In this document: piece by piece, positions 1 to 64,000 of the stretch
Position numbering within the stretch: the stretch's first letter is position 1
Layout: each line of letters starts with the position of its first letter
DNA from: Psychroserpens sp. Hel_I_66
Lineage (GTDB): Bacteria; Bacteroidota; Bacteroidia; Flavobacteriales; Flavobacteriaceae
Assembly (NCBI RefSeq): GCF_000799465.1
Contig: NZ_JUGU01000001.1
Location: 3,678,501-3,742,500, forward strand
Direction of reading: 5' to 3'
DNA: 64,000 nucleotides
Position numbers and translations under genes: made by a program
The notes under the pieces: model-generated
What the model was told of the DNA's origin: nothing
Database searches by the model: none
What the model saw: only the letters and a program-made list of their open reading frames with translations

Positions 1-696
1 AATATCTGGGGTCACCTTATATTTTTGAAAGGCAAAGAAATCTCCAGTCCTTCCAAAACCAGACTGTACCTCGTCTGCAATAAAACAAGTATTGTATTTT
101 TTACATAATTTATCGATACCTTCATAAAACGCTGAAGTACTTTCATCTAAACCTCCAACACCTTGAATACACTCGATAATTACAGCGCAAACATTGTTTT
201 TTTCTAATGCTTTTTCTAAAGAAACCAAATCGCCTAATTCTAAAATTTCGACGTCTTGTTGTGCATTGATTGGCGCAATAATTTTTTTGTCATCTGTAGC
301 TGCAACTGCTGCAGATGTTCGTCCATGAAATGAATTTTTGAAAGCCACAATTTTATGTTTTCCATTGTGAAAAGAGGCCAGTTTTAATGCATTTTCATTG
401 GCTTCTGCACCAGAATTACATAAAAATAATTGGTAATCTTTACAACCAGAAAGTAATTCTAATTTATTCGCCAATTCCACTTGTAATGGGTTTTGAATTG
501 AATTACTGTAAAAACCCAACTTAGACACCTGCTCTGAAATGGTAAACACATATTTGGGGTGTGAATGACCAATAGAAATTACTGCGTGTCCACCATATAA
601 ATCTAAATATTTGGTATTGTTTTCATCAAAAACATAGACATCTTTTGCCTTTAAAGGTGTGATATCGAATAATGGATATACATTAAACAAACTCAT
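1..696 (-). CDS. argD: Acetylornithine/ornithine-type aminotransferase, C-terminus cut by window edge
   Basis: PLP-dependent class III aminotransferase, expected to convert N-acetyl(or succinyl)glutamate semialdehyde to the acylated ornithine in arginine synthesis. The 232 codons seen start MSLFNVYPLFDITPLK and include the class III signatures NSGAEANENALKLA, FHGRTSAA and ADEVQSGFGRTG, whose Asp contacts the PLP ring nitrogen. The catalytic lysine would lie beyond the window. The ATG at 696 overlaps the proC stop by four bases (ATGA), so the two are translationally coupled. It is the fifth gene of the arginine operon read leftward. The frame stays open to base 1, so the gene is truncated only by the window. 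Substrate choice (acetyl or succinyl) cannot be read from this part. Confidence 0.9.
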   Translation of the reverse strand, partial: MSLFNVYPLFDITPLKAKDVYVFDENNTKYLDLYGGHAVISIGHSHPKYVFTISEQVSKLGFYSNSIQNPLQVELANKLELLSGCKDYQLFLCNSGAEANENALKLASFHNGKHKIVAFKNSFHGRTSAAVAATDDKKIIAPINAQQDVEILELGDLVSLEKALEKNNVCAVIIECIQGVGGLDESTSAFYEGIDKLCKKYNTCFIADEVQSGFGRTGDFFAFQKYKVTPDI

Positions 697-1493
697 ATCT
701 GCTCTTTTTTAATATTGCTTATCTTGTTATAAGAAGCCACCATACCTTGTATTAGTGATGAACTCAACCCTTTGTGTTCCATTTCGTTTAAACCTTCAAT
801 CGTACAGCCTTTAGGTGTGGTTACTCTGTCAATTTCTTCTTCTGGATGATCGCCATTCGTGATTAATAAATTAGCAGCTCCTTCGCAAGTATACATTGCT
901 AATTCCTGTGCCTCTTTTGCATCAAAACCTAACTGTATTGCTGCTTGTGTTGTGGCACGTATTAAGCGCATCCAAAAGGCAATTCCGCTTGCGCAAACTA
1001 CGGTTGCAGCTTGAATTTGAGCTTCAGGAATGGCTAACGTATGTCCTAATCTATTAAAAATGGCTTGTGCTACTTTTATTCGCTTTTCACCTTGAATATT
1101 ACTACATAAACAGGTCATGGATTTGCCAACAGCAATTGCTGTATTTGGCATGGCACGAATAATGAATTTATCTATTCCGATTTGTGATTCTATCTTCGGA
1201 ATTAAAAAACCAGTAATTGTCGAAATAATGACGTGATTTTCGGTTAAATGAGGTTTTATCTCATTTAAAATAGTTTCAAAATGCGCTGGTTGTACTGCGA
1301 AAATTAAAATATCCGAATACTTTACAGCTTCCAAATTATCTGTTGTTAAATGCACATTTTTATAACCATCAAAGTCTTGAATACTTTCTAAATTTCGTTT
1401 GGTGAGGTACAACGTTGTAATCGCATTATTAGTGATTAAGCCTTTTGCGATGGACTTTCCTAAATTTCCTGTGCCTATGATTGCTATTTTCAT
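693..1493 (-). CDS. proC: Pyrroline-5-carboxylate reductase
   Basis: NAD(P)H-dependent reductase that makes proline from pyrroline-5-carboxylate. At 266 residues it has the usual length. The N-terminal Rossmann motif is IGTGNLGKSIAKGL, and the C-terminal dimerisation domain carries ASGIAFWMRLIRA and TTPKGCTIEGLNEME, a slightly divergent form of the usual TSPGGTTIAGL signature. Its place inside the arginine operon, between argC and argD, is typical of Flavobacteriaceae and suggests shared control of proline and arginine formation. A gap of 89 bases containing REP-like palindromes separates it from argC upstream, while it is coupled to argD downstream by a four-base overlap. Confidence 0.9.
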   Translation of the reverse strand: MKIAIIGTGNLGKSIAKGLITNNAITTLYLTKRNLESIQDFDGYKNVHLTTDNLEAVKYSDILIFAVQPAHFETILNEIKPHLTENHVIISTITGFLIPKIESQIGIDKFIIRAMPNTAIAVGKSMTCLCSNIQGEKRIKVAQAIFNRLGHTLAIPEAQIQAATVVCASGIAFWMRLIRATTQAAIQLGFDAKEAQELAMYTCEGAANLLITNGDHPEEEIDRVTTPKGCTIEGLNEMEHKGLSSSLIQGMVASYNKISNIKKEQI

Positions 1494-1510
1494 CTTATTG
1501 TTTTCTGTAA

Positions 1511-1528
1511 TTCCTGCGAAGGCAGGAA
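1511..1528. repeat. REP-like palindrome between argC and proC
   Basis: An imperfect-loop palindrome, TTCCTGC-GAAG-GCAGGAA, lies in the argC-proC gap. A decayed second copy follows at about 1552-1576 (left arm ATTCCTGC intact, right arm mutated, with the usual GAC tail). The same unit occurs twice more between ilvC and ilvA, which marks it as a dispersed intergenic repeat. It has no T-tract and so is not an obvious terminator. Confidence 0.7.
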
Positions 1529-1582
1529 AGTATTTGTTGTTTTTTGTTTTTGAATTCCTGCTCGCGCATTAATGACTACTCA

Positions 1583-2560
1583 TTAAAAATAATTTGCCTT
1601 TAATTGTAATCCTACCGTTTCTTCAAAACCAAACATTAAATTCATATTTTGAACCGCTTGTCCAGATGCACCTTTTAATAAATTATCAATGATGCTTGTG
1701 ACCAGTAATTTATTATCGTGTTTATATAAATGGATAATGCATTTATTGGTATTTACAACTTGTTTTAAATGAATCTCATCTTCTGAAATTACGGTAAATA
1801 CTTCATCTTTATAAAATTCGGAAAATAAGGTCTTTGCATCTTCTAAACTACCATCGAATTCTGTGTACATAGTGGCAAAAATTCCTCTTGAAAAATTACC
1901 TCTATTTGGCATAAAATTGATATCTGATGTAAAGTTATTTTGCAACAATTTTACTGACTGCTTGATCTCATCTAAATGCTGATGTGTAAATGCTTTGTAA
2001 TGTGAAAAATTGTTATCTCTCCAAGTAAAATGTGTTGTTTCAGACAATGATGTTCCAGCTCCAGTTGCTCCTGTTACTGCATTAATATGTACATCGTTTT
2101 GTAAAACATTTGCTTTAGCTAAAGGTAAAAGCGTTAATTGAATTGCTGTTGCAAAGCATCCTGGATTAGCAATGTAACTAGCACATTTAATGGCTTCCTT
2201 GTTTAATTCTGGTAAGCCATAAATAAAGGTTTTATTATTAAAGGCTTCATCCTTTGTCAATCTAAAATCATTACTCAAATCGATGATTTTTGTGTTGTCA
2301 GAAAAGCTATTCTTTTCTAAAAAAGCTTTTGAATTTCCATGTCCTAAACACAAAAATAATATTTCAATATTAGGATTGATTTTATCAGTAAATTCTAAAT
2401 CTGTACTACCAATTAAATCTTGATGGACTTTACTGATTTTATTTCCAGCATTAGATGTACTATATACAAAATTGATGTCTGCTTCTGGGTGATCAATTAA
2501 AATTCTAATCAATTCACCAGCTGTATATCCTGCTCCTCCAATGATTCCTGCCTGTATCAT
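1583..2560 (-). CDS. argC: N-acetyl-gamma-glutamyl-phosphate reductase
   Basis: Reduces N-acyl-glutamyl-5-phosphate to the semialdehyde with NADPH in arginine synthesis, in the cytoplasm. The 325-residue protein has the nucleotide-binding start GIIGGAGYTAGELIRIL, the catalytic cysteine C135 in ANPGCFATA, and GATGAGTSLSE in the substrate domain. The length matches the short ArgC type. Its ATG at 2560 overlaps the argG stop (ATGA), showing translational coupling with the upstream gene. No argB (kinase) is present in the seen part of the operon; in related genomes it lies further downstream, beyond argD. Confidence 0.95.
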   Translation of the reverse strand: MIQAGIIGGAGYTAGELIRILIDHPEADINFVYSTSNAGNKISKVHQDLIGSTDLEFTDKINPNIEILFLCLGHGNSKAFLEKNSFSDNTKIIDLSNDFRLTKDEAFNNKTFIYGLPELNKEAIKCASYIANPGCFATAIQLTLLPLAKANVLQNDVHINAVTGATGAGTSLSETTHFTWRDNNFSHYKAFTHQHLDEIKQSVKLLQNNFTSDINFMPNRGNFSRGIFATMYTEFDGSLEDAKTLFSEFYKDEVFTVISEDEIHLKQVVNTNKCIIHLYKHDNKLLVTSIIDNLLKGASGQAVQNMNLMFGFEETVGLQLKANYF

Positions 2561-3750
2561 ACTTCTGAATTTACTTGGTGATAAATCTTATTTTGATTGC
2601 TCAAGATCTTAATGAATCCCTTTGCTTCATCTGCGGTCCAACCTTTGTTCTCTTCGCCATAACTTCCAAATTTCGCATTCATTAAATCGTGTTTAGACTT
2701 AATTCCATCTAAACTGAAATGATATGGTTTTAGAGTTATAAAAACATCTCCCGAGACTTGGTCCTGGCTGCTTTGTAAAAACGCTTCCATATTTCGCATA
2801 ACGGGATCTAAATATTGACCTTCGTGTAAATGCATTCCGTAGAAACTTGCTAAATACTCTTTGTGTTGTAATTGCCATTTGGTCAACGTATGTTTTTCCA
2901 GTAAATGATGTGCTTTTATTGTGATTAAAGCAGCAGCAGCTTCAAAACCAACGCGCCCTTTTATACCAACAATGGTATCTCCAACATGAATGTCGCGACC
3001 AATTGCATAGGCAGATGCCAATGTCTTTAGCAGTGCTATGTTGACTTCTGGGCTGTCTTGCATTCCATTAACAGCAACCAATTCTCCTTTTAAAAAAGTT
3101 AATGTCACTTTTTCTTCTTCGGAATGTTTTAATTGCGAAGGATATGCCGATTCTGGCAAAGATTTTTCTGAAGTTAAAGTTTCAGCTCCACCAACACTTG
3201 TTCCCCAAAGGCCTTTGTTGACTGAGTATTTTGCCTTTTCCCAAGACATATCGATTCCGTTTTCTTTGAGATAATCAATTTCTTCCTGTCTGGTTAGTTT
3301 TCCATCTCTAATAGGTGTGATAATTTTAATATGTGGTGCTAAGGTTTGAAAAATCATATCAAAACGTACTTGATCGTTTCCAGCTCCCGTGCTTCCGTGG
3401 GCAATAAATTCAGCATCAATACTTTTTGCATATTCAACAATTTCGATGGCTTGAATAATACGTTCTGCACTAACTGATAATGGATATGTGTTGTTTTTGA
3501 GCACATTTCCGAAGATTAAAAACTTAATCACTTTATCATAATATGATGAAATAGCATTGATGTTTTTATAGGTTGAAACTCCCATTTTATAGGCGTTGGT
3601 CTCAATAGTCTTTATTTCTTCGGAAGTAAAACCGCCAGTATTCACGCTAACTGCGTGAACCTCATAACCAGCCTTGCTTAGACTTACCGCGCAATACGAA
3701 GTGTCTAATCCACCACTATATGCAATAACTAATTTTCTACTATTTTTCAT
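2557..3750 (-). CDS. argG: Argininosuccinate synthase
   Basis: ATP-dependent ligase that joins citrulline and aspartate to argininosuccinate. The 397-residue protein begins with the PP-loop ATP-binding motif LVIAYSGGLDTSYC. It later carries AHGSTGAGNDQVRF and the region around WGTSVGGAE, with GKLTRQEEIDYL in between, all characteristic of ArgG. Second gene of the arginine operon: its start overlaps the end of the acetyltransferase gene by 11 bases and its stop overlaps the argC start by four. Three exact copies of the TTCCGAAG octamer (both orientations) lie inside it, at 3117, 3507 and 3618. Confidence 0.95.
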   Translation of the reverse strand: MKNSRKLVIAYSGGLDTSYCAVSLSKAGYEVHAVSVNTGGFTSEEIKTIETNAYKMGVSTYKNINAISSYYDKVIKFLIFGNVLKNNTYPLSVSAERIIQAIEIVEYAKSIDAEFIAHGSTGAGNDQVRFDMIFQTLAPHIKIITPIRDGKLTRQEEIDYLKENGIDMSWEKAKYSVNKGLWGTSVGGAETLTSEKSLPESAYPSQLKHSEEEKVTLTFLKGELVAVNGMQDSPEVNIALLKTLASAYAIGRDIHVGDTIVGIKGRVGFEAAAALITIKAHHLLEKHTLTKWQLQHKEYLASFYGMHLHEGQYLDPVMRNMEAFLQSSQDQVSGDVFITLKPYHFSLDGIKSKHDLMNAKFGSYGEENKGWTADEAKGFIKILSNQNKIYHQVNSEV

Positions 3751-4366
3751 CTTTGTCTTTTTTTAGAAACATGGTTTGCTTGATGCTTTTTAATCTCGTC
3801 CATACTTTTTTATCGTATTTGTGCGCGTCTGGTTTTTTTATTTCCTTATCTGGATCATATAACATACCTGTACACAGGCACATTTTTTGTTCGGTACGCT
3901 GCAATACGTCGTAGTTTTTGCAGGTTTGACAGCCATTCCAAAAGGTTTGGTCTGTTGTTAGTTCTGAAAATGTTACAGGTTTATAGCCCAATTCGCTATT
4001 CATTTTCATGACCGCTAATCCTGTGGTGATACTAAATACTTTGGCATCTGGGAACTTGGTTCTCGAATGTTCGAAAATTTTCTTTTTAATCTGTTTTGCC
4101 AAACCTATATTTCTAAAATCGGGATGCACGATTAATCCAGAATTAGCTACAAATTTTCCGTGGCTCCATTGTTCGATGTAGCAAAAACCTGCAAATTTAT
4201 CACCATCTAAAGCGATTACAGCGTTGCCATTTTCCATTTTTGTAATGATGTATTCTGGTTTGCGCTTTGCAATACCGGTACCTCTAACTTGAGCAGCCTC
4301 AGCTATAGTTTCGCAAATGATATCTGCATAAATGCTATGCGATTTATTAGCAATGACAATTTCCAT
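3740..4366 (-). CDS. GNAT-family N-acetyltransferase heading the arginine operon
   Basis: A 208-residue GNAT acetyltransferase, with the acetyl-CoA loop around residues 83-93 (FRNIGLAKQIK) after the beta-4 strand ANSGLIVHP. I choose the ATG at 4366 because the open frame upstream of it, to 4429, begins with sequence unlike the family, while MEIVIANKSHS begins the GNAT fold. The C-terminal quarter carries four cysteines in a CxxC...CxC arrangement (C146, C149, C163, C165), which could bind a metal. It is the first gene of the arginine operon and overlaps argG. From position alone it is a candidate for the missing glutamate N-acetyltransferase step, but that is inference. Confidence 0.8.
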   Translation of the reverse strand: MEIVIANKSHSIYADIICETIAEAAQVRGTGIAKRKPEYIITKMENGNAVIALDGDKFAGFCYIEQWSHGKFVANSGLIVHPDFRNIGLAKQIKKKIFEHSRTKFPDAKVFSITTGLAVMKMNSELGYKPVTFSELTTDQTFWNGCQTCKNYDVLQRTEQKMCLCTGMLYDPDKEIKKPDAHKYDKKVWTRLKSIKQTMFLKKDKDEK

Positions 4367-4792
4367 TGTAATTGATTTTTTAATTAAGAATATAATGATT
4401 TTGTTTTTTGAAAGTAGAACCGGACTCACCTAAGTTCAATAAATAGAAGTACACCCTAAGGGCGACGACGTGATATTGGACACACAATTGTCCTATTATT
4501 GCTATCAATAATTATGTTTAAAAAGGAAAATATTTGTGATGAATTGTTCAATGTAAAAAAATAAAATGGTTAACTAATTGGCTTCAAATTTGCACATTAG
4601 CGACGTCGTTTGCGCAATGGCAAACTTGTGGGTCTTTTATTATTTTTTTGAATTAACATGAAGTAAAACTATAAATTATTTTAGAATAGAAGAGCCATTA
4701 GTCAATATTTTTTTAAATTTTTATGAATTTCATAATATTTTGACTTTTAATTAATTATAATTTTGGAAGTGCTCTTTTTTGTTGACTTTTGT
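4367..4792. other. Gene-free stretch between ilvA and the arginine operon
   Basis: This AT-rich stretch of 426 bases must contain the leftward promoter of the arginine operon and the 3' end of the ilv transcript. I see no exact Bacteroidetes -7 box (TAnnTTTG) on the minus strand. Visible structure is limited: a short hairpin GGACA/TGTCC at 4478-4493, two CGACG-type direct/inverted motifs near 4463 and 4600, and distant AAGAGC/GCTCTT arms flanking 4690-4776. None of these is convincing as a terminator. Confidence 0.5.
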
Positions 4793-6061
4793 CTATACCA
4801 AAAACTGAAATAGATCTTGTTTGTCGTTGAGGTAATCGCCATAAAAATTATGTAACTTCATTTTGGTAATTAAAGGCTCTAGATCATCGGGTGATTTTAA
4901 TTCTAATCCAACAACAGCAACATCATTTTCACGGTTTGCTTTTTTTGTGTATTCAAAATGTGTAATATCATCGGTTGGACCAAGAATATCAACTACAAAA
5001 TCCCTTAAAGCTCCAGCACGTTGCGGAAATTTTATAATAAAATAATGTTTTAAGTTAGAATAGAGTAGTGCGCGTTCTTTAATTTCGGCAGTGCGTGTAA
5101 TGTCATTATTACTGCCACTGATAACGCAAACTACGTTTTTCCCTTTTATTTCTTCGGAAAACTGATCTAGCGCACAAAGACTTAAAGCGCCAGCAGGTTC
5201 AACAATAATAGCATCTTTGTTATACAGGTCTAAAATGGTCTGGCATATTTTACCTTCATCTACTATAACCACGCGATGCAAGGTTTCTTTACAAATCGCA
5301 AAATTCAAGTCACCAACGCGTTTCACTGCTGCTCCATCCACAAAGCTATCTATGGTTTTCAATGTTATATTCTTATTGTTTCTAATAGAATTTAGCATTG
5401 CTGGAGCACCTTTTGGTTCTACACTTATGATTTTTGTTTGAGGTGATAGTATTTTAAAAACAGATGATAAACCTGCAGCCAGTCCGCCACCGCCAACCGG
5501 TACAAAAACATAGTGAATGGGATGCTCCTTTGCTTGGTCTATAATTTCTAAGCCAACGGTGGCTTGGCCTTCAATTACTTTTTCATCGTTAAAGGGGTGA
5601 ACAAACGTTTTATTCAATTGCTCGCTTTGTTGCATTGCAGCATCATAAGCATCATCAAATGTGTCGCCTACCAGGACCACATCTATATATTCTTCACCAA
5701 ACATTTTTACTTGTTCAATTTTTTGGTTTGGTGTTGGTGAAGGCATAAATATGGTGCCTTTTATTTTTAAAAGTTTACATGAAATGGCAACCCCTTGTGC
5801 ATGATTTCCTGCACTTGCACATACAATTTCATTTTCAATCTGAGAATCATTTAAAGATGAGATTTTGTTGTAAGCACCTCTGATTTTATATGAGCGAACT
5901 TCTTGCAAATCTTCTCTCTTAAAGAAAATATTGGCATCAAAAAGCTTAGAATACCGAGCGTTTTTGGCTAAAGGTGTTACAGAAGCAATGCCTTTTAATT
6001 TTTCTGCAGCAGCTTCAATAGCATCTAATGTTGGCCTGTATGTGGTTTTGGTTTCTTTCAT
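4793..6061 (-). CDS. ilvA: Threonine ammonia-lyase (threonine dehydratase)
   Basis: PLP enzyme that deaminates threonine to 2-oxobutanoate, the first committed step to isoleucine. The 422-residue protein has the PLP lysine K59 in VRSYKIRGAYNK, the substrate loop CASAGNHAQGVA and the phosphate-binding glycine loop VPVGGGGLAAGL. The C-terminal 90 residues (YFIIKFPQRAGALRDFV onward) form an ACT-like regulatory domain, so feedback by isoleucine is likely. It is the last gene of the ilv operon; the 147-base gap from ilvC holds two REP-like palindromes. Confidence 0.95.
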   Translation of the reverse strand: MKETKTTYRPTLDAIEAAAEKLKGIASVTPLAKNARYSKLFDANIFFKREDLQEVRSYKIRGAYNKISSLNDSQIENEIVCASAGNHAQGVAISCKLLKIKGTIFMPSPTPNQKIEQVKMFGEEYIDVVLVGDTFDDAYDAAMQQSEQLNKTFVHPFNDEKVIEGQATVGLEIIDQAKEHPIHYVFVPVGGGGLAAGLSSVFKILSPQTKIISVEPKGAPAMLNSIRNNKNITLKTIDSFVDGAAVKRVGDLNFAICKETLHRVVIVDEGKICQTILDLYNKDAIIVEPAGALSLCALDQFSEEIKGKNVVCVISGSNNDITRTAEIKERALLYSNLKHYFIIKFPQRAGALRDFVVDILGPTDDITHFEYTKKANRENDVAVVGLELKSPDDLEPLITKMKLHNFYGDYLNDKQDLFQFLV

Positions 6062-6063
6062 GA

Positions 6064-6083
6064 ATTCCTGCGCAGGCAGGAAT
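6064..6083. repeat. REP-like palindrome, ilvC-ilvA gap, copy 1
   Basis: ATTCCTGC-GCAG-GCAGGAAT directly upstream of the ilvA start codon. It has the same arms as the repeats at 1511 and 6183 and is followed by a partial extra arm (TTCCTGC at about 6087). It sits in the untranslated spacer of an operon, so it may fold in the mRNA and stabilise or separate the segments. Confidence 0.7.
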
Positions 6084-6182
6084 CTCTTCCTGCTTATTTA
6101 ATTTTATTATTGGGATATTTTAACTGCGCACAGTATGACGATATTTTAAAAGACATAATTGCGCGAAGTTTTATTATTCTGG

Positions 6183-6202
6183 ATTCCTGCTTGTGCAGGA
6201 AT
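6183..6202. repeat. REP-like palindrome, ilvC-ilvA gap, copy 2
   Basis: ATTCCTGC-TTGT-GCAGGAAT, followed by GAC as in the decayed copy near 1576. It lies 7 bases past the end of ilvC. Together with the copy at 6064 it makes a pair of similar palindromes about 120 bases apart, an arrangement seen in REPIN-type doublets. Confidence 0.7.
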
Positions 6203-6208
6203 GACAAA

Positions 6209-7708
6209 CTATACTAAAACAGTGTCTTTTACGTCTTCAGTCTTAATTACTTTCATGGCTGTCATTGCAGCTCTTAAACGTTTGCCTACAACTTCTATTG
6301 GATGATTTCTAATAGCATCATTTACAGCAATTAGTTCGATATTATCAACTCCATTTTCCGAAGAAAAAGAGGTTCCAATACTATTTGTATCTACTGTTTT
6401 CATAAAATCTGTCAACAATGGCTTACAGGCATGGTCAAATAAATAGCAACCATACTCCGCAGTATCAGAAATGACGCGGTTCATTTCATAGAGTTTTTTC
6501 CTTGCGATTGTGTTTGCAATTAATGGCAGTTCGTGGAGTGATTCGTAATAAGCAGAATCTTCAATAATTCCTGCACTTACCATAGTTTCGAACGCTAACT
6601 CTACACCAGATTTCACGAATGCGACCAGCAAAACGCCATGGTCAAAATATTCTTGTTCAGCAATATGATTAGGTGTTAGAGCGGTTTTCTCAAATGCAGT
6701 TTCACCGGTTGCAGCTCTCCATTTTAAAAGGTTGACATCGTCATTTGCCCAATCTTGCATCATTGTTTTTGAGAAATGACCAGAAATGATATCATCCATA
6801 TGTTTTTCAAATAATGGACGCATAATATCTTTTAATTCTTCGGAAAGCTGAAAAGCTTCAATTTTAGCTGGATTAGATAAGCGGTCCATCATATTGGTGA
6901 TGCCTCCATGCTTTAAAGCCTCAGTAATGGTTTCCCAACCGTACTGAATGAGTTTTGCTGCATAATCTGCCTCAATCCCTTCCTCGACCATTTTATCGAA
7001 CGAGAGAATTGCACCTGTTTGAAGTAAACCGCAAAGTATCGTTTGCTCTCCCATTAAATCACTTTTTACTTCGGCAATAAATGACGATTCTAAAACACCA
7101 GCACGATGTCCACCCGTTGCAGCAGCATATGCTTTTGCCTGAGCCCATCCTTTATTTTCTGGGTCATTTTCTGGGTGCACAGCAATTAAGGTTGGCACGC
7201 CAAAACCACGTTTGTATTCTTCTCTAACTTCTGTTCCTGGACATTTTGGCGCTACCATAATTACCGTTAAATCCTCACGGATTTTCGTTCCTTCTTCAAC
7301 AATATTAAATCCATGAGAGTAACTTAAGGTTGCGCCTTTTTTCATTAAGGGCATTACAGATTTTACAACATTTGTATGTTGCTTATCTGGTGTTAGGTTT
7401 AGAACCAAATCTGCAGTAGGAATCAAATCCTCATAAGTGCCAACAGTAAACCCGTTATCGGTAGCGTTTTTATAAGAGTCACGTTTTTGGCCAATCGCAG
7501 CTTGACGTAAAGCGTATGAAATATCCAATCCAGAATCCCTCATGTTTAGACCTTGATTTAATCCTTGCGCACCACAGCCTACGATAACGATTTTCTTTCC
7601 GGTTAGTTCGTTCACGCCATCTTCAAATTCCGAAGCATCCATAAAACGACACTTTCCTAATTGGTCTAATTGTTCCCTTAATGGTAATGTGTTAAAATAA
7701 TTTGACAT
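6209..7708 (-). CDS. ilvC: Ketol-acid reductoisomerase, class II
   Basis: Mg- and NADPH-dependent isomeroreductase that converts acetolactate or acetohydroxybutyrate to the dihydroxy acids. At 499 residues it is the long class II form, with a duplicated C-terminal knotted domain. The Rossmann motif is [22 protein letters not shown]; the acidic metal-binding residues sit in [12 protein letters not shown] and in the second repeat around [14 protein letters not shown]. It follows ilvN by 13 bases in the ilv operon. Three copies of the TTCCGAAG octamer occur in it (6356, 6838, 7628), in two orientations. Confidence 0.95.
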
Positions 7709-7721
7709 TTTTATATTCTTT

Positions 7722-8252
7722 TTAATGTTGCAACGCTTTAAGCATTGTTGATATTTTCATTTCATCTTTAGTGACTGCAATACGTCCAGAACGGGTAAAT
7801 TGCATGATCCCAAAAACAGTTAGTTCTCTATGTAATAAATCTATTTCTTCTTTTTTGCCAGACTTTTCAATAACAAAAAACTCTTTGTTGACTGTAACAA
7901 TTCTAGCATTGCTTTCTTTTATGATATTTTGGATTTGACGCTCGTCAAACAATAAATCTGACTTAATTTTAAACATACAGGATTCTTGATAGATGGTCTC
8001 ATCTTCCGTATGGTAAAACGCTTTTATGACCTCGACCTGTTTCTCTATTTGACCGATTATTTTTTTCATTCGTTCTTCGGAAAGTTGGACGAGAATGGTC
8101 CATTTAGACACATTTTCAATTTCAGAAACCGAAGAGTTAATACTTTCGATGTTAATATGTCGTCTTTGGAAAATTGCCGAAATACGGTTTAATAACCCTA
8201 TGTTGTTTTCAGTATAAATAGATACCGTATATATTTGTTTTTCTTGACTCAT
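7722..8252 (-). CDS. ilvN: Acetolactate synthase small (regulatory) subunit
   Basis: Regulatory partner of the ilvB product. The 176-residue protein opens with an ACT domain ([34 protein letters not shown] region, residues about 8-80) that binds valine for feedback inhibition, followed by the C-terminal domain seen in longer IlvN/IlvH proteins. It starts one base after the ilvB stop, so the two subunits are made together. No unusual residue changes are visible. Confidence 0.92.
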
Positions 8253-8253
8253 A

Positions 8254-9990
8254 TTATTCTAATCTTATTTCTGAAACACTTGCTCCTGTTGGGATCATTG
8301 GGAAAACATTATCTTCTTTCTCTACTCTTACTTCTAAAAAATAAGGACCTTCACAATCCATCATTTCTTTAACAGCAGCTTTTAAATCTTTTCGTTCTGT
8401 CACTTTTTTGGCATCGATGTAATAGCCTTTTGCAATAGCCACAAAATCTGGATTTACCATTTCCGTAGAAGCATAGCGCTTATCAAAAAATAGTTGTTGC
8501 CACTGGCGAACCATCCCAAGAAATTCATTGTTTAGAACCACGATTTTCACTGGTACTTTCTGCTGAAAAATAGTACCTAATTCTTGAATGGTCATTTGGT
8601 AGCCACCATCTCCAATAATAGCGACGACTTCTCGATCTGGAGCTGCCATTTTAGCGCCAATAGCTGCAGGTAGTGCGAAACCCATAGTGCCTAATCCACC
8701 AGAGGTAATATTACTTTTGCTCTTTTTGAAATCTGCATAACGACAGGCAATCATTTGGTGTTGACCAACATCACTTACTATAGCAGCTTCACCTTTGGTT
8801 TGAATGTTTATTTCTTTTAAGACTTCTCCCATAGTTAGGCCTTCCTTTGTTGGGTTTAAGTCGTTATTGATAACTTTTTCGTATTCAATTTTATATAAAT
8901 CCTTAAATTTTTGATGCCATGCTTCGTGTTTGTTTTCATTTAACAAAGGCAATAATGCTTTCAGGCTTGCTTTAGCATCACCAAGAACTGCGACATCTGT
9001 TTTAACGTTTTTATCTATTTCGGCAGGATCAATCTCAAAGTGAATGATTTTAGCTTGTTTAGCATATGATGCTAAATTTCCTGTAACACGATCATCAAAA
9101 CGCATCCCAATTGCTATCAATACATCACATTGATTGGTTAGTACATTTGGCGCATAGTTACCGTGCATTCCAACCATGCCGATATTTAAATCATGAGATG
9201 TTGGTAAAGCAGAAGCTCCCAAGATAGTCCATGCAGATGGGATTCCAGCTTTTTCAACGACTGCTTTGAACTCTTCTTCAGCTTCGCTTAAAATAACGCC
9301 TTGTCCCCAAACTATCATTGGTTGTTTTGCATTGTTTATAAGCTCTGCAGCTTCTTTAAGAGAATCTATATCGGTATCTGGAACAGGTTTGTAACTTCTT
9401 ACGCCTTTACATTTTTCATACTTAAAGTCAAATTCTTCAAACTGTGCATCTTTTGTGATGTCAACCAAAACAGGACCTGGTCTTCCGCTTTTTGCGATGT
9501 AAAACGCTTTAGCTATGGCTTCTGGGATTTGCGAAGCTTCGGTAATTTGACAATTCCATTTAGTAACAGGTGTTGAGATACCAACAATATCGGTTTCTTG
9601 AAATGCATCGCTGCCCAATAAATGAGAAGCTACTTGACCTGTAATGCAGACCATTGGTGTAGAATCTATTTGAGCATCTGCAATTCCAGTAATTAGATTT
9701 GTGGCTCCAGGACCCGAAGTCGCCATTGCAACTCCAACTTTCCCTGAAATTCTTGCATACCCTTGCGCAGCATGAGTTGCGCCTTGCTCATGACGTGTAA
9801 GCACATGGTGAATTTTATTTCGGTACTTATAAAGCTCATCATAAACAGGCATAATTGCACCTCCAGGATATCCATAAAGAATATCGACACCTTCTGCCAA
9901 CAAACATTTGATGATGGCTTCACTACCAGAAATACGTTCTGTTTTGGATTCTTTTTCTTTTTGTTTATTTATAGTTTGAGTTTCTTTCAT
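8254..9990 (-). CDS. ilvB: Acetolactate synthase large (catalytic) subunit
   Basis: Thiamine diphosphate enzyme that condenses pyruvate with pyruvate or 2-oxobutanoate. I take the ATG at 9990 (578 residues, MKETQTINKQKE...), because longer in-frame starts up to 10083 would overlap ilvD and add residues not found in the family. The catalytic glutamate is in LTRHEQGATHAAQGYAR, the FAD-region motifs follow, and the ThDP/Mg motif GDGGYQMTIQELGT...VVLNN is near the C-terminus. Third step order in the operon: ilvD, ilvB, ilvN, ilvC, ilvA. ATG at 10017 is an alternative start. Confidence 0.93.
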   Translation of the reverse strand: MKETQTINKQKEKESKTERISGSEAIIKCLLAEGVDILYGYPGGAIMPVYDELYKYRNKIHHVLTRHEQGATHAAQGYARISGKVGVAMATSGPGATNLITGIADAQIDSTPMVCITGQVASHLLGSDAFQETDIVGISTPVTKWNCQITEASQIPEAIAKAFYIAKSGRPGPVLVDITKDAQFEEFDFKYEKCKGVRSYKPVPDTDIDSLKEAAELINNAKQPMIVWGQGVILSEAEEEFKAVVEKAGIPSAWTILGASALPTSHDLNIGMVGMHGNYAPNVLTNQCDVLIAIGMRFDDRVTGNLASYAKQAKIIHFEIDPAEIDKNVKTDVAVLGDAKASLKALLPLLNENKHEAWHQKFKDLYKIEYEKVINNDLNPTKEGLTMGEVLKEINIQTKGEAAIVSDVGQHQMIACRYADFKKSKSNITSGGLGTMGFALPAAIGAKMAAPDREVVAIIGDGGYQMTIQELGTIFQQKVPVKIVVLNNEFLGMVRQWQQLFFDKRYASTEMVNPDFVAIAKGYYIDAKKVTERKDLKAAVKEMMDCEGPYFLEVRVEKEDNVFPMIPTGASVSEIRLE

Positions 9991-10006
9991 ATACTCGTTT
10001 TTCTTA

Positions 10007-11686
10007 TTAAAATTCATCGGTAACACATCCTTTTGAAGCAGACGACACTGTTTTTGCATATTTATAGAGAACCCCTCGTTCAAATTTGAGTACTGGAGCT
10101 TTCCATTTTACTTTTCTTTCTTTTAGTTCTTCTTCGGAAATATCAACCGAAATGGTATTGCTATCTGCATCAATAGTAATGATGTCTCCATCTTTGACAA
10201 GAGCGATTGTGCCTCCTTCTTGAGCTTCTGGTGTAATATGACCTACGACAAAACCGTGGGTTCCTCCAGAAAATCTTCCGTCTGTAATCAATGCCACATC
10301 CTTTCCTAAACCAGCTCCCATAATGGCTGCGGTAGGTTTTAGCATTTCTGGCATGCCTGGACCTCCTTTTGGTCCTTCATAGCGAATAACCACGACATCG
10401 CCTTTTTCTACTTTACCATCACGAATGCCATCATTTGCAGCATATTCTCCTTCAAACACTTTAGCTTTTCCTTGAAAACGCAAGCCTTCTTTTCCTGTTA
10501 TTTTAGCTACAGAACCTTCGGTTGCTAAATTTCCGTAGAGCATTCTTAGATGCCCTGAGATTTTGATTGGGTCTTCGATTGATTTTATAACGTCTTGCCC
10601 TTCTTTTAAATCGTTGACATCTAATAAGTTTTCAGCTATGGTTTTCCCGGTAACGGTTAAACAATCGCCATGAATGAGGCCTTTTTTCAGAAGATACTTT
10701 AAAACTGCAGGAATTCCGCCAACAGCGTGAACGTCTTCCATTAGATATTTTCCGCTAGGTTTTAAATCAGCTAAAAAAGGAGTATTGTCACTTATATCCT
10801 GAAAATCTTTAAGTGTGAAATCTATTTGGGCAGCTCTTGCAATTGCCAAAAAATGTAATACTGCATTGGTAGAGCCTCCAAGAATTGTAACTAAACGAAC
10901 TGCATTTTCTAATGATTTTCTAGTAATTATATCTGACGGTTTTATGTCTTTTTCTAATAAGATCCTTAATGCTTCACCAGCTTTTACAGATTCTGTTTTT
11001 TTAGCATCGCTCAACGCAGGGTTTGATGAATTAAACGGTAAGGTCATGCCCAAAGCTTCAATTGCAGAAGCCATTGTGTTAGCAGTGTACATGCCACCAC
11101 AAGCTCCAGCTCCAGGACATGCTTTTTCTAAAATGTTCTGGTATTCGGTTTCGTCCATTGTACCAGCAACTTTGCTTCCCCAAGCTTCAAATGCAGAAAC
11201 TACGTCTAACTTTTTACCATTGTGGCATCCCGAATCTATGGTTCCGCCATAAACTAAAATACTTGGTCTATTTAGCCTTATCATTGCCATTAAAGCACCT
11301 GGCATATTTTTGTCGCAACCAACAACTGTAATCAGTCCATCGTAACTCATGGCTTGCACGACAGTTTCCATAGAATCTGCAATGATATCACGAGATGGTA
11401 GCGAATAGCGCATTCCTGGTGTTCCCATTGAGATACCGTCACTTACGCCAATGGTGTTAAAAATTAATCCTACGATATCTTCATTTTTGGTGCCTTCCTT
11501 AACCAGTTTTGCTAAATCGTTAAGGTGCATATTACATGGGTTGCCCTCGTATCCCGTGCTTGCAATGCCTATTATTGGTTTGTAAAAATCTTCTTTGGTT
11601 AATCCAATGGCATGAAGCATGGCTTGCGCTGCAGGTTGAGATGGATCTTGTGTAACGGTTTTACTGTACTTGTTTAGTTGGTTCAT
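10007..11686 (-). CDS. ilvD: Dihydroxy-acid dehydratase
   Basis: Iron-sulfur dehydratase that makes the 2-oxo acid precursors of valine and isoleucine. The 559-residue protein contains the cluster-ligand cysteines in [14 protein letters not shown] and [17 protein letters not shown], plus GHITPEA and [12 protein letters not shown] toward the C-terminus, all standard for IlvD/Edd. It is the first structural gene after the attenuated leader, 223 bases past the leader-peptide stop. Expression should therefore depend on charged tRNA-Ile, and probably tRNA-Val, through the attenuator at 11855-11972. Confidence 0.95.
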
Positions 11687-11854
11687 AGTTGTATTTGCTA
11701 AAACTAAATTACTTTTTTGGCTTATATTAACTAATTTTAATCTTTGTTTATAGCTAAACTCAATAGTGTAAACAGTTAATTAAATTATTGAATATCAATA
11801 AACTACATATTGATTTGTATGATGTTCAATAGCGTTAAAATTTTTAATAAAAAA

Positions 11855-11877
11855 AGCCTTCCAGTTTAAGGAAGGCT
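11855..11877 (-). terminator. Attenuator terminator of the ilv operon leader
   Basis: Read leftward: AGCCTTCC, a seven-base loop, GGAAGGCT, then six T. This is a perfect 8-bp Rho-independent terminator between the leader peptide and ilvD. Its left arm with the preceding T (11870-11878) can instead pair with GGAATGCTA at 11901-11909 (eight of nine positions), which would form an antiterminator. Confidence 0.88.
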
Positions 11878-11891
11878 AAAAGTTATGTCTA

Positions 11892-11934
11892 CAATTATCA
11901 TAGCATTCCCTAGTGTCGTGAAATAATTGCGACA
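11892..11934 (-). promoter_or_regulatory. Protector and antiterminator segments of the ilv attenuator
   Basis: Segment 1, CAATTAT (11923-11929), lies on the last isoleucine codons of the leader peptide and pairs perfectly with ATAATTG at 11892-11898, enclosing segment 2 (GGAATGCTA, 11901-11909). A smaller TGTCG/CGACA hairpin (11930-11934 with 11914-11918) may act as a pause hairpin. When the ribosome stalls on the Ile codons, segment 1 is covered and segment 2 is free to pair with the terminator's left arm. This is the classical ribosome-mediated layout, inferred from sequence. Confidence 0.75.
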
Positions 11935-11972
11935 ATAGAAATAGGAATGATATTAATAATTGAGGTATTCAT
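11910..11972 (-). CDS. ilv operon leader peptide (attenuation)
   Basis: A 20-codon ORF whose product has eight isoleucines and one valine, with the core IINIIPISIVAII; stop codon TAG. It lies between the tRNA-Phe terminator and the attenuator terminator that precedes ilvD. Such a density of regulatory codons is not expected by chance and matches the control logic of ilv leaders, in which ribosome stalling at hungry Ile codons prevents termination. There is no leucine codon in it, fitting an operon that ends in ilvA rather than leu genes. The exact promoter was not identified. Confidence 0.88.
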   Translation of the reverse strand: MNTSIINIIPISIVAIISRH

Positions 11973-12061
11973 TATTAATTCAAATATTGAAAAACTAAAT
12001 TAAAAACACAAATTATTAGCAGTGGAAAATATTAAGATGATGCTTTTTACCATAAAAACCA

Positions 12062-12091
12062 AAAAACTCGATTCAAATGAATCGAGTTTTT
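12062..12091. terminator. Bidirectional hairpin terminator after tRNA-Phe
   Basis: A 14-bp inverted repeat, AAAAACTCGATTCA / TGAATCGAGTTTTT, with a two-base centre. It lies three bases past the tRNA 3' end when read leftward and has T-runs on both sides, so it should stop the tRNA transcript before the ilv leader. Confidence 0.8.
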
Positions 12092-12093
12092 AG

Positions 12094-12169
12094 TGGTGGT
12101 GCCTCCAGGAATCGAACCAGGGACACAAGGATTTTCAGTCCTTTGCTCTACCAACTGAGCTAAGGCACC
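12094..12169 (-). tRNA. tRNA-Phe (anticodon GAA)
   Basis: Complete cloverleaf on the minus strand: acceptor GGTGCCT/AGGCACC, D arm with AGCTCAGTTGGTAGAGC, anticodon loop CTGAAAATC giving GAA, T arm with GGTTCGATTCC. The 3' CCA is encoded (12094-12096). A hairpin terminator follows closely. Confidence 0.96.
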
Positions 12170-12359
12170 AATTGCTTAATAAAGCGGATGCAAATATAGA
12201 GTCATTTTTATTATTCACAAAAATAAATATTAAAAATTTAGATAATTATTTTCATTAGGCGCCAAATCTCTGTGTTTCAGTAAAATTATGTTATAATTAG
12301 GTTAATTGCCATTCTATTTTGAAACTTCATTTCGTAGTTTTAACATTTTAAACCTTATT

Positions 12360-13088
12360 ATGAATTTAATTATTGATGTTGGCAACACATATGTGAAGTT
12401 CGCTGTGTTTGACAAAGATAAGCTCAAAGAAAGAGTTGTCGCTAATTATGATGTATTCAGTGATACTGCTAATGAGGTCTTAAATAAATACCCTAAAATC
12501 GATAAAGCCATTATTTCTTCCGTAGGAAAATTGAAAACTTCACAAATTACGTCTCTTAGAAAGAGGGTTAATGTGATTGAACTTTCGCACAATCTTAAAT
12601 TGCCTTTTGATAATTTATATGCCACACCAAAAACTTTGGGAGTAGATCGTATAGCTTTGGTAAGTGCTGCTGTAGAACAATTTCCGAAGAAAAATGTACT
12701 TATAATTGATGCAGGTACATGTATTACCTATGATTTTGTAAACACAAAAAACCAATATTTGGGAGGCGCAATCTCTCCAGGAATTCGCTTACGTTATAGA
12801 ACCCTCAATAATTTAACAGCTAATCTACCGTTACTGGAGACGCAAATGCCTAAAAACATTTTAGGGGATTCTACCCAAAGCTCAATACACTCGGGTGTTG
12901 TCTTTGGAGTACTCAAAGAAATGGATGGTGTGATCGATGATTATGTTAAAAAATATTCAGATTTAACAGTTATTTTAACAGGAGGAGATACCAAATTCTT
13001 GTCAAACCAATTAAAAAATAGCATATTTGCCAACTCAAATTTTCTTTTAGAAGGTTTGAATTTTATTTTAGAATATAACTCACAATAA
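12360..13088 (+). CDS. coaX: Type III pantothenate kinase
   Basis: Phosphorylates pantothenate, the first step of coenzyme A synthesis. I choose the ATG at 12360 (242 residues) since the protein family starts directly with the phosphate motif: MNLIIDVGNTYVKFAVF. The ASKHA-fold motifs LGVDRIALVSAAVE, IIDAGTCITYD (phosphate 2) and GAISPGIRLR are all present. The last base of its TAA is the first base of the following ATG, so the next gene is tightly coupled. Longer in-frame extension from 12306 has no family support. Confidence 0.93.
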   Translation: MNLIIDVGNTYVKFAVFDKDKLKERVVANYDVFSDTANEVLNKYPKIDKAIISSVGKLKTSQITSLRKRVNVIELSHNLKLPFDNLYATPKTLGVDRIALVSAAVEQFPKKNVLIIDAGTCITYDFVNTKNQYLGGAISPGIRLRYRTLNNLTANLPLLETQMPKNILGDSTQSSIHSGVVFGVLKEMDGVIDDYVKKYSDLTVILTGGDTKFLSNQLKNSIFANSNFLLEGLNFILEYNSQ

Positions 13089-14392
13089 TGATAAAAAAAC
13101 TTGTAATAGTTTTAGTCGCTTTTTTTGCAACACAATCGTACGCGCAAGAGGGTACAGCTTCTCCATATTCTTTCTACGGAATTGGAAGCTTAAAGTTTAA
13201 AGGCACAGTTGAAAACAGAAGTATGGGTGGATTGAGCATCTATACAGATAGTATACATGTTAACCTTAGAAATCCTGCTGCTTACGCTGGTTCAAACCTT
13301 AAAATTTGGAATAACGAAAACCGTCCCGTAAAATTCTCGGTAGGCGCAAGCAATAATAGCATAACCTTAAAAGCAAATTCCGGAGAAGCAGAGGTAAGCA
13401 CCACAACTTTTGATTATCTAGCGCTTTCATTGCCTTTGGGCAAGTTTGGCTTTGGTGTTGGTTTAGTTCCATATACCTCGGTTGGCTACAAATTGGAAGA
13501 CACTGATGCGGATATGATTTTAAATAGATATAGTGGTCAAGGAGGTGTAAACAGAGCTTTTGCAGGATTTGGTTATAGAATTACAGATAAGCTAAGTGCT
13601 GGAATTGATATGAATTATAACTTCGGAAATATCCAAAACAGCGCCATAGAGTTCGTTTATGATTCCGAAGGAAATCTAGTTCAATACCAATCTAGAGAAA
13701 ATAACAGATCAGATTTAAGTGGTTTAAACTTTAATATAGGTTTAAACTATAAAACGATGATCAATGAAAAATTAGAGCTCCAGGCTGGGTTAACGTATTC
13801 GCCAAAGAGCGATTTGTCATCTTTAAATGAGCGCTCGTTCTCTACAATAGTGATCAGTGCGCAAACAGGACAAGAATTTGTAATCAATCAAATTGATGCA
13901 GATTTAGAGTCACAAGGTCTTGATGAAACAGATTTGACCTTGCCATCAAGATTTTCATTTGGTGCAGGTATTGGAGCTCCGAGAAAATGGTTTTTAGGTG
14001 CAGAATATACGAGACAAAACACAAGTGAATTTTCAAACCCTATAGTTTCAATAGAAAATGCTAATTTTGTAAACGCTTCAAATATATCTATTGGAGGTTT
14101 TTATATACCAGACTATAATTCTTTTGGAAGTTATTGGAAACGAGCAACCTATAGAGCTGGATTGCACGTGGAGAATACTGGATTAGAAATCAATAATGAG
14201 ACGATAAGAGAGTTTGGCATGTCTTTTGGAGTAGGTCTACCAGTCGGGAATATGTTTTCAAATGCAAACCTTGGTATTGAGTTCGGGAGAAGAGGAACAA
14301 CAAACCAAAATCTCATTCAAGAAAACTTTTTCAGATTACAATTTAGTCTATCATTAAATGATAGATGGTTTGAAAAAAGAAAATATAACTAA
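13088..14392 (+). CDS. Predicted outer-membrane beta-barrel protein
   Basis: A 434-residue protein with a clear signal peptide (MIKKLVIVLVAFFATQSYAQ, cleavage after the Ala-Gln region). The body has alternating amphipathic strands and ends in RLQFSLSLNDRWFEKRKYN. The N-terminal GTASPYSFYGIGSLKFKGTVENRSMGGLSIY segment, with NLRNPAAYA, resembles PorV/FadL-type barrels of Bacteroidetes, so an outer-membrane transporter or assembly factor is likely. It forms a run with coaX, a TPR protein and lptC, which points to envelope assembly. The exact role is not known to me. Confidence 0.75.
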   Translation: MIKKLVIVLVAFFATQSYAQEGTASPYSFYGIGSLKFKGTVENRSMGGLSIYTDSIHVNLRNPAAYAGSNLKIWNNENRPVKFSVGASNNSITLKANSGEAEVSTTTFDYLALSLPLGKFGFGVGLVPYTSVGYKLEDTDADMILNRYSGQGGVNRAFAGFGYRITDKLSAGIDMNYNFGNIQNSAIEFVYDSEGNLVQYQSRENNRSDLSGLNFNIGLNYKTMINEKLELQAGLTYSPKSDLSSLNERSFSTIVISAQTGQEFVINQIDADLESQGLDETDLTLPSRFSFGAGIGAPRKWFLGAEYTRQNTSEFSNPIVSIENANFVNASNISIGGFYIPDYNSFGSYWKRATYRAGLHVENTGLEINNETIREFGMSFGVGLPVGNMFSNANLGIEFGRRGTTNQNLIQENFFRLQFSLSLNDRWFEKRKYN

Positions 14393-14408
14393 CGTAAAAT
14401 AAAACAAG

Positions 14409-15791
14409 ATGAAAACGAAATTCACATTAATCATGGCAGCTTTGTTATTGGTGACAAACTTTGGGTTTGCTCAGCAAGATGAAGAATGTATGCTTAACTT
14501 AACATTGATGAACGATTATGTTAAGAGCAAAAAATTTGACGAAGCTTATGAGCCTTGGATGAAGGTTAGAAATAAGTGCCCTAAATTTAATATCGCTATT
14601 TACAAGTATGGTGAGAAAATTTTAGATCATAAAATTGAAAATTCAACCGGAGCAGATAAAACTGCTTTTATAAATGATTACATGTTGTTATTGGATGGGG
14701 CTGGAGAACATTTCTCCAGTAAATATTCAAAAGGTGAAATAGAAGAGCAAAAAGCGCTATTAATGTATGAGAGCCAAAAAGAATTAGGCCTTACAGATAT
14801 GCAAATCTATGATGCTTTTGATAACGTTTTCAAAAACTATAGAGACGATTTTGAGAGCACTAAAGGCTTATATGTCTATTTTACAAAAACGGTAGATTTA
14901 TTTAAAGCGGGTGAATTTGAACTACAAAAAGTGTTTAATACGTATGACGATGTTAATGATAGATTGGATGAGCTCAATGCTAGTTATGCTAAAGATTTGA
15001 ATAAGTTGCTAGAGAAAGAAGAGGCAGGTACAGCTTTAACAAAAACTGAAGGGAAATACAAGCCTTACTACCAAGCTAAGTTAGAAGCTAACGATAAAAT
15101 ATCTGGAAGTTTAGATGCTTACATTGGTGACTTGGCAAATTGTGAAAACCTAATTCCATTATATAAGAAGGATTTTGAGAACAACAGAAATGATGGCGAG
15201 TGGTTAAAAAGAGCTGTAAGCAAGATGTACAATAAAGAGTGTACTGATGACCCTTTATATGTTGAATTGGTGAAGGCTTATGATCAAACAGACCCTTCTG
15301 CAGAATCAAAATACTTTGTTTACACTGTATTACGTGACCAAGGAAACAACAGTGAAGCAGATAAGTATTTAAAAGAGTCTTACAACTTACAAACAGATCC
15401 TATTAAAAAAGCTAGAATGGCTAAAAGAACTGCAAACGATTTGAAAAAGAGAGGAAGCTACAGTTCTGCTAGAAATTACTATAGAGAAGCATTAAAATTA
15501 AATCCATCTGATGGTACTCCACACTTATACATCGCATCTATGTATGCACAAAGTGCTAATGATTGTGGTACAGACAGTTTTAATAAAAGAGCAGTATTCT
15601 GGTATGCAGCTCAAGAAGCTAGAAGAGCAGGTCAAGTTGATCCAGGATTAGCAAGTAATGCTTCAAAAGCAGCAGCATCATACGAAGGTAACGCGCCTAC
15701 AAAGTCTGAGATTTTCTCTCAAAATATGGCTGGAAAAACAATTAACATTGGATGTTGGATTGGTGGTAGCGTTAAAGTGCCAAATCTATAA
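14409..15791 (+). CDS. Secreted TPR-repeat protein
   Basis: A 460-residue exported protein, with signal peptide MKTKFTLIMAALLLVTNFGFAQ. Residues about 300-400 contain tetratricopeptide-like helices (KRGSYSSARNYYREALKLNPSDGTPHLYIASMYAQ), and the N-terminal part is also helical. It probably acts in the periplasm or at the inner face of the outer membrane as a scaffold. Its neighbours (outer-membrane barrel upstream, lptC directly downstream with no gap) suggest an envelope role. I do not recognise a named family beyond TPR. Confidence 0.75.
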   Translation: MKTKFTLIMAALLLVTNFGFAQQDEECMLNLTLMNDYVKSKKFDEAYEPWMKVRNKCPKFNIAIYKYGEKILDHKIENSTGADKTAFINDYMLLLDGAGEHFSSKYSKGEIEEQKALLMYESQKELGLTDMQIYDAFDNVFKNYRDDFESTKGLYVYFTKTVDLFKAGEFELQKVFNTYDDVNDRLDELNASYAKDLNKLLEKEEAGTALTKTEGKYKPYYQAKLEANDKISGSLDAYIGDLANCENLIPLYKKDFENNRNDGEWLKRAVSKMYNKECTDDPLYVELVKAYDQTDPSAESKYFVYTVLRDQGNNSEADKYLKESYNLQTDPIKKARMAKRTANDLKKRGSYSSARNYYREALKLNPSDGTPHLYIASMYAQSANDCGTDSFNKRAVFWYAAQEARRAGQVDPGLASNASKAAASYEGNAPTKSEIFSQNMAGKTINIGCWIGGSVKVPNL

Positions 15792-16361
15792 ATGAAAATA
15801 AATAGTTTACATATAAAAACTTACATAGTCACAACATTTGTTGTGACTATGTTTTTTTCATGTGATAACAACTTTAAAGAGGTCCAGCAAATTGGTGTGC
15901 TTCAAAACCAGCCTATTGGCGAAGCAAAAAACATCAACCTTAAATACACAGAGGCGGAAGATTCTATAGGTCGCATCGTTGCAAATCTAGAAAGCCCTAA
16001 AATGCTGGATTATTCTAATAGAGATTTTTCATTTTCAGAGTTTCCAGATGGATTACGGTTATCATTGTATGATGAGAATAATCAAAAAAATATAGTTTTG
16101 GCAGATTATGGTATTGTTTACAATGCAACAGATTTAATTGATCTTCAAGGAAATGTTATTTTAATCACTCCTCAAAAAGATAGCTTATTTGCAGAGCAAA
16201 TGTATTACGACCAAAAGCGCGAATGGCTATTTTCTAATTTACCAGTGCGTTTAAAATCGGCAACAGCAAATAATGGTCATGGTGATATTTTTGATTCGGA
16301 CACCAAATTTAAAAACTACACAATTTTAGAAGGACGTGGAGATATGATATTAAAAGATTAA
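15792..16361 (+). CDS. lptC: LPS export protein LptC (lipoprotein form)
   Basis: A 189-residue LptC-like protein, expected to take lipopolysaccharide from the LptBFG ABC transporter and pass it on across the periplasm. The N-terminus ends in a lipobox (VVTMFFSC), giving a lipid-anchored form common in Bacteroidetes. The core has the LptC-type repeats DLQGNVILITPQKDSLFAEQMYYDQKREWLFSN. The ATG follows the TPR-gene stop directly. The codons for the signal sequence contain a perfect terminator hairpin (15823-15858), described separately. Starting further downstream would destroy the lipoprotein signal. Confidence 0.85.
   Translation: MKINSLHIKTYIVTTFVVTMFFSCDNNFKEVQQIGVLQNQPIGEAKNINLKYTEAEDSIGRIVANLESPKMLDYSNRDFSFSEFPDGLRLSLYDENNQKNIVLADYGIVYNATDLIDLQGNVILITPQKDSLFAEQMYYDQKREWLFSNLPVRLKSATANNGHGDIFDSDTKFKNYTILEGRGDMILKD
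15823..15858 (+). terminator. Perfect intrinsic terminator inside the lptC signal-sequence codons
   Basis: ACATAGTCACAAC (15823-15835), loop ATTT, GTTGTGACTATGT (15840-15852), followed by a run of T to 15858. The stem is 13 bp with no mismatch. It begins 31 bases after the lptC start codon and only 32 bases after the TPR-gene stop, so it would cap the upstream transcript and restrict lptC unless ribosomes cover it. Confidence 0.75.
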
Positions 16362-16410
16362 AGTTTCGTAAAACATCTTTATCTTTGTGTCTTAATTTTC
16401 AAACTTGTAC

Positions 16411-16596
16411 ATGAAAGTCCTCAAGATTTTTCAATATTTATATCTTTTTTTCGCAGTCTTATTTATTTATGATGGTTTTACCAGTTTAGGCGAAGAAGGT
16501 AATAGGTCAATCATCTCATTTGTTTTTGCTGGTCTAGCAATATTCATGTTTTTCTTTAGAAAGAAATTTAGAAATAAATTCGAAAACAGAAACTAA
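16411..16596 (+). CDS. Small membrane protein, unknown function
   Basis: A 61-residue protein of two hydrophobic helices (FQYLYLFFAVLFIYDGF and IISFVFAGLAIFMFFF) separated by a short polar loop, ending in basic residues (RKKFRNKFENRN). I choose the ATG at 16411; a TTG two codons upstream is less likely. A sequence TATCTTTG at 16380-16387 fits the Bacteroidetes -7 box but lacks a clear -33 partner. Three bases separate it from the next gene, so they are probably co-translated. Function unknown. Confidence 0.65.
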   Translation: MKVLKIFQYLYLFFAVLFIYDGFTSLGEEGNRSIISFVFAGLAIFMFFFRKKFRNKFENRN

Positions 16597-16599
16597 TAC

Positions 16600-17889
16600 A
16601 TGGATTTTAGCATCATAATCATTATTGTAATGTTATTGCTTTCGGCTTTTTTCTCCGGAATGGAAATCGCTTATGTCTCCTCAAACAAAATCCACATAGA
16701 AATTGAGAAAAAACAAGGCGATTTTCTAGCTAATATCTTAACGAGACTTACTGCAAAACCGTCCAAATTTATAGCCACAATGCTAATTGGCAACAATATA
16801 GCTTTGGTAATTTATGGTTTTGTAATGGGAGATGTGTTGGTAAGTTGGTTTCAATCTATGCTGCCCTCAAATTATACGATAATAACGTATTTATTAAGCG
16901 ATTTGAGTTTGCTTACCCAAACCATTATCTCAACGATAATTATATTATTTACTGCGGAATTTCTACCAAAGGTATTCTTTCAAATCTATGCCAATTCATT
17001 CTTAAAGATCTTTGCTTTCCCAGCGTATATGTTCTATTTGCTGTTTTGGTTCTTGTCCTATTTTATAATTACCATTTCAGATATTATCTTGAAACGTTTT
17101 TTTAAAACTGAAGGTGACGACGTGCAACTGGCCATGACTAAAGTTGAGCTTGGAAACTATATTAGTGAGCAAATGGAATCTGTTGAAGAGCACGACGAGG
17201 TAGATAGCGAAATACAGATTTTTCAGAATGCGCTAGAATTTTCCGAAGTAAAAGCTCGTGAAGTTATGATACCGCGAACAGAGATTACTGCTGTAGAAGT
17301 AAAAAATTCCATAGAAAATGTAAGTGCTATTTTTATTGAATCTGGTTTATCAAAAATTCTAGTTTACAAAGAAAGTATAGACGATATTTTAGGCTACGTA
17401 CATTCATTTGAGCTCTTTAAAAAGCCAACATCAATTAAATCTATAGTGATGCCAGTGGTATATGTGCCAGCTACTATGTTGGTCAAGGATGTGCTAAATA
17501 TTTTGACTAAAAAGCGGAAAAGTATGGCTGTTGTTATTGATGAGTATGGAGGTACAGCAGGAATTATGACCATTGAGGATATTGTTGAAGAGCTTGTTGG
17601 GGAGATTGAGGATGAGCACGATAGCGTAGCTTTAATTGAAGAAAAATTAGAAATTAATAAGTATAAGTTTTCTGCAAGATTAGAGGTTGACTACCTAAAC
17701 GAAACTTATAAACTCAATTTGCCAGATGGCGAAAATTATGAGACTTTAGGTGGTCTTATTGTTGACGAAACAGAGCAAATCCCACAGGTAAACGATCAAA
17801 TTATTATTGGAAATATAAAATTCACAATACTAGAAGTGTCTTCTACAAAAATAGATGTTGTGATCCTACAGGTTATTGATTTAGATTAA
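16600..17889 (+). CDS. CNNM/CBS/CorC-HlyC domain membrane protein
   Basis: A 429-residue inner-membrane protein: DUF21/CNNM transmembrane region (residues about 1-180, four helices with FFSGMEIAYVSSNKIHIE at the front), two CBS domains (about 200-330, with MIPRTEITAVEV and AVVIDEYGGTAGIMTIEDIVEELVGEI), and a C-terminal CorC/HlyC FAD-like domain (LPDGENYETLGGLIV). Family members act in magnesium or cobalt transport; the old name hemolysin is misleading. Related to gliding protein GldE, but the typical gldD partner is not next to it, so I do not use that name. Confidence 0.85.
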   Translation: MDFSIIIIIVMLLLSAFFSGMEIAYVSSNKIHIEIEKKQGDFLANILTRLTAKPSKFIATMLIGNNIALVIYGFVMGDVLVSWFQSMLPSNYTIITYLLSDLSLLTQTIISTIIILFTAEFLPKVFFQIYANSFLKIFAFPAYMFYLLFWFLSYFIITISDIILKRFFKTEGDDVQLAMTKVELGNYISEQMESVEEHDEVDSEIQIFQNALEFSEVKAREVMIPRTEITAVEVKNSIENVSAIFIESGLSKILVYKESIDDILGYVHSFELFKKPTSIKSIVMPVVYVPATMLVKDVLNILTKKRKSMAVVIDEYGGTAGIMTIEDIVEELVGEIEDEHDSVALIEEKLEINKYKFSARLEVDYLNETYKLNLPDGENYETLGGLIVDETEQIPQVNDQIIIGNIKFTILEVSSTKIDVVILQVIDLD

Positions 17890-18060
17890 ACCTAGTTATT
17901 GAGTGACTGGTAGTGTTTGATCTACGGTCACATTTCTCGCTTTTAATACACATTCGATGAAACCCATTAAAATTCGGTAATAAAAACATACATCTACTTT
18001 TATTATTTGATAGAAAATGGTATTTTCGCCCACTTATTATTCGATAAATTATACAATATA

Positions 18061-20220
18061 ATGGCAGTTTTAAATAAAATTAGACAACGCTCACTTTTTT
18101 TGATCTTCATCATCGCGATGGCGTTATTTGCATTTGTACTTACAGATCTTTTTAGAAATAGTGATGCTCTGTTTGGAGCTTCACAAGATGTCGTTGCTAC
18201 TGTAAATGGTAAAAACATCAATAGAGAGGAGTTTATGTCTAGGGTAGAAAGCATGCAGAGGCAGTTAGGCCCAAATGCGACTTCTACACAGGCAATGAAT
18301 AGAGTTTATGATCAAGAAGTGCGTCGTGAGGTCATGAATACTCAGTTTGACGAACTAGGTCTTACTGTTGAGCAAGACCAAATGAAAGATTTATTGGAAC
18401 AAAGTTTTTCATCATATCCAGAATTTCAAAATGAAGCTGGGCTTTTTGATGAAAACAAATTAACAGAGTTTGTGGCAAACTTAAAAGCGATATACCCTGA
18501 ACCTGCTGTTTTAGGTAACTTTCAGTTGACTTATGATGATTGGGTTAATAATGAAAAATCTATTGCTGTAGGTGCTCAAGAGAGAGCATATTATAATATG
18601 GTTAAAGCTGGAGTTAATGCAACATTGAATGAAGGTGAGGTTGATTATTTCTTAGAAAATTCTACTAGAGACATTAGATACATACAAATACCTTACTCTA
18701 CTATAAACGATAGTTTGGTAGAAGTTACTAAAGGGGATATTAAGGATTATATTAACAATAATAAAAAGAAATTTGAGGTAGACGCATCTCGTGATATTGT
18801 TTATGTTGAATTTAAAGAAGAGCCAAGTTTAGATGATGAAAATAATCTAAAAAGCGATTTTGACAGTTTCATAAACGGTAAAGCTGTTTTTGAAAATGGT
18901 AAAAATGATACCATCAGAGCGTTTAGAAATGTGAAAGCTTCAGACTTAGAAACATATGTGAGCTATACAGCAGCTTCAGATCAGCCTTATGTAAACGATT
19001 TCGTAAAGAAATCAGCTTTACCAGCAGTAGTTGCAGACACGTTGTATAATCTAAATGTAGGAGACGTATATGGTCCGTATAAAGACGGGAATACGATGAA
19101 ATTGACTAGAATGGTGGCTACAAAACAAATGCCAGATTCAGCTAAAGTACGTCATATATTGATTCCTCATATTGGAGCTTCCAGTGCAGGTGCAGATGTT
19201 ACAAAGACAGTTGAACAGGCTAAAAAGACTGCAGATAGCGCATTGGCAATAGTAAAAGCAAATCGTTCTAAATTTCCAGAATTAGTGACTGCATTGTCAT
19301 CAGATCAAGGGAGTGTTGATAAAGGCGGTGTTTATGATTTTCATCCAAGTACACAAATGGTTAAGCCATTTAGTGAATATGAATTTAGTAACAATGTTGG
19401 GGATATTGGTGTTGTTAAAACACAATTTGGTTTCCATGTTATTGAAATATTAGATCAAAAAGGATCTTCAAAAGCGGTAAAAGTTGCAACAATTTCAAGA
19501 ACTATTGAACCATCAACAGAAACCATAGATAATGTATTTACTGAAGCTTCAAAATTTGAGCTCGCTATACAGGACGGTGATTTTCAAGAGGCAGCTAAGG
19601 AGCGTAATCTTACAGTTAAACCAGTAAACGGAATTAAAGTTTTAGACGAACAAATTCCAGGTTTAGCAAGCCAAAGACCTTTAGTGCGTTGGGCTTTTGA
19701 AGATGGAACTAAAGTTGGAGACTTCAAGCGTTTTACAATTCCTGGCGGAGGCTATGTTGTGGCTCAAGTAACCAAAATCAGTGAAAAAGGAACTATGGAT
19801 CCTGAAACTGCATCAGCTTCAGTATTAAGTGATATAAGAAAAGAGAAAAAAGCGAAAATGATTCGTGAAAAAGTCTCAGGCACAACAATTGATGAAGTTT
19901 CTAAAAACCAATCAAGACCAACAGGTAACTCGGTTGCTGTAAATATGAAAAACCCTACGCTAACAGGAGCTGGATTAGAGCCTAAAGTAGTTGGTGTGGC
20001 ATTTGGTTTAAATGAAGGTGAGACTTCTGGATTGATTGATGGCGATAGAGGTGTATTTATGGTATCGGTTTCTAACGTTCAAGAAGCAACAAAACTTGAT
20101 AACTATCAATCTATTGCTAACCGTTTAAGTACCGCTCGTTCAAGTGCAGCGCAAACTAAAGTGTATAACGCTTTAAAGGAAACTGCAGATATTGAAGATA
20201 ACAGAGCTAATTTCTATTAA
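18061..20220 (+). CDS. ppiD: SurA/PpiD-type peptidylprolyl isomerase
   Basis: A 719-residue inner-membrane-anchored periplasmic chaperone. One N-terminal transmembrane helix (SLFLIFIIAMALFAFVLTDLF) is followed by a SurA_N-like helical domain and a parvulin-type rotamase domain at about 350-450 (AKVRHILIPHI...GGVYDFHPSTQMVKPFSEYEF...TQFGFHVIEIL). I choose the ATG at 18061 because it places MAVLNKIRQRS before the membrane helix, as in PpiD; earlier codons from TTG 18007 look untranslated. It helps outer-membrane proteins fold, fitting the envelope genes upstream. A strong terminator follows. Confidence 0.88.
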   Translation: MAVLNKIRQRSLFLIFIIAMALFAFVLTDLFRNSDALFGASQDVVATVNGKNINREEFMSRVESMQRQLGPNATSTQAMNRVYDQEVRREVMNTQFDELGLTVEQDQMKDLLEQSFSSYPEFQNEAGLFDENKLTEFVANLKAIYPEPAVLGNFQLTYDDWVNNEKSIAVGAQERAYYNMVKAGVNATLNEGEVDYFLENSTRDIRYIQIPYSTINDSLVEVTKGDIKDYINNNKKKFEVDASRDIVYVEFKEEPSLDDENNLKSDFDSFINGKAVFENGKNDTIRAFRNVKASDLETYVSYTAASDQPYVNDFVKKSALPAVVADTLYNLNVGDVYGPYKDGNTMKLTRMVATKQMPDSAKVRHILIPHIGASSAGADVTKTVEQAKKTADSALAIVKANRSKFPELVTALSSDQGSVDKGGVYDFHPSTQMVKPFSEYEFSNNVGDIGVVKTQFGFHVIEILDQKGSSKAVKVATISRTIEPSTETIDNVFTEASKFELAIQDGDFQEAAKERNLTVKPVNGIKVLDEQIPGLASQRPLVRWAFEDGTKVGDFKRFTIPGGGYVVAQVTKISEKGTMDPETASASVLSDIRKEKKAKMIREKVSGTTIDEVSKNQSRPTGNSVAVNMKNPTLTGAGLEPKVVGVAFGLNEGETSGLIDGDRGVFMVSVSNVQEATKLDNYQSIANRLSTARSSAAQTKVYNALKETADIEDNRANFY

Positions 20221-20240
20221 GATTTAGCAACACATTATAA

Positions 20241-20275
20241 TTAAAAAAGCTTCGCAAATTGCGAAGCTTTTTTAA
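20241..20275. terminator. Bidirectional terminator between ppiD and the GHMP kinase gene
   Basis: A 16-bp perfect inverted repeat, TTAAAAAAGCTTCGCA / TGCGAAGCTTTTTTAA, with a three-base loop and T-runs in both directions. It serves the two convergent genes and overlaps the stop codon of the GHMP kinase gene. Confidence 0.9.
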
Positions 20276-21186
20276 TTTTTGACCATTTTAGAAAAAGTTA
20301 AAATGGTATGGTATCCTTTAGATTTAAAATATGTAGTAGGGTCATCTTCGCTAGCTATCATAACAAAATCTCCTCCCCAAGCACCAAGACTTTTTATACT
20401 ACCTTTAAAATCGCTAAAAAGCATTTTTTTAACTGGTTTCTGTTTTATTACTTCGGAAATGAGTAATTCATGTTGATCCATCAACTTCTGGAAATCAATT
20501 AGCGATTCACATTCAATCATACAATCTGTGATATTATTTATTTCAGAAATTGTAGAACTTAAATCCGATGTATTTAAGCGATACTGTTTAATCCCATCGC
20601 GACTGTTCTGCTTTTGGTTTAAATGAACAAAATAAATATGGTCTTTAAAAACAGGACTAAAATCTACAGTATTTATAATTTGTTCATTACCCTTTAACTG
20701 AAATGTCAAGCTCTTTAGGGCTCTGGCGCAAGCAATATCATAACCGCTACCACCAAAAGTAGCCTCAAGTAATTGATATGGATTTATTTTAGCCCAACTC
20801 GCAACATTTGATATTAAAGTGGACGATGTACCAAGTCCCCAGTTTTTCGGGAAACTTAATTTTGTAGTAATAGTATATCCATCTAAATCAGCCAAAAATG
20901 TTGAATTAAGTTGCTTTGCTGTATTTAAGATTTGCAATAACCGATTTGAAACTGGATCGTCATTCTTATCTTGTTTCAGAATCTCATTATTTTGCAAACC
21001 AAATTCACTTTCAAACCAAACATTTTGAAGTTCATCAAAGCTGGTCCATTTTAATTTGCCAATTTCTCCTTTTTCAATCTGTAATGATTGCCCATAATTT
21101 GAGGGTACAGCTAAAGCCTTTGCGCCATCAAGCACAACATATTCTGCAGTTAATAATAATTTTCCTTGACCGTAGAAACTTTTCAT
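20272..21186 (-). CDS. GYDIA-family GHMP kinase (mevalonate-pathway context)
   Basis: A 304-residue GHMP-superfamily small-molecule kinase. The glycine-rich ATP loop is PKNWGLGTSSTLISNVASWA, and the diagnostic GGSGYDIACARA gives the family its name. The start FYGQGKLLLTAEYVVLDGAKALAVP matches mevalonate/phosphomevalonate kinase folds. It begins one base after the end of the HMG-CoA reductase gene, so it very likely works in the same mevalonate route to isoprenoids. The exact substrate (mevalonate or a phosphorylated form) cannot be told from sequence. Confidence 0.85.
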   Translation of the reverse strand: MKSFYGQGKLLLTAEYVVLDGAKALAVPSNYGQSLQIEKGEIGKLKWTSFDELQNVWFESEFGLQNNEILKQDKNDDPVSNRLLQILNTAKQLNSTFLADLDGYTITTKLSFPKNWGLGTSSTLISNVASWAKINPYQLLEATFGGSGYDIACARALKSLTFQLKGNEQIINTVDFSPVFKDHIYFVHLNQKQNSRDGIKQYRLNTSDLSSTISEINNITDCMIECESLIDFQKLMDQHELLISEVIKQKPVKKMLFSDFKGSIKSLGAWGGDFVMIASEDDPTTYFKSKGYHTILTFSKMVKN

Positions 21187-22503
21187 TTATTGTCTCAGTT
21201 TTTCAATTTCTTCAACAACCGAACTATGAGTTACAGTATGTGTTTTAAAATGCTCAATAAGTGTAACTTTTTCTTCATGAGTGGCCTCAAACTGATTTAG
21301 AATATTCATCAAGTGCATTTTCATGTGTCCCTCTTGAATTCCTGTTGTAGTTAAAGAACGAAGCGCTGCGAAATTTTGGGCAAGACCAGCTACAGCGACA
21401 ATTTGCATTAATTCTTTAGCAGTAGGCTCTCCAAGTAATTCTAAAGCCCATTTAACGAGTGGGTGTAATTTTGTTAATCCGCCAACGGTGCCAAGCGCCA
21501 ATGGTATTTCCATCCAAAATGTAAAGATGCCATTTTCAACTTTGGCGTGTGTGAGACTTGAGTATTGTCCGTTTTTAGATGCATAAGCATGAACTCCAGC
21601 TTCAACCGCTCTAAAATCGTTTCCGGTTGCTAAAACTACAGCATCAATACCGTTCATGATACCTTTGTTATGTGTTACAGCTCTGTAGGGTTCAACTTCG
21701 GCAATGTTGACTGCTTGCACAAATTTATGGGCAAACTCTTCTGCGTTGGTAGTTTTCTTTTCGCTTAATTCTTGAACTTTACAGCTAACTTCTGCACGAA
21801 CAAGACAATTAGGGACGTAATTTGAAAGAATAGACATAATGACTTGAATGTCTTTTTCTTCCGAAGAAAATAAGTTATGATCAAATGCTTCCTCTTTGAG
21901 CGTTTTAGCAAAATCCTCTAAACAGGAATTGATGAAATTGGCACCCATGGCATCCAGTGTTTCGAACGTTGCGTGCAATTGGTAGTAATTGTTGAGAAGT
22001 CTTGTTTTATTTTTTAGCTGAATATCTAAAATACCACCTCCACGCTTTTCCATATTTTTGGTGAGTGGTTTAGCGCTTTCAATCAATTTTGGTTTTAAGG
22101 TTTTGAAAAACTGTTCTAATTTGCTGCTTTCTCCTTTAAACATAAAATGTACTTGACCAATTTTTTCGGTAGCAATTACAGTGGTTTTGAATCCGCCACG
22201 ATCAAACCAGAATTTAGCAGCTTTACTTGCTGCAGCAACTACAGAGCTTTCTTCTATGGCCATTGGGATGGCATAAACCTTATCATTGATTAAAAAATTT
22301 GGCGCAATGCCTAAGGGTAAATAGTAGTTTGTGAGTGTATTTTCAATAAACTCGTCGTGAAGTTGCTGCAGTTTTTTATCGCTATTCCAATATTGTTTGA
22401 GAATGTCTTTTGCCGATTGAGAGTTGGTAAAATAAGTGGTGGTAAGCCAATCAATTTTTTCTGATTTTGTTAGTTTGGAGAAACCCGAAATGGTTTTATT
22501 CAT
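21187..22503 (-). CDS. Hydroxymethylglutaryl-CoA reductase, class II
   Basis: A 438-residue class II ('degradative' type) HMG-CoA reductase, interconverting HMG-CoA and mevalonate with NAD(P)H. Motifs include PMAIEESSVVAAASKAAKFW (catalytic Glu), DAMGANFINSCLE (dimer/cofactor region), the TGNDFRAVEAGVHAYA segment, and EGHMKMHLMN with the catalytic His. It has the length of bacterial class II enzymes. Although the class name says degradative, in Flavobacteriaceae it normally works in isoprenoid synthesis; the GHMP kinase joined to its end supports that. Confidence 0.92.
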   Translation of the reverse strand: MNKTISGFSKLTKSEKIDWLTTTYFTNSQSAKDILKQYWNSDKKLQQLHDEFIENTLTNYYLPLGIAPNFLINDKVYAIPMAIEESSVVAAASKAAKFWFDRGGFKTTVIATEKIGQVHFMFKGESSKLEQFFKTLKPKLIESAKPLTKNMEKRGGGILDIQLKNKTRLLNNYYQLHATFETLDAMGANFINSCLEDFAKTLKEEAFDHNLFSSEEKDIQVIMSILSNYVPNCLVRAEVSCKVQELSEKKTTNAEEFAHKFVQAVNIAEVEPYRAVTHNKGIMNGIDAVVLATGNDFRAVEAGVHAYASKNGQYSSLTHAKVENGIFTFWMEIPLALGTVGGLTKLHPLVKWALELLGEPTAKELMQIVAVAGLAQNFAALRSLTTTGIQEGHMKMHLMNILNQFEATHEEKVTLIEHFKTHTVTHSSVVEEIEKLRQ

Positions 22504-22680
22504 CTGCTATAGTTTAAGATTGGACACCAAAATATAGTGCCTATTTCAAAACACAAAGATACTACTCTTGGTATTATTATTGATGCCTCACCATATTATT
22601 GAGCATTTAACCGACAATAGTTAGTGTTTTTTGCATTATTTTTAGTAAACTTGACATTATTTTATCAAAAAAATAACTAC

Positions 22681-24876
22681 ATGAAAATATTAAAATCCTT
22701 TGCATTTCTTGCATTATTTGTAACCACCTTAACATCAGCACAAAATAAGGAAATTACACTTGAAGACATATGGAACGGTACCTTTAGAACCGAACGAATG
22801 GATGCTTTGCACTCTATGGACAATGGGCAGCAGTATTCGGTTTTAAATTATGAAAACAGAACATCCCAAATAGATATCTATGATTATAAAACATTAAGCA
22901 AAGTCAATACTCTTGTAAATTCTAGCGATATCAGTGATATCGATTATTTTACAGATTATACGTTTAGCGATGATGAAACAAAGGTGTTGTTGGCGACTAA
23001 TGTAGAGTCCATTTTTAGACGCTCAACATTAGGTAAATATTATGTGTATGATACAAAAACGAAGACAACGACTTTAGTTTCCGAAGAAAAAATACAGGAA
23101 CCTACATTTTCTCCCAACGGAACAAAGATTGCTTACGGTCTAAACAATAATTTGTATGTAAAAGATTTAGCTTCTGGAAACACGAGTCAAATTACTATTG
23201 ACGGTAAAAAGAATGAGATTATTAATGGAATTACAGACTGGGTTTATGAGGAAGAATTTAGTTTCGTAAGAGCTTTTGAATGGAATGCAGATGGAACAAA
23301 AATTGCTTTTATTCGTTTTGATGAAACTAAAGTGCCAGAATTTTCAATGGATGTTTATGGGCAGCAATTATACCAAACACAGCAGGTTTTTAAGTATCCA
23401 AAAGCGGGAGAAGTAAATTCCAAAGTGTCATTGCATATCTACGATTTGGCTAACAAAAACACACAGGAAGTAAAACTTGAAAAAGCTTACAGTGATTTTT
23501 ATATTCCGAGAATTAAATGGACTAATGATGCCAATGTGTTAAGTGCGCAATACATGAACAGACATCAAAATGAGCTCGATTTATGGATGATCAATGCGGA
23601 AACTTTAAGCGGAAATTTAGTTTTAGCTGAAAAAGATAAGGCTTACATAGATGTCACTTTTAATTTGACATTTTTAAAAGATAATAGCTTTATCTGGACA
23701 AGTGAAACCAATGGGTGGAACCATATATTCCATTACGATAAAAACGGAAAACTAATAAGCCAAGTAACCTCTGGTGATTGGGAAGTGACCGATTACTACG
23801 GTTACAACCCAGAAACGAAACGCATTTTTTATCAATCAACCGAAGATGGATCAATCAACCGAAGTGTCTATTCTATTGGTCTTAACGGAAAGAAGAAAGA
23901 ACGTCTAACAAAAAATACGGGAACAAACTCAGCATCCTTTAGTGCAGACTTTACTTATTTTATCAATTCCTTCTCCAGTGCAACCACACCTCCAGAATAT
24001 ACTTTAAACGATTCAAAAACGGGAAATCTCGTAAAAAGTATAAAGGATAATAGTCAATTATCCGAAAAATTAGGGCAATATAAAACTTCAGAAAAAGAAT
24101 TTAGTACCATTAATGTTAATGGAAATGACTTAAATATGTGGATGATCAAACCAGCAGATTTTGATGACGATAAAACATATCCTTTATTTATGTATCAATA
24201 TTCTGGTCCAGGCTCACAAGAAGTGGCCAATACATGGAACAGCGCTAACGATTATTGGTACCAACATTTAGCTCAACAAGGATATATAGTTGCTTGTGTA
24301 GATGGTAGAGGTACAGGGTTTAAAGGTGCAGATTTTAAAAAAGTAACTCAAAACGAATTAGGAAAATACGAACTTGAAGATCAAATAGAAGCAGCAAAAC
24401 AATTAGCAAAACGATCTTATATTGATGAGAATAATATTGGTATTTGGGGTTGGAGCTATGGTGGTTACATGAGTAGTAATGCATTATTTAAAGGCAACGA
24501 TATCTTTTCTATGGCAATTGCAGTAGCACCAGTTACGAGCTGGAGATTTTATGATTCTATATATACGGAGCGTTATATGACAACTCCTCAGGAAAATGCA
24601 TCTGGGTATGATGAAAACTCACCAATTAACCATGTAGATAAATTAGAGGGCGATTTCTTGTTGATTCATGGTACAGGTGATGATAATGTTCATGTTCAAA
24701 ATACAATGCGCATGGTAGAAGCCTTGATTCAAGCCGATAAGCAATTTGAATGGATGATCTATCCAGATAAAAACCACGGTATCTACGGTGGAAACACAAG
24801 ATTACATCTCTACAAAAAAATGACAAATTTCATCCATGAGAATCTTGGAGAAGATAGAGAGATAGAAAAGAATTAA
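22681..24876 (+). CDS. Dipeptidyl peptidase IV (S9 family), secreted
   Basis: A 731-residue serine peptidase with a signal peptide (MKILKSFAFLALFVTTLTSA). The N-terminal beta-propeller (about 40-470) precedes an alpha/beta-hydrolase domain with the nucleophile in GIWGWSYGGYMS, the aspartate in HGTGDDNVHVQ and the histidine in PDKNHGIYGG. The propeller carries the DPPIV glutamate motif VYEEEFSFVRAFEW. It cleaves Xaa-Pro/Ala dipeptides from peptides in the periplasm. The two POT transporters that follow can import the products. I choose ATG 22681 so that the signal peptide starts the protein. Confidence 0.92.
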   Translation: MKILKSFAFLALFVTTLTSAQNKEITLEDIWNGTFRTERMDALHSMDNGQQYSVLNYENRTSQIDIYDYKTLSKVNTLVNSSDISDIDYFTDYTFSDDETKVLLATNVESIFRRSTLGKYYVYDTKTKTTTLVSEEKIQEPTFSPNGTKIAYGLNNNLYVKDLASGNTSQITIDGKKNEIINGITDWVYEEEFSFVRAFEWNADGTKIAFIRFDETKVPEFSMDVYGQQLYQTQQVFKYPKAGEVNSKVSLHIYDLANKNTQEVKLEKAYSDFYIPRIKWTNDANVLSAQYMNRHQNELDLWMINAETLSGNLVLAEKDKAYIDVTFNLTFLKDNSFIWTSETNGWNHIFHYDKNGKLISQVTSGDWEVTDYYGYNPETKRIFYQSTEDGSINRSVYSIGLNGKKKERLTKNTGTNSASFSADFTYFINSFSSATTPPEYTLNDSKTGNLVKSIKDNSQLSEKLGQYKTSEKEFSTINVNGNDLNMWMIKPADFDDDKTYPLFMYQYSGPGSQEVANTWNSANDYWYQHLAQQGYIVACVDGRGTGFKGADFKKVTQNELGKYELEDQIEAAKQLAKRSYIDENNIGIWGWSYGGYMSSNALFKGNDIFSMAIAVAPVTSWRFYDSIYTERYMTTPQENASGYDENSPINHVDKLEGDFLLIHGTGDDNVHVQNTMRMVEALIQADKQFEWMIYPDKNHGIYGGNTRLHLYKKMTNFIHENLGEDREIEKN

Positions 24877-24930
24877 GAGAAATTAGATATCAAATTTAAA
24901 GGATAAAATAACTAACTAATAAAAAAATTT

Positions 24931-26511
24931 ATGTCAGCGACAACACTTAAACCGCATCAAAAAGAACTTTGGGGACATCCAGTAGGTTTGTATGTTTTAT
25001 TCTTTACTGAAATGTGGGAACGTTTTTCCTATTACGGAATGCGTGCACTTTTAACTCTATATTTAGTAGAAAAAACAACTACTGATAATCCTGGCTTAGG
25101 TTGGTTAGATTCAGAATCTATAATGCTATATGGCTGGTACACAATGTTAGTTTATGTGATGTCCATTCCAGGTGGTATGATTGCAGATAAATATTTAGGT
25201 CAGAAAAAAGCAGTATTATATGGAGCATTGACTCTTGTTGCAGGACACGGTATTTTAGCGTTTGATGAAATGTGGGCCTTTTATACGGGATTAGCATTAA
25301 TTATTTTAGGTGTTGGACTTCTAAAGCCCAATATTTCAACAATGGTTGGTGGCTTGTACAAGCAAGGTGATATTCGAAGAGATAAAGGATTTAGTATTTT
25401 TTATATTGGTATTAATTTAGGGTCATTACTTGCAACTTTCATTGTTGGTTATGTTGGAGAAAAAATAGGATGGCACTATGGTTTTGGTCTTGCAGGTATT
25501 GCAATGTTACTTGGGTTGATTGTGTATCTCTACGGTCAAAAATACCTTGTAACCGTTGGTAATAAACCAACAGCAGAAGATAAAAGTAATGATGTTTCTA
25601 TAAGCAAATTAATAGGTGATTTAATGAAATCACCGGTTAATCTAGGGATTGTTTTAATCATCATAGCTTATGCTGTATATGCAGGATTTTCTTATGATGG
25701 AGTGGATAGCTGGGGCTATACTGCACTATATATATTTATTGCTGTAGTAGCAGGAATAATGATGATGATTTATAAAAATCTAGAAACACAAGTGTCAAAA
25801 GACCGTTACTTAGTATTATTACTTTCTTTTTTAATTGTAATTGTATTTTGGGGAGCATTTGAGCAAGCAGGAGGATTAATGAGTATTTATACCAAGACAA
25901 ATACAGATAGAATGTTATTTGGTTGGGAAATACCTGCGACTTGGTTTCAAGGATTGAACGCAGGTTTTATTATAATCTTTGCTACTTTAGTTGCAGGTTA
26001 TTGGGCTAAACGAAAGCTGAAAGGAAAAGAGGCGTCCTCTTTATTTAAAATGGCAGTTGGAACTATGATTATGGGTCTAGGTTTTGTGTTTATGATTTTT
26101 GCAGCAGCAGAATTTAATGCAGAAGGTAGCTCAGGAATGCAATGGTTAGTTTTAGCTTATTTGTTTCATACCATTGGTGAATTATGTTCATCACCAGTAG
26201 CCTTATCGTTTATTACAAAACTAGCTCCAGTTAAATATGCTTCTTTAATGATGGGTGTTTATTTCGCTGCGACAGGATTAGGAAATAAAGTAGCAGGAGT
26301 AATTGGCGAATCTGCCTCAGAGTTTGGAGAGTATGCTATATTTTCAGGAATTACAATATTTACAGTGGTTTTTGGGCTTTTAGTTATTTTACTTTTGAAA
26401 CCTCTAAAACGACTTACTCATGGCGCAGAAGATAATGAAAGGATAATGAACGAGAATGAGACATTTGAGCAAGAAAAATATGAACTAGGAGATCCTGAAA
26501 TTAAAGATTAA
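24931..26511 (+). CDS. POT/PTR2-family proton-dependent di/tripeptide transporter (first of two)
   Basis: A 526-residue inner-membrane symporter of the POT (PTR2) family. It has the hallmark ExxERFSYYG motif (FTEMWERFSYYGMRALL), the glycine-rich GGMIADKYLGQKK, and the conserved GLLKPNISTMVGGLY. About 12-14 membrane helices are apparent, including the YLFHTIGELCSSPVALSFI motif. It imports di- and tripeptides, fitting the upstream dipeptidyl peptidase. A terminator separates it from a second, longer paralogue. Confidence 0.93.
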   Translation: MSATTLKPHQKELWGHPVGLYVLFFTEMWERFSYYGMRALLTLYLVEKTTTDNPGLGWLDSESIMLYGWYTMLVYVMSIPGGMIADKYLGQKKAVLYGALTLVAGHGILAFDEMWAFYTGLALIILGVGLLKPNISTMVGGLYKQGDIRRDKGFSIFYIGINLGSLLATFIVGYVGEKIGWHYGFGLAGIAMLLGLIVYLYGQKYLVTVGNKPTAEDKSNDVSISKLIGDLMKSPVNLGIVLIIIAYAVYAGFSYDGVDSWGYTALYIFIAVVAGIMMMIYKNLETQVSKDRYLVLLLSFLIVIVFWGAFEQAGGLMSIYTKTNTDRMLFGWEIPATWFQGLNAGFIIIFATLVAGYWAKRKLKGKEASSLFKMAVGTMIMGLGFVFMIFAAAEFNAEGSSGMQWLVLAYLFHTIGELCSSPVALSFITKLAPVKYASLMMGVYFAATGLGNKVAGVIGESASEFGEYAIFSGITIFTVVFGLLVILLLKPLKRLTHGAEDNERIMNENETFEQEKYELGDPEIKD

Positions 26512-26529
26512 AGATAAAAAAACAACAAG

Positions 26530-26555
26530 CCCTTGCAAATTCAATTTTGTAAGGG
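26530..26555 (+). terminator. Terminator between the two peptide-transporter genes
   Basis: CCCTTGCAAA / TTTGTAAGGG with one G-T pair, followed by TTTTC. It lies 19 bases past the first POT gene and would lower or separate expression of the second. Confidence 0.7.
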
Positions 26556-26585
26556 TTTTCTATTTTCCAACTAAATTTATAATCT

Positions 26586-28373
26586 ATGAGTACAGATATC
26601 GAAAATCTATTTAAAGACAAGGTTATTGGCCATCCAGCAGGATTATTCGTAATATTTTTTACTGAAATGTGGGAACGCTTTTCGTTCTACGGAATGCGAA
26701 TCCTTCTTATTTTATTTCTAACAGCACCATTAGTAGATAGTAATGCAGGTTGGGGATGGACTAGCGAAAATGCTTTATCTCTAATTGGTACATATGGCTC
26801 TTTGTTATATCTAACACCTATTCTTGGTGGTTGGATAGCAGATAATTATACGGGATATAGAGTAGCTGTTGTTATAGGCTGTTTGCTCATGACATTGGGT
26901 CATGCAGCCATGGCTTTAGAAACTACAAGTTCATTTTACATAGGATTAGGACTCTTAATTGCTGGAACTGGATTTTTTAAGCCAAATATGACCTCAATGA
27001 TATCTGATATGTATAAAGGTAAGGAGTCTAAAAAAGATGGAGCCTACACCATTTATTACATGGGTGTAAATGCAGGTGCTTTCTTCGGAATGATGCTATG
27101 CGGTTATTTAGCAGAAAACTATGGATGGAGTTATGGATTTGGTCTAGCAGGAATATTTATGCTATTAGGATTAATTCAATTTTGGTTGGCAAAAAACCTT
27201 TTCGGGAATATTGGAGGAAAACCATCTGGAATCTACGAAGTAGAATTACCCCAAAATATAAATGAGAGAAACCCTAAGGAGCATAAAACAGATATTCCTG
27301 AAACTGAAAAACTAAATCCGTTTACATTGTTTGATAAAATATTAATTGTTTTGTCTTCTGTAGGAGGTCTTTTGTATTTATTTAATGACCCATTAGAAAA
27401 AATCGAGAATACTAATTTATTACCCTTCACTGTCGGAGGTGTGAGTGGTTCTAATGTTGTAGTTCTAACAGCGTTGATTTTATTTCTAATTTTATTGGTA
27501 ACTAGAATTTCACGTTACTTGCCAATAGTTAGAGATCGTATTATTGCGGTATCTATATTTGGTGTATTTACAGTGTTTTTCTTTGCGTTCTTTGAACAAG
27601 CACTGGGCTCAATGACTTTGTTCGCAAGAGATTATACAGATAGAAGTTTGGTAGGAAATTCTGCAATGATTTTTAAAATTGTAGATTTATTATTAACTAC
27701 TGTGCCATTGGTTATTATTACTTGGGTTCTAATTTTATTATCTAAAAAAACTTACAAAAAAATAGGGATGTCTAACCTAGTTCTCGCTATTGCATTTATT
27801 GGTTTATGGATTTTAGTAATTTTTAGATTGATAGATAAATTTTCTCAAGATGGTAATGAGGTTGATGCTTCTTGGTTTGGAATTCTTAATTCTTTCTTTA
27901 TAATAACATTGGCTCCTTTATTCTCTAAATGGTGGGAAAGCAAATACAATCCTAGTGCAGCTATGAAATATGGAATCGGTTTAGTTCTTTTAGGTCTTGG
28001 ATTTGCATTTCTATCTTATGGAACCGGTGACGTGCCTCAAGGTGCTAAAACAGCTTCTGTAAGCATGATATTTTTAATTATGGCGTTCTTATTTCATACC
28101 ATGGGAGAATTATGTATTTCTCCAGTAGGTTTGTCTTACTTAAGTAAATTAGTTCCTGGTCGCATGATCGGTTTTATGTTTGGTATTTGGTACTTGGCTA
28201 TCGCAGTTGGCCAAAAGGCTGCAGGTAAAATGGGTGGAATGATTGACTCTATTAGCGAACAGTATTCTATTAGTACTTTCTTTTTAATATTTACACTTGT
28301 TCCAATTAGTGTTGGAGTAATTTCAATAATATTAAACCCACTACTAAAAAAACTAATGCACGGTGTGCGATAA
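26586..28373 (+). CDS. POT/PTR2-family peptide transporter (second of two)
   Basis: A 595-residue paralogue of the preceding transporter: FTEMWERFSFYGMRILL, GGWIADNYTGYR and GTGFFKPNMTSMISDMYKG at the same places. It is about 70 residues longer, mainly in a hydrophilic loop at residues about 215-250 and in extra membrane segments in the middle. The C-terminal LFHTMGELCISPVGLSYLSKL motif is intact. Different length and loops suggest a different peptide preference. A strong terminator follows at 28399. Confidence 0.92.
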   Translation: MSTDIENLFKDKVIGHPAGLFVIFFTEMWERFSFYGMRILLILFLTAPLVDSNAGWGWTSENALSLIGTYGSLLYLTPILGGWIADNYTGYRVAVVIGCLLMTLGHAAMALETTSSFYIGLGLLIAGTGFFKPNMTSMISDMYKGKESKKDGAYTIYYMGVNAGAFFGMMLCGYLAENYGWSYGFGLAGIFMLLGLIQFWLAKNLFGNIGGKPSGIYEVELPQNINERNPKEHKTDIPETEKLNPFTLFDKILIVLSSVGGLLYLFNDPLEKIENTNLLPFTVGGVSGSNVVVLTALILFLILLVTRISRYLPIVRDRIIAVSIFGVFTVFFFAFFEQALGSMTLFARDYTDRSLVGNSAMIFKIVDLLLTTVPLVIITWVLILLSKKTYKKIGMSNLVLAIAFIGLWILVIFRLIDKFSQDGNEVDASWFGILNSFFIITLAPLFSKWWESKYNPSAAMKYGIGLVLLGLGFAFLSYGTGDVPQGAKTASVSMIFLIMAFLFHTMGELCISPVGLSYLSKLVPGRMIGFMFGIWYLAIAVGQKAAGKMGGMIDSISEQYSISTFFLIFTLVPISVGVISIILNPLLKKLMHGVR

Positions 28374-28398
28374 ACGAGAAAATCCGTTAAAATAACCT

Positions 28399-28424
28399 AA
28401 AATGCTCCTGCTTTGGAGCATTTT
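28399..28424 (+). terminator. Terminator after the second peptide transporter
   Basis: AAAATGCTCC, loop, GGAGCATTTT followed by more T: a 10-bp perfect stem with a T-tract, 26 bases past the stop codon. Confidence 0.85.
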
Positions 28425-28550
28425 TTGTAAGTTCGGAACAACTTTTGCAAAAAATCAAATCACGAAATGAGCCATATTTATTGGATTTTGAAATTTTCAA
28501 ATTTCTCTTTGGAGCATTCCTTTTGACAATAAAAATAATTAGAACCTCAA

Positions 28551-29105
28551 ATGAAAAAAGTACTTATCTTATTTGCAATTGCCTTGATATCGTCAAGTGC
28601 TGCAATAGCGCAATCTTTAGAAATTAATTGGGTTACTTTTGAAGAAGCACTAGAGCTTCAGAAGAAAAAACCCAAAAAAATCATGATGGACGTATATACC
28701 AACTGGTGCGGACCATGTAAAATGCTAGATAAAAACACCTTCCATAATAAGGATGTCGTAGACTATGTAAACAAGAACTTTTACGCAGTTAAATTCAATG
28801 CTGAAGGTAACTCTACAGTAAATTATCAAGGTGCAAAATTTAGTAACCCAGGTTACAAGGAAGAACTAAAAAACCGAAGAAATAGCGTGCACGAACTTTC
28901 ACGACATTTAGGTATAAGAGCTTACCCAACTATCGTTTATTTTGATGAGAATGGAAGCGTCATACAGCCCATTAGCGGTTATATGAAACCACAGCAATTA
29001 GAATTATATTTAAAGTTGTTCCAATCTAACGATTACAAGAACATTAAAACCCAAGATCAATTTAACGCGTATTACGAAGCGTTCAAAGCAGAATTTCAAG
29101 AGTAA
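28551..29105 (+). CDS. Exported thioredoxin-family protein
   Basis: A 184-residue protein with a signal peptide (MKKVLILFAIALISSSAAIAQ) and a thioredoxin fold whose active site is TNWCGPCKMLDKNTF, a complete CxxC. A family-specific insert after the active-site helix (about 85-110, NYQGAKFSNPGYKEELKNRR) and cis-Pro in IRAYPTIVYFDENG follow. It probably keeps periplasmic cysteines reduced or acts as a disulfide isomerase. It ends two bases before the convergent comEC, inside whose 3' end its terminator lies. Confidence 0.85.
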   Translation: MKKVLILFAIALISSSAAIAQSLEINWVTFEEALELQKKKPKKIMMDVYTNWCGPCKMLDKNTFHNKDVVDYVNKNFYAVKFNAEGNSTVNYQGAKFSNPGYKEELKNRRNSVHELSRHLGIRAYPTIVYFDENGSVIQPISGYMKPQQLELYLKLFQSNDYKNIKTQDQFNAYYEAFKAEFQE

Positions 29106-29107
29106 AT

Positions 29108-31147
29108 TTACTTGATTATAAAAGCTCCCTTTTCACTAGTTTGGTGAAAAGGGAGTTTTCGTTTTAGGCAAGTTTCTTCCCAACGTTTTATGTAGGATTT
29201 ATAGTTGCTGCCATCTGCAATGATAAATTTTGGCTGTATGGAATCAATCATTCTATCCATGTTTATTTTTGGAGAATTTCTGAGCAAAACGTAATCTGGA
29301 GTAAAGCTCTTTACGTTATAAATTCCTAAACTATCAATCAGTAAAATCGTTTTATTCTGAAAAACATAAACAGCTTTCAATGTGTCTACGGAATTTGAAG
29401 TTATAAAATTTCCGACGTTATAATTCTTAATAATCCGGTCTCTCGACCAGGAAATACTATCAAAATTATGAGCTGTAACAAGAGAACTGTTTGTTTTTTG
29501 AGCAATTAATGTCTTTCTGCTTTTATGAAATATCACGAACTCAGTATTGGTATTTTTATACGATATGGACACCCATGTGGCTTGTAAGCCCAAAATAGCA
29601 ATGCCTACAAAAATTAATTTTCTATAGTTTGGTTTTTGATACCAAATGGTTAGACTTATAATAAAAAGGTAACAAGCAAATACCTGAAGTTCGTTAAAGG
29701 AAACATTCTTGAACAAAAAGGTTTCTTGCTGTGATACCCATGAAACGATCCAATTCATCAGGCTAATGATATTTCCGTAGAAATCTGCTAAAAATTGCGG
29801 AAGTGCATTTAAAAGCGCCAAGATAATGATCAAAATACTAAAAGCGAGAATTACTCCCAAAAACGGAATTATCGCCAAATTAGAGATAAAAAACAGACTT
29901 GGGAACTGATGGAAATAATACAAACTCAACGGTACAACGCCAAACTGTGCTGCAACAGTAACTGTAAATATCTGCCAGAAATAATCGGTCACTTTCCATT
30001 TGGGACGCCATAGTTTGTAGAGGAGTGGCTGTATTGTGACAATGGCTATAACCGCAATGTAGCTCAATTGAAACCCGACATCAAATAAAAACATAGGCTT
30101 AAATAGCAACAATACAAACATTGAAATGGCAAGTGTATTATAAATATTTGTTGGTTTTTTGTGATGCATGGCAATGGCTACAATACTAAACATCGTCACA
30201 GCTCTCGTCACAGAAGCAGATAATCCTGCGATAATGGCAAAGCTCCATAGCAAAAATAAGATGAGGATGACCTTAATTAATTTTCCGTTTTTTATGCGCT
30301 CAATTGGTTTTAAAGAAAAATTTAAAAGCAATAAGATCAAGCCAACATGTAAACCCGAAACTGCTAAAATATGTATTGCACCTGCATCTGTATAGCTATC
30401 ATAAATAGCTTTGCTCATATCTTGTCGTTGCCCTAAAATAAGGGCGTTGATGATAGCTAGTTCCTCTGGTCTAAAATTGTAGTTTTCAAGTTTAAGATTG
30501 ATTTGTCTTCTTATATTATCTGCAAAACCAAAAACGGTATTCGCTTCATACTGTATAGGTAATAGCGTCGAGTTTTGCGTATAAATTTGATGGTGGATGT
30601 ATTGTTTTTTCAAATAATTCCTGTAATCAAATTGATTGGGATTTTGAGGTGTTGTCAAAACCTGAAAGTCCGTAAATGTCATTAACACAGCATCATTTTT
30701 AAAACGATCAACAACGCTGTCTTTCTTAATATTTAGTAAAACTTTTCCTTTTACATCTCTATTGCCAATTTTAAGAATATTAACAACGTATTTATCATAA
30801 TAATTTCCAGACTTTAATCGCTCCCTAACTTTAAAAATAACGGGTTCTTTTATTGTTTCTTCGGAAATTTCCAAACTATAATGATTGTCAAAATTTTGTT
30901 GGTCGTGTATATTGTAAACAAATATCCCCAAGCAAAAAGTAGTTGTAATCGCGAGGATACCAAACCAAACTGAAGGTTCATCCTGGTGTTTAGCAATAAT
31001 AAAAGATACACTTAAAATGAAAAGAAGTACTAAGCACAAAACTGCAGAGAACAGTAGTGCAATTTTAAAATATTCAGCAAATAAAATGCCCACGATTAGA
31101 CAAATGGTAAGCTTTATAATCGTAAAGTTGAGTAACTTCATTTTCAA
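29108..31147 (-). CDS. comEC: ComEC/Rec2-type DNA-uptake channel protein
   Basis: A 679-residue polytopic membrane protein, expected to carry transforming single-stranded DNA across the inner membrane. The N-terminal hydrophobic part includes a DUF4131/OB-like region (about 90-200), then the Competence domain with LAIINALILGQRQDMS and AGAIHILAVSGLHVGLILLLL. The C-terminal third keeps only a remnant of the metallo-beta-lactamase-like domain without a canonical HxHxDH motif, usual for Bacteroidetes. Its presence argues for at least potential natural competence, relevant to the over-represented octamer reported in the findings. Confidence 0.9.
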   Translation of the reverse strand: MKMKLLNFTIIKLTICLIVGILFAEYFKIALLFSAVLCLVLLFILSVSFIIAKHQDEPSVWFGILAITTTFCLGIFVYNIHDQQNFDNHYSLEISEETIKEPVIFKVRERLKSGNYYDKYVVNILKIGNRDVKGKVLLNIKKDSVVDRFKNDAVLMTFTDFQVLTTPQNPNQFDYRNYLKKQYIHHQIYTQNSTLLPIQYEANTVFGFADNIRRQINLKLENYNFRPEELAIINALILGQRQDMSKAIYDSYTDAGAIHILAVSGLHVGLILLLLNFSLKPIERIKNGKLIKVILILFLLWSFAIIAGLSASVTRAVTMFSIVAIAMHHKKPTNIYNTLAISMFVLLLFKPMFLFDVGFQLSYIAVIAIVTIQPLLYKLWRPKWKVTDYFWQIFTVTVAAQFGVVPLSLYYFHQFPSLFFISNLAIIPFLGVILAFSILIIILALLNALPQFLADFYGNIISLMNWIVSWVSQQETFLFKNVSFNELQVFACYLFIISLTIWYQKPNYRKLIFVGIAILGLQATWVSISYKNTNTEFVIFHKSRKTLIAQKTNSSLVTAHNFDSISWSRDRIIKNYNVGNFITSNSVDTLKAVYVFQNKTILLIDSLGIYNVKSFTPDYVLLRNSPKINMDRMIDSIQPKFIIADGSNYKSYIKRWEETCLKRKLPFHQTSEKGAFIIK
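29125..29155. terminator. Terminator embedded in the 3' end of comEC
   Basis: CTCCCTTTTCAC / GTGAAAAGGGAG, a 12-bp perfect stem with a seven-base loop, followed rightward by TTTTCG. It terminates the rightward thioredoxin gene while being translated, on the other strand, as the last residues of ComEC (LPFHQTSEKGAF). Confidence 0.85.
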
Positions 31148-31166
31148 AAGTTACAACAAAAATATG

Positions 31167-31691
31167 TTACAGCACTCTTCTTGCTTGAACGTAAGCTAGA
31201 AACCAGTATTTTTCGGCAAGATTTGATACAATAACACCTCTGCTTGTTGTAGAGTGTATAAATTCTACATGACCTGGTCTAGTAGCGGTAACGATACCAA
31301 CATGATTGACATGACGACTATTTTTCTTAGTGGCAAAAAACAATAGATCACCCTCTTTAACTTCTTTAACATCAATCCAATCACCACGCTTTGATAAGTC
31401 ACCAGTAGTTCTTGGAAGAGAAATATCTTCCTTTTCAAATGCGGTTACTACCAAACCAGAACAATCCATACCTTTTTTTGTAGTGCCACCATATTTGTAA
31501 CGTGTACCTTCAAAGGTTTTGGCATAATCAATAATATTTACAACGGTTTTAGGAGTAGATGCAGAAGGTGATGAAGGTGTGTTGTTAGTGGTTTTAGTAG
31601 TCCTCGATTTTTTGGTGACAACACCTTTTGAAGATTTACAACTTGTAAAACAAACACATAAAATAAGAATAAGAATAATTTTTTTCATCAA
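31167..31691 (-). CDS. NlpC/P60 (C40) cell-wall endopeptidase lipoprotein
   Basis: A 174-residue lipoprotein (lipobox CVCFTSC near residue 18), followed by a Ser/Thr-rich linker and an NlpC/P60 domain. The catalytic cysteine is in KKGMDCSGLVVTAF and the histidine in RHVNHVGIV. It likely cleaves peptide bonds in peptidoglycan at the periplasmic face. It lies just upstream of comEC on the same strand, with 19 bases between them. Confidence 0.88.
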   Translation of the reverse strand: MMKKIILILILCVCFTSCKSSKGVVTKKSRTTKTTNNTPSSPSASTPKTVVNIIDYAKTFEGTRYKYGGTTKKGMDCSGLVVTAFEKEDISLPRTTGDLSKRGDWIDVKEVKEGDLLFFATKKNSRHVNHVGIVTATRPGHVEFIHSTTSRGVIVSNLAEKYWFLAYVQARRVL

Positions 31692-31768
31692 GAAGTGGGC
31701 TATTGGAGCCTAAAATTAAAAATTATAGATAGTTTAGTGTGCATATAACGTTTGGGTTATTAACAATG

Positions 31769-32878
31769 TTATTTACAACTTTCAAAAATTAGTTGAGCAG
31801 TCTTCTGGCTTGCTCCTTTTCCACCAAGCTTTTTTTCTAGATCGTAATAGTCTATAAAAAATTGAACCCGCTCATCTTCATCCAAAATGTGGGTTAATTC
31901 TTTTTTAAGTCTCTTTGTATTTAAATCACCTTGAATGAGTTCTGTGACAACTTCACGATCCATTATTAAATTAACGAGAGATATGAACTTTAATGTGATG
32001 ATGCGTTTTGCTATTTGGTAAGAAATGGCATTTGCTTTATAGCATACAACCTGCGGAACTTTAAAAAGTGCAGTTTCTAGAGTTGCAGTGCCAGAGGTGA
32101 CTAATGCTGCATTAGAAACACTCAATAGATCATAGGTTTTATTAGAAATAAACGCCACATTAGTTTGCTTTATAAAAGGTGCATAAAATTCATAATCTTG
32201 ACTTGGAGCACCAGCAATAACAAATTGATAATCTGGAAAATCATCAACTACACTCAACATAACGCTGAGCATTTTTGTAATCTCTTGTTTTCGGCTTCCG
32301 GGAAGTAGGGCTATTATTGGTTTTTTAGATAACTTATGTTTTTTTCTGAATTCAAATTCGCTTACCTGTGTTCTATCTGCAATACCATCAATTAGAGGGT
32401 GGCCAACAAAGTGCACATCATAATCATATTTAGCATAAAACTCTTTTTCAAAAGGAAGTATCACGTACATTTGATCAATATCCCGTTTTATTTTTTCAAC
32501 TCGACTGGCTCTTGATGCCCAAACCTGGGGAGAGATGTAATAATGGGTTTTGAAATTTTGCTCTTTTGCCCATTTGGCAATTCTAAGATTGAAGCCAGAG
32601 TTATCTATAAAAATAATGACGTCTGGCTGAAATTTTTCAATATCCTTTTTACAGAATTTTATGAGTCCGAGTATTTTCCGAAGATTAAAAATAACTTCAG
32701 CAAAACCCATAAATTGGCGTTCTTTATAATGTTTTACCAATGTGCCACCAACAGCTTGCATTAAATCGCCTCCCCAAAATCTAATGTTAGCATCTGCGTC
32801 TTGTTGCAGCAATGCTTTCATTAGGTTTGAACCATGAAGATCTCCAGAGGCTTCGCCAGCTATGATGTAGTATTTCAT
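31769..32878 (-). CDS. lpxB: Lipid-A-disaccharide synthase
   Basis: GT19 glycosyltransferase that joins UDP-diacylglucosamine and lipid X to the lipid A disaccharide. The 369-residue protein starts MKYYIIAGEASGDLHGSNLMKAL, the diagnostic LpxB N-terminus, and contains FIDNSGFNLRIAKWAK, YYISPQVWASR and LLPGSRKQEI. The C-terminal part includes TSGTATLETALFKVPQVVCYK. The start codon directly abuts the upstream small membrane protein gene, so the two are co-translated. Confidence 0.94.
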   Translation of the reverse strand: MKYYIIAGEASGDLHGSNLMKALLQQDADANIRFWGGDLMQAVGGTLVKHYKERQFMGFAEVIFNLRKILGLIKFCKKDIEKFQPDVIIFIDNSGFNLRIAKWAKEQNFKTHYYISPQVWASRASRVEKIKRDIDQMYVILPFEKEFYAKYDYDVHFVGHPLIDGIADRTQVSEFEFRKKHKLSKKPIIALLPGSRKQEITKMLSVMLSVVDDFPDYQFVIAGAPSQDYEFYAPFIKQTNVAFISNKTYDLLSVSNAALVTSGTATLETALFKVPQVVCYKANAISYQIAKRIITLKFISLVNLIMDREVVTELIQGDLNTKRLKKELTHILDEDERVQFFIDYYDLEKKLGGKGASQKTAQLIFESCK

Positions 32879-33163
32879 TTAAATAAACCTGATAATTAAT
32901 GTTATGATGGCTACAATTACTGTTGCAATTAAAACGCCTTGAGCTTTTGAATCTTGTTGTTTTTTTAAGAAAAGAAAAAAGGCACCAAGGTTTAAAATAG
33001 CTCCCATACTTACCAATTTAGTGAAAACACCTTGACTCAGCGCGATTTGAAATGAATCATTTATGGAGTTTCCTTTTCCGAAGAAAAGAAGAGCCAAAAC
33101 CAACCCTACAATACTGCAAATTAAGCCTACGATTACACCTTTTATTATGTCTTTATTTTTCAT
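32879..33163 (-). CDS. Small inner-membrane protein between surE and lpxB
   Basis: A 94-residue protein with three predicted membrane helices (GVIVGLICSIVGLVLALLFF, LVSMGAILNLGAFFLFL and VLIATVIVAIITLIIRF). It overlaps the end of surE by 11 bases and ends one base before lpxB, so it belongs to that transcription unit. No known domain is apparent. Conservation of this spot in relatives would support a role with lipid A synthesis, but that is conjecture. Confidence 0.7.
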   Translation of the reverse strand: MKNKDIIKGVIVGLICSIVGLVLALLFFGKGNSINDSFQIALSQGVFTKLVSMGAILNLGAFFLFLKKQQDSKAQGVLIATVIVAIITLIIRFI

Positions 33164-33932
33164 TAAAATCCCACGTATTTAATTCCTGGATGCTATGGTG
33201 TGCTGTTAAGTCGAACTGAACAGGTACAACGGAAACATACCCATTTGCAAGTGCCCATTCATCGGTATCTTCTCCATTGTCTAAGTTTACAAATTTGCCT
33301 GTAAGCCAGTAATAATCTTTCCCGAAAGGGTTTTGACGCTTGTCAAATTCTTCTTCCCAATTGGCATGTGCTTGTCTGCAAATTTTTATGCCTTTAATGT
33401 CTTTTTTCTCTAAGTTGGGGAAGTTGACATTTAAAATTGTACCACTATCCAAACCATGTTTCAAAACATTTTCTGCTATGGTTTTTACGAAGGTTTTACA
33501 ATGTTCAAAATTTGCGCCCCAATTATAATCGCATAGTGAAAAACCTATTGATGGAATGCCTTCCACACCAGCTTCAATGGCAGCACTCATAGTACCTGAG
33601 TAAATCACATTGATTGATGAGTTGGAGCCATGGTTAATGCCAGATACGCACAAATCTGGTCGTCTATCCAAAATTTGTTTAACACCTATTTTTACGCAAT
33701 CTGCAGGTGTGCCAGAACAACTGTACTCTTCTTGTTTACCGTTATCTATTGCTATTTTTTCTATATGTAATGTTGAGTTTATGGTTATGGCATGACCCAT
33801 CCCACTTTGAGGACTGTCTGGTGCAACAACCACTACATCTCCAATGGTATTCATCACATCTATTAAGGTTCTTATACCTGGAGCAGTAATTCCATCGTCA
33901 TTTGTAACTAATATTAAGGGTTTTTTAGACAT
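33153..33932 (-). CDS. surE: 5'-nucleotidase SurE
   Basis: Metal-dependent nucleoside monophosphate phosphatase, 259 residues. The N-terminal metal motif LILVTNDDGITAPGI holds the paired aspartates; SCSGTPADCV and SGINHGSNSSINVIYSGTMSAA form the rest of the active site. It has the common length. It begins the surE - small membrane protein - lpxB unit read leftward. Confidence 0.94.
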   Translation of the reverse strand: MSKKPLILVTNDDGITAPGIRTLIDVMNTIGDVVVVAPDSPQSGMGHAITINSTLHIEKIAIDNGKQEEYSCSGTPADCVKIGVKQILDRRPDLCVSGINHGSNSSINVIYSGTMSAAIEAGVEGIPSIGFSLCDYNWGANFEHCKTFVKTIAENVLKHGLDSGTILNVNFPNLEKKDIKGIKICRQAHANWEEEFDKRQNPFGKDYYWLTGKFVNLDNGEDTDEWALANGYVSVVPVQFDLTAHHSIQELNTWDFNEK

Positions 33933-34148
33933 ATAAACCTATTGTTTTTGTTTTTTAGTACACTTGCAAAAATACACAAAGAGCCTTGAATATCCTATAA
34001 ATAAAGGTTTAACAAAAATTTATTAGCTTGGCATTTTATTGGCATGGTTTTTTCTTTTACTTTAGTAAAAATTATAAAATCTTGCGTTTTTTTTACCTTA
34101 CCAAAATATTAAGTTTTGATAAAATGCGTTTTATAACTACAGAAAAAT

Positions 34149-36317
34149 ATGAAAAATATGATGAAAAGGAATTATAAACTGCTGCTTTTAGTATTGCTAT
34201 TAGCGTTTGCCTCTTGCAGTTTTACGACGAAAAAATTTCAGGACCCAAATAAAGATAAGTTGTTAATTCAGCTTATTACTTATGTTTTAGAGCAGGGACA
34301 TTTTAATCCTCAGGAAATTAATGATGGGTTTTCCGAAGCAGTATTTACAGATTATTTAGAACAACTAGATCCATTTAAACGTTATTTTTATGCTTCTGAT
34401 ATTAAAGAGTTTGAAGCCTATAAAGATCAGTTAGATGATCAAATTAGGGCTTATGATGTTTCATTTTTTAATTTAACCCACGAGCGTTTATTGAAGCGTA
34501 TTTCAGAATCTAAAGAGATTTACAAGGATGTGCTTTCAAGACCTTTTGATTTTTCTTCTGCTGAAGAGTTTTCAACAGATTATGAGAAATTAGATTATGT
34601 AAACTCGAAAAAGGAAATGAAAGAACGTTGGAGACAGCAACTTAAATTTTCAACAATTGCGAATTACGATGATTTAGTGTCAGATCAAGAAACGATAGCT
34701 AAAACAGATATTTCAGAAGATGGTATTAGTGATTCACAAAAAGAAAATAAATCTAATATAGAATTAGAGGAAGAGGCTAGAGGTGCAACTCAAAGATCTC
34801 TTGATGAGCTTTACGATTTTATAGATGATAGACAACGTAAAGATTGGTTTGCGGTTTATATCAATGCTATTGTTGAAGAATTTGATCCACATACATTTTA
34901 TTTCGCTCCAGAGGATAAAGATCGTTTTGACGTCGCTATGTCTGGAAATTTTGAAGGTATTGGAGCTAGACTTCAGAAAAAAATGGATGCTACAATCGTG
35001 AACGAGATTATTAGTGGAGGTCCAGCTTGGAGGCAGAATGAGCTTGAAGTTGGTGACCAGATCATGAAAGTACGCCAAGAGGATGAAGAAGAAGCTATAA
35101 ATATTGTTGGTATGCGTTTAGACGATGCGATCAAATTTATAAAAGGACCAAAAGGAACAAATGTAACCTTGACTTTGAAAAAAGTGGACGGTACTATTGA
35201 AGATATTACCATAAAAAGAGATATTGTTGAATTAGAAGAAACATATGCAAAATCATCTACTGTCATTAAAGATGATAAGAAATTTGGTGTGATTAACCTG
35301 CCTAAATTTTATGTTGATTTTGAAGATTATAACAAGCGTAATGCAGCGTCTGATATTAAACTCGAATTAGAGCGTTTAAAAGCGGAAGGTGTTGAAGGCA
35401 TCATCCTAGATTTAAGAAATAATGGCGGTGGATCTCTACAAACTGTGGTCGATATGGGTGGATTATTTATTGAAGATGGTCCTATCGTACAAGTTAAAAA
35501 TGCAGGTGAACCAAAAGAAGTTTTAAAGGATAGAGATAAGTCTATTGTTTGGGATGGTCCATTGGTGATTCTTGTGAACGAATTGTCAGCATCAGCATCA
35601 GAGATTTTAGCTGCTGCAATGCAAGATTACAAAAGAGCAATTGTTATAGGTAGCAAACAAACTTATGGAAAAGGTACTGTTCAAAACGTATTAGATCTTA
35701 ACCGTATGGTGAGACAAAATAGCGAAGGCGACATGGGAGCCTTAAAATTCACCACTCAAAAATTCTATAGAATTAATGGAGGTTCTACGCAATTAGAAGG
35801 TGTTAAGAGTGATGTGGTTGTTCCAGACAGGTACAGTTACATTAACATTGGTGAAAAAGACCAAGAAAACCCTTTAGAATGGGATAAAATTGATGCTGTA
35901 GATTATAAAGTTTGGGAAAGTTACTACGATTACGATACGACAATCTCAAAAAGTAAAGAGCGTATGGCAAATAATGAACAATTAAAGTTGATCGATGCCA
36001 ATGCACAATGGGTTAAGAGAATTAGAGATAGAGAAATGTATTCACTTAATTATGACGATTACAGAAAGACGTTAGCAAACAATGAAGAAGAATCTAAGCG
36101 TTTTGAGAAGATTTCAGATTACAAAACGAATCTTTCATTCCAGTCCTTACCTTACGAAATCAAGTTGATGGATAAAGATTCTGTTCTAAGAGAAAAACGT
36201 GATCGTTGGCATACCAGTTTAAGCAAAGACGTTTACATTGAAGAAGCGATTAATGTTCTTAACGACCTTAAAATGACATATAAAATTAAAAACGTTGCGA
36301 CTTCAGTAAAAAACTAA
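34149..36317 (+). CDS. Carboxy-terminal processing peptidase (S41, Prc/Tsp type), lipoprotein
   Basis: A 722-residue periplasmic serine protease with a lipobox (LLLAFASC). Domains in order: N-terminal helical TSP region (about 35-240), PDZ (about 260-345, GIGARLQKKMDATIVNEIISGGPAW), S41 catalytic core with IILDLRNNGGGSL, nucleophile region VNELSASASEILAAAM and the lysine in QTYGKGTVQ, then a C-terminal DUF3340-like tail. It degrades or trims envelope proteins from their C-termini. The ABC permease gene begins two bases after its stop. Confidence 0.9.
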   Translation: MKNMMKRNYKLLLLVLLLAFASCSFTTKKFQDPNKDKLLIQLITYVLEQGHFNPQEINDGFSEAVFTDYLEQLDPFKRYFYASDIKEFEAYKDQLDDQIRAYDVSFFNLTHERLLKRISESKEIYKDVLSRPFDFSSAEEFSTDYEKLDYVNSKKEMKERWRQQLKFSTIANYDDLVSDQETIAKTDISEDGISDSQKENKSNIELEEEARGATQRSLDELYDFIDDRQRKDWFAVYINAIVEEFDPHTFYFAPEDKDRFDVAMSGNFEGIGARLQKKMDATIVNEIISGGPAWRQNELEVGDQIMKVRQEDEEEAINIVGMRLDDAIKFIKGPKGTNVTLTLKKVDGTIEDITIKRDIVELEETYAKSSTVIKDDKKFGVINLPKFYVDFEDYNKRNAASDIKLELERLKAEGVEGIILDLRNNGGGSLQTVVDMGGLFIEDGPIVQVKNAGEPKEVLKDRDKSIVWDGPLVILVNELSASASEILAAAMQDYKRAIVIGSKQTYGKGTVQNVLDLNRMVRQNSEGDMGALKFTTQKFYRINGGSTQLEGVKSDVVVPDRYSYINIGEKDQENPLEWDKIDAVDYKVWESYYDYDTTISKSKERMANNEQLKLIDANAQWVKRIRDREMYSLNYDDYRKTLANNEEESKRFEKISDYKTNLSFQSLPYEIKLMDKDSVLREKRDRWHTSLSKDVYIEEAINVLNDLKMTYKIKNVATSVKN

Positions 36318-36318
36318 A

Positions 36319-37413
36319 ATGAGTAAAACAAGCGACTCATTATCACAATTAGCGCTCCGAAAGTTCAAAAAAAACTTTTGGGGCGTTTTGAGTTTTTGGA
36401 TCGTTGTGGCCATCGGTCTCATGTCATTGTTCGCTTATGTGATTGCTCCAGACAATTCACAAAATGCCAATCAAATGCATCTCTCAATCCATTCTCAACG
36501 TCCAGGATTTGAAGTGCAAATGCTTAATATACCTTCGGAAATTCAAAATCAACAAACATGGTTATCCAAATTGTTCTATGGAAAACAAAATAGCGATCTA
36601 GAAATTCCAATTTCAGAATATAAAATAGAGAACAATCAATTATTATATACTGAATATGCCTCAGATGGATTAATAGGCGCAGAAAAAACAATAGATCTAA
36701 GTGCCTTTCCAGACAGGGATTACAAAGCTTTCATCAAAAATAAAACCTTTTTTTTTGGAACAGATAAATACGGAAGAGATTTGTTGAGCAGAGTCTTGAT
36801 AGGCTCACGTATTTCATTTTCAATAGGGTTTATCGCGGTATTTATATCATTGATCATCGGTATTTTCTTCGGAAGCATTGCAGGATATTACGGTGGAAAA
36901 ATTGATGCATTCATCATGTGGATCATTAATGTTACCTGGTCAATCCCAACACTTTTACTAGTAATAGCCATAACTTTGGCATTGGGCAAAGGTTTTTGGC
37001 AAGTCTTTATTGCAGTAGGATTAACGATGTGGGTTGAAGTCGCTAGAGTTGTTCGCGGACAAATAATAAGCGCAAAAGAAATGCAATATGTCACTGCAGC
37101 TAGAGCATTGGGATTTAATGATTTTAGAATCATTACAAAACACATTTTACCAAATATAATGGCACCAATCATAGTTATTTCCGCAGCAAATTTTGCAGCA
37201 GCAATTCTAATTGAAAGTGGTTTAAGTTTTCTAGGTATAGGAGCACAACCTCCAATGGCAAGTTGGGGAGCAATGATCAAGGACCATTATAATTATATCA
37301 TTTTAGGAAAACCATATCTAGCCATAATTCCTGGTTTATGCATCATGCTTTTGGTCATGGCTTTCATGCTCATTGGTAATGCTTTGAGAGATGCTTTGGA
37401 TGTGAAATCTTAA
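36319..37413 (+). CDS. ABC transporter permease, DppC/OppC type
   Basis: A 364-residue inner-membrane permease. One N-terminal helix precedes a periplasmic insert of about 90 residues (QMHLSIHSQ...FFFGTDKYGRDLL), then five helices with the EAA motif EMQYVTAARALGFNDFRIITKHILPN that docks the ATPase. The GTDKYGRDLLSRVLIGSRISF signature is typical of DppC-like subunits. No partner permease, ATPase or binding protein is adjacent, so these must be encoded elsewhere. The last four bases overlap the convergent sulfotransferase gene. Confidence 0.88.
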   Translation: MSKTSDSLSQLALRKFKKNFWGVLSFWIVVAIGLMSLFAYVIAPDNSQNANQMHLSIHSQRPGFEVQMLNIPSEIQNQQTWLSKLFYGKQNSDLEIPISEYKIENNQLLYTEYASDGLIGAEKTIDLSAFPDRDYKAFIKNKTFFFGTDKYGRDLLSRVLIGSRISFSIGFIAVFISLIIGIFFGSIAGYYGGKIDAFIMWIINVTWSIPTLLLVIAITLALGKGFWQVFIAVGLTMWVEVARVVRGQIISAKEMQYVTAARALGFNDFRIITKHILPNIMAPIIVISAANFAAAILIESGLSFLGIGAQPPMASWGAMIKDHYNYIILGKPYLAIIPGLCIMLLVMAFMLIGNALRDALDVKS

Positions 37414-38216
37414 TACTTTAACCAATGTGAAAGATCTCGATTGGTAAGTTTTTCGATTTTTTTAATATCACCAGTGAGACTATCAACAATATATTTTTTA
37501 GTTTCTTCGGAAATTTTAGGTTTGGAGTCTATAAAGTCTGCATTGAAGTAATTTTTAGCAATTAAACCAATTTTTTTAATTTTTTGCCAAAGTGTTTTAG
37601 GGTTGTCATATTTATAATGCAACACCCATCTATTGAAACTTTTATTACTGTTTAATTTAGAAGTATCCACTTCAAAAGAGCCAACATTCAAAAATTCGTA
37701 AACTGTATCTAATACCTTTTGTGGTTGCGACACAAAATCTTCAAAAAATAATAATAGAACTTGTTCTTTACCAAATACGTTTAGATAAGGTTCAATTTGC
37801 ATGGCATACCTTGAAACATTTATATGTTGTATTTCAGAAGTAATTACATGATCAATATCACTATTTTTTTGATAACCTCTATTGTACGTATGTGTGTAGT
37901 GGGAAATAATGCGATCAATAGGATTTCGCATCATATAGATAAGTTTCATGTTGGGATTGTATTCAAAAATATCTGCAGAAACGTTTTTATTGAAATTAGG
38001 AAATTTAGTGTAATTGGTTGAGCCTTCTCCGTAAAGTTTGGAATCGCAATTAAATAACTTGTGATATTCATCGATATGATCTCTCCATTCTAACTTACTG
38101 AAAAATTGAGGTTCTTTAGGTTGGCTAAAGCAAATTTCAGGATGTAAAGCTAAAGCATTGCTTAAGCTAGTTGTGGCTGATTTAGCAGCACCAATAATAA
38201 GAAAATTGACTTTCAA
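37410..38216 (-). CDS. PAPS-dependent sulfotransferase
   Basis: A 268-residue soluble sulfotransferase. The 5'-phosphosulfate loop is VNFLIIGAAKSATTSLSNAL, and the 3'-phosphate motif is MRNPIDRIISHYTHTYNRGY, followed by NKSFNRW near residue 190. Such bacterial enzymes sulfate carbohydrates or lipids, usually of the cell surface. Its stop overlaps the ABC permease on the other strand by four bases and it lies 10 bases from engB. It looks like a lone accessory gene in an otherwise conserved stretch; the acceptor is unknown. Confidence 0.85.
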   Translation of the reverse strand: MKVNFLIIGAAKSATTSLSNALALHPEICFSQPKEPQFFSKLEWRDHIDEYHKLFNCDSKLYGEGSTNYTKFPNFNKNVSADIFEYNPNMKLIYMMRNPIDRIISHYTHTYNRGYQKNSDIDHVITSEIQHINVSRYAMQIEPYLNVFGKEQVLLLFFEDFVSQPQKVLDTVYEFLNVGSFEVDTSKLNSNKSFNRWVLHYKYDNPKTLWQKIKKIGLIAKNYFNADFIDSKPKISEETKKYIVDSLTGDIKKIEKLTNRDLSHWLKY

Positions 38217-38226
38217 GATTTAAGGT

Positions 38227-38835
38227 TTATCGTAAAGCTCCGATTTCGGTATTTGTATCATCAATAAATTGTAAAACGTCTTCCCGTCCAATAGCTTTTG
38301 ATGATGAGGTCACAAAATGATTGGGGACTTCTTCCCAGGTTTCAAGCATTTTATTGCAATAATCCTCTACATGTCTCTCAATAGCTTTTGGTTTAAGCTT
38401 ATCTGCTTTAGTGAAAATTATAGTAAACGGTATTTGGCTAACTCCCAAGTATTCCATGAATTCCAAATCAATAGGTTGTGGCTCATGTCTAATATCTACA
38501 AGAACGAAAGCCGAAACTAATTGCCGGCGTTTTTCAAAATAATTGGTTATAAATTTCTGAAATTTCTTTTTTGCAGATTTCGAAACCTTAGCATAACCGT
38601 AGCCTGGTAAATCAACCAGAAACCATTCTTTATTGATTAAAAAATGATTAATAAGTTGTGTCTTTCCTGGTCTTCCAGAAGTCTTTGCTAAATTTTTATG
38701 ATTGGTAATCATATTAATTAAAGATGATTTACCAACATTACTTCTGCCAATAAATGCATACTCTGGTATCTCGTTTTTTGGACATTTGTCCACTTCGGAG
38801 TTACTTACAATAAATTCAGCAGTTTTAATAACCAT
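38227..38835 (-). CDS. engB: Ribosome-biogenesis GTPase EngB/YsxC
   Basis: A 202-residue TRAFAC GTPase needed for large-subunit assembly. All G motifs are visible: G1 GRSNVGKSSLI, G3 VDLPGYGYAKVSK, G4 FTKADKL, and G5 near VTSSSKAIG. It has the standard length. It is read leftward together with the alpha/beta hydrolase gene upstream, 29 bases away. Confidence 0.94.
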   Translation of the reverse strand: MVIKTAEFIVSNSEVDKCPKNEIPEYAFIGRSNVGKSSLINMITNHKNLAKTSGRPGKTQLINHFLINKEWFLVDLPGYGYAKVSKSAKKKFQKFITNYFEKRRQLVSAFVLVDIRHEPQPIDLEFMEYLGVSQIPFTIIFTKADKLKPKAIERHVEDYCNKMLETWEEVPNHFVTSSSKAIGREDVLQFIDDTNTEIGALR

Positions 38836-38864
38836 AATGGTATTAATTTAAAATAGGAATAAAA

Positions 38865-39629
38865 TTATAATTTATTGGATTCTAACCACGTGTTAAGAAT
38901 GTTGTTAAATTCTTGAGGATGTTCCATCATAGCAGCATGACCGCACTTATCAATCCAAAATAATTCAGAATTTGGCAGCAGTTCATTGAACTCTTCTGCG
39001 ACTTCTGGAGGTGTAACAGTATCATTCTTTCCCCAGATAATGCAAACAGGCAATGTCATTTTTGGTAGATCTTTCGCCATGTTGTGACGAATAGCACTTT
39101 TAGCGATCGCAAGAGTTTTAATAAGCTTGTTTCTGTCGTTTACAGTTTCATAAACTTCATCCACAATTTCTTTTGTAGCAACAGCAGGATCGTAAAAGAC
39201 ATCTTGTGCTTTTTTCTTGATCACCTCATAGTCGCCACGTTTTGTGTAGCCTCCACCCATTGCACTTTCGTACAAACCTGAACTTCCGGTAATGATTAAT
39301 GCCTTAACTTTTTTTGGGTATAATTTTGTATGGTAGAGACCAATATGTCCTCCCAGCGAATTTCCGAGTAAAATAACATCATTCAATCCTTTGTACTCTA
39401 TAAAATCATGAAGATACTTTGCAAAACTTTTTACGTTTGTCTTGAGTAGAGACATGCTGTAGATTGGTAATTCTGGAATTAAGACTTTATAGCCTTTATT
39501 GCTAAAATAGCTAGTTACTGCATCAAAATTACTTAATCCTCCCATTAAACCATGAAGCACGATAATTGGTGTGCCTTCTCCAACTTCAATATACCTGTAG
39601 TCTTTCTCTTTCTTTAATCGGTGCGCCAT
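38865..39629 (-). CDS. Alpha/beta-hydrolase
   Basis: A 254-residue alpha/beta-hydrolase without a signal peptide. The oxyanion region VLHGLMGGLSNFD is followed by the nucleophile elbow VILLGNSLGGHIGL (Ser), an aspartate in IIWGKNDTVTPP and the histidine in DKCGHAAMMEHP. The triad is complete, but the substrate cannot be deduced. It lies divergently next to the dcw cluster and upstream of engB. Confidence 0.85.
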   Translation of the reverse strand: MAHRLKKEKDYRYIEVGEGTPIIVLHGLMGGLSNFDAVTSYFSNKGYKVLIPELPIYSMSLLKTNVKSFAKYLHDFIEYKGLNDVILLGNSLGGHIGLYHTKLYPKKVKALIITGSSGLYESAMGGGYTKRGDYEVIKKKAQDVFYDPAVATKEIVDEVYETVNDRNKLIKTLAIAKSAIRHNMAKDLPKMTLPVCIIWGKNDTVTPPEVAEEFNELLPNSELFWIDKCGHAAMMEHPQEFNNILNTWLESNKL

Positions 39630-39847
39630 TAATGGTTAGGGTTTTGCTTAAAAACAAATATAGGTAAATCAATTAAAATATTAACATAATATTTCTAATC
39701 AAAAGATTTTACAAATGCTAAGATGTTAACAATCAATTTGGGATTTCAAATAGGTTGTATACCTCCTTGAAATTAAACTTTTTAGAGGTCTTAAAATGTA
39801 AGATCAATCCTAAAACTTAGCGTTGGAAAATAAATTTATCAACAAAA

Positions 39848-39891
39848 GTGGAGTAGAGTGGTAAATTGTGGTAAAATTTTCAATATATTTG
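39848..39891 (+). promoter_or_regulatory. MraZ-type operator and promoter of the dcw cluster
   Basis: Three GTGG boxes at 39848, 39858 and 39868 have an exact 10-bp period, the arrangement known for MraZ operators (repeats one helical turn apart). A Bacteroidetes -7 box TATATTTG (TAnnTTTG) follows at 39884-39891, 35 bases before the mraZ start. The third box overlaps TTG at 39866-39868, a possible though slightly close -33 element, so bound MraZ would block the promoter. This reading is inference from spacing and position. Confidence 0.72.
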
Positions 39892-39925
39892 ATTCATAAT
39901 CGTTAGTGTAAGTAAATCAATCATT

Positions 39926-40393
39926 TTGAACCCTTTAATAGGAACATACGAATGCAAAGTGGATGCCAAAGGAAGGCTCATGTTGCCTGCTGCCATAAAG
40001 AAGCAGTTGCTACCTGTGCTCCAAAATGGGTTCGTGCTTAAGCGTGCTGTTTTCCAGCCATGTTTGGAATTGTATCCAATGAGTGAATGGGAGGTTTTGA
40101 TGCAGAAAGTGAATAAACTTAACCGTTTTAAAAAGAAAAACAATGATTTTATTCGTCGTTTTACTGCTGGTTTAAAACAAGTTGAGGTTGATTCTGCTGG
40201 ACGATTATTAATACCAAAAGATCTTGTTGCATTTTCAGGAATCTCTAAAGATATCGTGGTTTCTTCTGCGATAAATATCATTGAGATTTGGGATAAAGAC
40301 AAGTATGAAAAAGCCATTGATGATGCTACTGGAGATTTTGCCGATTTAGCAGAAGAAGTAATGGGACAAGACGATGACGATGGAATATCATAA
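39926..40393 (+). CDS. mraZ: Transcriptional regulator MraZ
   Basis: A 155-residue AbrB-like regulator that controls the division cluster. Two MraZ repeats are visible: GTYECKVDAKGRLMLPAAIKKQL (residues about 6-28) and QVEVDSAGRLLIPKDLVAFSG (about 90-110), each with the D-x-x-GR-hxxP core. No ATG fits; the reading starts at TTG 39926 (MNPLIGTYE...), matching the family's N-terminus. The end overlaps rsmH by 20 bases. It probably represses its own promoter through the boxes at 39848-39871. Confidence 0.92.
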   Translation: MNPLIGTYECKVDAKGRLMLPAAIKKQLLPVLQNGFVLKRAVFQPCLELYPMSEWEVLMQKVNKLNRFKKKNNDFIRRFTAGLKQVEVDSAGRLLIPKDLVAFSGISKDIVVSSAINIIEIWDKDKYEKAIDDATGDFADLAEEVMGQDDDDGIS

Positions 40394-41276
40394 CCCGGTT
40401 TTATTGGTAGAAACGGTTGAAGGCTTAAATATTAAGCCTGATGGTGTTTATGTAGATGTCACCTTTGGTGGAGGTGGTCACAGTAAGGAAATTTTAAAGC
40501 ATTTAGGCCCTAACGGAAAACTATTTGCTTTCGATCAGGATAAAGACGCTCTTTTAAATACTATTGATGATGATCGTTTCACATTAATAAATGAAAATTT
40601 TAGATATGTAAAACGATTTCTCAGATTTTATGGCGTGAAAGAAGTTGACGGGATACTGGCAGACTTTGGAGTCTCATCTCACCAATTTGATGTTGCAGAA
40701 CGTGGGTTTTCAACACGTTTTGAGGCAGATTTGGATATGAGAATGAATCAAGATGATAAACTATCTGCCTACCATGTTATCAACGATTATGAAGAAGAGG
40801 AAATAAGACGAGTGCTTTTTCAATATGGAGAATTAAGACAAGCGCCAGCAATGGCAAGTGCAATTGTAACTGCGCGTCGAGATGAGATTATTAAAACTAG
40901 TGAGCAGCTAAAAACAGCACTCAAAAAGTTTTTGAATCACCAGAAAGAAAATAAAGTGTTGGCGCAAATCTATCAGGCTATTAGAATTGAGGTAAATCAA
41001 GAAATTGAGGCTCTAAAAGAATTTTTGCAGCAAACGCCAGAGGTTTTGGTAAAAGGAGGCAGGTTGAGTTTGATCTCCTACCACTCTTTAGAAGATAGAT
41101 TGGTTAAAAGATTTATAAGAAATGGTTTGTTTGAAGGAGAACCAGAGCGAGATGTCTTCGGGAATTTTGAAGTACCACTAAAAAAAGTTGGTGGTTTGGT
41201 TGTTCCAACTTCCGAAGAAATAAAAATAAATAACAGAGCAAGAAGTGCAAAACTTCGTATTGCAGAGAAACAATGA
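40374..41276 (+). CDS. rsmH: 16S rRNA (cytosine-1402-N4)-methyltransferase
   Basis: SAM-dependent methyltransferase (formerly MraW), 300 residues. The SAM loop is VDVTFGGGGHSKEIL, followed by FAFDQDKDAL, ADFGVSSHQFD and the C-terminal LISYHSLEDRLVKRFI. Two starts are possible, ATG 40374 and ATG 40380; MEYHNPVLL from the second is the more usual N-terminus. It overlaps mraZ in front and ftsL (ATGA) behind. Confidence 0.93.
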   Translation: MTMEYHNPVLLVETVEGLNIKPDGVYVDVTFGGGGHSKEILKHLGPNGKLFAFDQDKDALLNTIDDDRFTLINENFRYVKRFLRFYGVKEVDGILADFGVSSHQFDVAERGFSTRFEADLDMRMNQDDKLSAYHVINDYEEEEIRRVLFQYGELRQAPAMASAIVTARRDEIIKTSEQLKTALKKFLNHQKENKVLAQIYQAIRIEVNQEIEALKEFLQQTPEVLVKGGRLSLISYHSLEDRLVKRFIRNGLFEGEPERDVFGNFEVPLKKVGGLVVPTSEEIKINNRARSAKLRIAEKQ

Positions 41277-41590
41277 AAAAGAATATTTACAGCATTTTAA
41301 GAGGTAAATTTTTGGTGAGTGATGACTCTTTTAAGAATTGGAGAGTGATCATTTTTATTTCGGTTTTGGCAATAGTAATGATTGCAAGCTCACATAGTGC
41401 AGATCAAAAAGTCTATGAAATTGCAAGACTTAAAAATGAAGCAAAAGAGTTAAGGTCTGCTTTTGTTGATGGAAGGGGAAAATTGATGAGAATGAAAAAA
41501 GAGTCTCATATAGAAAATGTAATGAAAGAAAAGGGGATTGTTATTTCAGAAAATCCTCCGCAAAAAATAAAAGTTAAAAAACAGAATTGA
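41273..41590 (+). CDS. ftsL: FtsL-like cell-division protein
   Basis: A 105-residue bitopic membrane protein: short cytoplasmic N-terminus, one helix (VIIFISVLAIVMIASSHS), then a periplasmic leucine-zipper-like segment (KVYEIARLKNEAKELRSAF). Sequence similarity to FtsL is low as usual, and the call rests on topology, coiled coil, size and its position between rsmH and ftsI. It should form the FtsQLB complex with FtsQ. Confidence 0.8.
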   Translation: MKKNIYSILRGKFLVSDDSFKNWRVIIFISVLAIVMIASSHSADQKVYEIARLKNEAKELRSAFVDGRGKLMRMKKESHIENVMKEKGIVISENPPQKIKVKKQN

Positions 41591-41594
41591 TAAC

Positions 41595-43595
41595 GTGGCA
41601 ATAACCGAAACTAACATATTAAACAGATTGTATTTCGTAGCTGGCAGTATGTTTGTCTTCGCTCTTGCTGTGGTTTTCAAATTGTGCACCATTCAGTTCG
41701 TTCAAGGGGATGAGTATAGAAATATGGCTCAAGAACGAACAATCCAAAATGTTGAGATTCCTGCAAACAGAGGTAATGTATATTCTGCCGATGGTAGTCT
41801 ACTCGCAACCTCAATCCCAAAGTACGATATTAGAATTGATGCCATCCAACCTAAGCAAACGGTCTTCAATGAACTTGTAAAATCGCTTGCAGATTCACTT
41901 TCCAAATTTTCGGGCAAGCCATCCAGCTATCATCTAAAAAGGATCAAACAAGCCAGGCTTGACAAGAATCGTTACTTTTTATTGGCAAGGGATATTAGTT
42001 ATTCAGATTATATAAGAATTCGAAATTTCCCAATGTTGAACCTTGGTGCCATTCGTGGTGGATTGATAGTGCAACAAGAAGAGAAAAGAGATCATCCAAT
42101 GGGAGGCATTGCAGAGCGTACCATTGGTTATGAGAAAATTGATGACGACGGAAATGTAACCAGACCAGGAATAGATGGTTACTTCGGAAAGAAATATTTG
42201 AGAGGTAAAAACGGAAAACGTCTTAAACAAAAAATAGGTAACGGTAAATGGAAGCCTATCGTTGATTACGATCAAGTAGAGCCTAAAGATGGCTATGATA
42301 TTTACACGACAATTGATGTTAATATCCAGGATATTGCTCACCATTCCCTTTTAGGGCAGTTAGAGTTATACGAGGCAGATCATGGTTGTGCAGTCGTAAT
42401 GGATGTTGAAACAGGTGAGATTAAAGCCATTTCTAATTTGGGACGCAATACTAACGGAAAATATTATGAACGTCTCAACTATGCAGTTGGTGAAAGTCAC
42501 GAACCTGGATCTACATTTAAGGTTATGGCATTTATGGCTGCTCTAGAGGATAAAATGATTGATACCTCCACTGTTGTAGATACACAAAATGGTTCTAAAC
42601 GTTTTTACGGAAGAACAATTAGAGACTCTAAGGGTCATGGTAAAATTTCTGCAGCACGAGCTTTAGAAGTGTCCTCCAATATTGGTTTGGCCACTATAAT
42701 CGATGATAATTATTCTAGCCAACCTAAAAAATTTATCAATCGTCTTAAGGCATGGAAACTTAACGATACGTTAGGTGTGTCTTTAATTGGGGAAGGTATT
42801 CCAGATATTCCTGAGCCTGGCAAATCAAACTGGAGTAGAAATGCATTGCCTTCTATGGCTTATGGGTATAATTTGAGGATGACACCATTGCAAACATTAA
42901 CATTTTATAATGGTATTGCTAATGGTGGCGAAATTGTAAGACCAAGGTTCATCAAATCAGTAAAAGAGTTTGATAGAGAGATTGAGGTTTTTGATAAAGA
43001 AGTGATCAATCAAAAGATGTGTTCTGATAAAACGTTGGCAGAAATTAAGGAAGTACTAAAGAATGTCGTGGTTAGAGGCACAGGAAGTCGCATGTATTCT
43101 GAAAATTTTTCCATGGCAGGTAAAACAGGTACCGCAAGAACAGACTACGCCGATTTTGAAGAATGGAAAAAAGACAGAAAGTACGTGTCATCTTTTGCAG
43201 GTTACTTTCCAGCAGATAATCCAAAATATTCTTGCATAGTAGTTATCCATGAGCCAAGTACAAAAGTTGGTTTTTATGGAGCCGATGTTTCTGGACCTGT
43301 TTTTAAGAGGATAGCTCAAAAAATTTATACCGAGACACCACTAATCGATGAAGTGCAAACATTAGAAATTGTCAATTCAAAAAATGATGAAGCTTACGAG
43401 TCATTCTACGATATAGCTCGAACCTACAAAACGATAATGCCAGACGTCGTCGGTCTTCCTGCTATGGATGCATTGGCGTTATTAGAAAATATGGGTTTAA
43501 AAGTCAAAATTCGAGGTGCTGGAAATGTGACGACGCAATCAATAGATAAAGGCGTCAAAGTAAAACCAAACCAAATCATAGTTTTAGGAACGTAG
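41595..43595 (+). CDS. ftsI: Division transpeptidase (PBP3/FtsI type) with PASTA domain
   Basis: A 666-residue class B penicillin-binding protein: an N-terminal membrane helix, a dimerisation/pedestal domain (NVEIPANRGNVYSADGSLLA), and a transpeptidase domain with the SxxK motif in ESHEPGSTFKVMAF, the SSN motif in ALEVSSNIGLAT and KTGTA in SMAGKTGTARTDY. A single C-terminal PASTA domain (MPDVVGLPAMDALALLENMGLKVK) ends the protein. GTG at 41595 is the start. It crosslinks septal peptidoglycan. Its TAG shares a base with the murE GTG. Confidence 0.93.
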   Translation: MAITETNILNRLYFVAGSMFVFALAVVFKLCTIQFVQGDEYRNMAQERTIQNVEIPANRGNVYSADGSLLATSIPKYDIRIDAIQPKQTVFNELVKSLADSLSKFSGKPSSYHLKRIKQARLDKNRYFLLARDISYSDYIRIRNFPMLNLGAIRGGLIVQQEEKRDHPMGGIAERTIGYEKIDDDGNVTRPGIDGYFGKKYLRGKNGKRLKQKIGNGKWKPIVDYDQVEPKDGYDIYTTIDVNIQDIAHHSLLGQLELYEADHGCAVVMDVETGEIKAISNLGRNTNGKYYERLNYAVGESHEPGSTFKVMAFMAALEDKMIDTSTVVDTQNGSKRFYGRTIRDSKGHGKISAARALEVSSNIGLATIIDDNYSSQPKKFINRLKAWKLNDTLGVSLIGEGIPDIPEPGKSNWSRNALPSMAYGYNLRMTPLQTLTFYNGIANGGEIVRPRFIKSVKEFDREIEVFDKEVINQKMCSDKTLAEIKEVLKNVVVRGTGSRMYSENFSMAGKTGTARTDYADFEEWKKDRKYVSSFAGYFPADNPKYSCIVVIHEPSTKVGFYGADVSGPVFKRIAQKIYTETPLIDEVQTLEIVNSKNDEAYESFYDIARTYKTIMPDVVGLPAMDALALLENMGLKVKIRGAGNVTTQSIDKGVKVKPNQIIVLGT

Positions 43596-45058
43596 TGATA
43601 CTGTTAAAAGACATATTGTACAAGGTTACCATTAATGCAGTTGCTGGGAGTACCAGCATCACTGTAAACAACTTGCATTTTGATTCTCGTCAAATAGCAG
43701 AGAACGATGTTTTTATTGCTATTAAAGGAGCTACCGTAGATGGTCATAAATTTATTGATACAGCTCTAGACAAAGGTGCTATCGCTGTGGTTTGTGAAAC
43801 CTTACCAGCAGAGTTAAAGGATGGAATCACCTATATAGAAGTTGAAAACACCAGTCAAGCTTTAGCCTTTATGGCTTCAAATGTCTTCGGAAATCCTTCG
43901 GAAAACTTACGTTTGGTTGGAGTGACAGGAACTAACGGAAAGACAACCATTGCTACACTATTGTACCAGCTCTTTAAAAAGGCAGGCTACAAAGTTGGAT
44001 TGTTATCAACAGTTAGAATTATGGTTGATAATACCGAATATAAAGCAACACATACCACACCAGATTCTTTAACGATAAATAAGTATTTAAGGTTAATGAA
44101 TCAAGCAGGCGTTGAGTTTTGTTTTATGGAAGTAAGTTCTCATGGTATTCACCAATTCCGTACAGAAGGTTTAAAATTTGAGGGTGGCATTTTTACAAAT
44201 CTTTCTCACGACCATTTAGATTATCACGACACTTTTGCTGAATATAGAGATGTGAAAAAATCATTTTTTGACAATCTACCTAAAAAAGCTTTTGCTCTGG
44301 TTAACATTGATGACAAGAATGGATTGGTGATGCTTCAAAATACAGAAGCAAAAAAATACACTTATGCTTTAAAAACCTATGCCGACTATAAAGCTCAGGT
44401 ACTGGAAAGTGAATTTAGTGGCTTGTTGTTAAAATTAAATGAAAGTGAATTATGGACCAGGCTTATAGGTCATTTCAATGCTTATAACATTAGCGCTATT
44501 TACGGTACAGCAGATTTATTAGGGCTTGAAAAAGTGGAGATTCTTAGGCTTATTAGCGAGTTAGAAAGTGTGAGCGGTCGCTTTGAGTATCTTATTTCCG
44601 AAGAAAAAATAACAGCAATCGTTGATTATGCACATACACCAGATGCATTAAAAAACGTACTGGAAACCATAAATAGTATTCGCACAAAAAATGAACAATT
44701 AATTACAGTTGTGGGTTGCGGTGGTGATAGAGATAAAACCAAACGTCCAAAAATGGGACATATCGCATCTGCAATGAGTACAAAGGTCATTTTTACGAGT
44801 GATAACCCGAGAAGCGAAGTTCCTGAGACCATAATTGAAGATATTGAAAAAGGAGTAGAGCCTCAAAATTTTAAAAAAACAATGTCTATTGTGGATAGAA
44901 AACAAGCCATTAAAACAGCTTGTCAATTAGCAAGTCCGAATGATATCATTTTAATAGCTGGGAAAGGGCATGAGACCTATCAAGAAATAAAAGGAGAACG
45001 TTTTGATTTTGACGATTTCAAAATAGTTAAAGCGTTTTTAAAACAATTACAGAAATAA
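43595..45058 (+). CDS. murE: UDP-MurNAc-tripeptide synthetase
   Basis: Mur ligase that adds the third amino acid (meso-diaminopimelate in most Bacteroidetes). The 487-residue protein has VGVTGTNGKTTIATLLYQL, the carbamylated-lysine region (DYHDTFAEYRDVKKSFF) and SDNPRSEVPETI, whose DNPR is the meso-Dap-recognition motif. GTG start at 43595 overlaps the ftsI stop. Two TTCCGAAG-type octamers lie 11 bases apart in different reading frames (43885, 43896). Confidence 0.94.
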   Translation: MILLKDILYKVTINAVAGSTSITVNNLHFDSRQIAENDVFIAIKGATVDGHKFIDTALDKGAIAVVCETLPAELKDGITYIEVENTSQALAFMASNVFGNPSENLRLVGVTGTNGKTTIATLLYQLFKKAGYKVGLLSTVRIMVDNTEYKATHTTPDSLTINKYLRLMNQAGVEFCFMEVSSHGIHQFRTEGLKFEGGIFTNLSHDHLDYHDTFAEYRDVKKSFFDNLPKKAFALVNIDDKNGLVMLQNTEAKKYTYALKTYADYKAQVLESEFSGLLLKLNESELWTRLIGHFNAYNISAIYGTADLLGLEKVEILRLISELESVSGRFEYLISEEKITAIVDYAHTPDALKNVLETINSIRTKNEQLITVVGCGGDRDKTKRPKMGHIASAMSTKVIFTSDNPRSEVPETIIEDIEKGVEPQNFKKTMSIVDRKQAIKTACQLASPNDIILIAGKGHETYQEIKGERFDFDDFKIVKAFLKQLQK

Positions 45059-45065
45059 GTAACCA

Positions 45066-46301
45066 ATGTTATATTATCTATTCGAATATTTAGAACAACA
45101 GTATCAATTGCCAGGGGCAGGTGTGTTTCAATATATCACATTTAGAGCGTCATTGGCAATCATATTTTCATTGTTGCTTTCTACAATCTTCGGAAGAAAA
45201 ATCATAGCATTCTTACAACGTCAACAAGTTGGCGAAACAGTTAGGGATTTAGGCTTAGCTGGTCAAGTTGAAAAAGCTGGTACACCAACAATGGGTGGGA
45301 TTATCATCATTTTCGCGACCTTGGTGCCTGTGCTTTTATTTTCAAAATTAGATAACATTTATGTAGTGATGTTAATAGTGACAACATTGTGGATGGGACT
45401 TATAGGTTTCATTGATGATTACATAAAGGTTTTTAAGAAAAATAAAGAAGGCCTTAGTGGTAAGTTTAAAGTATTAGGTCAAGTTGGTCTTGGTGTTTTT
45501 GTAGGCGCAGTGATGTATTTTCATCCTGGAGTTACTATTAAACAAGAAAAAATTAATCCAGAATTTTCTAACGAGATGATTACTCAAAACTCTCCGGGAG
45601 AATTTTATGCGGAAGAAAATAGGTCTCTAAAAACAACAATCCCGTTTGTAAAGGATAACGAATTTGATTATTCAAAACTTATGTCCTGGATGGGTGATGG
45701 TTACCAAAATTATGCCTGGCTCATCTTTATACCAATTGTGATTTTCATTATTACAGCAGTTTCAAATGGTGCCAACTTAACCGATGGTATTGATGGTCTC
45801 GCAGCAGGAAGTTCTGCAATAATCGTTTTTGCACTAGCTATTTTCGCTTTTATCTCAGGTAATATCGTTTTTTCAGATTATCTCAATGTCATGTTCATTC
45901 CAAGTTTGGGAGAACTGGTGGTTTTTATAGCAGCATTTGTGGGAGCTCTCATTGGGTTTTTATGGTACAATACCTTTCCAGCTCAAGTATTTATGGGAGA
46001 TACAGGAAGTTTAACAATTGGTGGTATCATCGCTGTAATAGCTATCGCGGTACGTAAAGAGTTGCTAATTCCTTTGCTCTGCGGAATATTTTTCGCTGAA
46101 TCCCTATCGGTCATTTTACAGGTAAGTTGGTTTAAGTACACAAGAAAAAAGTTTGGTGAAGGACGACGTATTTTCAAAATGTCACCATTACATCACCATT
46201 ATCAAAAGTCTGGATATCATGAAAGTAAAATAGTGACACGTTTTTGGATCGTGGGTATTTTTCTCGCCATTCTATCAATAGTGACATTGAAGTTGAGATA
46301 A
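45066..46301 (+). CDS. mraY: Phospho-MurNAc-pentapeptide transferase
   Basis: Polytopic inner-membrane enzyme that makes lipid I. The 411-residue protein has [15 protein letters not shown], the aspartates in [43 protein letters not shown], and [13 protein letters not shown], then [12 protein letters not shown]. It is about 50 residues longer than E. coli MraY because of a hydrophilic insert (residues about 150-205), seen in Bacteroidetes relatives. Confidence 0.95.
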
Positions 46302-46374
46302 ATTTTTAATCCGCAGTTGATACGGAAATAAAAGAAAAATAAATTTTGTGTAGTTGAGCAAAATGGGAATATAA

Positions 46375-47712
46375 ATGAAGAAAGAGAGATTAGTTATACT
46401 GGGAGGAGGAGAAAGTGGAGTGGGAACTGCGCTTTTAGGAAAGGCAAAGGGTTATGATGTTTTTGTTTCAGATCAAGGAATAATAAAAGAAAAGTACAAA
46501 GAAGTTCTTATACATAATGAGATTGAATTTGAGGGTGGGAAACATTCCGAAGAAAAGATTCTAACTGCTAAGATGGTGATGAAAAGTCCGGGAATTCCAG
46601 ACAAAGCACCGCTTGTAAAACAGATTAGAGCTAACGGGATTGAAATTGTTTCAGAAATTGAATTTGCATCAAAATTTACTAATGCAACGCTTGTGGGAAT
46701 CACAGGTAGCAATGGTAAAACAACAACTGCAGCACTAACGCACCATCTCTTAAAACAGGAGCTGAATGTTGGTTTGGCAGGCAATATTGGAGATAGTTTT
46801 GCTAAACAGATTTTAGAAAAAAACCATCCAAACTATGTGTTGGAGATTAGCAGTTTTCAGTTGGATGATATCAAAGGTTTTAGACCGCATATTGCGGTTT
46901 TGACAAATATCACTCCAGATCATTTAGATAGATATGAATATCAATTTGAAAACTATATCGCCTCAAAATTCAGGATTGCCGAAAACCAGACCAAAGAAGA
47001 TTATTTCATTTATGATGCAGATGATGAAGTGATTGAAAAGTGGTTGAAAGCACATCCTGTACAATCCACATTATTGCCATTTTCATTGACAAAAACCATT
47101 GAAAATGGAGCGTATTTAGACAAAGAAAATATAAAAATAACAATAGATAATAACCAGATAATTATGCCAACAAAAAATTTAGCTTTAGAGGGTAAACACA
47201 ATATTAAAAATGCAATGGCTGCCTCAACTGTGGCGCACTTGCTTAAAATTAGAAAGCAAACCATAAGAGAAAGCTTAGAGAATTTTCAAGGTGTTGAGCA
47301 TCGCTTGGAAAACGTACTTAAGATAAACAAAGTACAATATATCAATGACTCAAAAGCAACAAATGTAAATGCAACCTATTATGCCTTAGAAAGTATGGAT
47401 GCGCCAACGGTTTGGATTGTGGGAGGCGTTGACAAAGGGAATGATTATCAAGAGTTATTTCAATTTGTAAATGAAAAAGTAAAAGCAATCATTTGCTTGG
47501 GCGTTGATAATAAAAAGTTGATGGACAGTTTTGGTAATATGGTAGATATTATTGTTGAAACTGAATATATGAGCGAGGCAGTTAAAATTGCTTATAAAAT
47601 AGCAGAAGCAGGAGAAAACGTACTATTATCGCCAGCTTGTGCAAGTTTTGATTTGTTCGAAAACTATGAAGATAGAGGTCGTCAATTCAAAGATGCAGTT
47701 AGAAATTTGTAA
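46375..47712 (+). CDS. murD: UDP-MurNAc-alanine--D-glutamate ligase
   Basis: Adds D-glutamate to UDP-MurNAc-L-Ala. The 445-residue protein has an N-terminal nucleotide-like domain (LVILGGGESGVGTALLGKAKG), the ATP motif GITGSNGKTTTAALTHHLL, the acid motif NITPDHLDRYEY and the C-terminal NDSKATNVNATYYALES with WIVGGVDKGNDY. Spacing to mraY is 73 bases, the loosest junction up to this point in the cluster. Confidence 0.94.
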   Translation: MKKERLVILGGGESGVGTALLGKAKGYDVFVSDQGIIKEKYKEVLIHNEIEFEGGKHSEEKILTAKMVMKSPGIPDKAPLVKQIRANGIEIVSEIEFASKFTNATLVGITGSNGKTTTAALTHHLLKQELNVGLAGNIGDSFAKQILEKNHPNYVLEISSFQLDDIKGFRPHIAVLTNITPDHLDRYEYQFENYIASKFRIAENQTKEDYFIYDADDEVIEKWLKAHPVQSTLLPFSLTKTIENGAYLDKENIKITIDNNQIIMPTKNLALEGKHNIKNAMAASTVAHLLKIRKQTIRESLENFQGVEHRLENVLKINKVQYINDSKATNVNATYYALESMDAPTVWIVGGVDKGNDYQELFQFVNEKVKAIICLGVDNKKLMDSFGNMVDIIVETEYMSEAVKIAYKIAEAGENVLLSPACASFDLFENYEDRGRQFKDAVRNL

Positions 47713-47787
47713 GTAATTAAAACGAAAGCAGAAATCTTATTAATAACAATAAAATAACCTCTGCATCGTAAGATAGATTGACAAAAA

Positions 47788-48981
47788 ATGCAAACACTAT
47801 TCAAAAACATAAAAGGAGATCGGTTAATTTGGGCAATTGCTGCATTACTGGCAATTTTCTCATTTCTTCCTGTGTATAGTGCTGCCAGTAATTTAGCATA
47901 TGTTGGAGGTTCTGGAAGTACGTTCAGCTTTTTTGTAAAGCATTTTATGCACTTGTTTTTGGGCTTTGCTATCATGTATGGAGTTCATAAAATACCATAT
48001 CGCTATTTTCGGGGTTTATCTATGGTAATGATTCCAATTGTGATCGTTTTGTTGATTGTTACTATGCTTCAGGGTACAACAATTGATGGGGCAAACGCAA
48101 GTAGATGGATTCAAATACCGTTTGTTGGAATGTCATTTCAAACCTCTACTCTTGCAGCAGTTGTATTAATGGTCTACGTGGCAAGATACTTGTCAAAAAT
48201 TCAAGAAAGAGAGGTTAAATTCGTAGAAACATTATTGCCACTTTGGGCTCCGGTCTTTATAATACTCATTCTCATTTTGCCCGCAAATTTTTCTACAACT
48301 GCCATTATGTTTTTAATGGTGATGATGTTGACGTTTATTGGTGGTTATCCCATAAAATATATAGCGGTCATAATTGGTACTGGAATATTAGCATTGGCTC
48401 TTTTTGTGTTGATTGCGAAAGCATTTCCCGAGGTTATGCCAAATCGTATCGATACCTGGATGAGTCGTATAGAAAATTTTGCAAATGGTGAAGATACCGA
48501 AGCAGATTACCAGATTGAAAACGCAAAAATTGCGATTGCCTCTGGAGGAATTCAAGGGAAAGGACCGGGAAAAAGTACTCAAAAGAATATTTTGCCACAA
48601 TCCTCGTCAGATTTTATTTTCGCAATTATTATTGAGGAATACGGTTTGATAGGCGGTTTGGTGTTATTGGTGATGTACTCTTGGTTGCTATTTAGAATTG
48701 TAATTGTGTCTCAAAAATCGGGTACTATCTTCGGAAAATTGCTCGTATTAGGAGTAGGTCTTCCAATTATATTTCAAGCATTAATAAACATGGCAGTTGC
48801 AGTAGAATTATTTCCTGTTACTGGTCAAACATTGCCATTAATAAGTAGTGGAGGAACATCCATTTGGATGACCTGTCTCGCAGTTGGCATTATTTTAAGT
48901 GTAAGTGCCAAACGAGAGCAAATAAAAGAACAAGAAATTAATGAAGATAACCCGTTAGAAATTTTAAGTGAAGCATTGTAA
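47788..48981 (+). CDS. ftsW: Septal peptidoglycan glycosyltransferase FtsW
   Basis: SEDS-family polytopic membrane protein, 397 residues, polymerising lipid II at the septum together with FtsI. Ten helices are apparent; the conserved [20 protein letters not shown] segment, the [38 protein letters not shown] loop and [14 protein letters not shown] are all present. Its stop codon shares a base with the murG ATG. Confidence 0.93.
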
Positions 48982-50078
48982 TGAGTAACTATAAAATCAT
49001 ATTATCTGGAGGCGGAACAGGAGGACATATCTATCCTGCAATCGCTATCGCAGACGAATTGAAATCTCGTTTTCCCGACGCAGAGTTTTTATTCGTAGGC
49101 GCATTAGATCGTATGGAAATGGAGAAAGTACCACAAGCAGGTTATCAAATTGAAGGACTTTGGATTTCGGGAATTCAAAGAAAATTAACGTTAAGAAACC
49201 TAGCGTTCCCTTTTAAGCTCATTTCAAGTCTTTTAAAATCTAGAAAAATTATAAACACATTTAAACCAGACGTAGCTATTGGAACTGGCGGATTTGCAAG
49301 CGGACCATTATTAAAATCTGCGACCTCAAAAGGAATCCCTAGCTTGATACAAGAACAAAATTCTTATCCGGGAATTACCAATAAATTGTTGTCAAAGGAA
49401 GTCGATAAAATTTGTGTGGCTTATGAAGGTTTAGAGCAGTTTTTTCCGAAGAAAAAAATCATTTTAACCGGTAATCCTATTCGTAAAGATCTATTGGGAA
49501 TAGAAAACAAACATATAGAAGGTAAAGATGCTTTTGGATTAATCCACAGCAAACATACACTTTTGGTTTTGGGCGGAAGTTTAGGCGCTAGACGCGTAAA
49601 CCAGCTCATTGAAGAAAAACTAGACTATTTTCAATCGCAGAACATTCAAATAATTTGGCAATGTGGCAAATTGTATTATCAGCAATATAAACACCACAAT
49701 GAAATGGAAAACGTACAAGTACATGCGTTTTTAAATAATATGGACATGGCGTATGCAGCTGCAGATATCATTATTTCCAGAGCAGGAGCGAGCTCGGTTT
49801 CAGAGTTGTGTGTGGTAGGAAAACCAGTTATTTTTATTCCATCGCCAAACGTAGCAGAAGACCATCAAACTAAAAATGCAAAAGCTATTACAAATAAAAA
49901 CGCAGCAATTTTAATAAAAGAAAGCGAATTGAATACAGAGTTTGAAACTCAATTTGATGCTTTAATGATCTCTTCGGAAAAAAGAGAGGAATTAAGTAAC
50001 AACATAAAAAAATTAGCATTGGTAAATGCAACAAAGGATATCGCAGACCAGGTTGAAAAACTATTGAAAGCCAAATGA
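48981..50078 (+). CDS. murG: UDP-GlcNAc:lipid I N-acetylglucosaminyltransferase
   Basis: GT28 enzyme that converts lipid I to lipid II on the inner face of the membrane. The 365-residue protein has the G-loop [44 protein letters not shown] and the C-terminal [30 protein letters not shown]. It is coupled to ftsW in front and overlaps murC by four bases behind. Two octamer copies occur (49444, 49972). Confidence 0.95.
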
Positions 50079-51427
50079 ATTTAGATAAAGCAAATAACAT
50101 TTATTTTATAGGTATTGGAGGCATCGGTATGTCTGCATTGGCTCGTTATTTTGTAGCTAAAGGATTGACTGTTGGTGGTTATGACAAAACGAAAAGTGAT
50201 AATACAGATGCGCTGGAAGATTTAGGGGTTTCAATTCATTTTGAAGATGATATTGAACTAATTGAGAACGCTTTTTTAGATATAAAAACAACCCAGATTA
50301 TTTACACACCAGCTATCCCAAAAACCCACAGTGAGCTCAACTATTTTATTTCAAATGGTTATGGGGTGATGAAACGATCTCAAGTTTTGGGAGAGATTAC
50401 AAAGCAAACCTTTTGTCTCGCAGTTGCTGGTACCCACGGAAAAACAACCACAACAAGCATTTTAGGCCATTTATTGAAGCAGTGTGATGTTGAGGTTACT
50501 GCATTTCTTGGCGGAATAAGTGAGAACTATAATTCAAATTTGATATTAAACGGAACAGAAGTAACCGTGGTTGAGGCAGATGAGTTTGATCGCTCGTTCT
50601 TAACATTGTCTCCAGACTTTGCGTGTATCACATCAATGGATGCAGATCATTTGGATATTTATGGCGATGCTTCAGAATTAATAAAATCATTTAAGGATTT
50701 TTCAGAAAGAATACAACCAAACGGAAAGCTGTTTGTCAAAAACGGATTGCCAATTAAAGGGATTACCTATGGTATCGAGGATGACAGCGATTATTCCGTA
50801 GAAAATATAAAAATTATAGATGGTAGCTATGTTTTTGATGTAAAGACACCAAAAGAGCTACTTAAAGATTTTAAATTTAGCCTACCAGGCAGACACAATC
50901 TGTCTAATGCATTAATAGCCTTGGCGATGTCTGTAGAATATGGCCTCCCTCAGCCACAGCTCGCCAAAGCTTTAGCGTCTTACAAAGGTGTGAAACGCAG
51001 GTTTACCTACCAGATCAAAACCGATGATTTAGTGTATATCGATGATTATGCTCACCATCCCGAAGAAATCAATGCGGTACACCAAGCGGTAAGGGAAATG
51101 TATCCAGATAAAGAGGTATTGGCGGTTTTTCAGCCACATTTGTTCAGTAGGACTAAAGACTTTGCTGATGATTTTGCTAAAAGTCTTTCGCAATTTGATG
51201 CCATTTTTCTATTGGATATTTATCCAGCTCGCGAATTGCCTATTGAAGGTATAACATCGCAATGGTTATTAGATAAAATACAAAATAAAAATAAAAGGCT
51301 GGTTCATAAATCAAATTTGATTGAGGCTATAAAAAACGAAAACATACCCATTATTTTAACTATTGGAGCTGGCGATATTGGAGAAGAAGTCAAACATATT
51401 AAAAAAGCACTGAGTTTTGCGAGTTAA
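50075..51427 (+). CDS. murC: UDP-MurNAc--L-alanine ligase
   Basis: First Mur ligase of the stem peptide, 450 residues. Motifs: [16 protein letters not shown] (UDP binding), [18 protein letters not shown] (ATP), [10 protein letters not shown], and [14 protein letters not shown] with FQPHLFSRT in the C-terminal domain. In this cluster murB, ddl and murF are absent between murC and ftsQ, a usual feature of flavobacterial dcw clusters. Confidence 0.95.
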
Positions 51428-52136
51428 TTATAACTACATAAAAGTTGTTTTACTGCTAGTTTTAGTGGGCTTTCTGTATGCGTTTTCCAATGTAAGAAAT
51501 GCAACGAGAAAAGTTGAAGCGCCATATATAAAATTTATTGGAGATGATAACCTTTTCGTAACTCATGGGACTGTTAGTAAATTGTTAATACAAAATCAAC
51601 AGAGTGTTACGGATAAGCCTAAAGAAATTATAGATTTGAACGAATTAGAATCTGCCCTAAACTCTAATCCAATGATTAAGCAAGCACAGGTGTTTATGAG
51701 TGTAGATGGCTTAGTCACTGCTGAAATTGAACAAAAAAAACCTATTGCAAGAGTAAGCACAAATGCATCATATTACATTGATGAAACAGGCTCCTTTATG
51801 CCTTTGTCAACGAATTATACTGCACGCGTGCCTCTAATTATTGGGTTCATTGAGAAGAATGATTTGGCAAATGTACACGCTATTGCTAAAAAAATTCAAG
51901 AGGATGATTTTTTGGTGAAGCGGGTTGTGGCAATACATCAAAATGAGGATAAAACGATTGATTTAAAATTTAGGAATCATGATTTTAATATCCATCTAGG
52001 AACCATAGAGTTGCTAGATAAGAAAATTAACAATTTAAAAGCTTTTTATAAAAAAGCGATGAAAGACAACATATTAGATGATTACAAACGGGTTAATCTA
52101 AAGTTTGATAAGCAAGTAATTTGCACCAAAAAGTAA
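51417..52136 (+). CDS. ftsQ: Cell-division protein FtsQ
   Basis: A 239-residue bitopic membrane protein: one N-terminal helix (YIKVVLLLVLVGFLYAFS) and a periplasmic POTRA-like region (about 35-110, EIIDLNELESALNSNPMIKQAQVFMSVDGLVTAEIEQKKPIARV). Similarity is mostly structural, and the position between murC and ftsA decides. The start is a TTG at 51417, overlapping murC by 11 bases; no suitable ATG lies nearby. Confidence 0.85.
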   Translation: MRVNYNYIKVVLLLVLVGFLYAFSNVRNATRKVEAPYIKFIGDDNLFVTHGTVSKLLIQNQQSVTDKPKEIIDLNELESALNSNPMIKQAQVFMSVDGLVTAEIEQKKPIARVSTNASYYIDETGSFMPLSTNYTARVPLIIGFIEKNDLANVHAIAKKIQEDDFLVKRVVAIHQNEDKTIDLKFRNHDFNIHLGTIELLDKKINNLKAFYKKAMKDNILDDYKRVNLKFDKQVICTKK

Positions 52137-52139
52137 GAG

Positions 52140-53474
52140 ATGGAGAATAATAAAATTTCAGTAGGACTGGATATCGGAACCACCAAGATAGTGGCAATGA
52201 TTGGGCGAAAGAATGAATATGGCAAAGCCGAAATTTTAGGGATAGGAAAATCCAAAAGTTTAGGCGTGCATAGAGGTGTGGTTAATAATATAACACAAAC
52301 CATTCAATCTATACAGCAAGCTGTTCAAGAGGCAGAAGCAGAAGCAGGTTTGAAAATCGAGGATGTTACTGTTGGTATAGCAGGTCAACATATTAGAAGT
52401 TTACAGCATAGTGATTATATCACAAGAGCAAATTCTGAAGTGGTTATCGATGAAGAGGATATTGATCGCTTAATCAATCAAGTTCACAAATTGGTAATGC
52501 TCCCAGGCGAAGAAATTATTCATGTGTTACCTCAAGAATATAAAATTGATGGTCAGGCAGAGATTAAAGAACCAATCGGGATGTATGGTGGAAGACTTGA
52601 GGCGAATTTTCACGTGGTAGTTGGTCAAGTATCGTCTATTAGAAATATTGGGCGCTGTGTAAAAAGCTCAGGTTTAGAGCTAGAAGGCATTACATTAGAG
52701 CCATTAGCATCTGCCAATGCAGTTTTGAGCCAAGAAGAAAAAGAAGCAGGTGTTGCATTAATTGATATTGGTGGTGGTACAACAGATTTAGCGGTTTTTA
52801 AAGATGGTATTATTCGCCATACTGCTGTAATTCCTTTTGGAGGAAATGTGGTAACAGAAGATATCAAAGAAGGTTGCTCAATTATAGAAAAGCAAGCCGA
52901 ATTACTGAAAATAAAATTTGGATCTGCTTGGCCAGGCGAGAATAAAGACAATGAGATCGTTTCTATTCCTGGTTTAAGAGGTCGCGAGCCAAAAGAGATT
53001 ACTTTAAAAAATCTCTCTAAAATTATTCATGCTCGCGTTGTAGAAATTATAGAGCAAGTTTATGTTGAGATCAAAAACTATGGTCACGAGGAGCAGAAGA
53101 AAAAGTTAATAGCTGGTATTGTTTTAACTGGAGGAGGCAGCCAATTAAAACATTTAAAGCAGTTGGTTGAATACATCACTGGTATGGATACAAGAATAGG
53201 CTATCCTAACGAGCATCTAGCAGGCGGAAGTGACGAGGATATTGCGAGTCCGCTTTATGCAACTGCAGTAGGATTGGTGATGGATGGTTTAAAGCGTCAA
53301 GAGCGCAAACGTATCGAGAAAGAAGTTGAGGAAATGTCTACCGTAACAGTAGAAAATTCCGAAGAAAATATTGTGCAAGAAGAAGAAGTTATAGAGATTC
53401 CAAAAAAAGAGCGTAAGTCATTTTTGGATAAACTAACAGAACGCGTTAAGGATTTTTTGGATAACGCAGAATAA
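52140..53474 (+). CDS. ftsA: Cell-division protein FtsA
   Basis: Actin-like ATPase that ties FtsZ to the membrane. The 444-residue protein has SVGLDIGTTKIVAMIG, the 1C domain, ALIDIGGGTTDLAVFKDG and IVLTGGGSQLKHL. The C-terminus carries an acidic linker (EENIVQEEEVIEI) and an amphipathic membrane helix (KSFLDKLTERVKDFLDNAE). A 124-base leader with two hairpins separates it from ftsZ. Confidence 0.95.
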   Translation: MENNKISVGLDIGTTKIVAMIGRKNEYGKAEILGIGKSKSLGVHRGVVNNITQTIQSIQQAVQEAEAEAGLKIEDVTVGIAGQHIRSLQHSDYITRANSEVVIDEEDIDRLINQVHKLVMLPGEEIIHVLPQEYKIDGQAEIKEPIGMYGGRLEANFHVVVGQVSSIRNIGRCVKSSGLELEGITLEPLASANAVLSQEEKEAGVALIDIGGGTTDLAVFKDGIIRHTAVIPFGGNVVTEDIKEGCSIIEKQAELLKIKFGSAWPGENKDNEIVSIPGLRGREPKEITLKNLSKIIHARVVEIIEQVYVEIKNYGHEEQKKKLIAGIVLTGGGSQLKHLKQLVEYITGMDTRIGYPNEHLAGGSDEDIASPLYATAVGLVMDGLKRQERKRIEKEVEEMSTVTVENSEENIVQEEEVIEIPKKERKSFLDKLTERVKDFLDNAE

Positions 53475-53510
53475 TTGCGAGAATCGTCAATAAATAATTA
53501 TTAAAATTAG

Positions 53511-53577
53511 GGACAGGTTGGGGCTTGTCCATCAAATAAAGTAAAAAATAGTTGTGGTTAAAGTCAAGATTTAACCA
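53511..53577 (+). promoter_or_regulatory. Two hairpins in the ftsA-ftsZ spacer
   Basis: Hairpin 1: GGACAGG with CTTGTCC (53511-53530, one G-T pair). Hairpin 2: TGGTTAAA, seven-base loop, TTTAACCA (53555-53577, perfect 8 bp), ending 21 bases before the ftsZ ATG. Neither has a T-tract, so they are not plain terminators. Hairpin 2 could be a protein-binding palindrome or an mRNA structure near the ribosome site. Confidence 0.5.
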
Positions 53578-53598
53578 TACAATCAAAAAAGTAGGTTT

Positions 53599-55539
53599 AT
53601 GAGCAACAACAATGAATTAGGCAACATTGCATTTGATTTACCAAAAAACCAATCTAACGTCATTAAAGTGATTGGAGTTGGTGGAGGCGGAAGCAACGCC
53701 ATTAATCACATGTTTCTACAAGGGATTAAAGGAGTTGATTTTGTAATTTGTAATACAGATTCCCAAGCACTACAAAATAGTGGTGTACCAAACAAAATCC
53801 AATTAGGAGTTAACTTGACCGAAGGTTTAGGAGCAGGCGCAAATCCAGAAGTAGGTGAGCAGGCAGCCCTAGAGAGTTTAGAAGATTTACGTCGCATGTT
53901 AGATACCAATACAAAAATGGTGTTTATTACTGCGGGTATGGGTGGCGGAACAGGAACTGGAGCAGCACCAATCATCGCTAAACTAGCAAAAGAACTGGAT
54001 ATTTTAACTGTAGGTATCGTGACGATGCCATTTCAGTTTGAAGGTAAGACAAGAAATGAACAAGCAGCCAAGGGTATAGAAACATTACGTTCTCACGTAG
54101 ACTCATTGGTAGTTATCAATAACAACAAACTTCGTGAAGTTTATGGAAATCTAGGTTTCAAGGCAGGCTTCTCAAAAGCAGACGAAGTACTTTCTACAGC
54201 ATCTCGCGGTATTGCAGAAGTAATCACGCATCACTACACACAAAATATAGATTTACGTGATGCTAAAACCGTACTTAGTAACAGTGGTACTGCAATTATG
54301 GGATCTTCAACTGCATCTGGCAAAACAAGAGCGCAGGAAGCGATTATGAAGGCATTAGACTCTCCGTTGCTAAATGACAATAAAATTACTGGAGCTAAAA
54401 ACGTATTGTTGCTTATCGTTTCTGGTTCACAAGAGATTACCATTGATGAGATTGGGGAAATAAATGATCATATTCAAGTTGAAGCAGGCCATGGAGCTAA
54501 TATTATTATGGGTGTTGGAGAAGATGAATCTTTACAGGAATCAATTTCTGTTACCATCATAGCAACGGGTTTTGATTTAGATCAACAACATGAGATTTCC
54601 AATACAGAGCAAAAGAAAGTGATTCATGCTTTAGAAGATGATAGAAATGATGATGTTAGAGTGAAAGATAATGATCCAGCAATTATACGACCAGACATCA
54701 TTCTTGAAAAGGAAGAGAAAAAAGCTCCAGAAGTAGTTGTTCATACCTTAACAGATGAGGATGAGGATAATCAATTTTTTACCAATAAGGTAGAAACCGA
54801 TTTGATCACCACCACAGATATTATTAAAAATATGAGCGTGGTCTATGATGAGGTTTTAGACCATAAAATAAAAGAAGAAGATTTTGTCATCACTCCAGTC
54901 CAAGAAGTAAAGCAAGATGTAGTAGAGGAAGTAGAGGAAGAGCAAATTACCCTCACGTTCGACTTACCATTATCTTTTGGCGCTTCGGAAGAAAAAACAG
55001 AAGAACCGAAGGAAGAGGAAGACGATACAACAATTTTTACCTTAGAAGACGACGTAAAAGATCTAGAAGTAAAAGAACATGTAGAGATCATACCTGTTAC
55101 TGAAGCTAATGAAGAAGGTGAAAAACGTTATGCGCTAGATGATTTTATGACCTATGAGTCTGCAATGAATGAAACTAAAACTAAAAAGCAGCCAGAAGTT
55201 GAAGAAGAGATTGTCTTTGAGAAAAAGACCGTAAAGCCTGAAGTTACTGAAGAATATGTTGGAGAGGAAATTGATCCTATGAACAGTCCAATTTCAGATT
55301 TATTAAAAGAAAGAGCAGATGAGAGACGACGTAAAATGAAAGATTTCAACTACAAGTTCAATACTGCCAAAATTGATGAAATTGAGAAAGAACCTGCATA
55401 TAAAAGACAAGGTGTGAATTTACAGGATGCCCAGCATTCATCAGAAACCAACGCTTCAAGAACTTCTGTTTCCAGTGATGAGAACGACGATATTCAATTA
55501 AGAAGTAACAATTCATTTTTACACGACAACGTAGATTAG
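53599..55539 (+). CDS. ftsZ: Cell-division GTPase FtsZ with long acidic C-terminal extension
   Basis: Tubulin-like GTPase that forms the Z ring. Residues about 1-330 are the conserved core: KVIGVGGGGSNAINHM, the tubulin signature GGGTGTGAAPIIAKLAKEL and NNNKLREVYGN. The remaining 300 or so residues are an unusually long acidic, Glu/Asp-rich disordered linker, ending in a short basic/polar tail with RSNNSFLHDNVD. Total 646 residues, long compared with about 380-400 in most bacteria; long linkers are known in Bacteroidetes. A terminator follows. Confidence 0.96.
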   Translation: MSNNNELGNIAFDLPKNQSNVIKVIGVGGGGSNAINHMFLQGIKGVDFVICNTDSQALQNSGVPNKIQLGVNLTEGLGAGANPEVGEQAALESLEDLRRMLDTNTKMVFITAGMGGGTGTGAAPIIAKLAKELDILTVGIVTMPFQFEGKTRNEQAAKGIETLRSHVDSLVVINNNKLREVYGNLGFKAGFSKADEVLSTASRGIAEVITHHYTQNIDLRDAKTVLSNSGTAIMGSSTASGKTRAQEAIMKALDSPLLNDNKITGAKNVLLLIVSGSQEITIDEIGEINDHIQVEAGHGANIIMGVGEDESLQESISVTIIATGFDLDQQHEISNTEQKKVIHALEDDRNDDVRVKDNDPAIIRPDIILEKEEKKAPEVVVHTLTDEDEDNQFFTNKVETDLITTTDIIKNMSVVYDEVLDHKIKEEDFVITPVQEVKQDVVEEVEEEQITLTFDLPLSFGASEEKTEEPKEEEDDTTIFTLEDDVKDLEVKEHVEIIPVTEANEEGEKRYALDDFMTYESAMNETKTKKQPEVEEEIVFEKKTVKPEVTEEYVGEEIDPMNSPISDLLKERADERRRKMKDFNYKFNTAKIDEIEKEPAYKRQGVNLQDAQHSSETNASRTSVSSDENDDIQLRSNNSFLHDNVD

Positions 55540-55572
55540 TAGCAAATTTAGTTTAGTGTTTCACACTTTGTT

Positions 55573-55606
55573 AAACCCAAAAATTTGAAATATAATTTTT
55601 GGGTTT
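55573..55606 (+). terminator. Terminator after ftsZ
   Basis: AAACCCAAAAATT / AATTTTTGGGTTT, a 13-bp perfect stem with an eight-base loop, followed by further T. It closes the dcw transcript 33 bases past ftsZ. Confidence 0.88.
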
Positions 55607-55688
55607 TTTATGTTTTATACTGAAATTTTAGCACCAGATTATAAGTTGAGTTTTGTTATCTTCGCAGTTAAATAAAACAGAATCTAAC

Positions 55689-56132
55689 ATGAGTTTACAA
55701 ACGGACATAATGGCTGCTATGAAAGAAGCCATGAAAGCTAAAGATCAAACAGCATTGGCTGCTCTAAGAGCAGTAAAATCTGAACTATTGCTTGCTCAAA
55801 CCTCTGGAGAAGGAGAATTGAACGAAGAGCAGGAAATTAAGATTTTATCCAAATTAGTAAAGCAGCGTAAAGATAGTGCTGCTATTTTTGCTGAACAGAA
55901 TCGTGAGGATTTATCTGAGCCAGAACTGGCACAAGCAGAAGTTATTAGCAAGTTTTTACCTGCACAACTTACTGAAGAAGAGATAACTGTTGAAGTCATG
56001 AAAACTATTGCATCTACAGGTGCAGAAGGTATGAAAGACATGGGTAAGGTTATGGGCATTGTGAATTCAAAATTAGCAGGACAGGCTGATGGGAAGACGA
56101 TTTCTAATATAGTAAAAGCGAAATTATCTTAA
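55689..56132 (+). CDS. GatB/YqeY domain protein
   Basis: A 147-residue helical protein of the YqeY family, related to the tRNA-binding tail domain of GatB. I choose the ATG at 55689 (MSLQTDIMAAMKEAMKAKD); the frame opens earlier at a TTG, which adds non-conserved residues. The motif LAALRAVKSELLLAQTS and the C-terminal GMKDMGKVMGIVNSKLAGQADGKTISNIVK are typical. Its role is not well established in bacteria; binding to tRNA or an amidotransferase complex is likely. It regularly follows ftsZ in flavobacteria. Confidence 0.88.
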   Translation: MSLQTDIMAAMKEAMKAKDQTALAALRAVKSELLLAQTSGEGELNEEQEIKILSKLVKQRKDSAAIFAEQNREDLSEPELAQAEVISKFLPAQLTEEEITVEVMKTIASTGAEGMKDMGKVMGIVNSKLAGQADGKTISNIVKAKLS

Positions 56133-56162
56133 CATAAGATACCTGCTTTTGCAGATGTAATT

Positions 56163-56236
56163 GGCCTCGTAGTTCAACTGGATAGAATATCAGATTTCGG
56201 CTCTGAGGGTTGGAGGTTCGAATCCTCTCGAGGTCA
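56163..56236 (+). tRNA. tRNA-Arg (anticodon TCG)
   Basis: Cloverleaf: acceptor GGCCTCG/CGAGGTC (one G-T pair), D arm GTTC/GAAT, anticodon arm TCAGA-TTTCGGC-TCTGA giving TCG, T arm GGAGG-TTCGAAT-CCTCT. No CCA is encoded (the next bases are CGA). This differs from the tRNA-Phe gene in this window, which does encode CCA. Confidence 0.93.
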
Positions 56237-56248
56237 CGAATAAATCAA

Positions 56249-56300
56249 AAAAACCTAAGCGTTAAATCAAGCTCGCTTGAATTTATAAGCTTAGGTTTTT
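56249..56300. terminator. Nested-hairpin terminator after tRNA-Arg
   Basis: Outer stem AAAAACCTAAGC / GCTTAGGTTTTT, enclosing a second inverted repeat TCAAG-CTCG-CTTGA. T-runs lie on both sides. It begins 12 bases past the tRNA. Confidence 0.85.
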
Positions 56301-56582
56301 GATTTTTAGAGAGGAGTTTTATAAGATACCTAGCAATCCTGTAAAGCTTTCCCTTGATATCGTAAAATTAAATCTTAATGTAATGTAAACGTTATAAAGT
56401 GTTTTTAATCCCAAAAGCAATCGGGAGAAACCCGCTGAGAATGTATAGAGCTCTTTACTGATTATTTTATGTAATGGGTATGTAGTCAAGCTTGATTGTT
56501 TTGCTATTTTGAGATTTTAGTATTTTTAAGCGATGACTTTTTAGCAATTAAAATTTCCGAAGAAAAAAAATAAAGTTTTAGA
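56301..56582. other. Gene-free stretch before the MtfA-like gene
   Basis: About 280 bases without an ORF or a convincing RNA fold. It includes a short CGGG/CCCG hairpin near 56423 and a TCAAGCTTGA palindrome near 56490. A copy of the TTCCGAAG octamer lies at 56555, 21 bases from the next start codon. The promoter of the downstream gene should be here, but no clean -7/-33 pair is seen. Confidence 0.5.
56555..56562 (+). repeat. Intergenic copy of the over-represented TTCCGAAG octamer
   Basis: TTCCGAAG followed by AAAAAAAA; this is the only one of the 42 copies that lies clearly outside a gene. It has the same A-rich 3' flank as most of the copies inside genes. Confidence 0.7.
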
Positions 56583-57470
56583 ATGATAATAATGTATTTG
56601 ATATTGACATTTTTAGATTCGCAAGAAGATAAGTTAGTTGAGATGTGGGTTAGTGCTATTCTAACCATAATTTTACTTGTAATAATTGCTGTATTTGGAG
56701 CTAAAGTACTTTTTTACTTTTTTGAGATGGCTTATGTGGAGTATGTCAAAAAACAATTATTTTTTAATCATATTTATATAAGAAGAAAAAGGTTATCACG
56801 TTCGCAAAAACAAATTCTTCAAAACGAGGTTAAATTCTATCAACAACTCTCGAAAAAGCACCAGTCTTTTTTCGAGCATAGATTGTATAAGTTTATTGAT
56901 AGAGTTGAATTCATTGGAAACGATATTGCGATTACAGATCGGATGAGAGTGATCATTTCTGCCACCTTAGTTAAACTTACATTTGGGTTAAGGGATTACC
57001 AAATAGAGTCTTTAGAGCGTGTTATAATCTATCCAGATGAGTTTTATTCTCAAACTAATAAAGCATATCATAAAGGTGAATTCAATTTGGGATTGAAAGC
57101 TTTAGTGTTTTCTTGGAAAGATGTTTTACATGGTTATGAAATTGAGGATGATAATCTTAATTTGGCAATACATGAATTTACACATGCCATTCATTTTTAC
57201 TATTTAAAAGTGAGGAGAAGAAGTACTAGTGCAGCAATTTTTTTAGATGCTTTTGTGGAGTTGAGTAATATGCTGGAAGATGATGACAACCTGAAATCCA
57301 AACTAGTGGCTTCAAATTTTTTAAGGGATTATGCTTTTACGAATCAGTTTGAGTTTATAGCGGTTATTGTTGAGACATTTATAGAAACACCAAGTGACTT
57401 TAAAAAGCAATTCCCTAGAATTTATGATAAAACTAGGGAAATGTTGAATTTTAATTTTATGGGATATTAA
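56583..57470 (+). CDS. MtfA-like zinc-dependent peptidase, membrane-anchored
   Basis: A 295-residue protein with an N-terminal membrane helix (WVSAILTIILLVIIAVFGAKVLFYFF) and a soluble domain that contains the zinc motif LAIHEFTHAIHFY (HExxH) followed by the downstream glutamate region FVELSNMLED. The arrangement and the IIYPDEFYSQTNKAYHKGEFNLGLKALVFSW segment match the MtfA family, whose E. coli member is a peptidase linked to Mlc control. Mlc has no obvious equivalent here, so the role is open. It ends directly at the stop of the convergent barrel gene. Confidence 0.82.
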   Translation: MIIMYLILTFLDSQEDKLVEMWVSAILTIILLVIIAVFGAKVLFYFFEMAYVEYVKKQLFFNHIYIRRKRLSRSQKQILQNEVKFYQQLSKKHQSFFEHRLYKFIDRVEFIGNDIAITDRMRVIISATLVKLTFGLRDYQIESLERVIIYPDEFYSQTNKAYHKGEFNLGLKALVFSWKDVLHGYEIEDDNLNLAIHEFTHAIHFYYLKVRRRSTSAAIFLDAFVELSNMLEDDDNLKSKLVASNFLRDYAFTNQFEFIAVIVETFIETPSDFKKQFPRIYDKTREMLNFNFMGY

Positions 57471-58061
57471 TTACAATCTAAAGGTCATTTGTAAAGAGTG
57501 TTGCCAGTGATTGTTATCAAAAACTTTGTCATCAGCATTAAATGCAAATTTACCAACTCCTTGAATTCTGATTCCTATAGTTCTATTAGCGTTAACCCAG
57601 AACAAGGCTCCAAGCGTAAGATTGGCAGAAGTATTTAACTCATCAATTGAAAAAACACCTAACCCACCACCAACGTATAAATCTAACCAGTTTGCGTCAA
57701 GTAAATAATCTGAATAATAATATTTAAGATTTGTACTTGTAGAAAAATATAATACATCTTCCGTTAAAGTTCCTCTATCTATAGTTGTACCACTATCATA
57801 ACCATTAAAGGTGAAATCTTGCTCAATAGAAAGAAATCTTGACCATCTATGCTCTATGGCAACAGCAAGGGGTTGCTTAAGAGAAAATTCGTCCAATCTC
57901 TCAAAAGGATTTCTGGTTCCTAAATTACCAAGTGCATTTACACCAGCGCTTAATACCCAGTTATCTCTACTGTTTCTATAATCTCGTTTGGTCATAGATT
58001 TTGATTGACCAAAACTAAAAACGCAAGAAAACATTAATATAATTACTACTAAATTTTTCAT
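57471..58061 (-). CDS. Small outer-membrane beta-barrel protein
   Basis: A 196-residue exported protein with signal peptide MKNLVVIILMFSCVFSFGQ. The body alternates short hydrophobic and polar segments with LDLYVGGGLGVFSIDE and ends WQHSLQMTFRL, an aromatic/hydrophobic barrel terminus. It resembles the eight-stranded OmpA/OmpW-type barrels frequent in Bacteroidetes. It lies 56 bases downstream of the nucleotidyltransferase gene on the same strand, so it might belong to that unit, but barrels of this type are common and the link is weak. Confidence 0.72.
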   Translation of the reverse strand: MKNLVVIILMFSCVFSFGQSKSMTKRDYRNSRDNWVLSAGVNALGNLGTRNPFERLDEFSLKQPLAVAIEHRWSRFLSIEQDFTFNGYDSGTTIDRGTLTEDVLYFSTSTNLKYYYSDYLLDANWLDLYVGGGLGVFSIDELNTSANLTLGALFWVNANRTIGIRIQGVGKFAFNADDKVFDNNHWQHSLQMTFRL

Positions 58062-58117
58062 ATATAAAATTTGGTCAAAAATAGCTAATTAGTTCAAATA
58101 ATAAAAGTAAAAAGGCT

Positions 58118-59155
58118 CTAACTTTTTCTAAAGATTATTGAGTTAAACAAATAATTGCGATAGCTTTTGTTCATAAAGAAGAGGTTCAGTCTGTTTATGA
58201 CAGTAAAACTTGCAAATTTTATTAATTTTAAGCTCTTTTCAAATTCTTTATATTTTATTTTTAGTACATAGCTTCTCATTCTTAGAGTGTTATGACCAGA
58301 TACATTGATCAGATTAAGTTCTCTAAACCAAACACTATTTAAGTTAATAAAGTGTAAAACAAATTTAGATTTATTAAAATCAGTATTTTCAATGTGATTT
58401 AATATTCGTAATACGAGACTGTCGTAGGAGTTCTTAAAGTTGAGTGTATTATAATAATAGTTTTTATCATTAAGTTGAGATGTTAAGATATTGATGAGAT
58501 TGAGGTGATAACTATTTGGTGTTCTGTAGTCACTAGAAGATAATCTACTTTCAAAAATAGTATCTATGGGCAACAAATACCTATGTGACGGGTTTAGGAC
58601 GTGCGTATGTATTTCTACTGCTGCTAATTTTTTTTCGTTGATTTGCCTTGGGAGATGCCTGAAGTTAGACTTATCATAATTAAATTCTACAAGCTTACTA
58701 TATCCTTCTTTTTTTAGGATATCAAAGGCGCTTTCAGCATCTTTTTCTAAGACTAAAATATCAATATCTCCAATCATTCTTTCACCAATATCCTTGAAAT
58801 AGCCTCCAATAAGTAATGCCATCCCTTTAATAAAAACAAATTCAATATTATGCTTTTGTAACATAGCTGTTAGTGATTGTGCTTCCTCAATTAATTTTTT
58901 ATTTCTGTTTCTATTAATTGAAGTGATGTCTTTTAAATAGTCTGAAAGGTCTTGAGGTAAAAGATGCAATAGGTTTTTTTGGTTTAACCTGCAATATAGA
59001 GTCGTGAGAACGAGGTGGCGACTAGCAGTTTGCACGATATTCTCCCAATCAATTTTTGAAGTTTCTAACTTCTTTTTTAAGATAGAATTGTCATTATCAA
59101 AGCTTAAAATATCAGCAATTAGTTGATGCGTTTCTATGTTTGAATTTTTGAGCAA
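58118..59155 (-). CDS. NTP_transf_5-type nucleotidyltransferase-family protein
   Basis: A 345-residue protein of the uncharacterised nucleotidyltransferase family. The active-site segment is FVFIKGMALLIGGYFKDIG (K110, G111) followed by the paired aspartates in ERMIGDIDILVLEKDAE (D130, D132). N-terminal and C-terminal parts are helical. Members of this family appear in some lasso-peptide clusters next to HPr-kinase-like enzymes. Here it follows such a kinase by 41 bases. The start is a TTG at 59155; no ATG fits. Target and product are unknown; it may modify the small peptide encoded at 60352. Confidence 0.8.
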   Translation of the reverse strand: MLKNSNIETHQLIADILSFDNDNSILKKKLETSKIDWENIVQTASRHLVLTTLYCRLNQKNLLHLLPQDLSDYLKDITSINRNRNKKLIEEAQSLTAMLQKHNIEFVFIKGMALLIGGYFKDIGERMIGDIDILVLEKDAESAFDILKKEGYSKLVEFNYDKSNFRHLPRQINEKKLAAVEIHTHVLNPSHRYLLPIDTIFESRLSSSDYRTPNSYHLNLINILTSQLNDKNYYYNTLNFKNSYDSLVLRILNHIENTDFNKSKFVLHFINLNSVWFRELNLINVSGHNTLRMRSYVLKIKYKEFEKSLKLIKFASFTVINRLNLFFMNKSYRNYLFNSIIFRKS

Positions 59156-59196
59156 TTGTAATTAGACTTAGTTTAGACAAATATCACCAATAAATT

Positions 59197-60336
59197 CTAA
59201 TCACTCATCAAACTCCTTAAACTTTGTATGGCAAAATCATTGTCACTGTAATTAAGTTCATAAAACTCAATAGTACTAAGCCAATTTAAAAATTGTTTAG
59301 CATGCTCTTGTTTAGGAGAAATCCATGAGTCTGGAATAAGAATCCTTAAAATGTTTTCTTCGGAAACTTTTTTAAAAGTAGAATGGCAATCTTTAGAATA
59401 TTTTACAGATACAATTTTATTACAAGGCAATTTTTTTATTGAAGATTTAAAATCCTTTGAGGGTGGAACATATTTAATATTAATTCTTTTTGGTCCGTTG
59501 TAGTAGGTGGGCAGGGATTTAAAACCTTTGATATTATTTTCAACAGGAAGGAAAGCCCCTTCTTTAATAGATATCGCAGCTGGATATCTATAAACGCTCA
59601 AATCTTCGAAGTAAAAAGGTGTAAAATCATCTGAAAGTAAATCAAAACCATTAGCCATCAAGATTGCAGATAATGTGCTTTTTCCATTTCCTGAATCACC
59701 AATTAACATTACAGCCTCATTTGAATTGCAAACTGTAGAAGCATGAAAGGTAGCTAGCCACTTATCACTATCCTTATTATGAATTACAGATGTTAATTCT
59801 AATGCAAATCTCCCTTGTAATAAATAATAATCTTTAACAGGACAGCTATATATACAGGTTTGATCTTTATACAGTAATAGGTACCCGTCAACCTCAAAAA
59901 TACTAAATATGATACCTTCTGAAGTTTCACTGGTTTCTGAACAATGCGCTAATTGCGGGTGGAAGAGTTGTTCTATTTTTGGAGATCCAAAAAGTAATTT
60001 AATTTTTTTATTTCCGAAGTCATAAGATCGAGAGATTAATTTATCAGGGATCTTAATGTCATCAAAATGTTCTTCGGTTAGAAGTTCATCCTCGGTATTT
60101 GATGTCTTTAAAAAAGTTGTTAATTCTATATACAGTTCTTGATATCTATCTTTTTGGTTATGATCTTGAATACAGAGACTTTCACCAAACTCTTTAACTG
60201 ATTTAGATTGTAGATAAATTTTTAAAATACGGTAAGCTTCCGCAGAAATTACAGCATACGTGTTTGAGCTTTGAAACCATAGTATAAAACTATTTCCAAT
60301 GCTTTGAATGTACTTTGGAGCGAAATTCGCCTTCAA
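59197..60336 (-). CDS. HPr-kinase-like protein with N-terminal PqqD/RRE-like domain
   Basis: A 379-residue protein. The C-terminal half is HprK-like: FHASTVCNSNEAVMLIGD leads into the P-loop GDSGNGKST (213-221) and the LLSDDFTPF motif with D236-D237. The N-terminal 80 residues (NTYAVISAEAYRILKIYLQSKSVKEFGESL) look like a PqqD-type winged-helix peptide-recognition element. This fusion would let the kinase bind a precursor peptide and phosphorylate it or a partner. It starts at TTG 60336, six codons after the TAA of the small peptide gene and in the same frame. The domain assignment is by eye. Confidence 0.78.
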   Translation of the reverse strand: MKANFAPKYIQSIGNSFILWFQSSNTYAVISAEAYRILKIYLQSKSVKEFGESLCIQDHNQKDRYQELYIELTTFLKTSNTEDELLTEEHFDDIKIPDKLISRSYDFGNKKIKLLFGSPKIEQLFHPQLAHCSETSETSEGIIFSIFEVDGYLLLYKDQTCIYSCPVKDYYLLQGRFALELTSVIHNKDSDKWLATFHASTVCNSNEAVMLIGDSGNGKSTLSAILMANGFDLLSDDFTPFYFEDLSVYRYPAAISIKEGAFLPVENNIKGFKSLPTYYNGPKRINIKYVPPSKDFKSSIKKLPCNKIVSVKYSKDCHSTFKKVSEENILRILIPDSWISPKQEHAKQFLNWLSTIEFYELNYSDNDFAIQSLRSLMSD

Positions 60337-60351
60337 TATAAATTTTTGCTT

Positions 60352-60513
60352 TTAATCAAAAGGATTTCCACCTGGATCAGGAGGAGAAGAGGCATGAGCC
60401 TGCTTAGGATTGAGGATAAGAAATGTACCCATCGCTGTAAGCGCAGCGTACTTACCCATCTTTTTCATGGCTTCCTTACGAGTAATTTGATCTTGAGAAC
60501 TATTTCTTTTCAT
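60352..60513 (-). CDS. 53-residue putative exported or precursor peptide
   Basis: A short ORF with ATG at 60513 and TAA at 60352-60354. The peptide has a basic N-region with a Tat-like TRKEAMKKMGKY segment, a hydrophobic stretch (AALTAMGTFLIL, about 23-34), an AHA signal-peptidase-like site at 39-41 and a short Pro/Gly-rich end, SSPPDPGGNPFD. It could be secreted as a 12-residue peptide or be the substrate of the kinase and nucleotidyltransferase encoded just downstream. No lasso-type leader motif is visible. Codon use and the tight 15-base spacing support a real gene. Confidence 0.72.
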   Translation of the reverse strand: MKRNSSQDQITRKEAMKKMGKYAALTAMGTFLILNPKQAHASSPPDPGGNPFD

Positions 60514-60535
60514 TGTAATTTAAATATATAGAGGT

Positions 60536-60543
60536 CAAAAGTA
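60536..60543 (-). promoter_or_regulatory. Possible -7 box for the peptide/kinase/nucleotidyltransferase module
   Basis: Read leftward, TACTTTTG fits the Bacteroidetes TAnnTTTG box, with a TTTA element about 20 bases further upstream as a weak -33 partner. The ATG follows 22 bases later. No terminator separates this point from the upstream secreted-protein gene, so read-through is also possible. Confidence 0.35.
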
Positions 60544-60593
60544 AGTAAAAAATTATTATTTGTAAATGTTATTGGTTTAATTTTAGTCTTATA

Positions 60594-62954
60594 TTATTCA
60601 ATAATCACCTTTATAGATGTTTTTTGCTGATTTCCCCTTAAATTAATTATATATATACCATTACTTACGTTAGATACATCAATTCGGTTTTGTAAATTAT
60701 TAATATTAAGACTATTTGAAGAAATTAATCTACCCTGAATATCATAAATATCACAGTTTGTGGATTCTAAAAGCTGACCATTGATTACAATTTCTTTTGA
60801 TTTAGAGGACATATAAATATCTAAATCCTCAAAATTATTTTCTTGAGTATTCAATGAATTATCTGTGAATCTCAAATAGAATCTCCCAACTCCAGATAGA
60901 GCCATAATAGGTGTTAAGACGTAATTAGAATTCGTTAATAAAGTAGATGTATTAGCAACAGTATCGTCTAAATAAACATCTATAGTGCTTGGTATGTTGG
61001 AATCGCTTAAGCTGAACGTCAATTGCACACCTTGGCTCGCATTAACACCAATAGGTATGGTTACATCATTGTAATCTGTCTCACCAAGAGCTTGTATACC
61101 AAAAGGGACGTTATTATTTTCTTCGACTAAATGTGAATAAATTGAAAACGATGGTGCAGTTCCTCCAAAAAGACTTGCATCATAACCAGGGTCTAAGCCC
61201 AGCGTAGAAAATTCACTAAAGTAAATGTCTGTTAAGAACTCATTGTTTGCAGTAGTTAAATTTAATTTTAGATTCGTTACAGCATTTGTATCACGACCTA
61301 AAATAAAGTCATCTGTACCATTTGTGTTACGCATGCTAGGTAAAAAACTGACTGTCTCAGAAGCAGAATTTGATGCTACAAAGAAGCCTTGACCAGGAGC
61401 AATATTATAAGAGCTAAAAAGATTTATGATAGTATAAATTCCTGCGGAGTTCGTATCGGTATCATCGCTATATCCGTAAATAGCAACAGCGCTATTTTCT
61501 AGAGCACTAGAATTTTCCATTAAAAAGGCAGAGGCATTTATATAAGATGGGTAAGGGTTACCTATTAAGTTAAATTTGCTACCACCTCCTGGGAAAGTAA
61601 TAGTTTCCATTATAGGACCGGTTTCTGCGGTACCTGTAAACGTGAATGTCCCTCCATCTGTAGAACCTGTGCGGTATCCAACTCCAGTATCTAAAATAAT
61701 TCCGTCATCAACAGTTTCTTCAAAAAGCACGTATTCACTCTCACTATTGTCAAAAGGTCCGTAAAGATAAAATGGTCCCTCTCCCATAATGGTTCCCGAT
61801 AGAATGTTGCCATTTGTACTTCTTAAGTCTCCAAAAGTCATTCCTGCCAATGGCGGACTTATTAGATCATTTCCAGTTGTTGATGTACCAGTTCCAGCAG
61901 CATTATTAACGTGACGGTTATAGTTTACCGTTCCAACAATTATACCATCAGAAATCAAACTCGAATAGCTATTTGATACAGATTCTAAAGTTAAACCATC
62001 AATCGTATTCGACGTTGATAAAGTACTTCCAGAATTTACTGTTAAGCTAGATCCAGCATTTACTGTGACTTTATTAACAGATGCATTGATATTTAAATCT
62101 AAATTATTATTAATTGTAACGTCACCACCATTAGTTGGGATTCCTCTATTTAACCAGTTGTTTTCAGTATTCCAATTACCATCATTACTAGATATGTATT
62201 TTGTGTTTTCTGAAAATGGATTTGAATAAGCAATAGCAGATGGATTTATACCTGAACCAGTAGCATTAAAAATCACTTGATGCGTTAATGTTTTAGTTAT
62301 TGGCCCAGTTTCAGGATTTTCATTCGGAAATCTAGCGAACATAAAATTACCACTACTATTATTATTCCAATAAGTCAAACCAATAGGTTTGTCATTTCCA
62401 GGAGTAAAGTTTAACTGGGACCATGCTATCCTTATACGCACTTCTCCATTAGGAGAATTTTGAAAGTTGACTCTAGAATCTACGTTATCATTTCCATTCG
62501 TTCTAGATTGAAAATTCCAAGAACCAGATGTACCATTGTACACTTCAATGGCATTTCCATTAGATGTTGGTATTCCGTAAAAGGATGAATTATTTTCAAA
62601 AACTATATAATAATCTGGTAATCGATTTCCAGTTTGAAAACCTACACCTTCTATTGTACTGCTTGTGCCTCCAGATACATTTGGGTTTGTGTCAATTGCA
62701 ACATAATATAAGTCTGATGAATAATTTGTCATACCCTCAGTCCAGCCAATATATAAATAAGTTGCGTCCCAATGTGTATAGAATGTTGTCACTGACGTAG
62801 CTATAGTGCCTTCTCCACCAAAAGCAGCTGCGTTATTTGTGCCACCATCCATGCTCACTGTATAAGGAGTACTCTGAGCTTCCGAAGAACTTGTAAAAAT
62901 TAAGCCAAATAAGATACTTAATATTAAAGCTAAAAGAGTGTATTTTTTTATCAT
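60594..62954 (-). CDS. Secreted protein with CBM9/DOMON-like domain and T9SS sorting domain
   Basis: A 786-residue protein with a signal peptide (LLALILSILFGLIFTSSSEAQ). An N-terminal domain (about 30-230) with FYTHWDATYLYIGWTEGM and DLYYVAIDTNP resembles the CBM9-like/DOMON fold; a short beta-repeat region (NGNWNTENNWLNRGIPTNGG, about 255-330) and a longer beta-rich middle follow. The last 70 residues (CDIYDIQGRLI...VSNGIYIINLRG...SIKVIIE) form a type A T9SS sorting domain, so it is exported and possibly anchored to the cell surface. No catalytic motif is evident. It is a paralogue of the protein encoded at 63121. Confidence 0.85.
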   Translation of the reverse strand: MIKKYTLLALILSILFGLIFTSSSEAQSTPYTVSMDGGTNNAAAFGGEGTIATSVTTFYTHWDATYLYIGWTEGMTNYSSDLYYVAIDTNPNVSGGTSSTIEGVGFQTGNRLPDYYIVFENNSSFYGIPTSNGNAIEVYNGTSGSWNFQSRTNGNDNVDSRVNFQNSPNGEVRIRIAWSQLNFTPGNDKPIGLTYWNNNSSGNFMFARFPNENPETGPITKTLTHQVIFNATGSGINPSAIAYSNPFSENTKYISSNDGNWNTENNWLNRGIPTNGGDVTINNNLDLNINASVNKVTVNAGSSLTVNSGSTLSTSNTIDGLTLESVSNSYSSLISDGIIVGTVNYNRHVNNAAGTGTSTTGNDLISPPLAGMTFGDLRSTNGNILSGTIMGEGPFYLYGPFDNSESEYVLFEETVDDGIILDTGVGYRTGSTDGGTFTFTGTAETGPIMETITFPGGGSKFNLIGNPYPSYINASAFLMENSSALENSAVAIYGYSDDTDTNSAGIYTIINLFSSYNIAPGQGFFVASNSASETVSFLPSMRNTNGTDDFILGRDTNAVTNLKLNLTTANNEFLTDIYFSEFSTLGLDPGYDASLFGGTAPSFSIYSHLVEENNNVPFGIQALGETDYNDVTIPIGVNASQGVQLTFSLSDSNIPSTIDVYLDDTVANTSTLLTNSNYVLTPIMALSGVGRFYLRFTDNSLNTQENNFEDLDIYMSSKSKEIVINGQLLESTNCDIYDIQGRLISSNSLNINNLQNRIDVSNVSNGIYIINLRGNQQKTSIKVIIE

Positions 62955-63023
62955 GACAGAAATAATTTAAAGAATCTAAAAATCTAATTGTAAAGATATG
63001 TTAAGTTTTGATAGGTATAACAG

Positions 63024-63037
63024 CGAAAACGTTTTCG
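63024..63037. promoter_or_regulatory. Perfect LacI-type palindrome upstream of the T9SS protein gene
   Basis: CGAAAACGTTTTCG, 14 bp and fully symmetric, 70 bases before the ATG at 62954. The central AACGTT with CG ends is the shape bound by LacI-family regulators, so sugar-responsive control is possible. No LacI-family gene lies in the window. Confidence 0.5.
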
Positions 63038-63070
63038 TGTTGATAAATAACATTAATAGAAGACAATAAA

Positions 63071-63098
63071 AAAAGCACATCTATAAAAATGTGCTTTT
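63071..63098. terminator. Terminator after the second T9SS protein gene
   Basis: AAAAGCACAT / ATGTGCTTTT, 10-bp stem with T-runs in both directions. Read leftward it lies 23 bases past the stop of the gene at 63121. Confidence 0.82.
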
Positions 63099-63120
63099 AT
63101 TTATATTAAGAATTAATAGT

Positions 63121-64000
63121 TTATTTTAGAATAACTTTTTCTGAATGAGAGGCATTGTTAGAATTTATTTCTACAATGTAAATCCCAGAAGCTATACTTG
63201 ACACATCAATTTGATTAGATATTTTGGTCGAGTCCAATTCCGAAGAAAAAATAGCACGCCCTTGTATGTCATAAAGATTAATCATTGAGCCTTTTGTTAT
63301 TTCTCCTTTTACAAAAATAGCTTTAGGGTTTGCAGTAGTATATACTTCTAAAGTGTTTAAGTTGTTTTCTGGAGTTGAAAGTGCATCTTCAGTATAACGT
63401 AAGAAGAAACGACCGGTGCCTTCTAAAGTTGTATTAGCAGTAAAGTTATAATCTGTTGTATTTAGCAGTGTAGATATGTTTTCAACCGTATCATCAAGAA
63501 AAACCTTTGTATTACTTGGTAAAGAATTTTCAAGAATGCTTACAGTAATTTGTTGACCTTCTTCTGCATTAATGCCTATTGGCACTATAACATTTGTTAA
63601 ATCTGTTGAGCCAAGTGATTGGATAGCAAAATCCTTACCTTCGTTATCTTGAACTAAATGTGAATATATAGCAAAGTTACTAGGTGCTACATCTCCAAAT
63701 TCGCTACTGTCATAACCGTTATCCAAACCTTGGGATGCGTTAGTGTTAAAATAGAAACTTGTCGAATATGAATTAGAACTAGTTGTAGCTTGTAATTTTA
63801 AGTATCCTAAATTATTGCCAGAAGCATTTGTTGTATTTATACTGTTTGATGAACGACCTGCAATAAAGTCATCTGTATTACCTCGGGATCTCATTACTGG
63901 AGTGAAATTTACAATTTCGCTTGCCGAACCTGCTGCAACTAAAAATCCCTGTCCTGGAGCAATAAGCGCATCTGGGTTAGCATCTGAGTAAGCTTGATTC
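63121..64000 (-). CDS. T9SS-sorted secreted protein, N-terminus beyond the window
   Basis: The frame is open to the right window edge, so only the C-terminal 292 residues or so are seen; an internal ATG at 63894 should not be mistaken for the start. The visible part (IAPGQGFLVAAGSASEIVNF, RSRGNTDDFIAGRSS, PIGINAEEGQQITVSI) lines up with the C-terminal half of the protein encoded at 60594. It ends in the same type A T9SS sorting domain (INLYDIQGRAIF, SGIYIVEINS, EKVILK). The gene is complete only outside this window; its function is unknown. Confidence 0.85.
   Translation of the reverse strand, partial: NQAYSDANPDALIAPGQGFLVAAGSASEIVNFTPVMRSRGNTDDFIAGRSSNSINTTNASGNNLGYLKLQATTSSNSYSTSFYFNTNASQGLDNGYDSSEFGDVAPSNFAIYSHLVQDNEGKDFAIQSLGSTDLTNVIVPIGINAEEGQQITVSILENSLPSNTKVFLDDTVENISTLLNTTDYNFTANTTLEGTGRFFLRYTEDALSTPENNLNTLEVYTTANPKAIFVKGEITKGSMINLYDIQGRAIFSSELDSTKISNQIDVSSIASGIYIVEINSNNASHSEKVILK

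Follow-up and report, generated by a model that had tools for sequence, protein, structure and literature searches.

The window (the whole stretch of 64,000 nucleotides analysed, from Psychroserpens sp. Hel_I_66) holds on its minus strand three genes that follow one another in the order peptide, kinase and NTP_transf_5 protein (NTase) (Table 1). The gaps are of 15 bp between the peptide and kinase genes and of 41 bp between the kinase and NTase genes. An earlier interpretation of the letters alone, here called the sequence-only reading, had described three ORFs on one strand with short gaps and the peptide tail SSPPDPGGNPFD; all of this is found as described, and its view of the locus as a RiPP-like peptide-modification system is supported. 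Three linkages are additional to that reading: a type IX cargo gene, a promoter-like box and an outer-membrane barrel gene. TTG is the start codon of both the kinase and the NTase in the window (60336 and 59155, respectively), and these starts are by look kept in most members of the genus. A terminator-like inverted repeat of 12 pairs (minus strand) lies between both cargo genes at window 63071-63098.

Table 1. Features of the peptide-kinase-NTase locus and its neighbours (positions of the window).
Feature	Position	Strand	Basis
Precursor-like peptide, 53 aa	60352..60513	-	ORF, relatives, purifying selection
Predicted 12-residue core after the signal-peptidase-like site AHA|SS	60355..60390	-	Site inferred from the AxA rule
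Ser43 codon, nearly invariant core serine, proposed phospho-acceptor	60385..60387	-	Alignments of relatives
RRE-kinase fusion, 379 aa, TTG start	59197..60336	-	Family match, alignments, predicted fold
RRE-like domain, kinase residues 1-84	60085..60336	-	Predicted fold
HprK-like catalytic part, residues 190-379, with H198, K219, D236, D237	59200..59769	-	Alignments and fold
NTP_transf_5 nucleotidyltransferase-fold protein, 345 aa	58118..59155	-	PF14907 match; invariant D130, D132, E181
Probable outer-membrane beta-barrel, 196 aa	57471..58061	-	Gene-order conservation; weak family matches only
Type IX cargo protein (Por_Secre_tail), gene immediately 5' of that of the peptide	60594..62954	-	Por_Secre_tail match; same order in relatives
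Second type IX cargo protein (Por_Secre_tail), continues past the window edge	63121..63999	-	Por_Secre_tail
TAnnTTTG box, TACTTTTG	60536..60543	-	21/21 kinase-linked genus loci

The peptide comprises a leader (residues 1-41, consensus ITRKEAxKKMGKYAALTAxGTFxILNPKxAxA) and a core (residues 42-53, SSPPDPGGNPFD). It is a genuine gene, since pN is far below pS among 14 members of the genus (median pN 0.069 versus median pS 0.562, pairwise; the set covers 14 of the 21 genus loci, every one with a 53-codon peptide), and the small ORF is more than chance. For the 12-residue core of the same members the values are 0.030 (pN) and 0.393 (pS), whereas the RRE part of the kinase reaches a pN of 0.401. The tail SSPPDPGGNPF[DE] is exact in 16 of the 21 kinase-linked genus copies (window counted), although the kinases of the genus are merely 42-62% identical to that of the window. 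The tail varies in other genera, and the serine two residues past the AxA site is retained. This serine is present in 26/26 rows of the peptide alignment (the window plus 25 of 39 peptides from relatives), in 120/120 listed database relatives and in 68 of the 70 fetched peptides that could be anchored, the exceptions being a pseudogene in G010 and a copy with tyrosine in G342. Seven of the 77 fetched peptides were not anchored; six of these were inspected, and three have AxAxS by eye, two have a serine further on and one is cut short.

The N-terminus of the peptide had been called Tat-like or signal-like by the sequence-only reading. The leader does resemble a Tat or Sec signal, but it carries TRK, with RK in place of RR, and has no true twin arginine: [ST]RK[ED]A occurs in 108 of the 120 listed relatives and [ST]RR in none of the 120. 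TatC was found in 9/9 module genomes.

The P-loop part of the kinase matches HprK_rel_A (TIGR04352; E 5.7e-16 over residues 196-376; score 58 bits, family cut-off 200), and an HPr-kinase/PEPCK fold is predicted for the catalytic part, in agreement with the HPr-kinase-like domain first proposed. Genes for HprK-related kinase A lie in cassettes that also encode a PqqD-like protein and an NTase. The kinase domain of the window is homologous to it and differs in its low score, in its fused RRE-like domain and in its association with a precursor peptide and type IX cargo. H198, K219, D236 and D237, the His-Lys-Asp-Asp set, are invariant in 24/24 rows of one alignment (A1, the window plus 23 of 25 kinase loci) and in 78/78 rows of a second (A4, the window plus 77); A4 and a third alignment (A5, the window piece plus 45) were drawn from 120 listed relatives out of 568 found altogether. 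In genome G101 (L110:8221-9364), the kinase lies in two overlapping frames and may be broken or reflect a sequencing error.

The PqqD-like or RRE-like segment that had been suspected at the N-terminus of the kinase is borne out by the predicted structure. The fold search with the full kinase gave no RRE among the matches listed, and the N-terminus was modelled separately because the catalytic part filled that list. Residues 1-84, modelled alone, have solved RREs as their best structural matches and adopt a predicted winged-helix PqqD-like fold of three strands and three helices. In profile searches, the 8 Pfam families listed for the window kinase (E up to 10) include no PqqD model; no PqqD/RRE profile is among the 25 families listed out of 69 for the 78 kinase members, and NCBIfam gave none for the window kinase. 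The kinase is predicted, from the modelled fold, to carry its own RRE-like domain of the peptide-binding type.

The third protein is of the NTP_transf_5 type, as originally assigned (PF14907, E 6.3e-33), and its D130, D132 and E181 are invariant in 23/23 aligned rows (the window plus 22 of 25 NTases). The PDB sequence search with the NTase gave two weak CdiI matches. Of 51 fetched kinase loci, 46 have the NTase gene adjoining the kinase gene, and one of the remaining five ends just past the kinase. The gene order in G026 is peptide, NTase, kinase.

The peptide-kinase-NTase module is a real gene system. Of 97 related genomes, 26 carry the kinase, and the peptide is present in exactly these 26. 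In a set of 349 Flavobacteriaceae genomes, the kinase is present in 34 and the peptide in 38, and 33 genomes carry the two together (Fisher 8e-40, with genomes that are not independent). The sequence-only reading had named conservation of the small ORF and of its linkage to the two enzymes in relatives as a test, and both are conserved: 33 of the 34 kinase genomes also hold the peptide. In a sample of the phylum (n=395), full-length kinase and peptide are found in the same five genomes, all of the family of the window; nine additional kinase matches are weak and cover just part of the catalytic domain. The genus members G011 and G022 gave no kinase, peptide or NTase matches. Three small genomes (G115, G209, G383) retain peptide, kinase and NTase though these are unlinked. 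A peptide match without the kinase occurs in five genomes. Three of them (G354, G374 and G342; 89-92% complete) have no NTase either; the peptide copy is interrupted in G354 and in G374, and in G342 it has tyrosine in place of the serine. The copies of G196 and G334 (84% and 82% complete) are intact. On the other hand, two counter-cases have a kinase with the peptide cut at the core (G211) or with no peptide match, the kinase being at a contig end (G108). A scan of genome contigs with a single kinase sequence gave no match, and a scan with A1 gave three loci matching parts of the kinase only; two of them, L167 and L168, were rejected as modules, with no RRE module on reading by eye. A PADLOC search gave nothing at E 0.01.

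The gene upstream of the window peptide codes for a protein with Por_Secre_tail (E 1.2e-9). Nine other upstream genes were scanned and eight have this tail at E 0.001, five of them above the cut-off; the upstream gene of L140, with a type IX-like tail by eye and no Pfam match, was scored as a miss. A type IX cargo gene lies upstream of 64 of the 76 fetched peptide ORFs, where cargo is defined as a gene on the same strand, at most 700 bases upstream, whose product is like residues 271-786 of the window cargo (E 1e-5). The 76 ORFs exclude that of the window, one half of a split copy, the G699 matches, two in G115 and one in G257; the G354 copy gave no ORF match. The kinase is within 500 bases downstream of 43 of these ORFs, and 24 of the 33 that are away from a kinase also have cargo upstream. 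The expectation by chance is about 2-3% (three genomes gave 75, 78 and 114 matches to Por_Secre_tail; one gene per kb assumed), and loci of common ancestry are not independent in the count. To explain which cargo genes have a peptide, a tree of 96 cargo tails requires about 20 changes, with a minimum of 15 when well-supported branches are counted. The association of cargo and peptide is therefore not a single inherited one, and one cargo-tail clade tied to the peptide was rejected. The label is nevertheless clustered (20 changes versus a shuffled mean of 28.1; 0/500 shuffles as low).

At two loci (L088:7288-8305 and L028:3212-4297), short cargo ORFs with only the C-terminal part (approximately 280 aa) stand directly before the peptide gene, as if cargo tail and peptide formed a recombining cassette. 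Peptide copies at L138:6731-8956 and L086:2273-4996 are not directly behind cargo and adjoin genes for other exported-looking proteins, which by eye we take to be FISUMP/DUF1566-like.

A box TAnnTTTG has its first base 23-30 bases upstream of the peptide ATG in 21/21 kinase-linked loci of the genus (1.0 expected by shuffling; genus only, with pseudogene L092 left out) and in 0/12 extra peptide copies. This sequence resembles the consensus of the Bacteroidota -7 promoter element. The kinase-linked operon of the genus has its own promoter-like element. The extra copies lack the box and are therefore probably transcribed together with the preceding gene. A sigma-70 scan gave no excess (37 found versus 37.4 expected). 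At the other end of the operon, the NTase gene has a barrel-protein gene behind it, in the same orientation, at 20/20 other loci of the genus. Beyond the genus, such a gene is present at 11 of 31 kinase loci, in several genera. The family matches of this 196-aa protein, a probable outer-membrane barrel, are weak (OMP_b-brl, E 0.11; OprF, E 0.91, PDB sequence search).

The closest known system is that of the LPP, the linear polyphosphorylated peptides of Bacillota encoded by lppAKBSDN (Popov et al. 2026, PMC13381572). As set out in the main text of that report, it is composed of a discrete RRE, an HprK-like kinase, an NTP transferase, a SipW-like peptidase and an MsbA-like transporter; phosphorylation of Ser3 in the LppA core was demonstrated in a Bacillus subtilis host, and the authors describe the LPP as restricted to Bacillota and of unknown role (PMC13381572). 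Both systems have an RRE, here a predicted domain, an HprK-like kinase, an NTP transferase and a short precursor, presumably linear here, with a serine a short distance after a cleavage site of signal-peptidase type (S3 in LppA; +2 at the predicted site here). Compared with that main text, the present RRE is fused to the kinase instead of discrete, the leader is signal-peptide-like and without the [Y/W]xxP of the LPP (0/26 and 0/120 listed peptides), the hosts are Bacteroidota instead of Bacillota, type IX cargo and a probable outer-membrane protein are encoded next to the module, and some genomes have several dispersed precursor copies. Neither a SipW-like peptidase nor an MsbA-like transporter was noticed among the flanking genes of the window in a general family scan. 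One module copy (L137:4031-8612) lies by nucleotide-sugar and flippase-like genes, as judged by eye, which recalls the capsule-locus setting reported for LPP (PMC13381572). The module appears to work like the LPP system and is not classed as a member of it, the chemistry being deduced here from sequence. No description of a Bacteroidota version was found in the open-access literature, by title or abstract opening; the main text on LPP (PMC13381572) has no word starting with "bacteroid", and the RRE discovery report (PMC12710340) makes no mention of kinase, HPr, Bacteroid, nucleotidyl or Flavobacter.

Related enzymes are found in lasso peptides of the paeninodin and pseudomycoidin type. According to the available text of PMC9266682, PadeK, ThcoK and PsmK are HprK-like kinases with the His-Lys-Asp-Asp motif, and the nucleotidyltransferase-like PsmN is required for the hexose on phospho-Ser in pseudomycoidin. 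The present module shares such a kinase and such a partner.

The reading preferred here, with a probability of roughly 0.7, is a linear RiPP-like system in which the RRE-kinase and the NTase modify an exported peptide that acts at the envelope with type IX proteins. The fused RRE domain would bind the conserved leader of the precursor in the cytoplasm. Then, the HprK-like domain would phosphorylate the nearly invariant serine two residues past the AxA site, a step that we infer because of the intact His-Lys-Asp-Asp set and the LPP precedent. Subsequently, the NTP_transf_5 enzyme may extend the phosphate; the addition could be a sugar, by analogy with PsmN and pseudomycoidin. The leader would be the export signal as well, via Sec or Tat, and cleavage at AxA by a signal peptidase would free a peptide of approximately 12 residues. 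This peptide would act at the cell envelope together with surface proteins that leave by type IX secretion; within the genus, the probable outer-membrane barrel would take part too. The linkage of the genes suggests this role. Several precursor copies, each behind a different cargo gene, would share a single kinase and a single NTase.

The nearly invariant serine by the cleavage site and the very strong conservation of the core suit a substrate better than a bound regulator of the kinase, which the peptide would be if the kinase acted instead on an HPr-like protein, a lipid or an envelope sugar. The HprK-family fold would agree with such a regulator, as would the NTase fold, which also suits sugar or lipid activation, and the nucleotide-sugar genes that adjoin L137 (our own reading of the sequences). 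On the other hand, the scattered extra peptide copies behind cargo genes would be hard to explain, and RRE domains are known substrate binders according to the main text on LPP (PMC13381572). A regulatory peptide is considered unlikely.

The adjacency to cargo in 64/76 cases could also mean that the peptide carries a signal but no modification and serves the type IX cargo as a partner or assembly factor, with the kinase and the NTase linked for regulation only. This would give the RRE of the kinase no role; furthermore, in the sets of 97 and 349 genomes kinase and peptide tend to be both there or both missing, and they are retained when unlinked, which makes an unmodified partner quite improbable. 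A lasso peptide system with the cyclase elsewhere in the genome is very improbable: the same types of kinase and NTase tailor paeninodin and pseudomycoidin, but PF13471, the lasso leader-peptidase family (B2), occurs in 0/9 module genomes searched whole, the leader is without [Y/W]xxP, and the serine is on the N-terminal side of the core instead of C-terminal as in those lasso peptides (available text of PMC9266682). The absence of a lasso system, first noted for the window, thus holds beyond it as judged by this single leader-peptidase family.

Within the preferred linear RiPP-like reading, a tentative and rather doubtful extension is a dedicated pathway that gives type IX-secreted surface proteins small modified peptides of their own: one RRE-kinase/NTase module would phosphorylate and sugar many cargo-linked peptides, and at the outer membrane their mature forms would cap, anchor or decorate the partner proteins. 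We know of no earlier link between a RiPP-like pathway and type IX secretion. If the preferred reading is true, phosphate-based linear RiPPs extend beyond Bacillota into Bacteroidota, with the addition of an RRE-kinase fusion and of a leader that doubles as export signal. The main text on LPP (PMC13381572) states no role for these peptides, and the cargo linkage offers a concrete lead on it. The module may form a new branch of a peptide-modification pathway that was described recently; in marine flavobacteria, a very small exported peptide appears to receive phosphate through it, and perhaps sugar.
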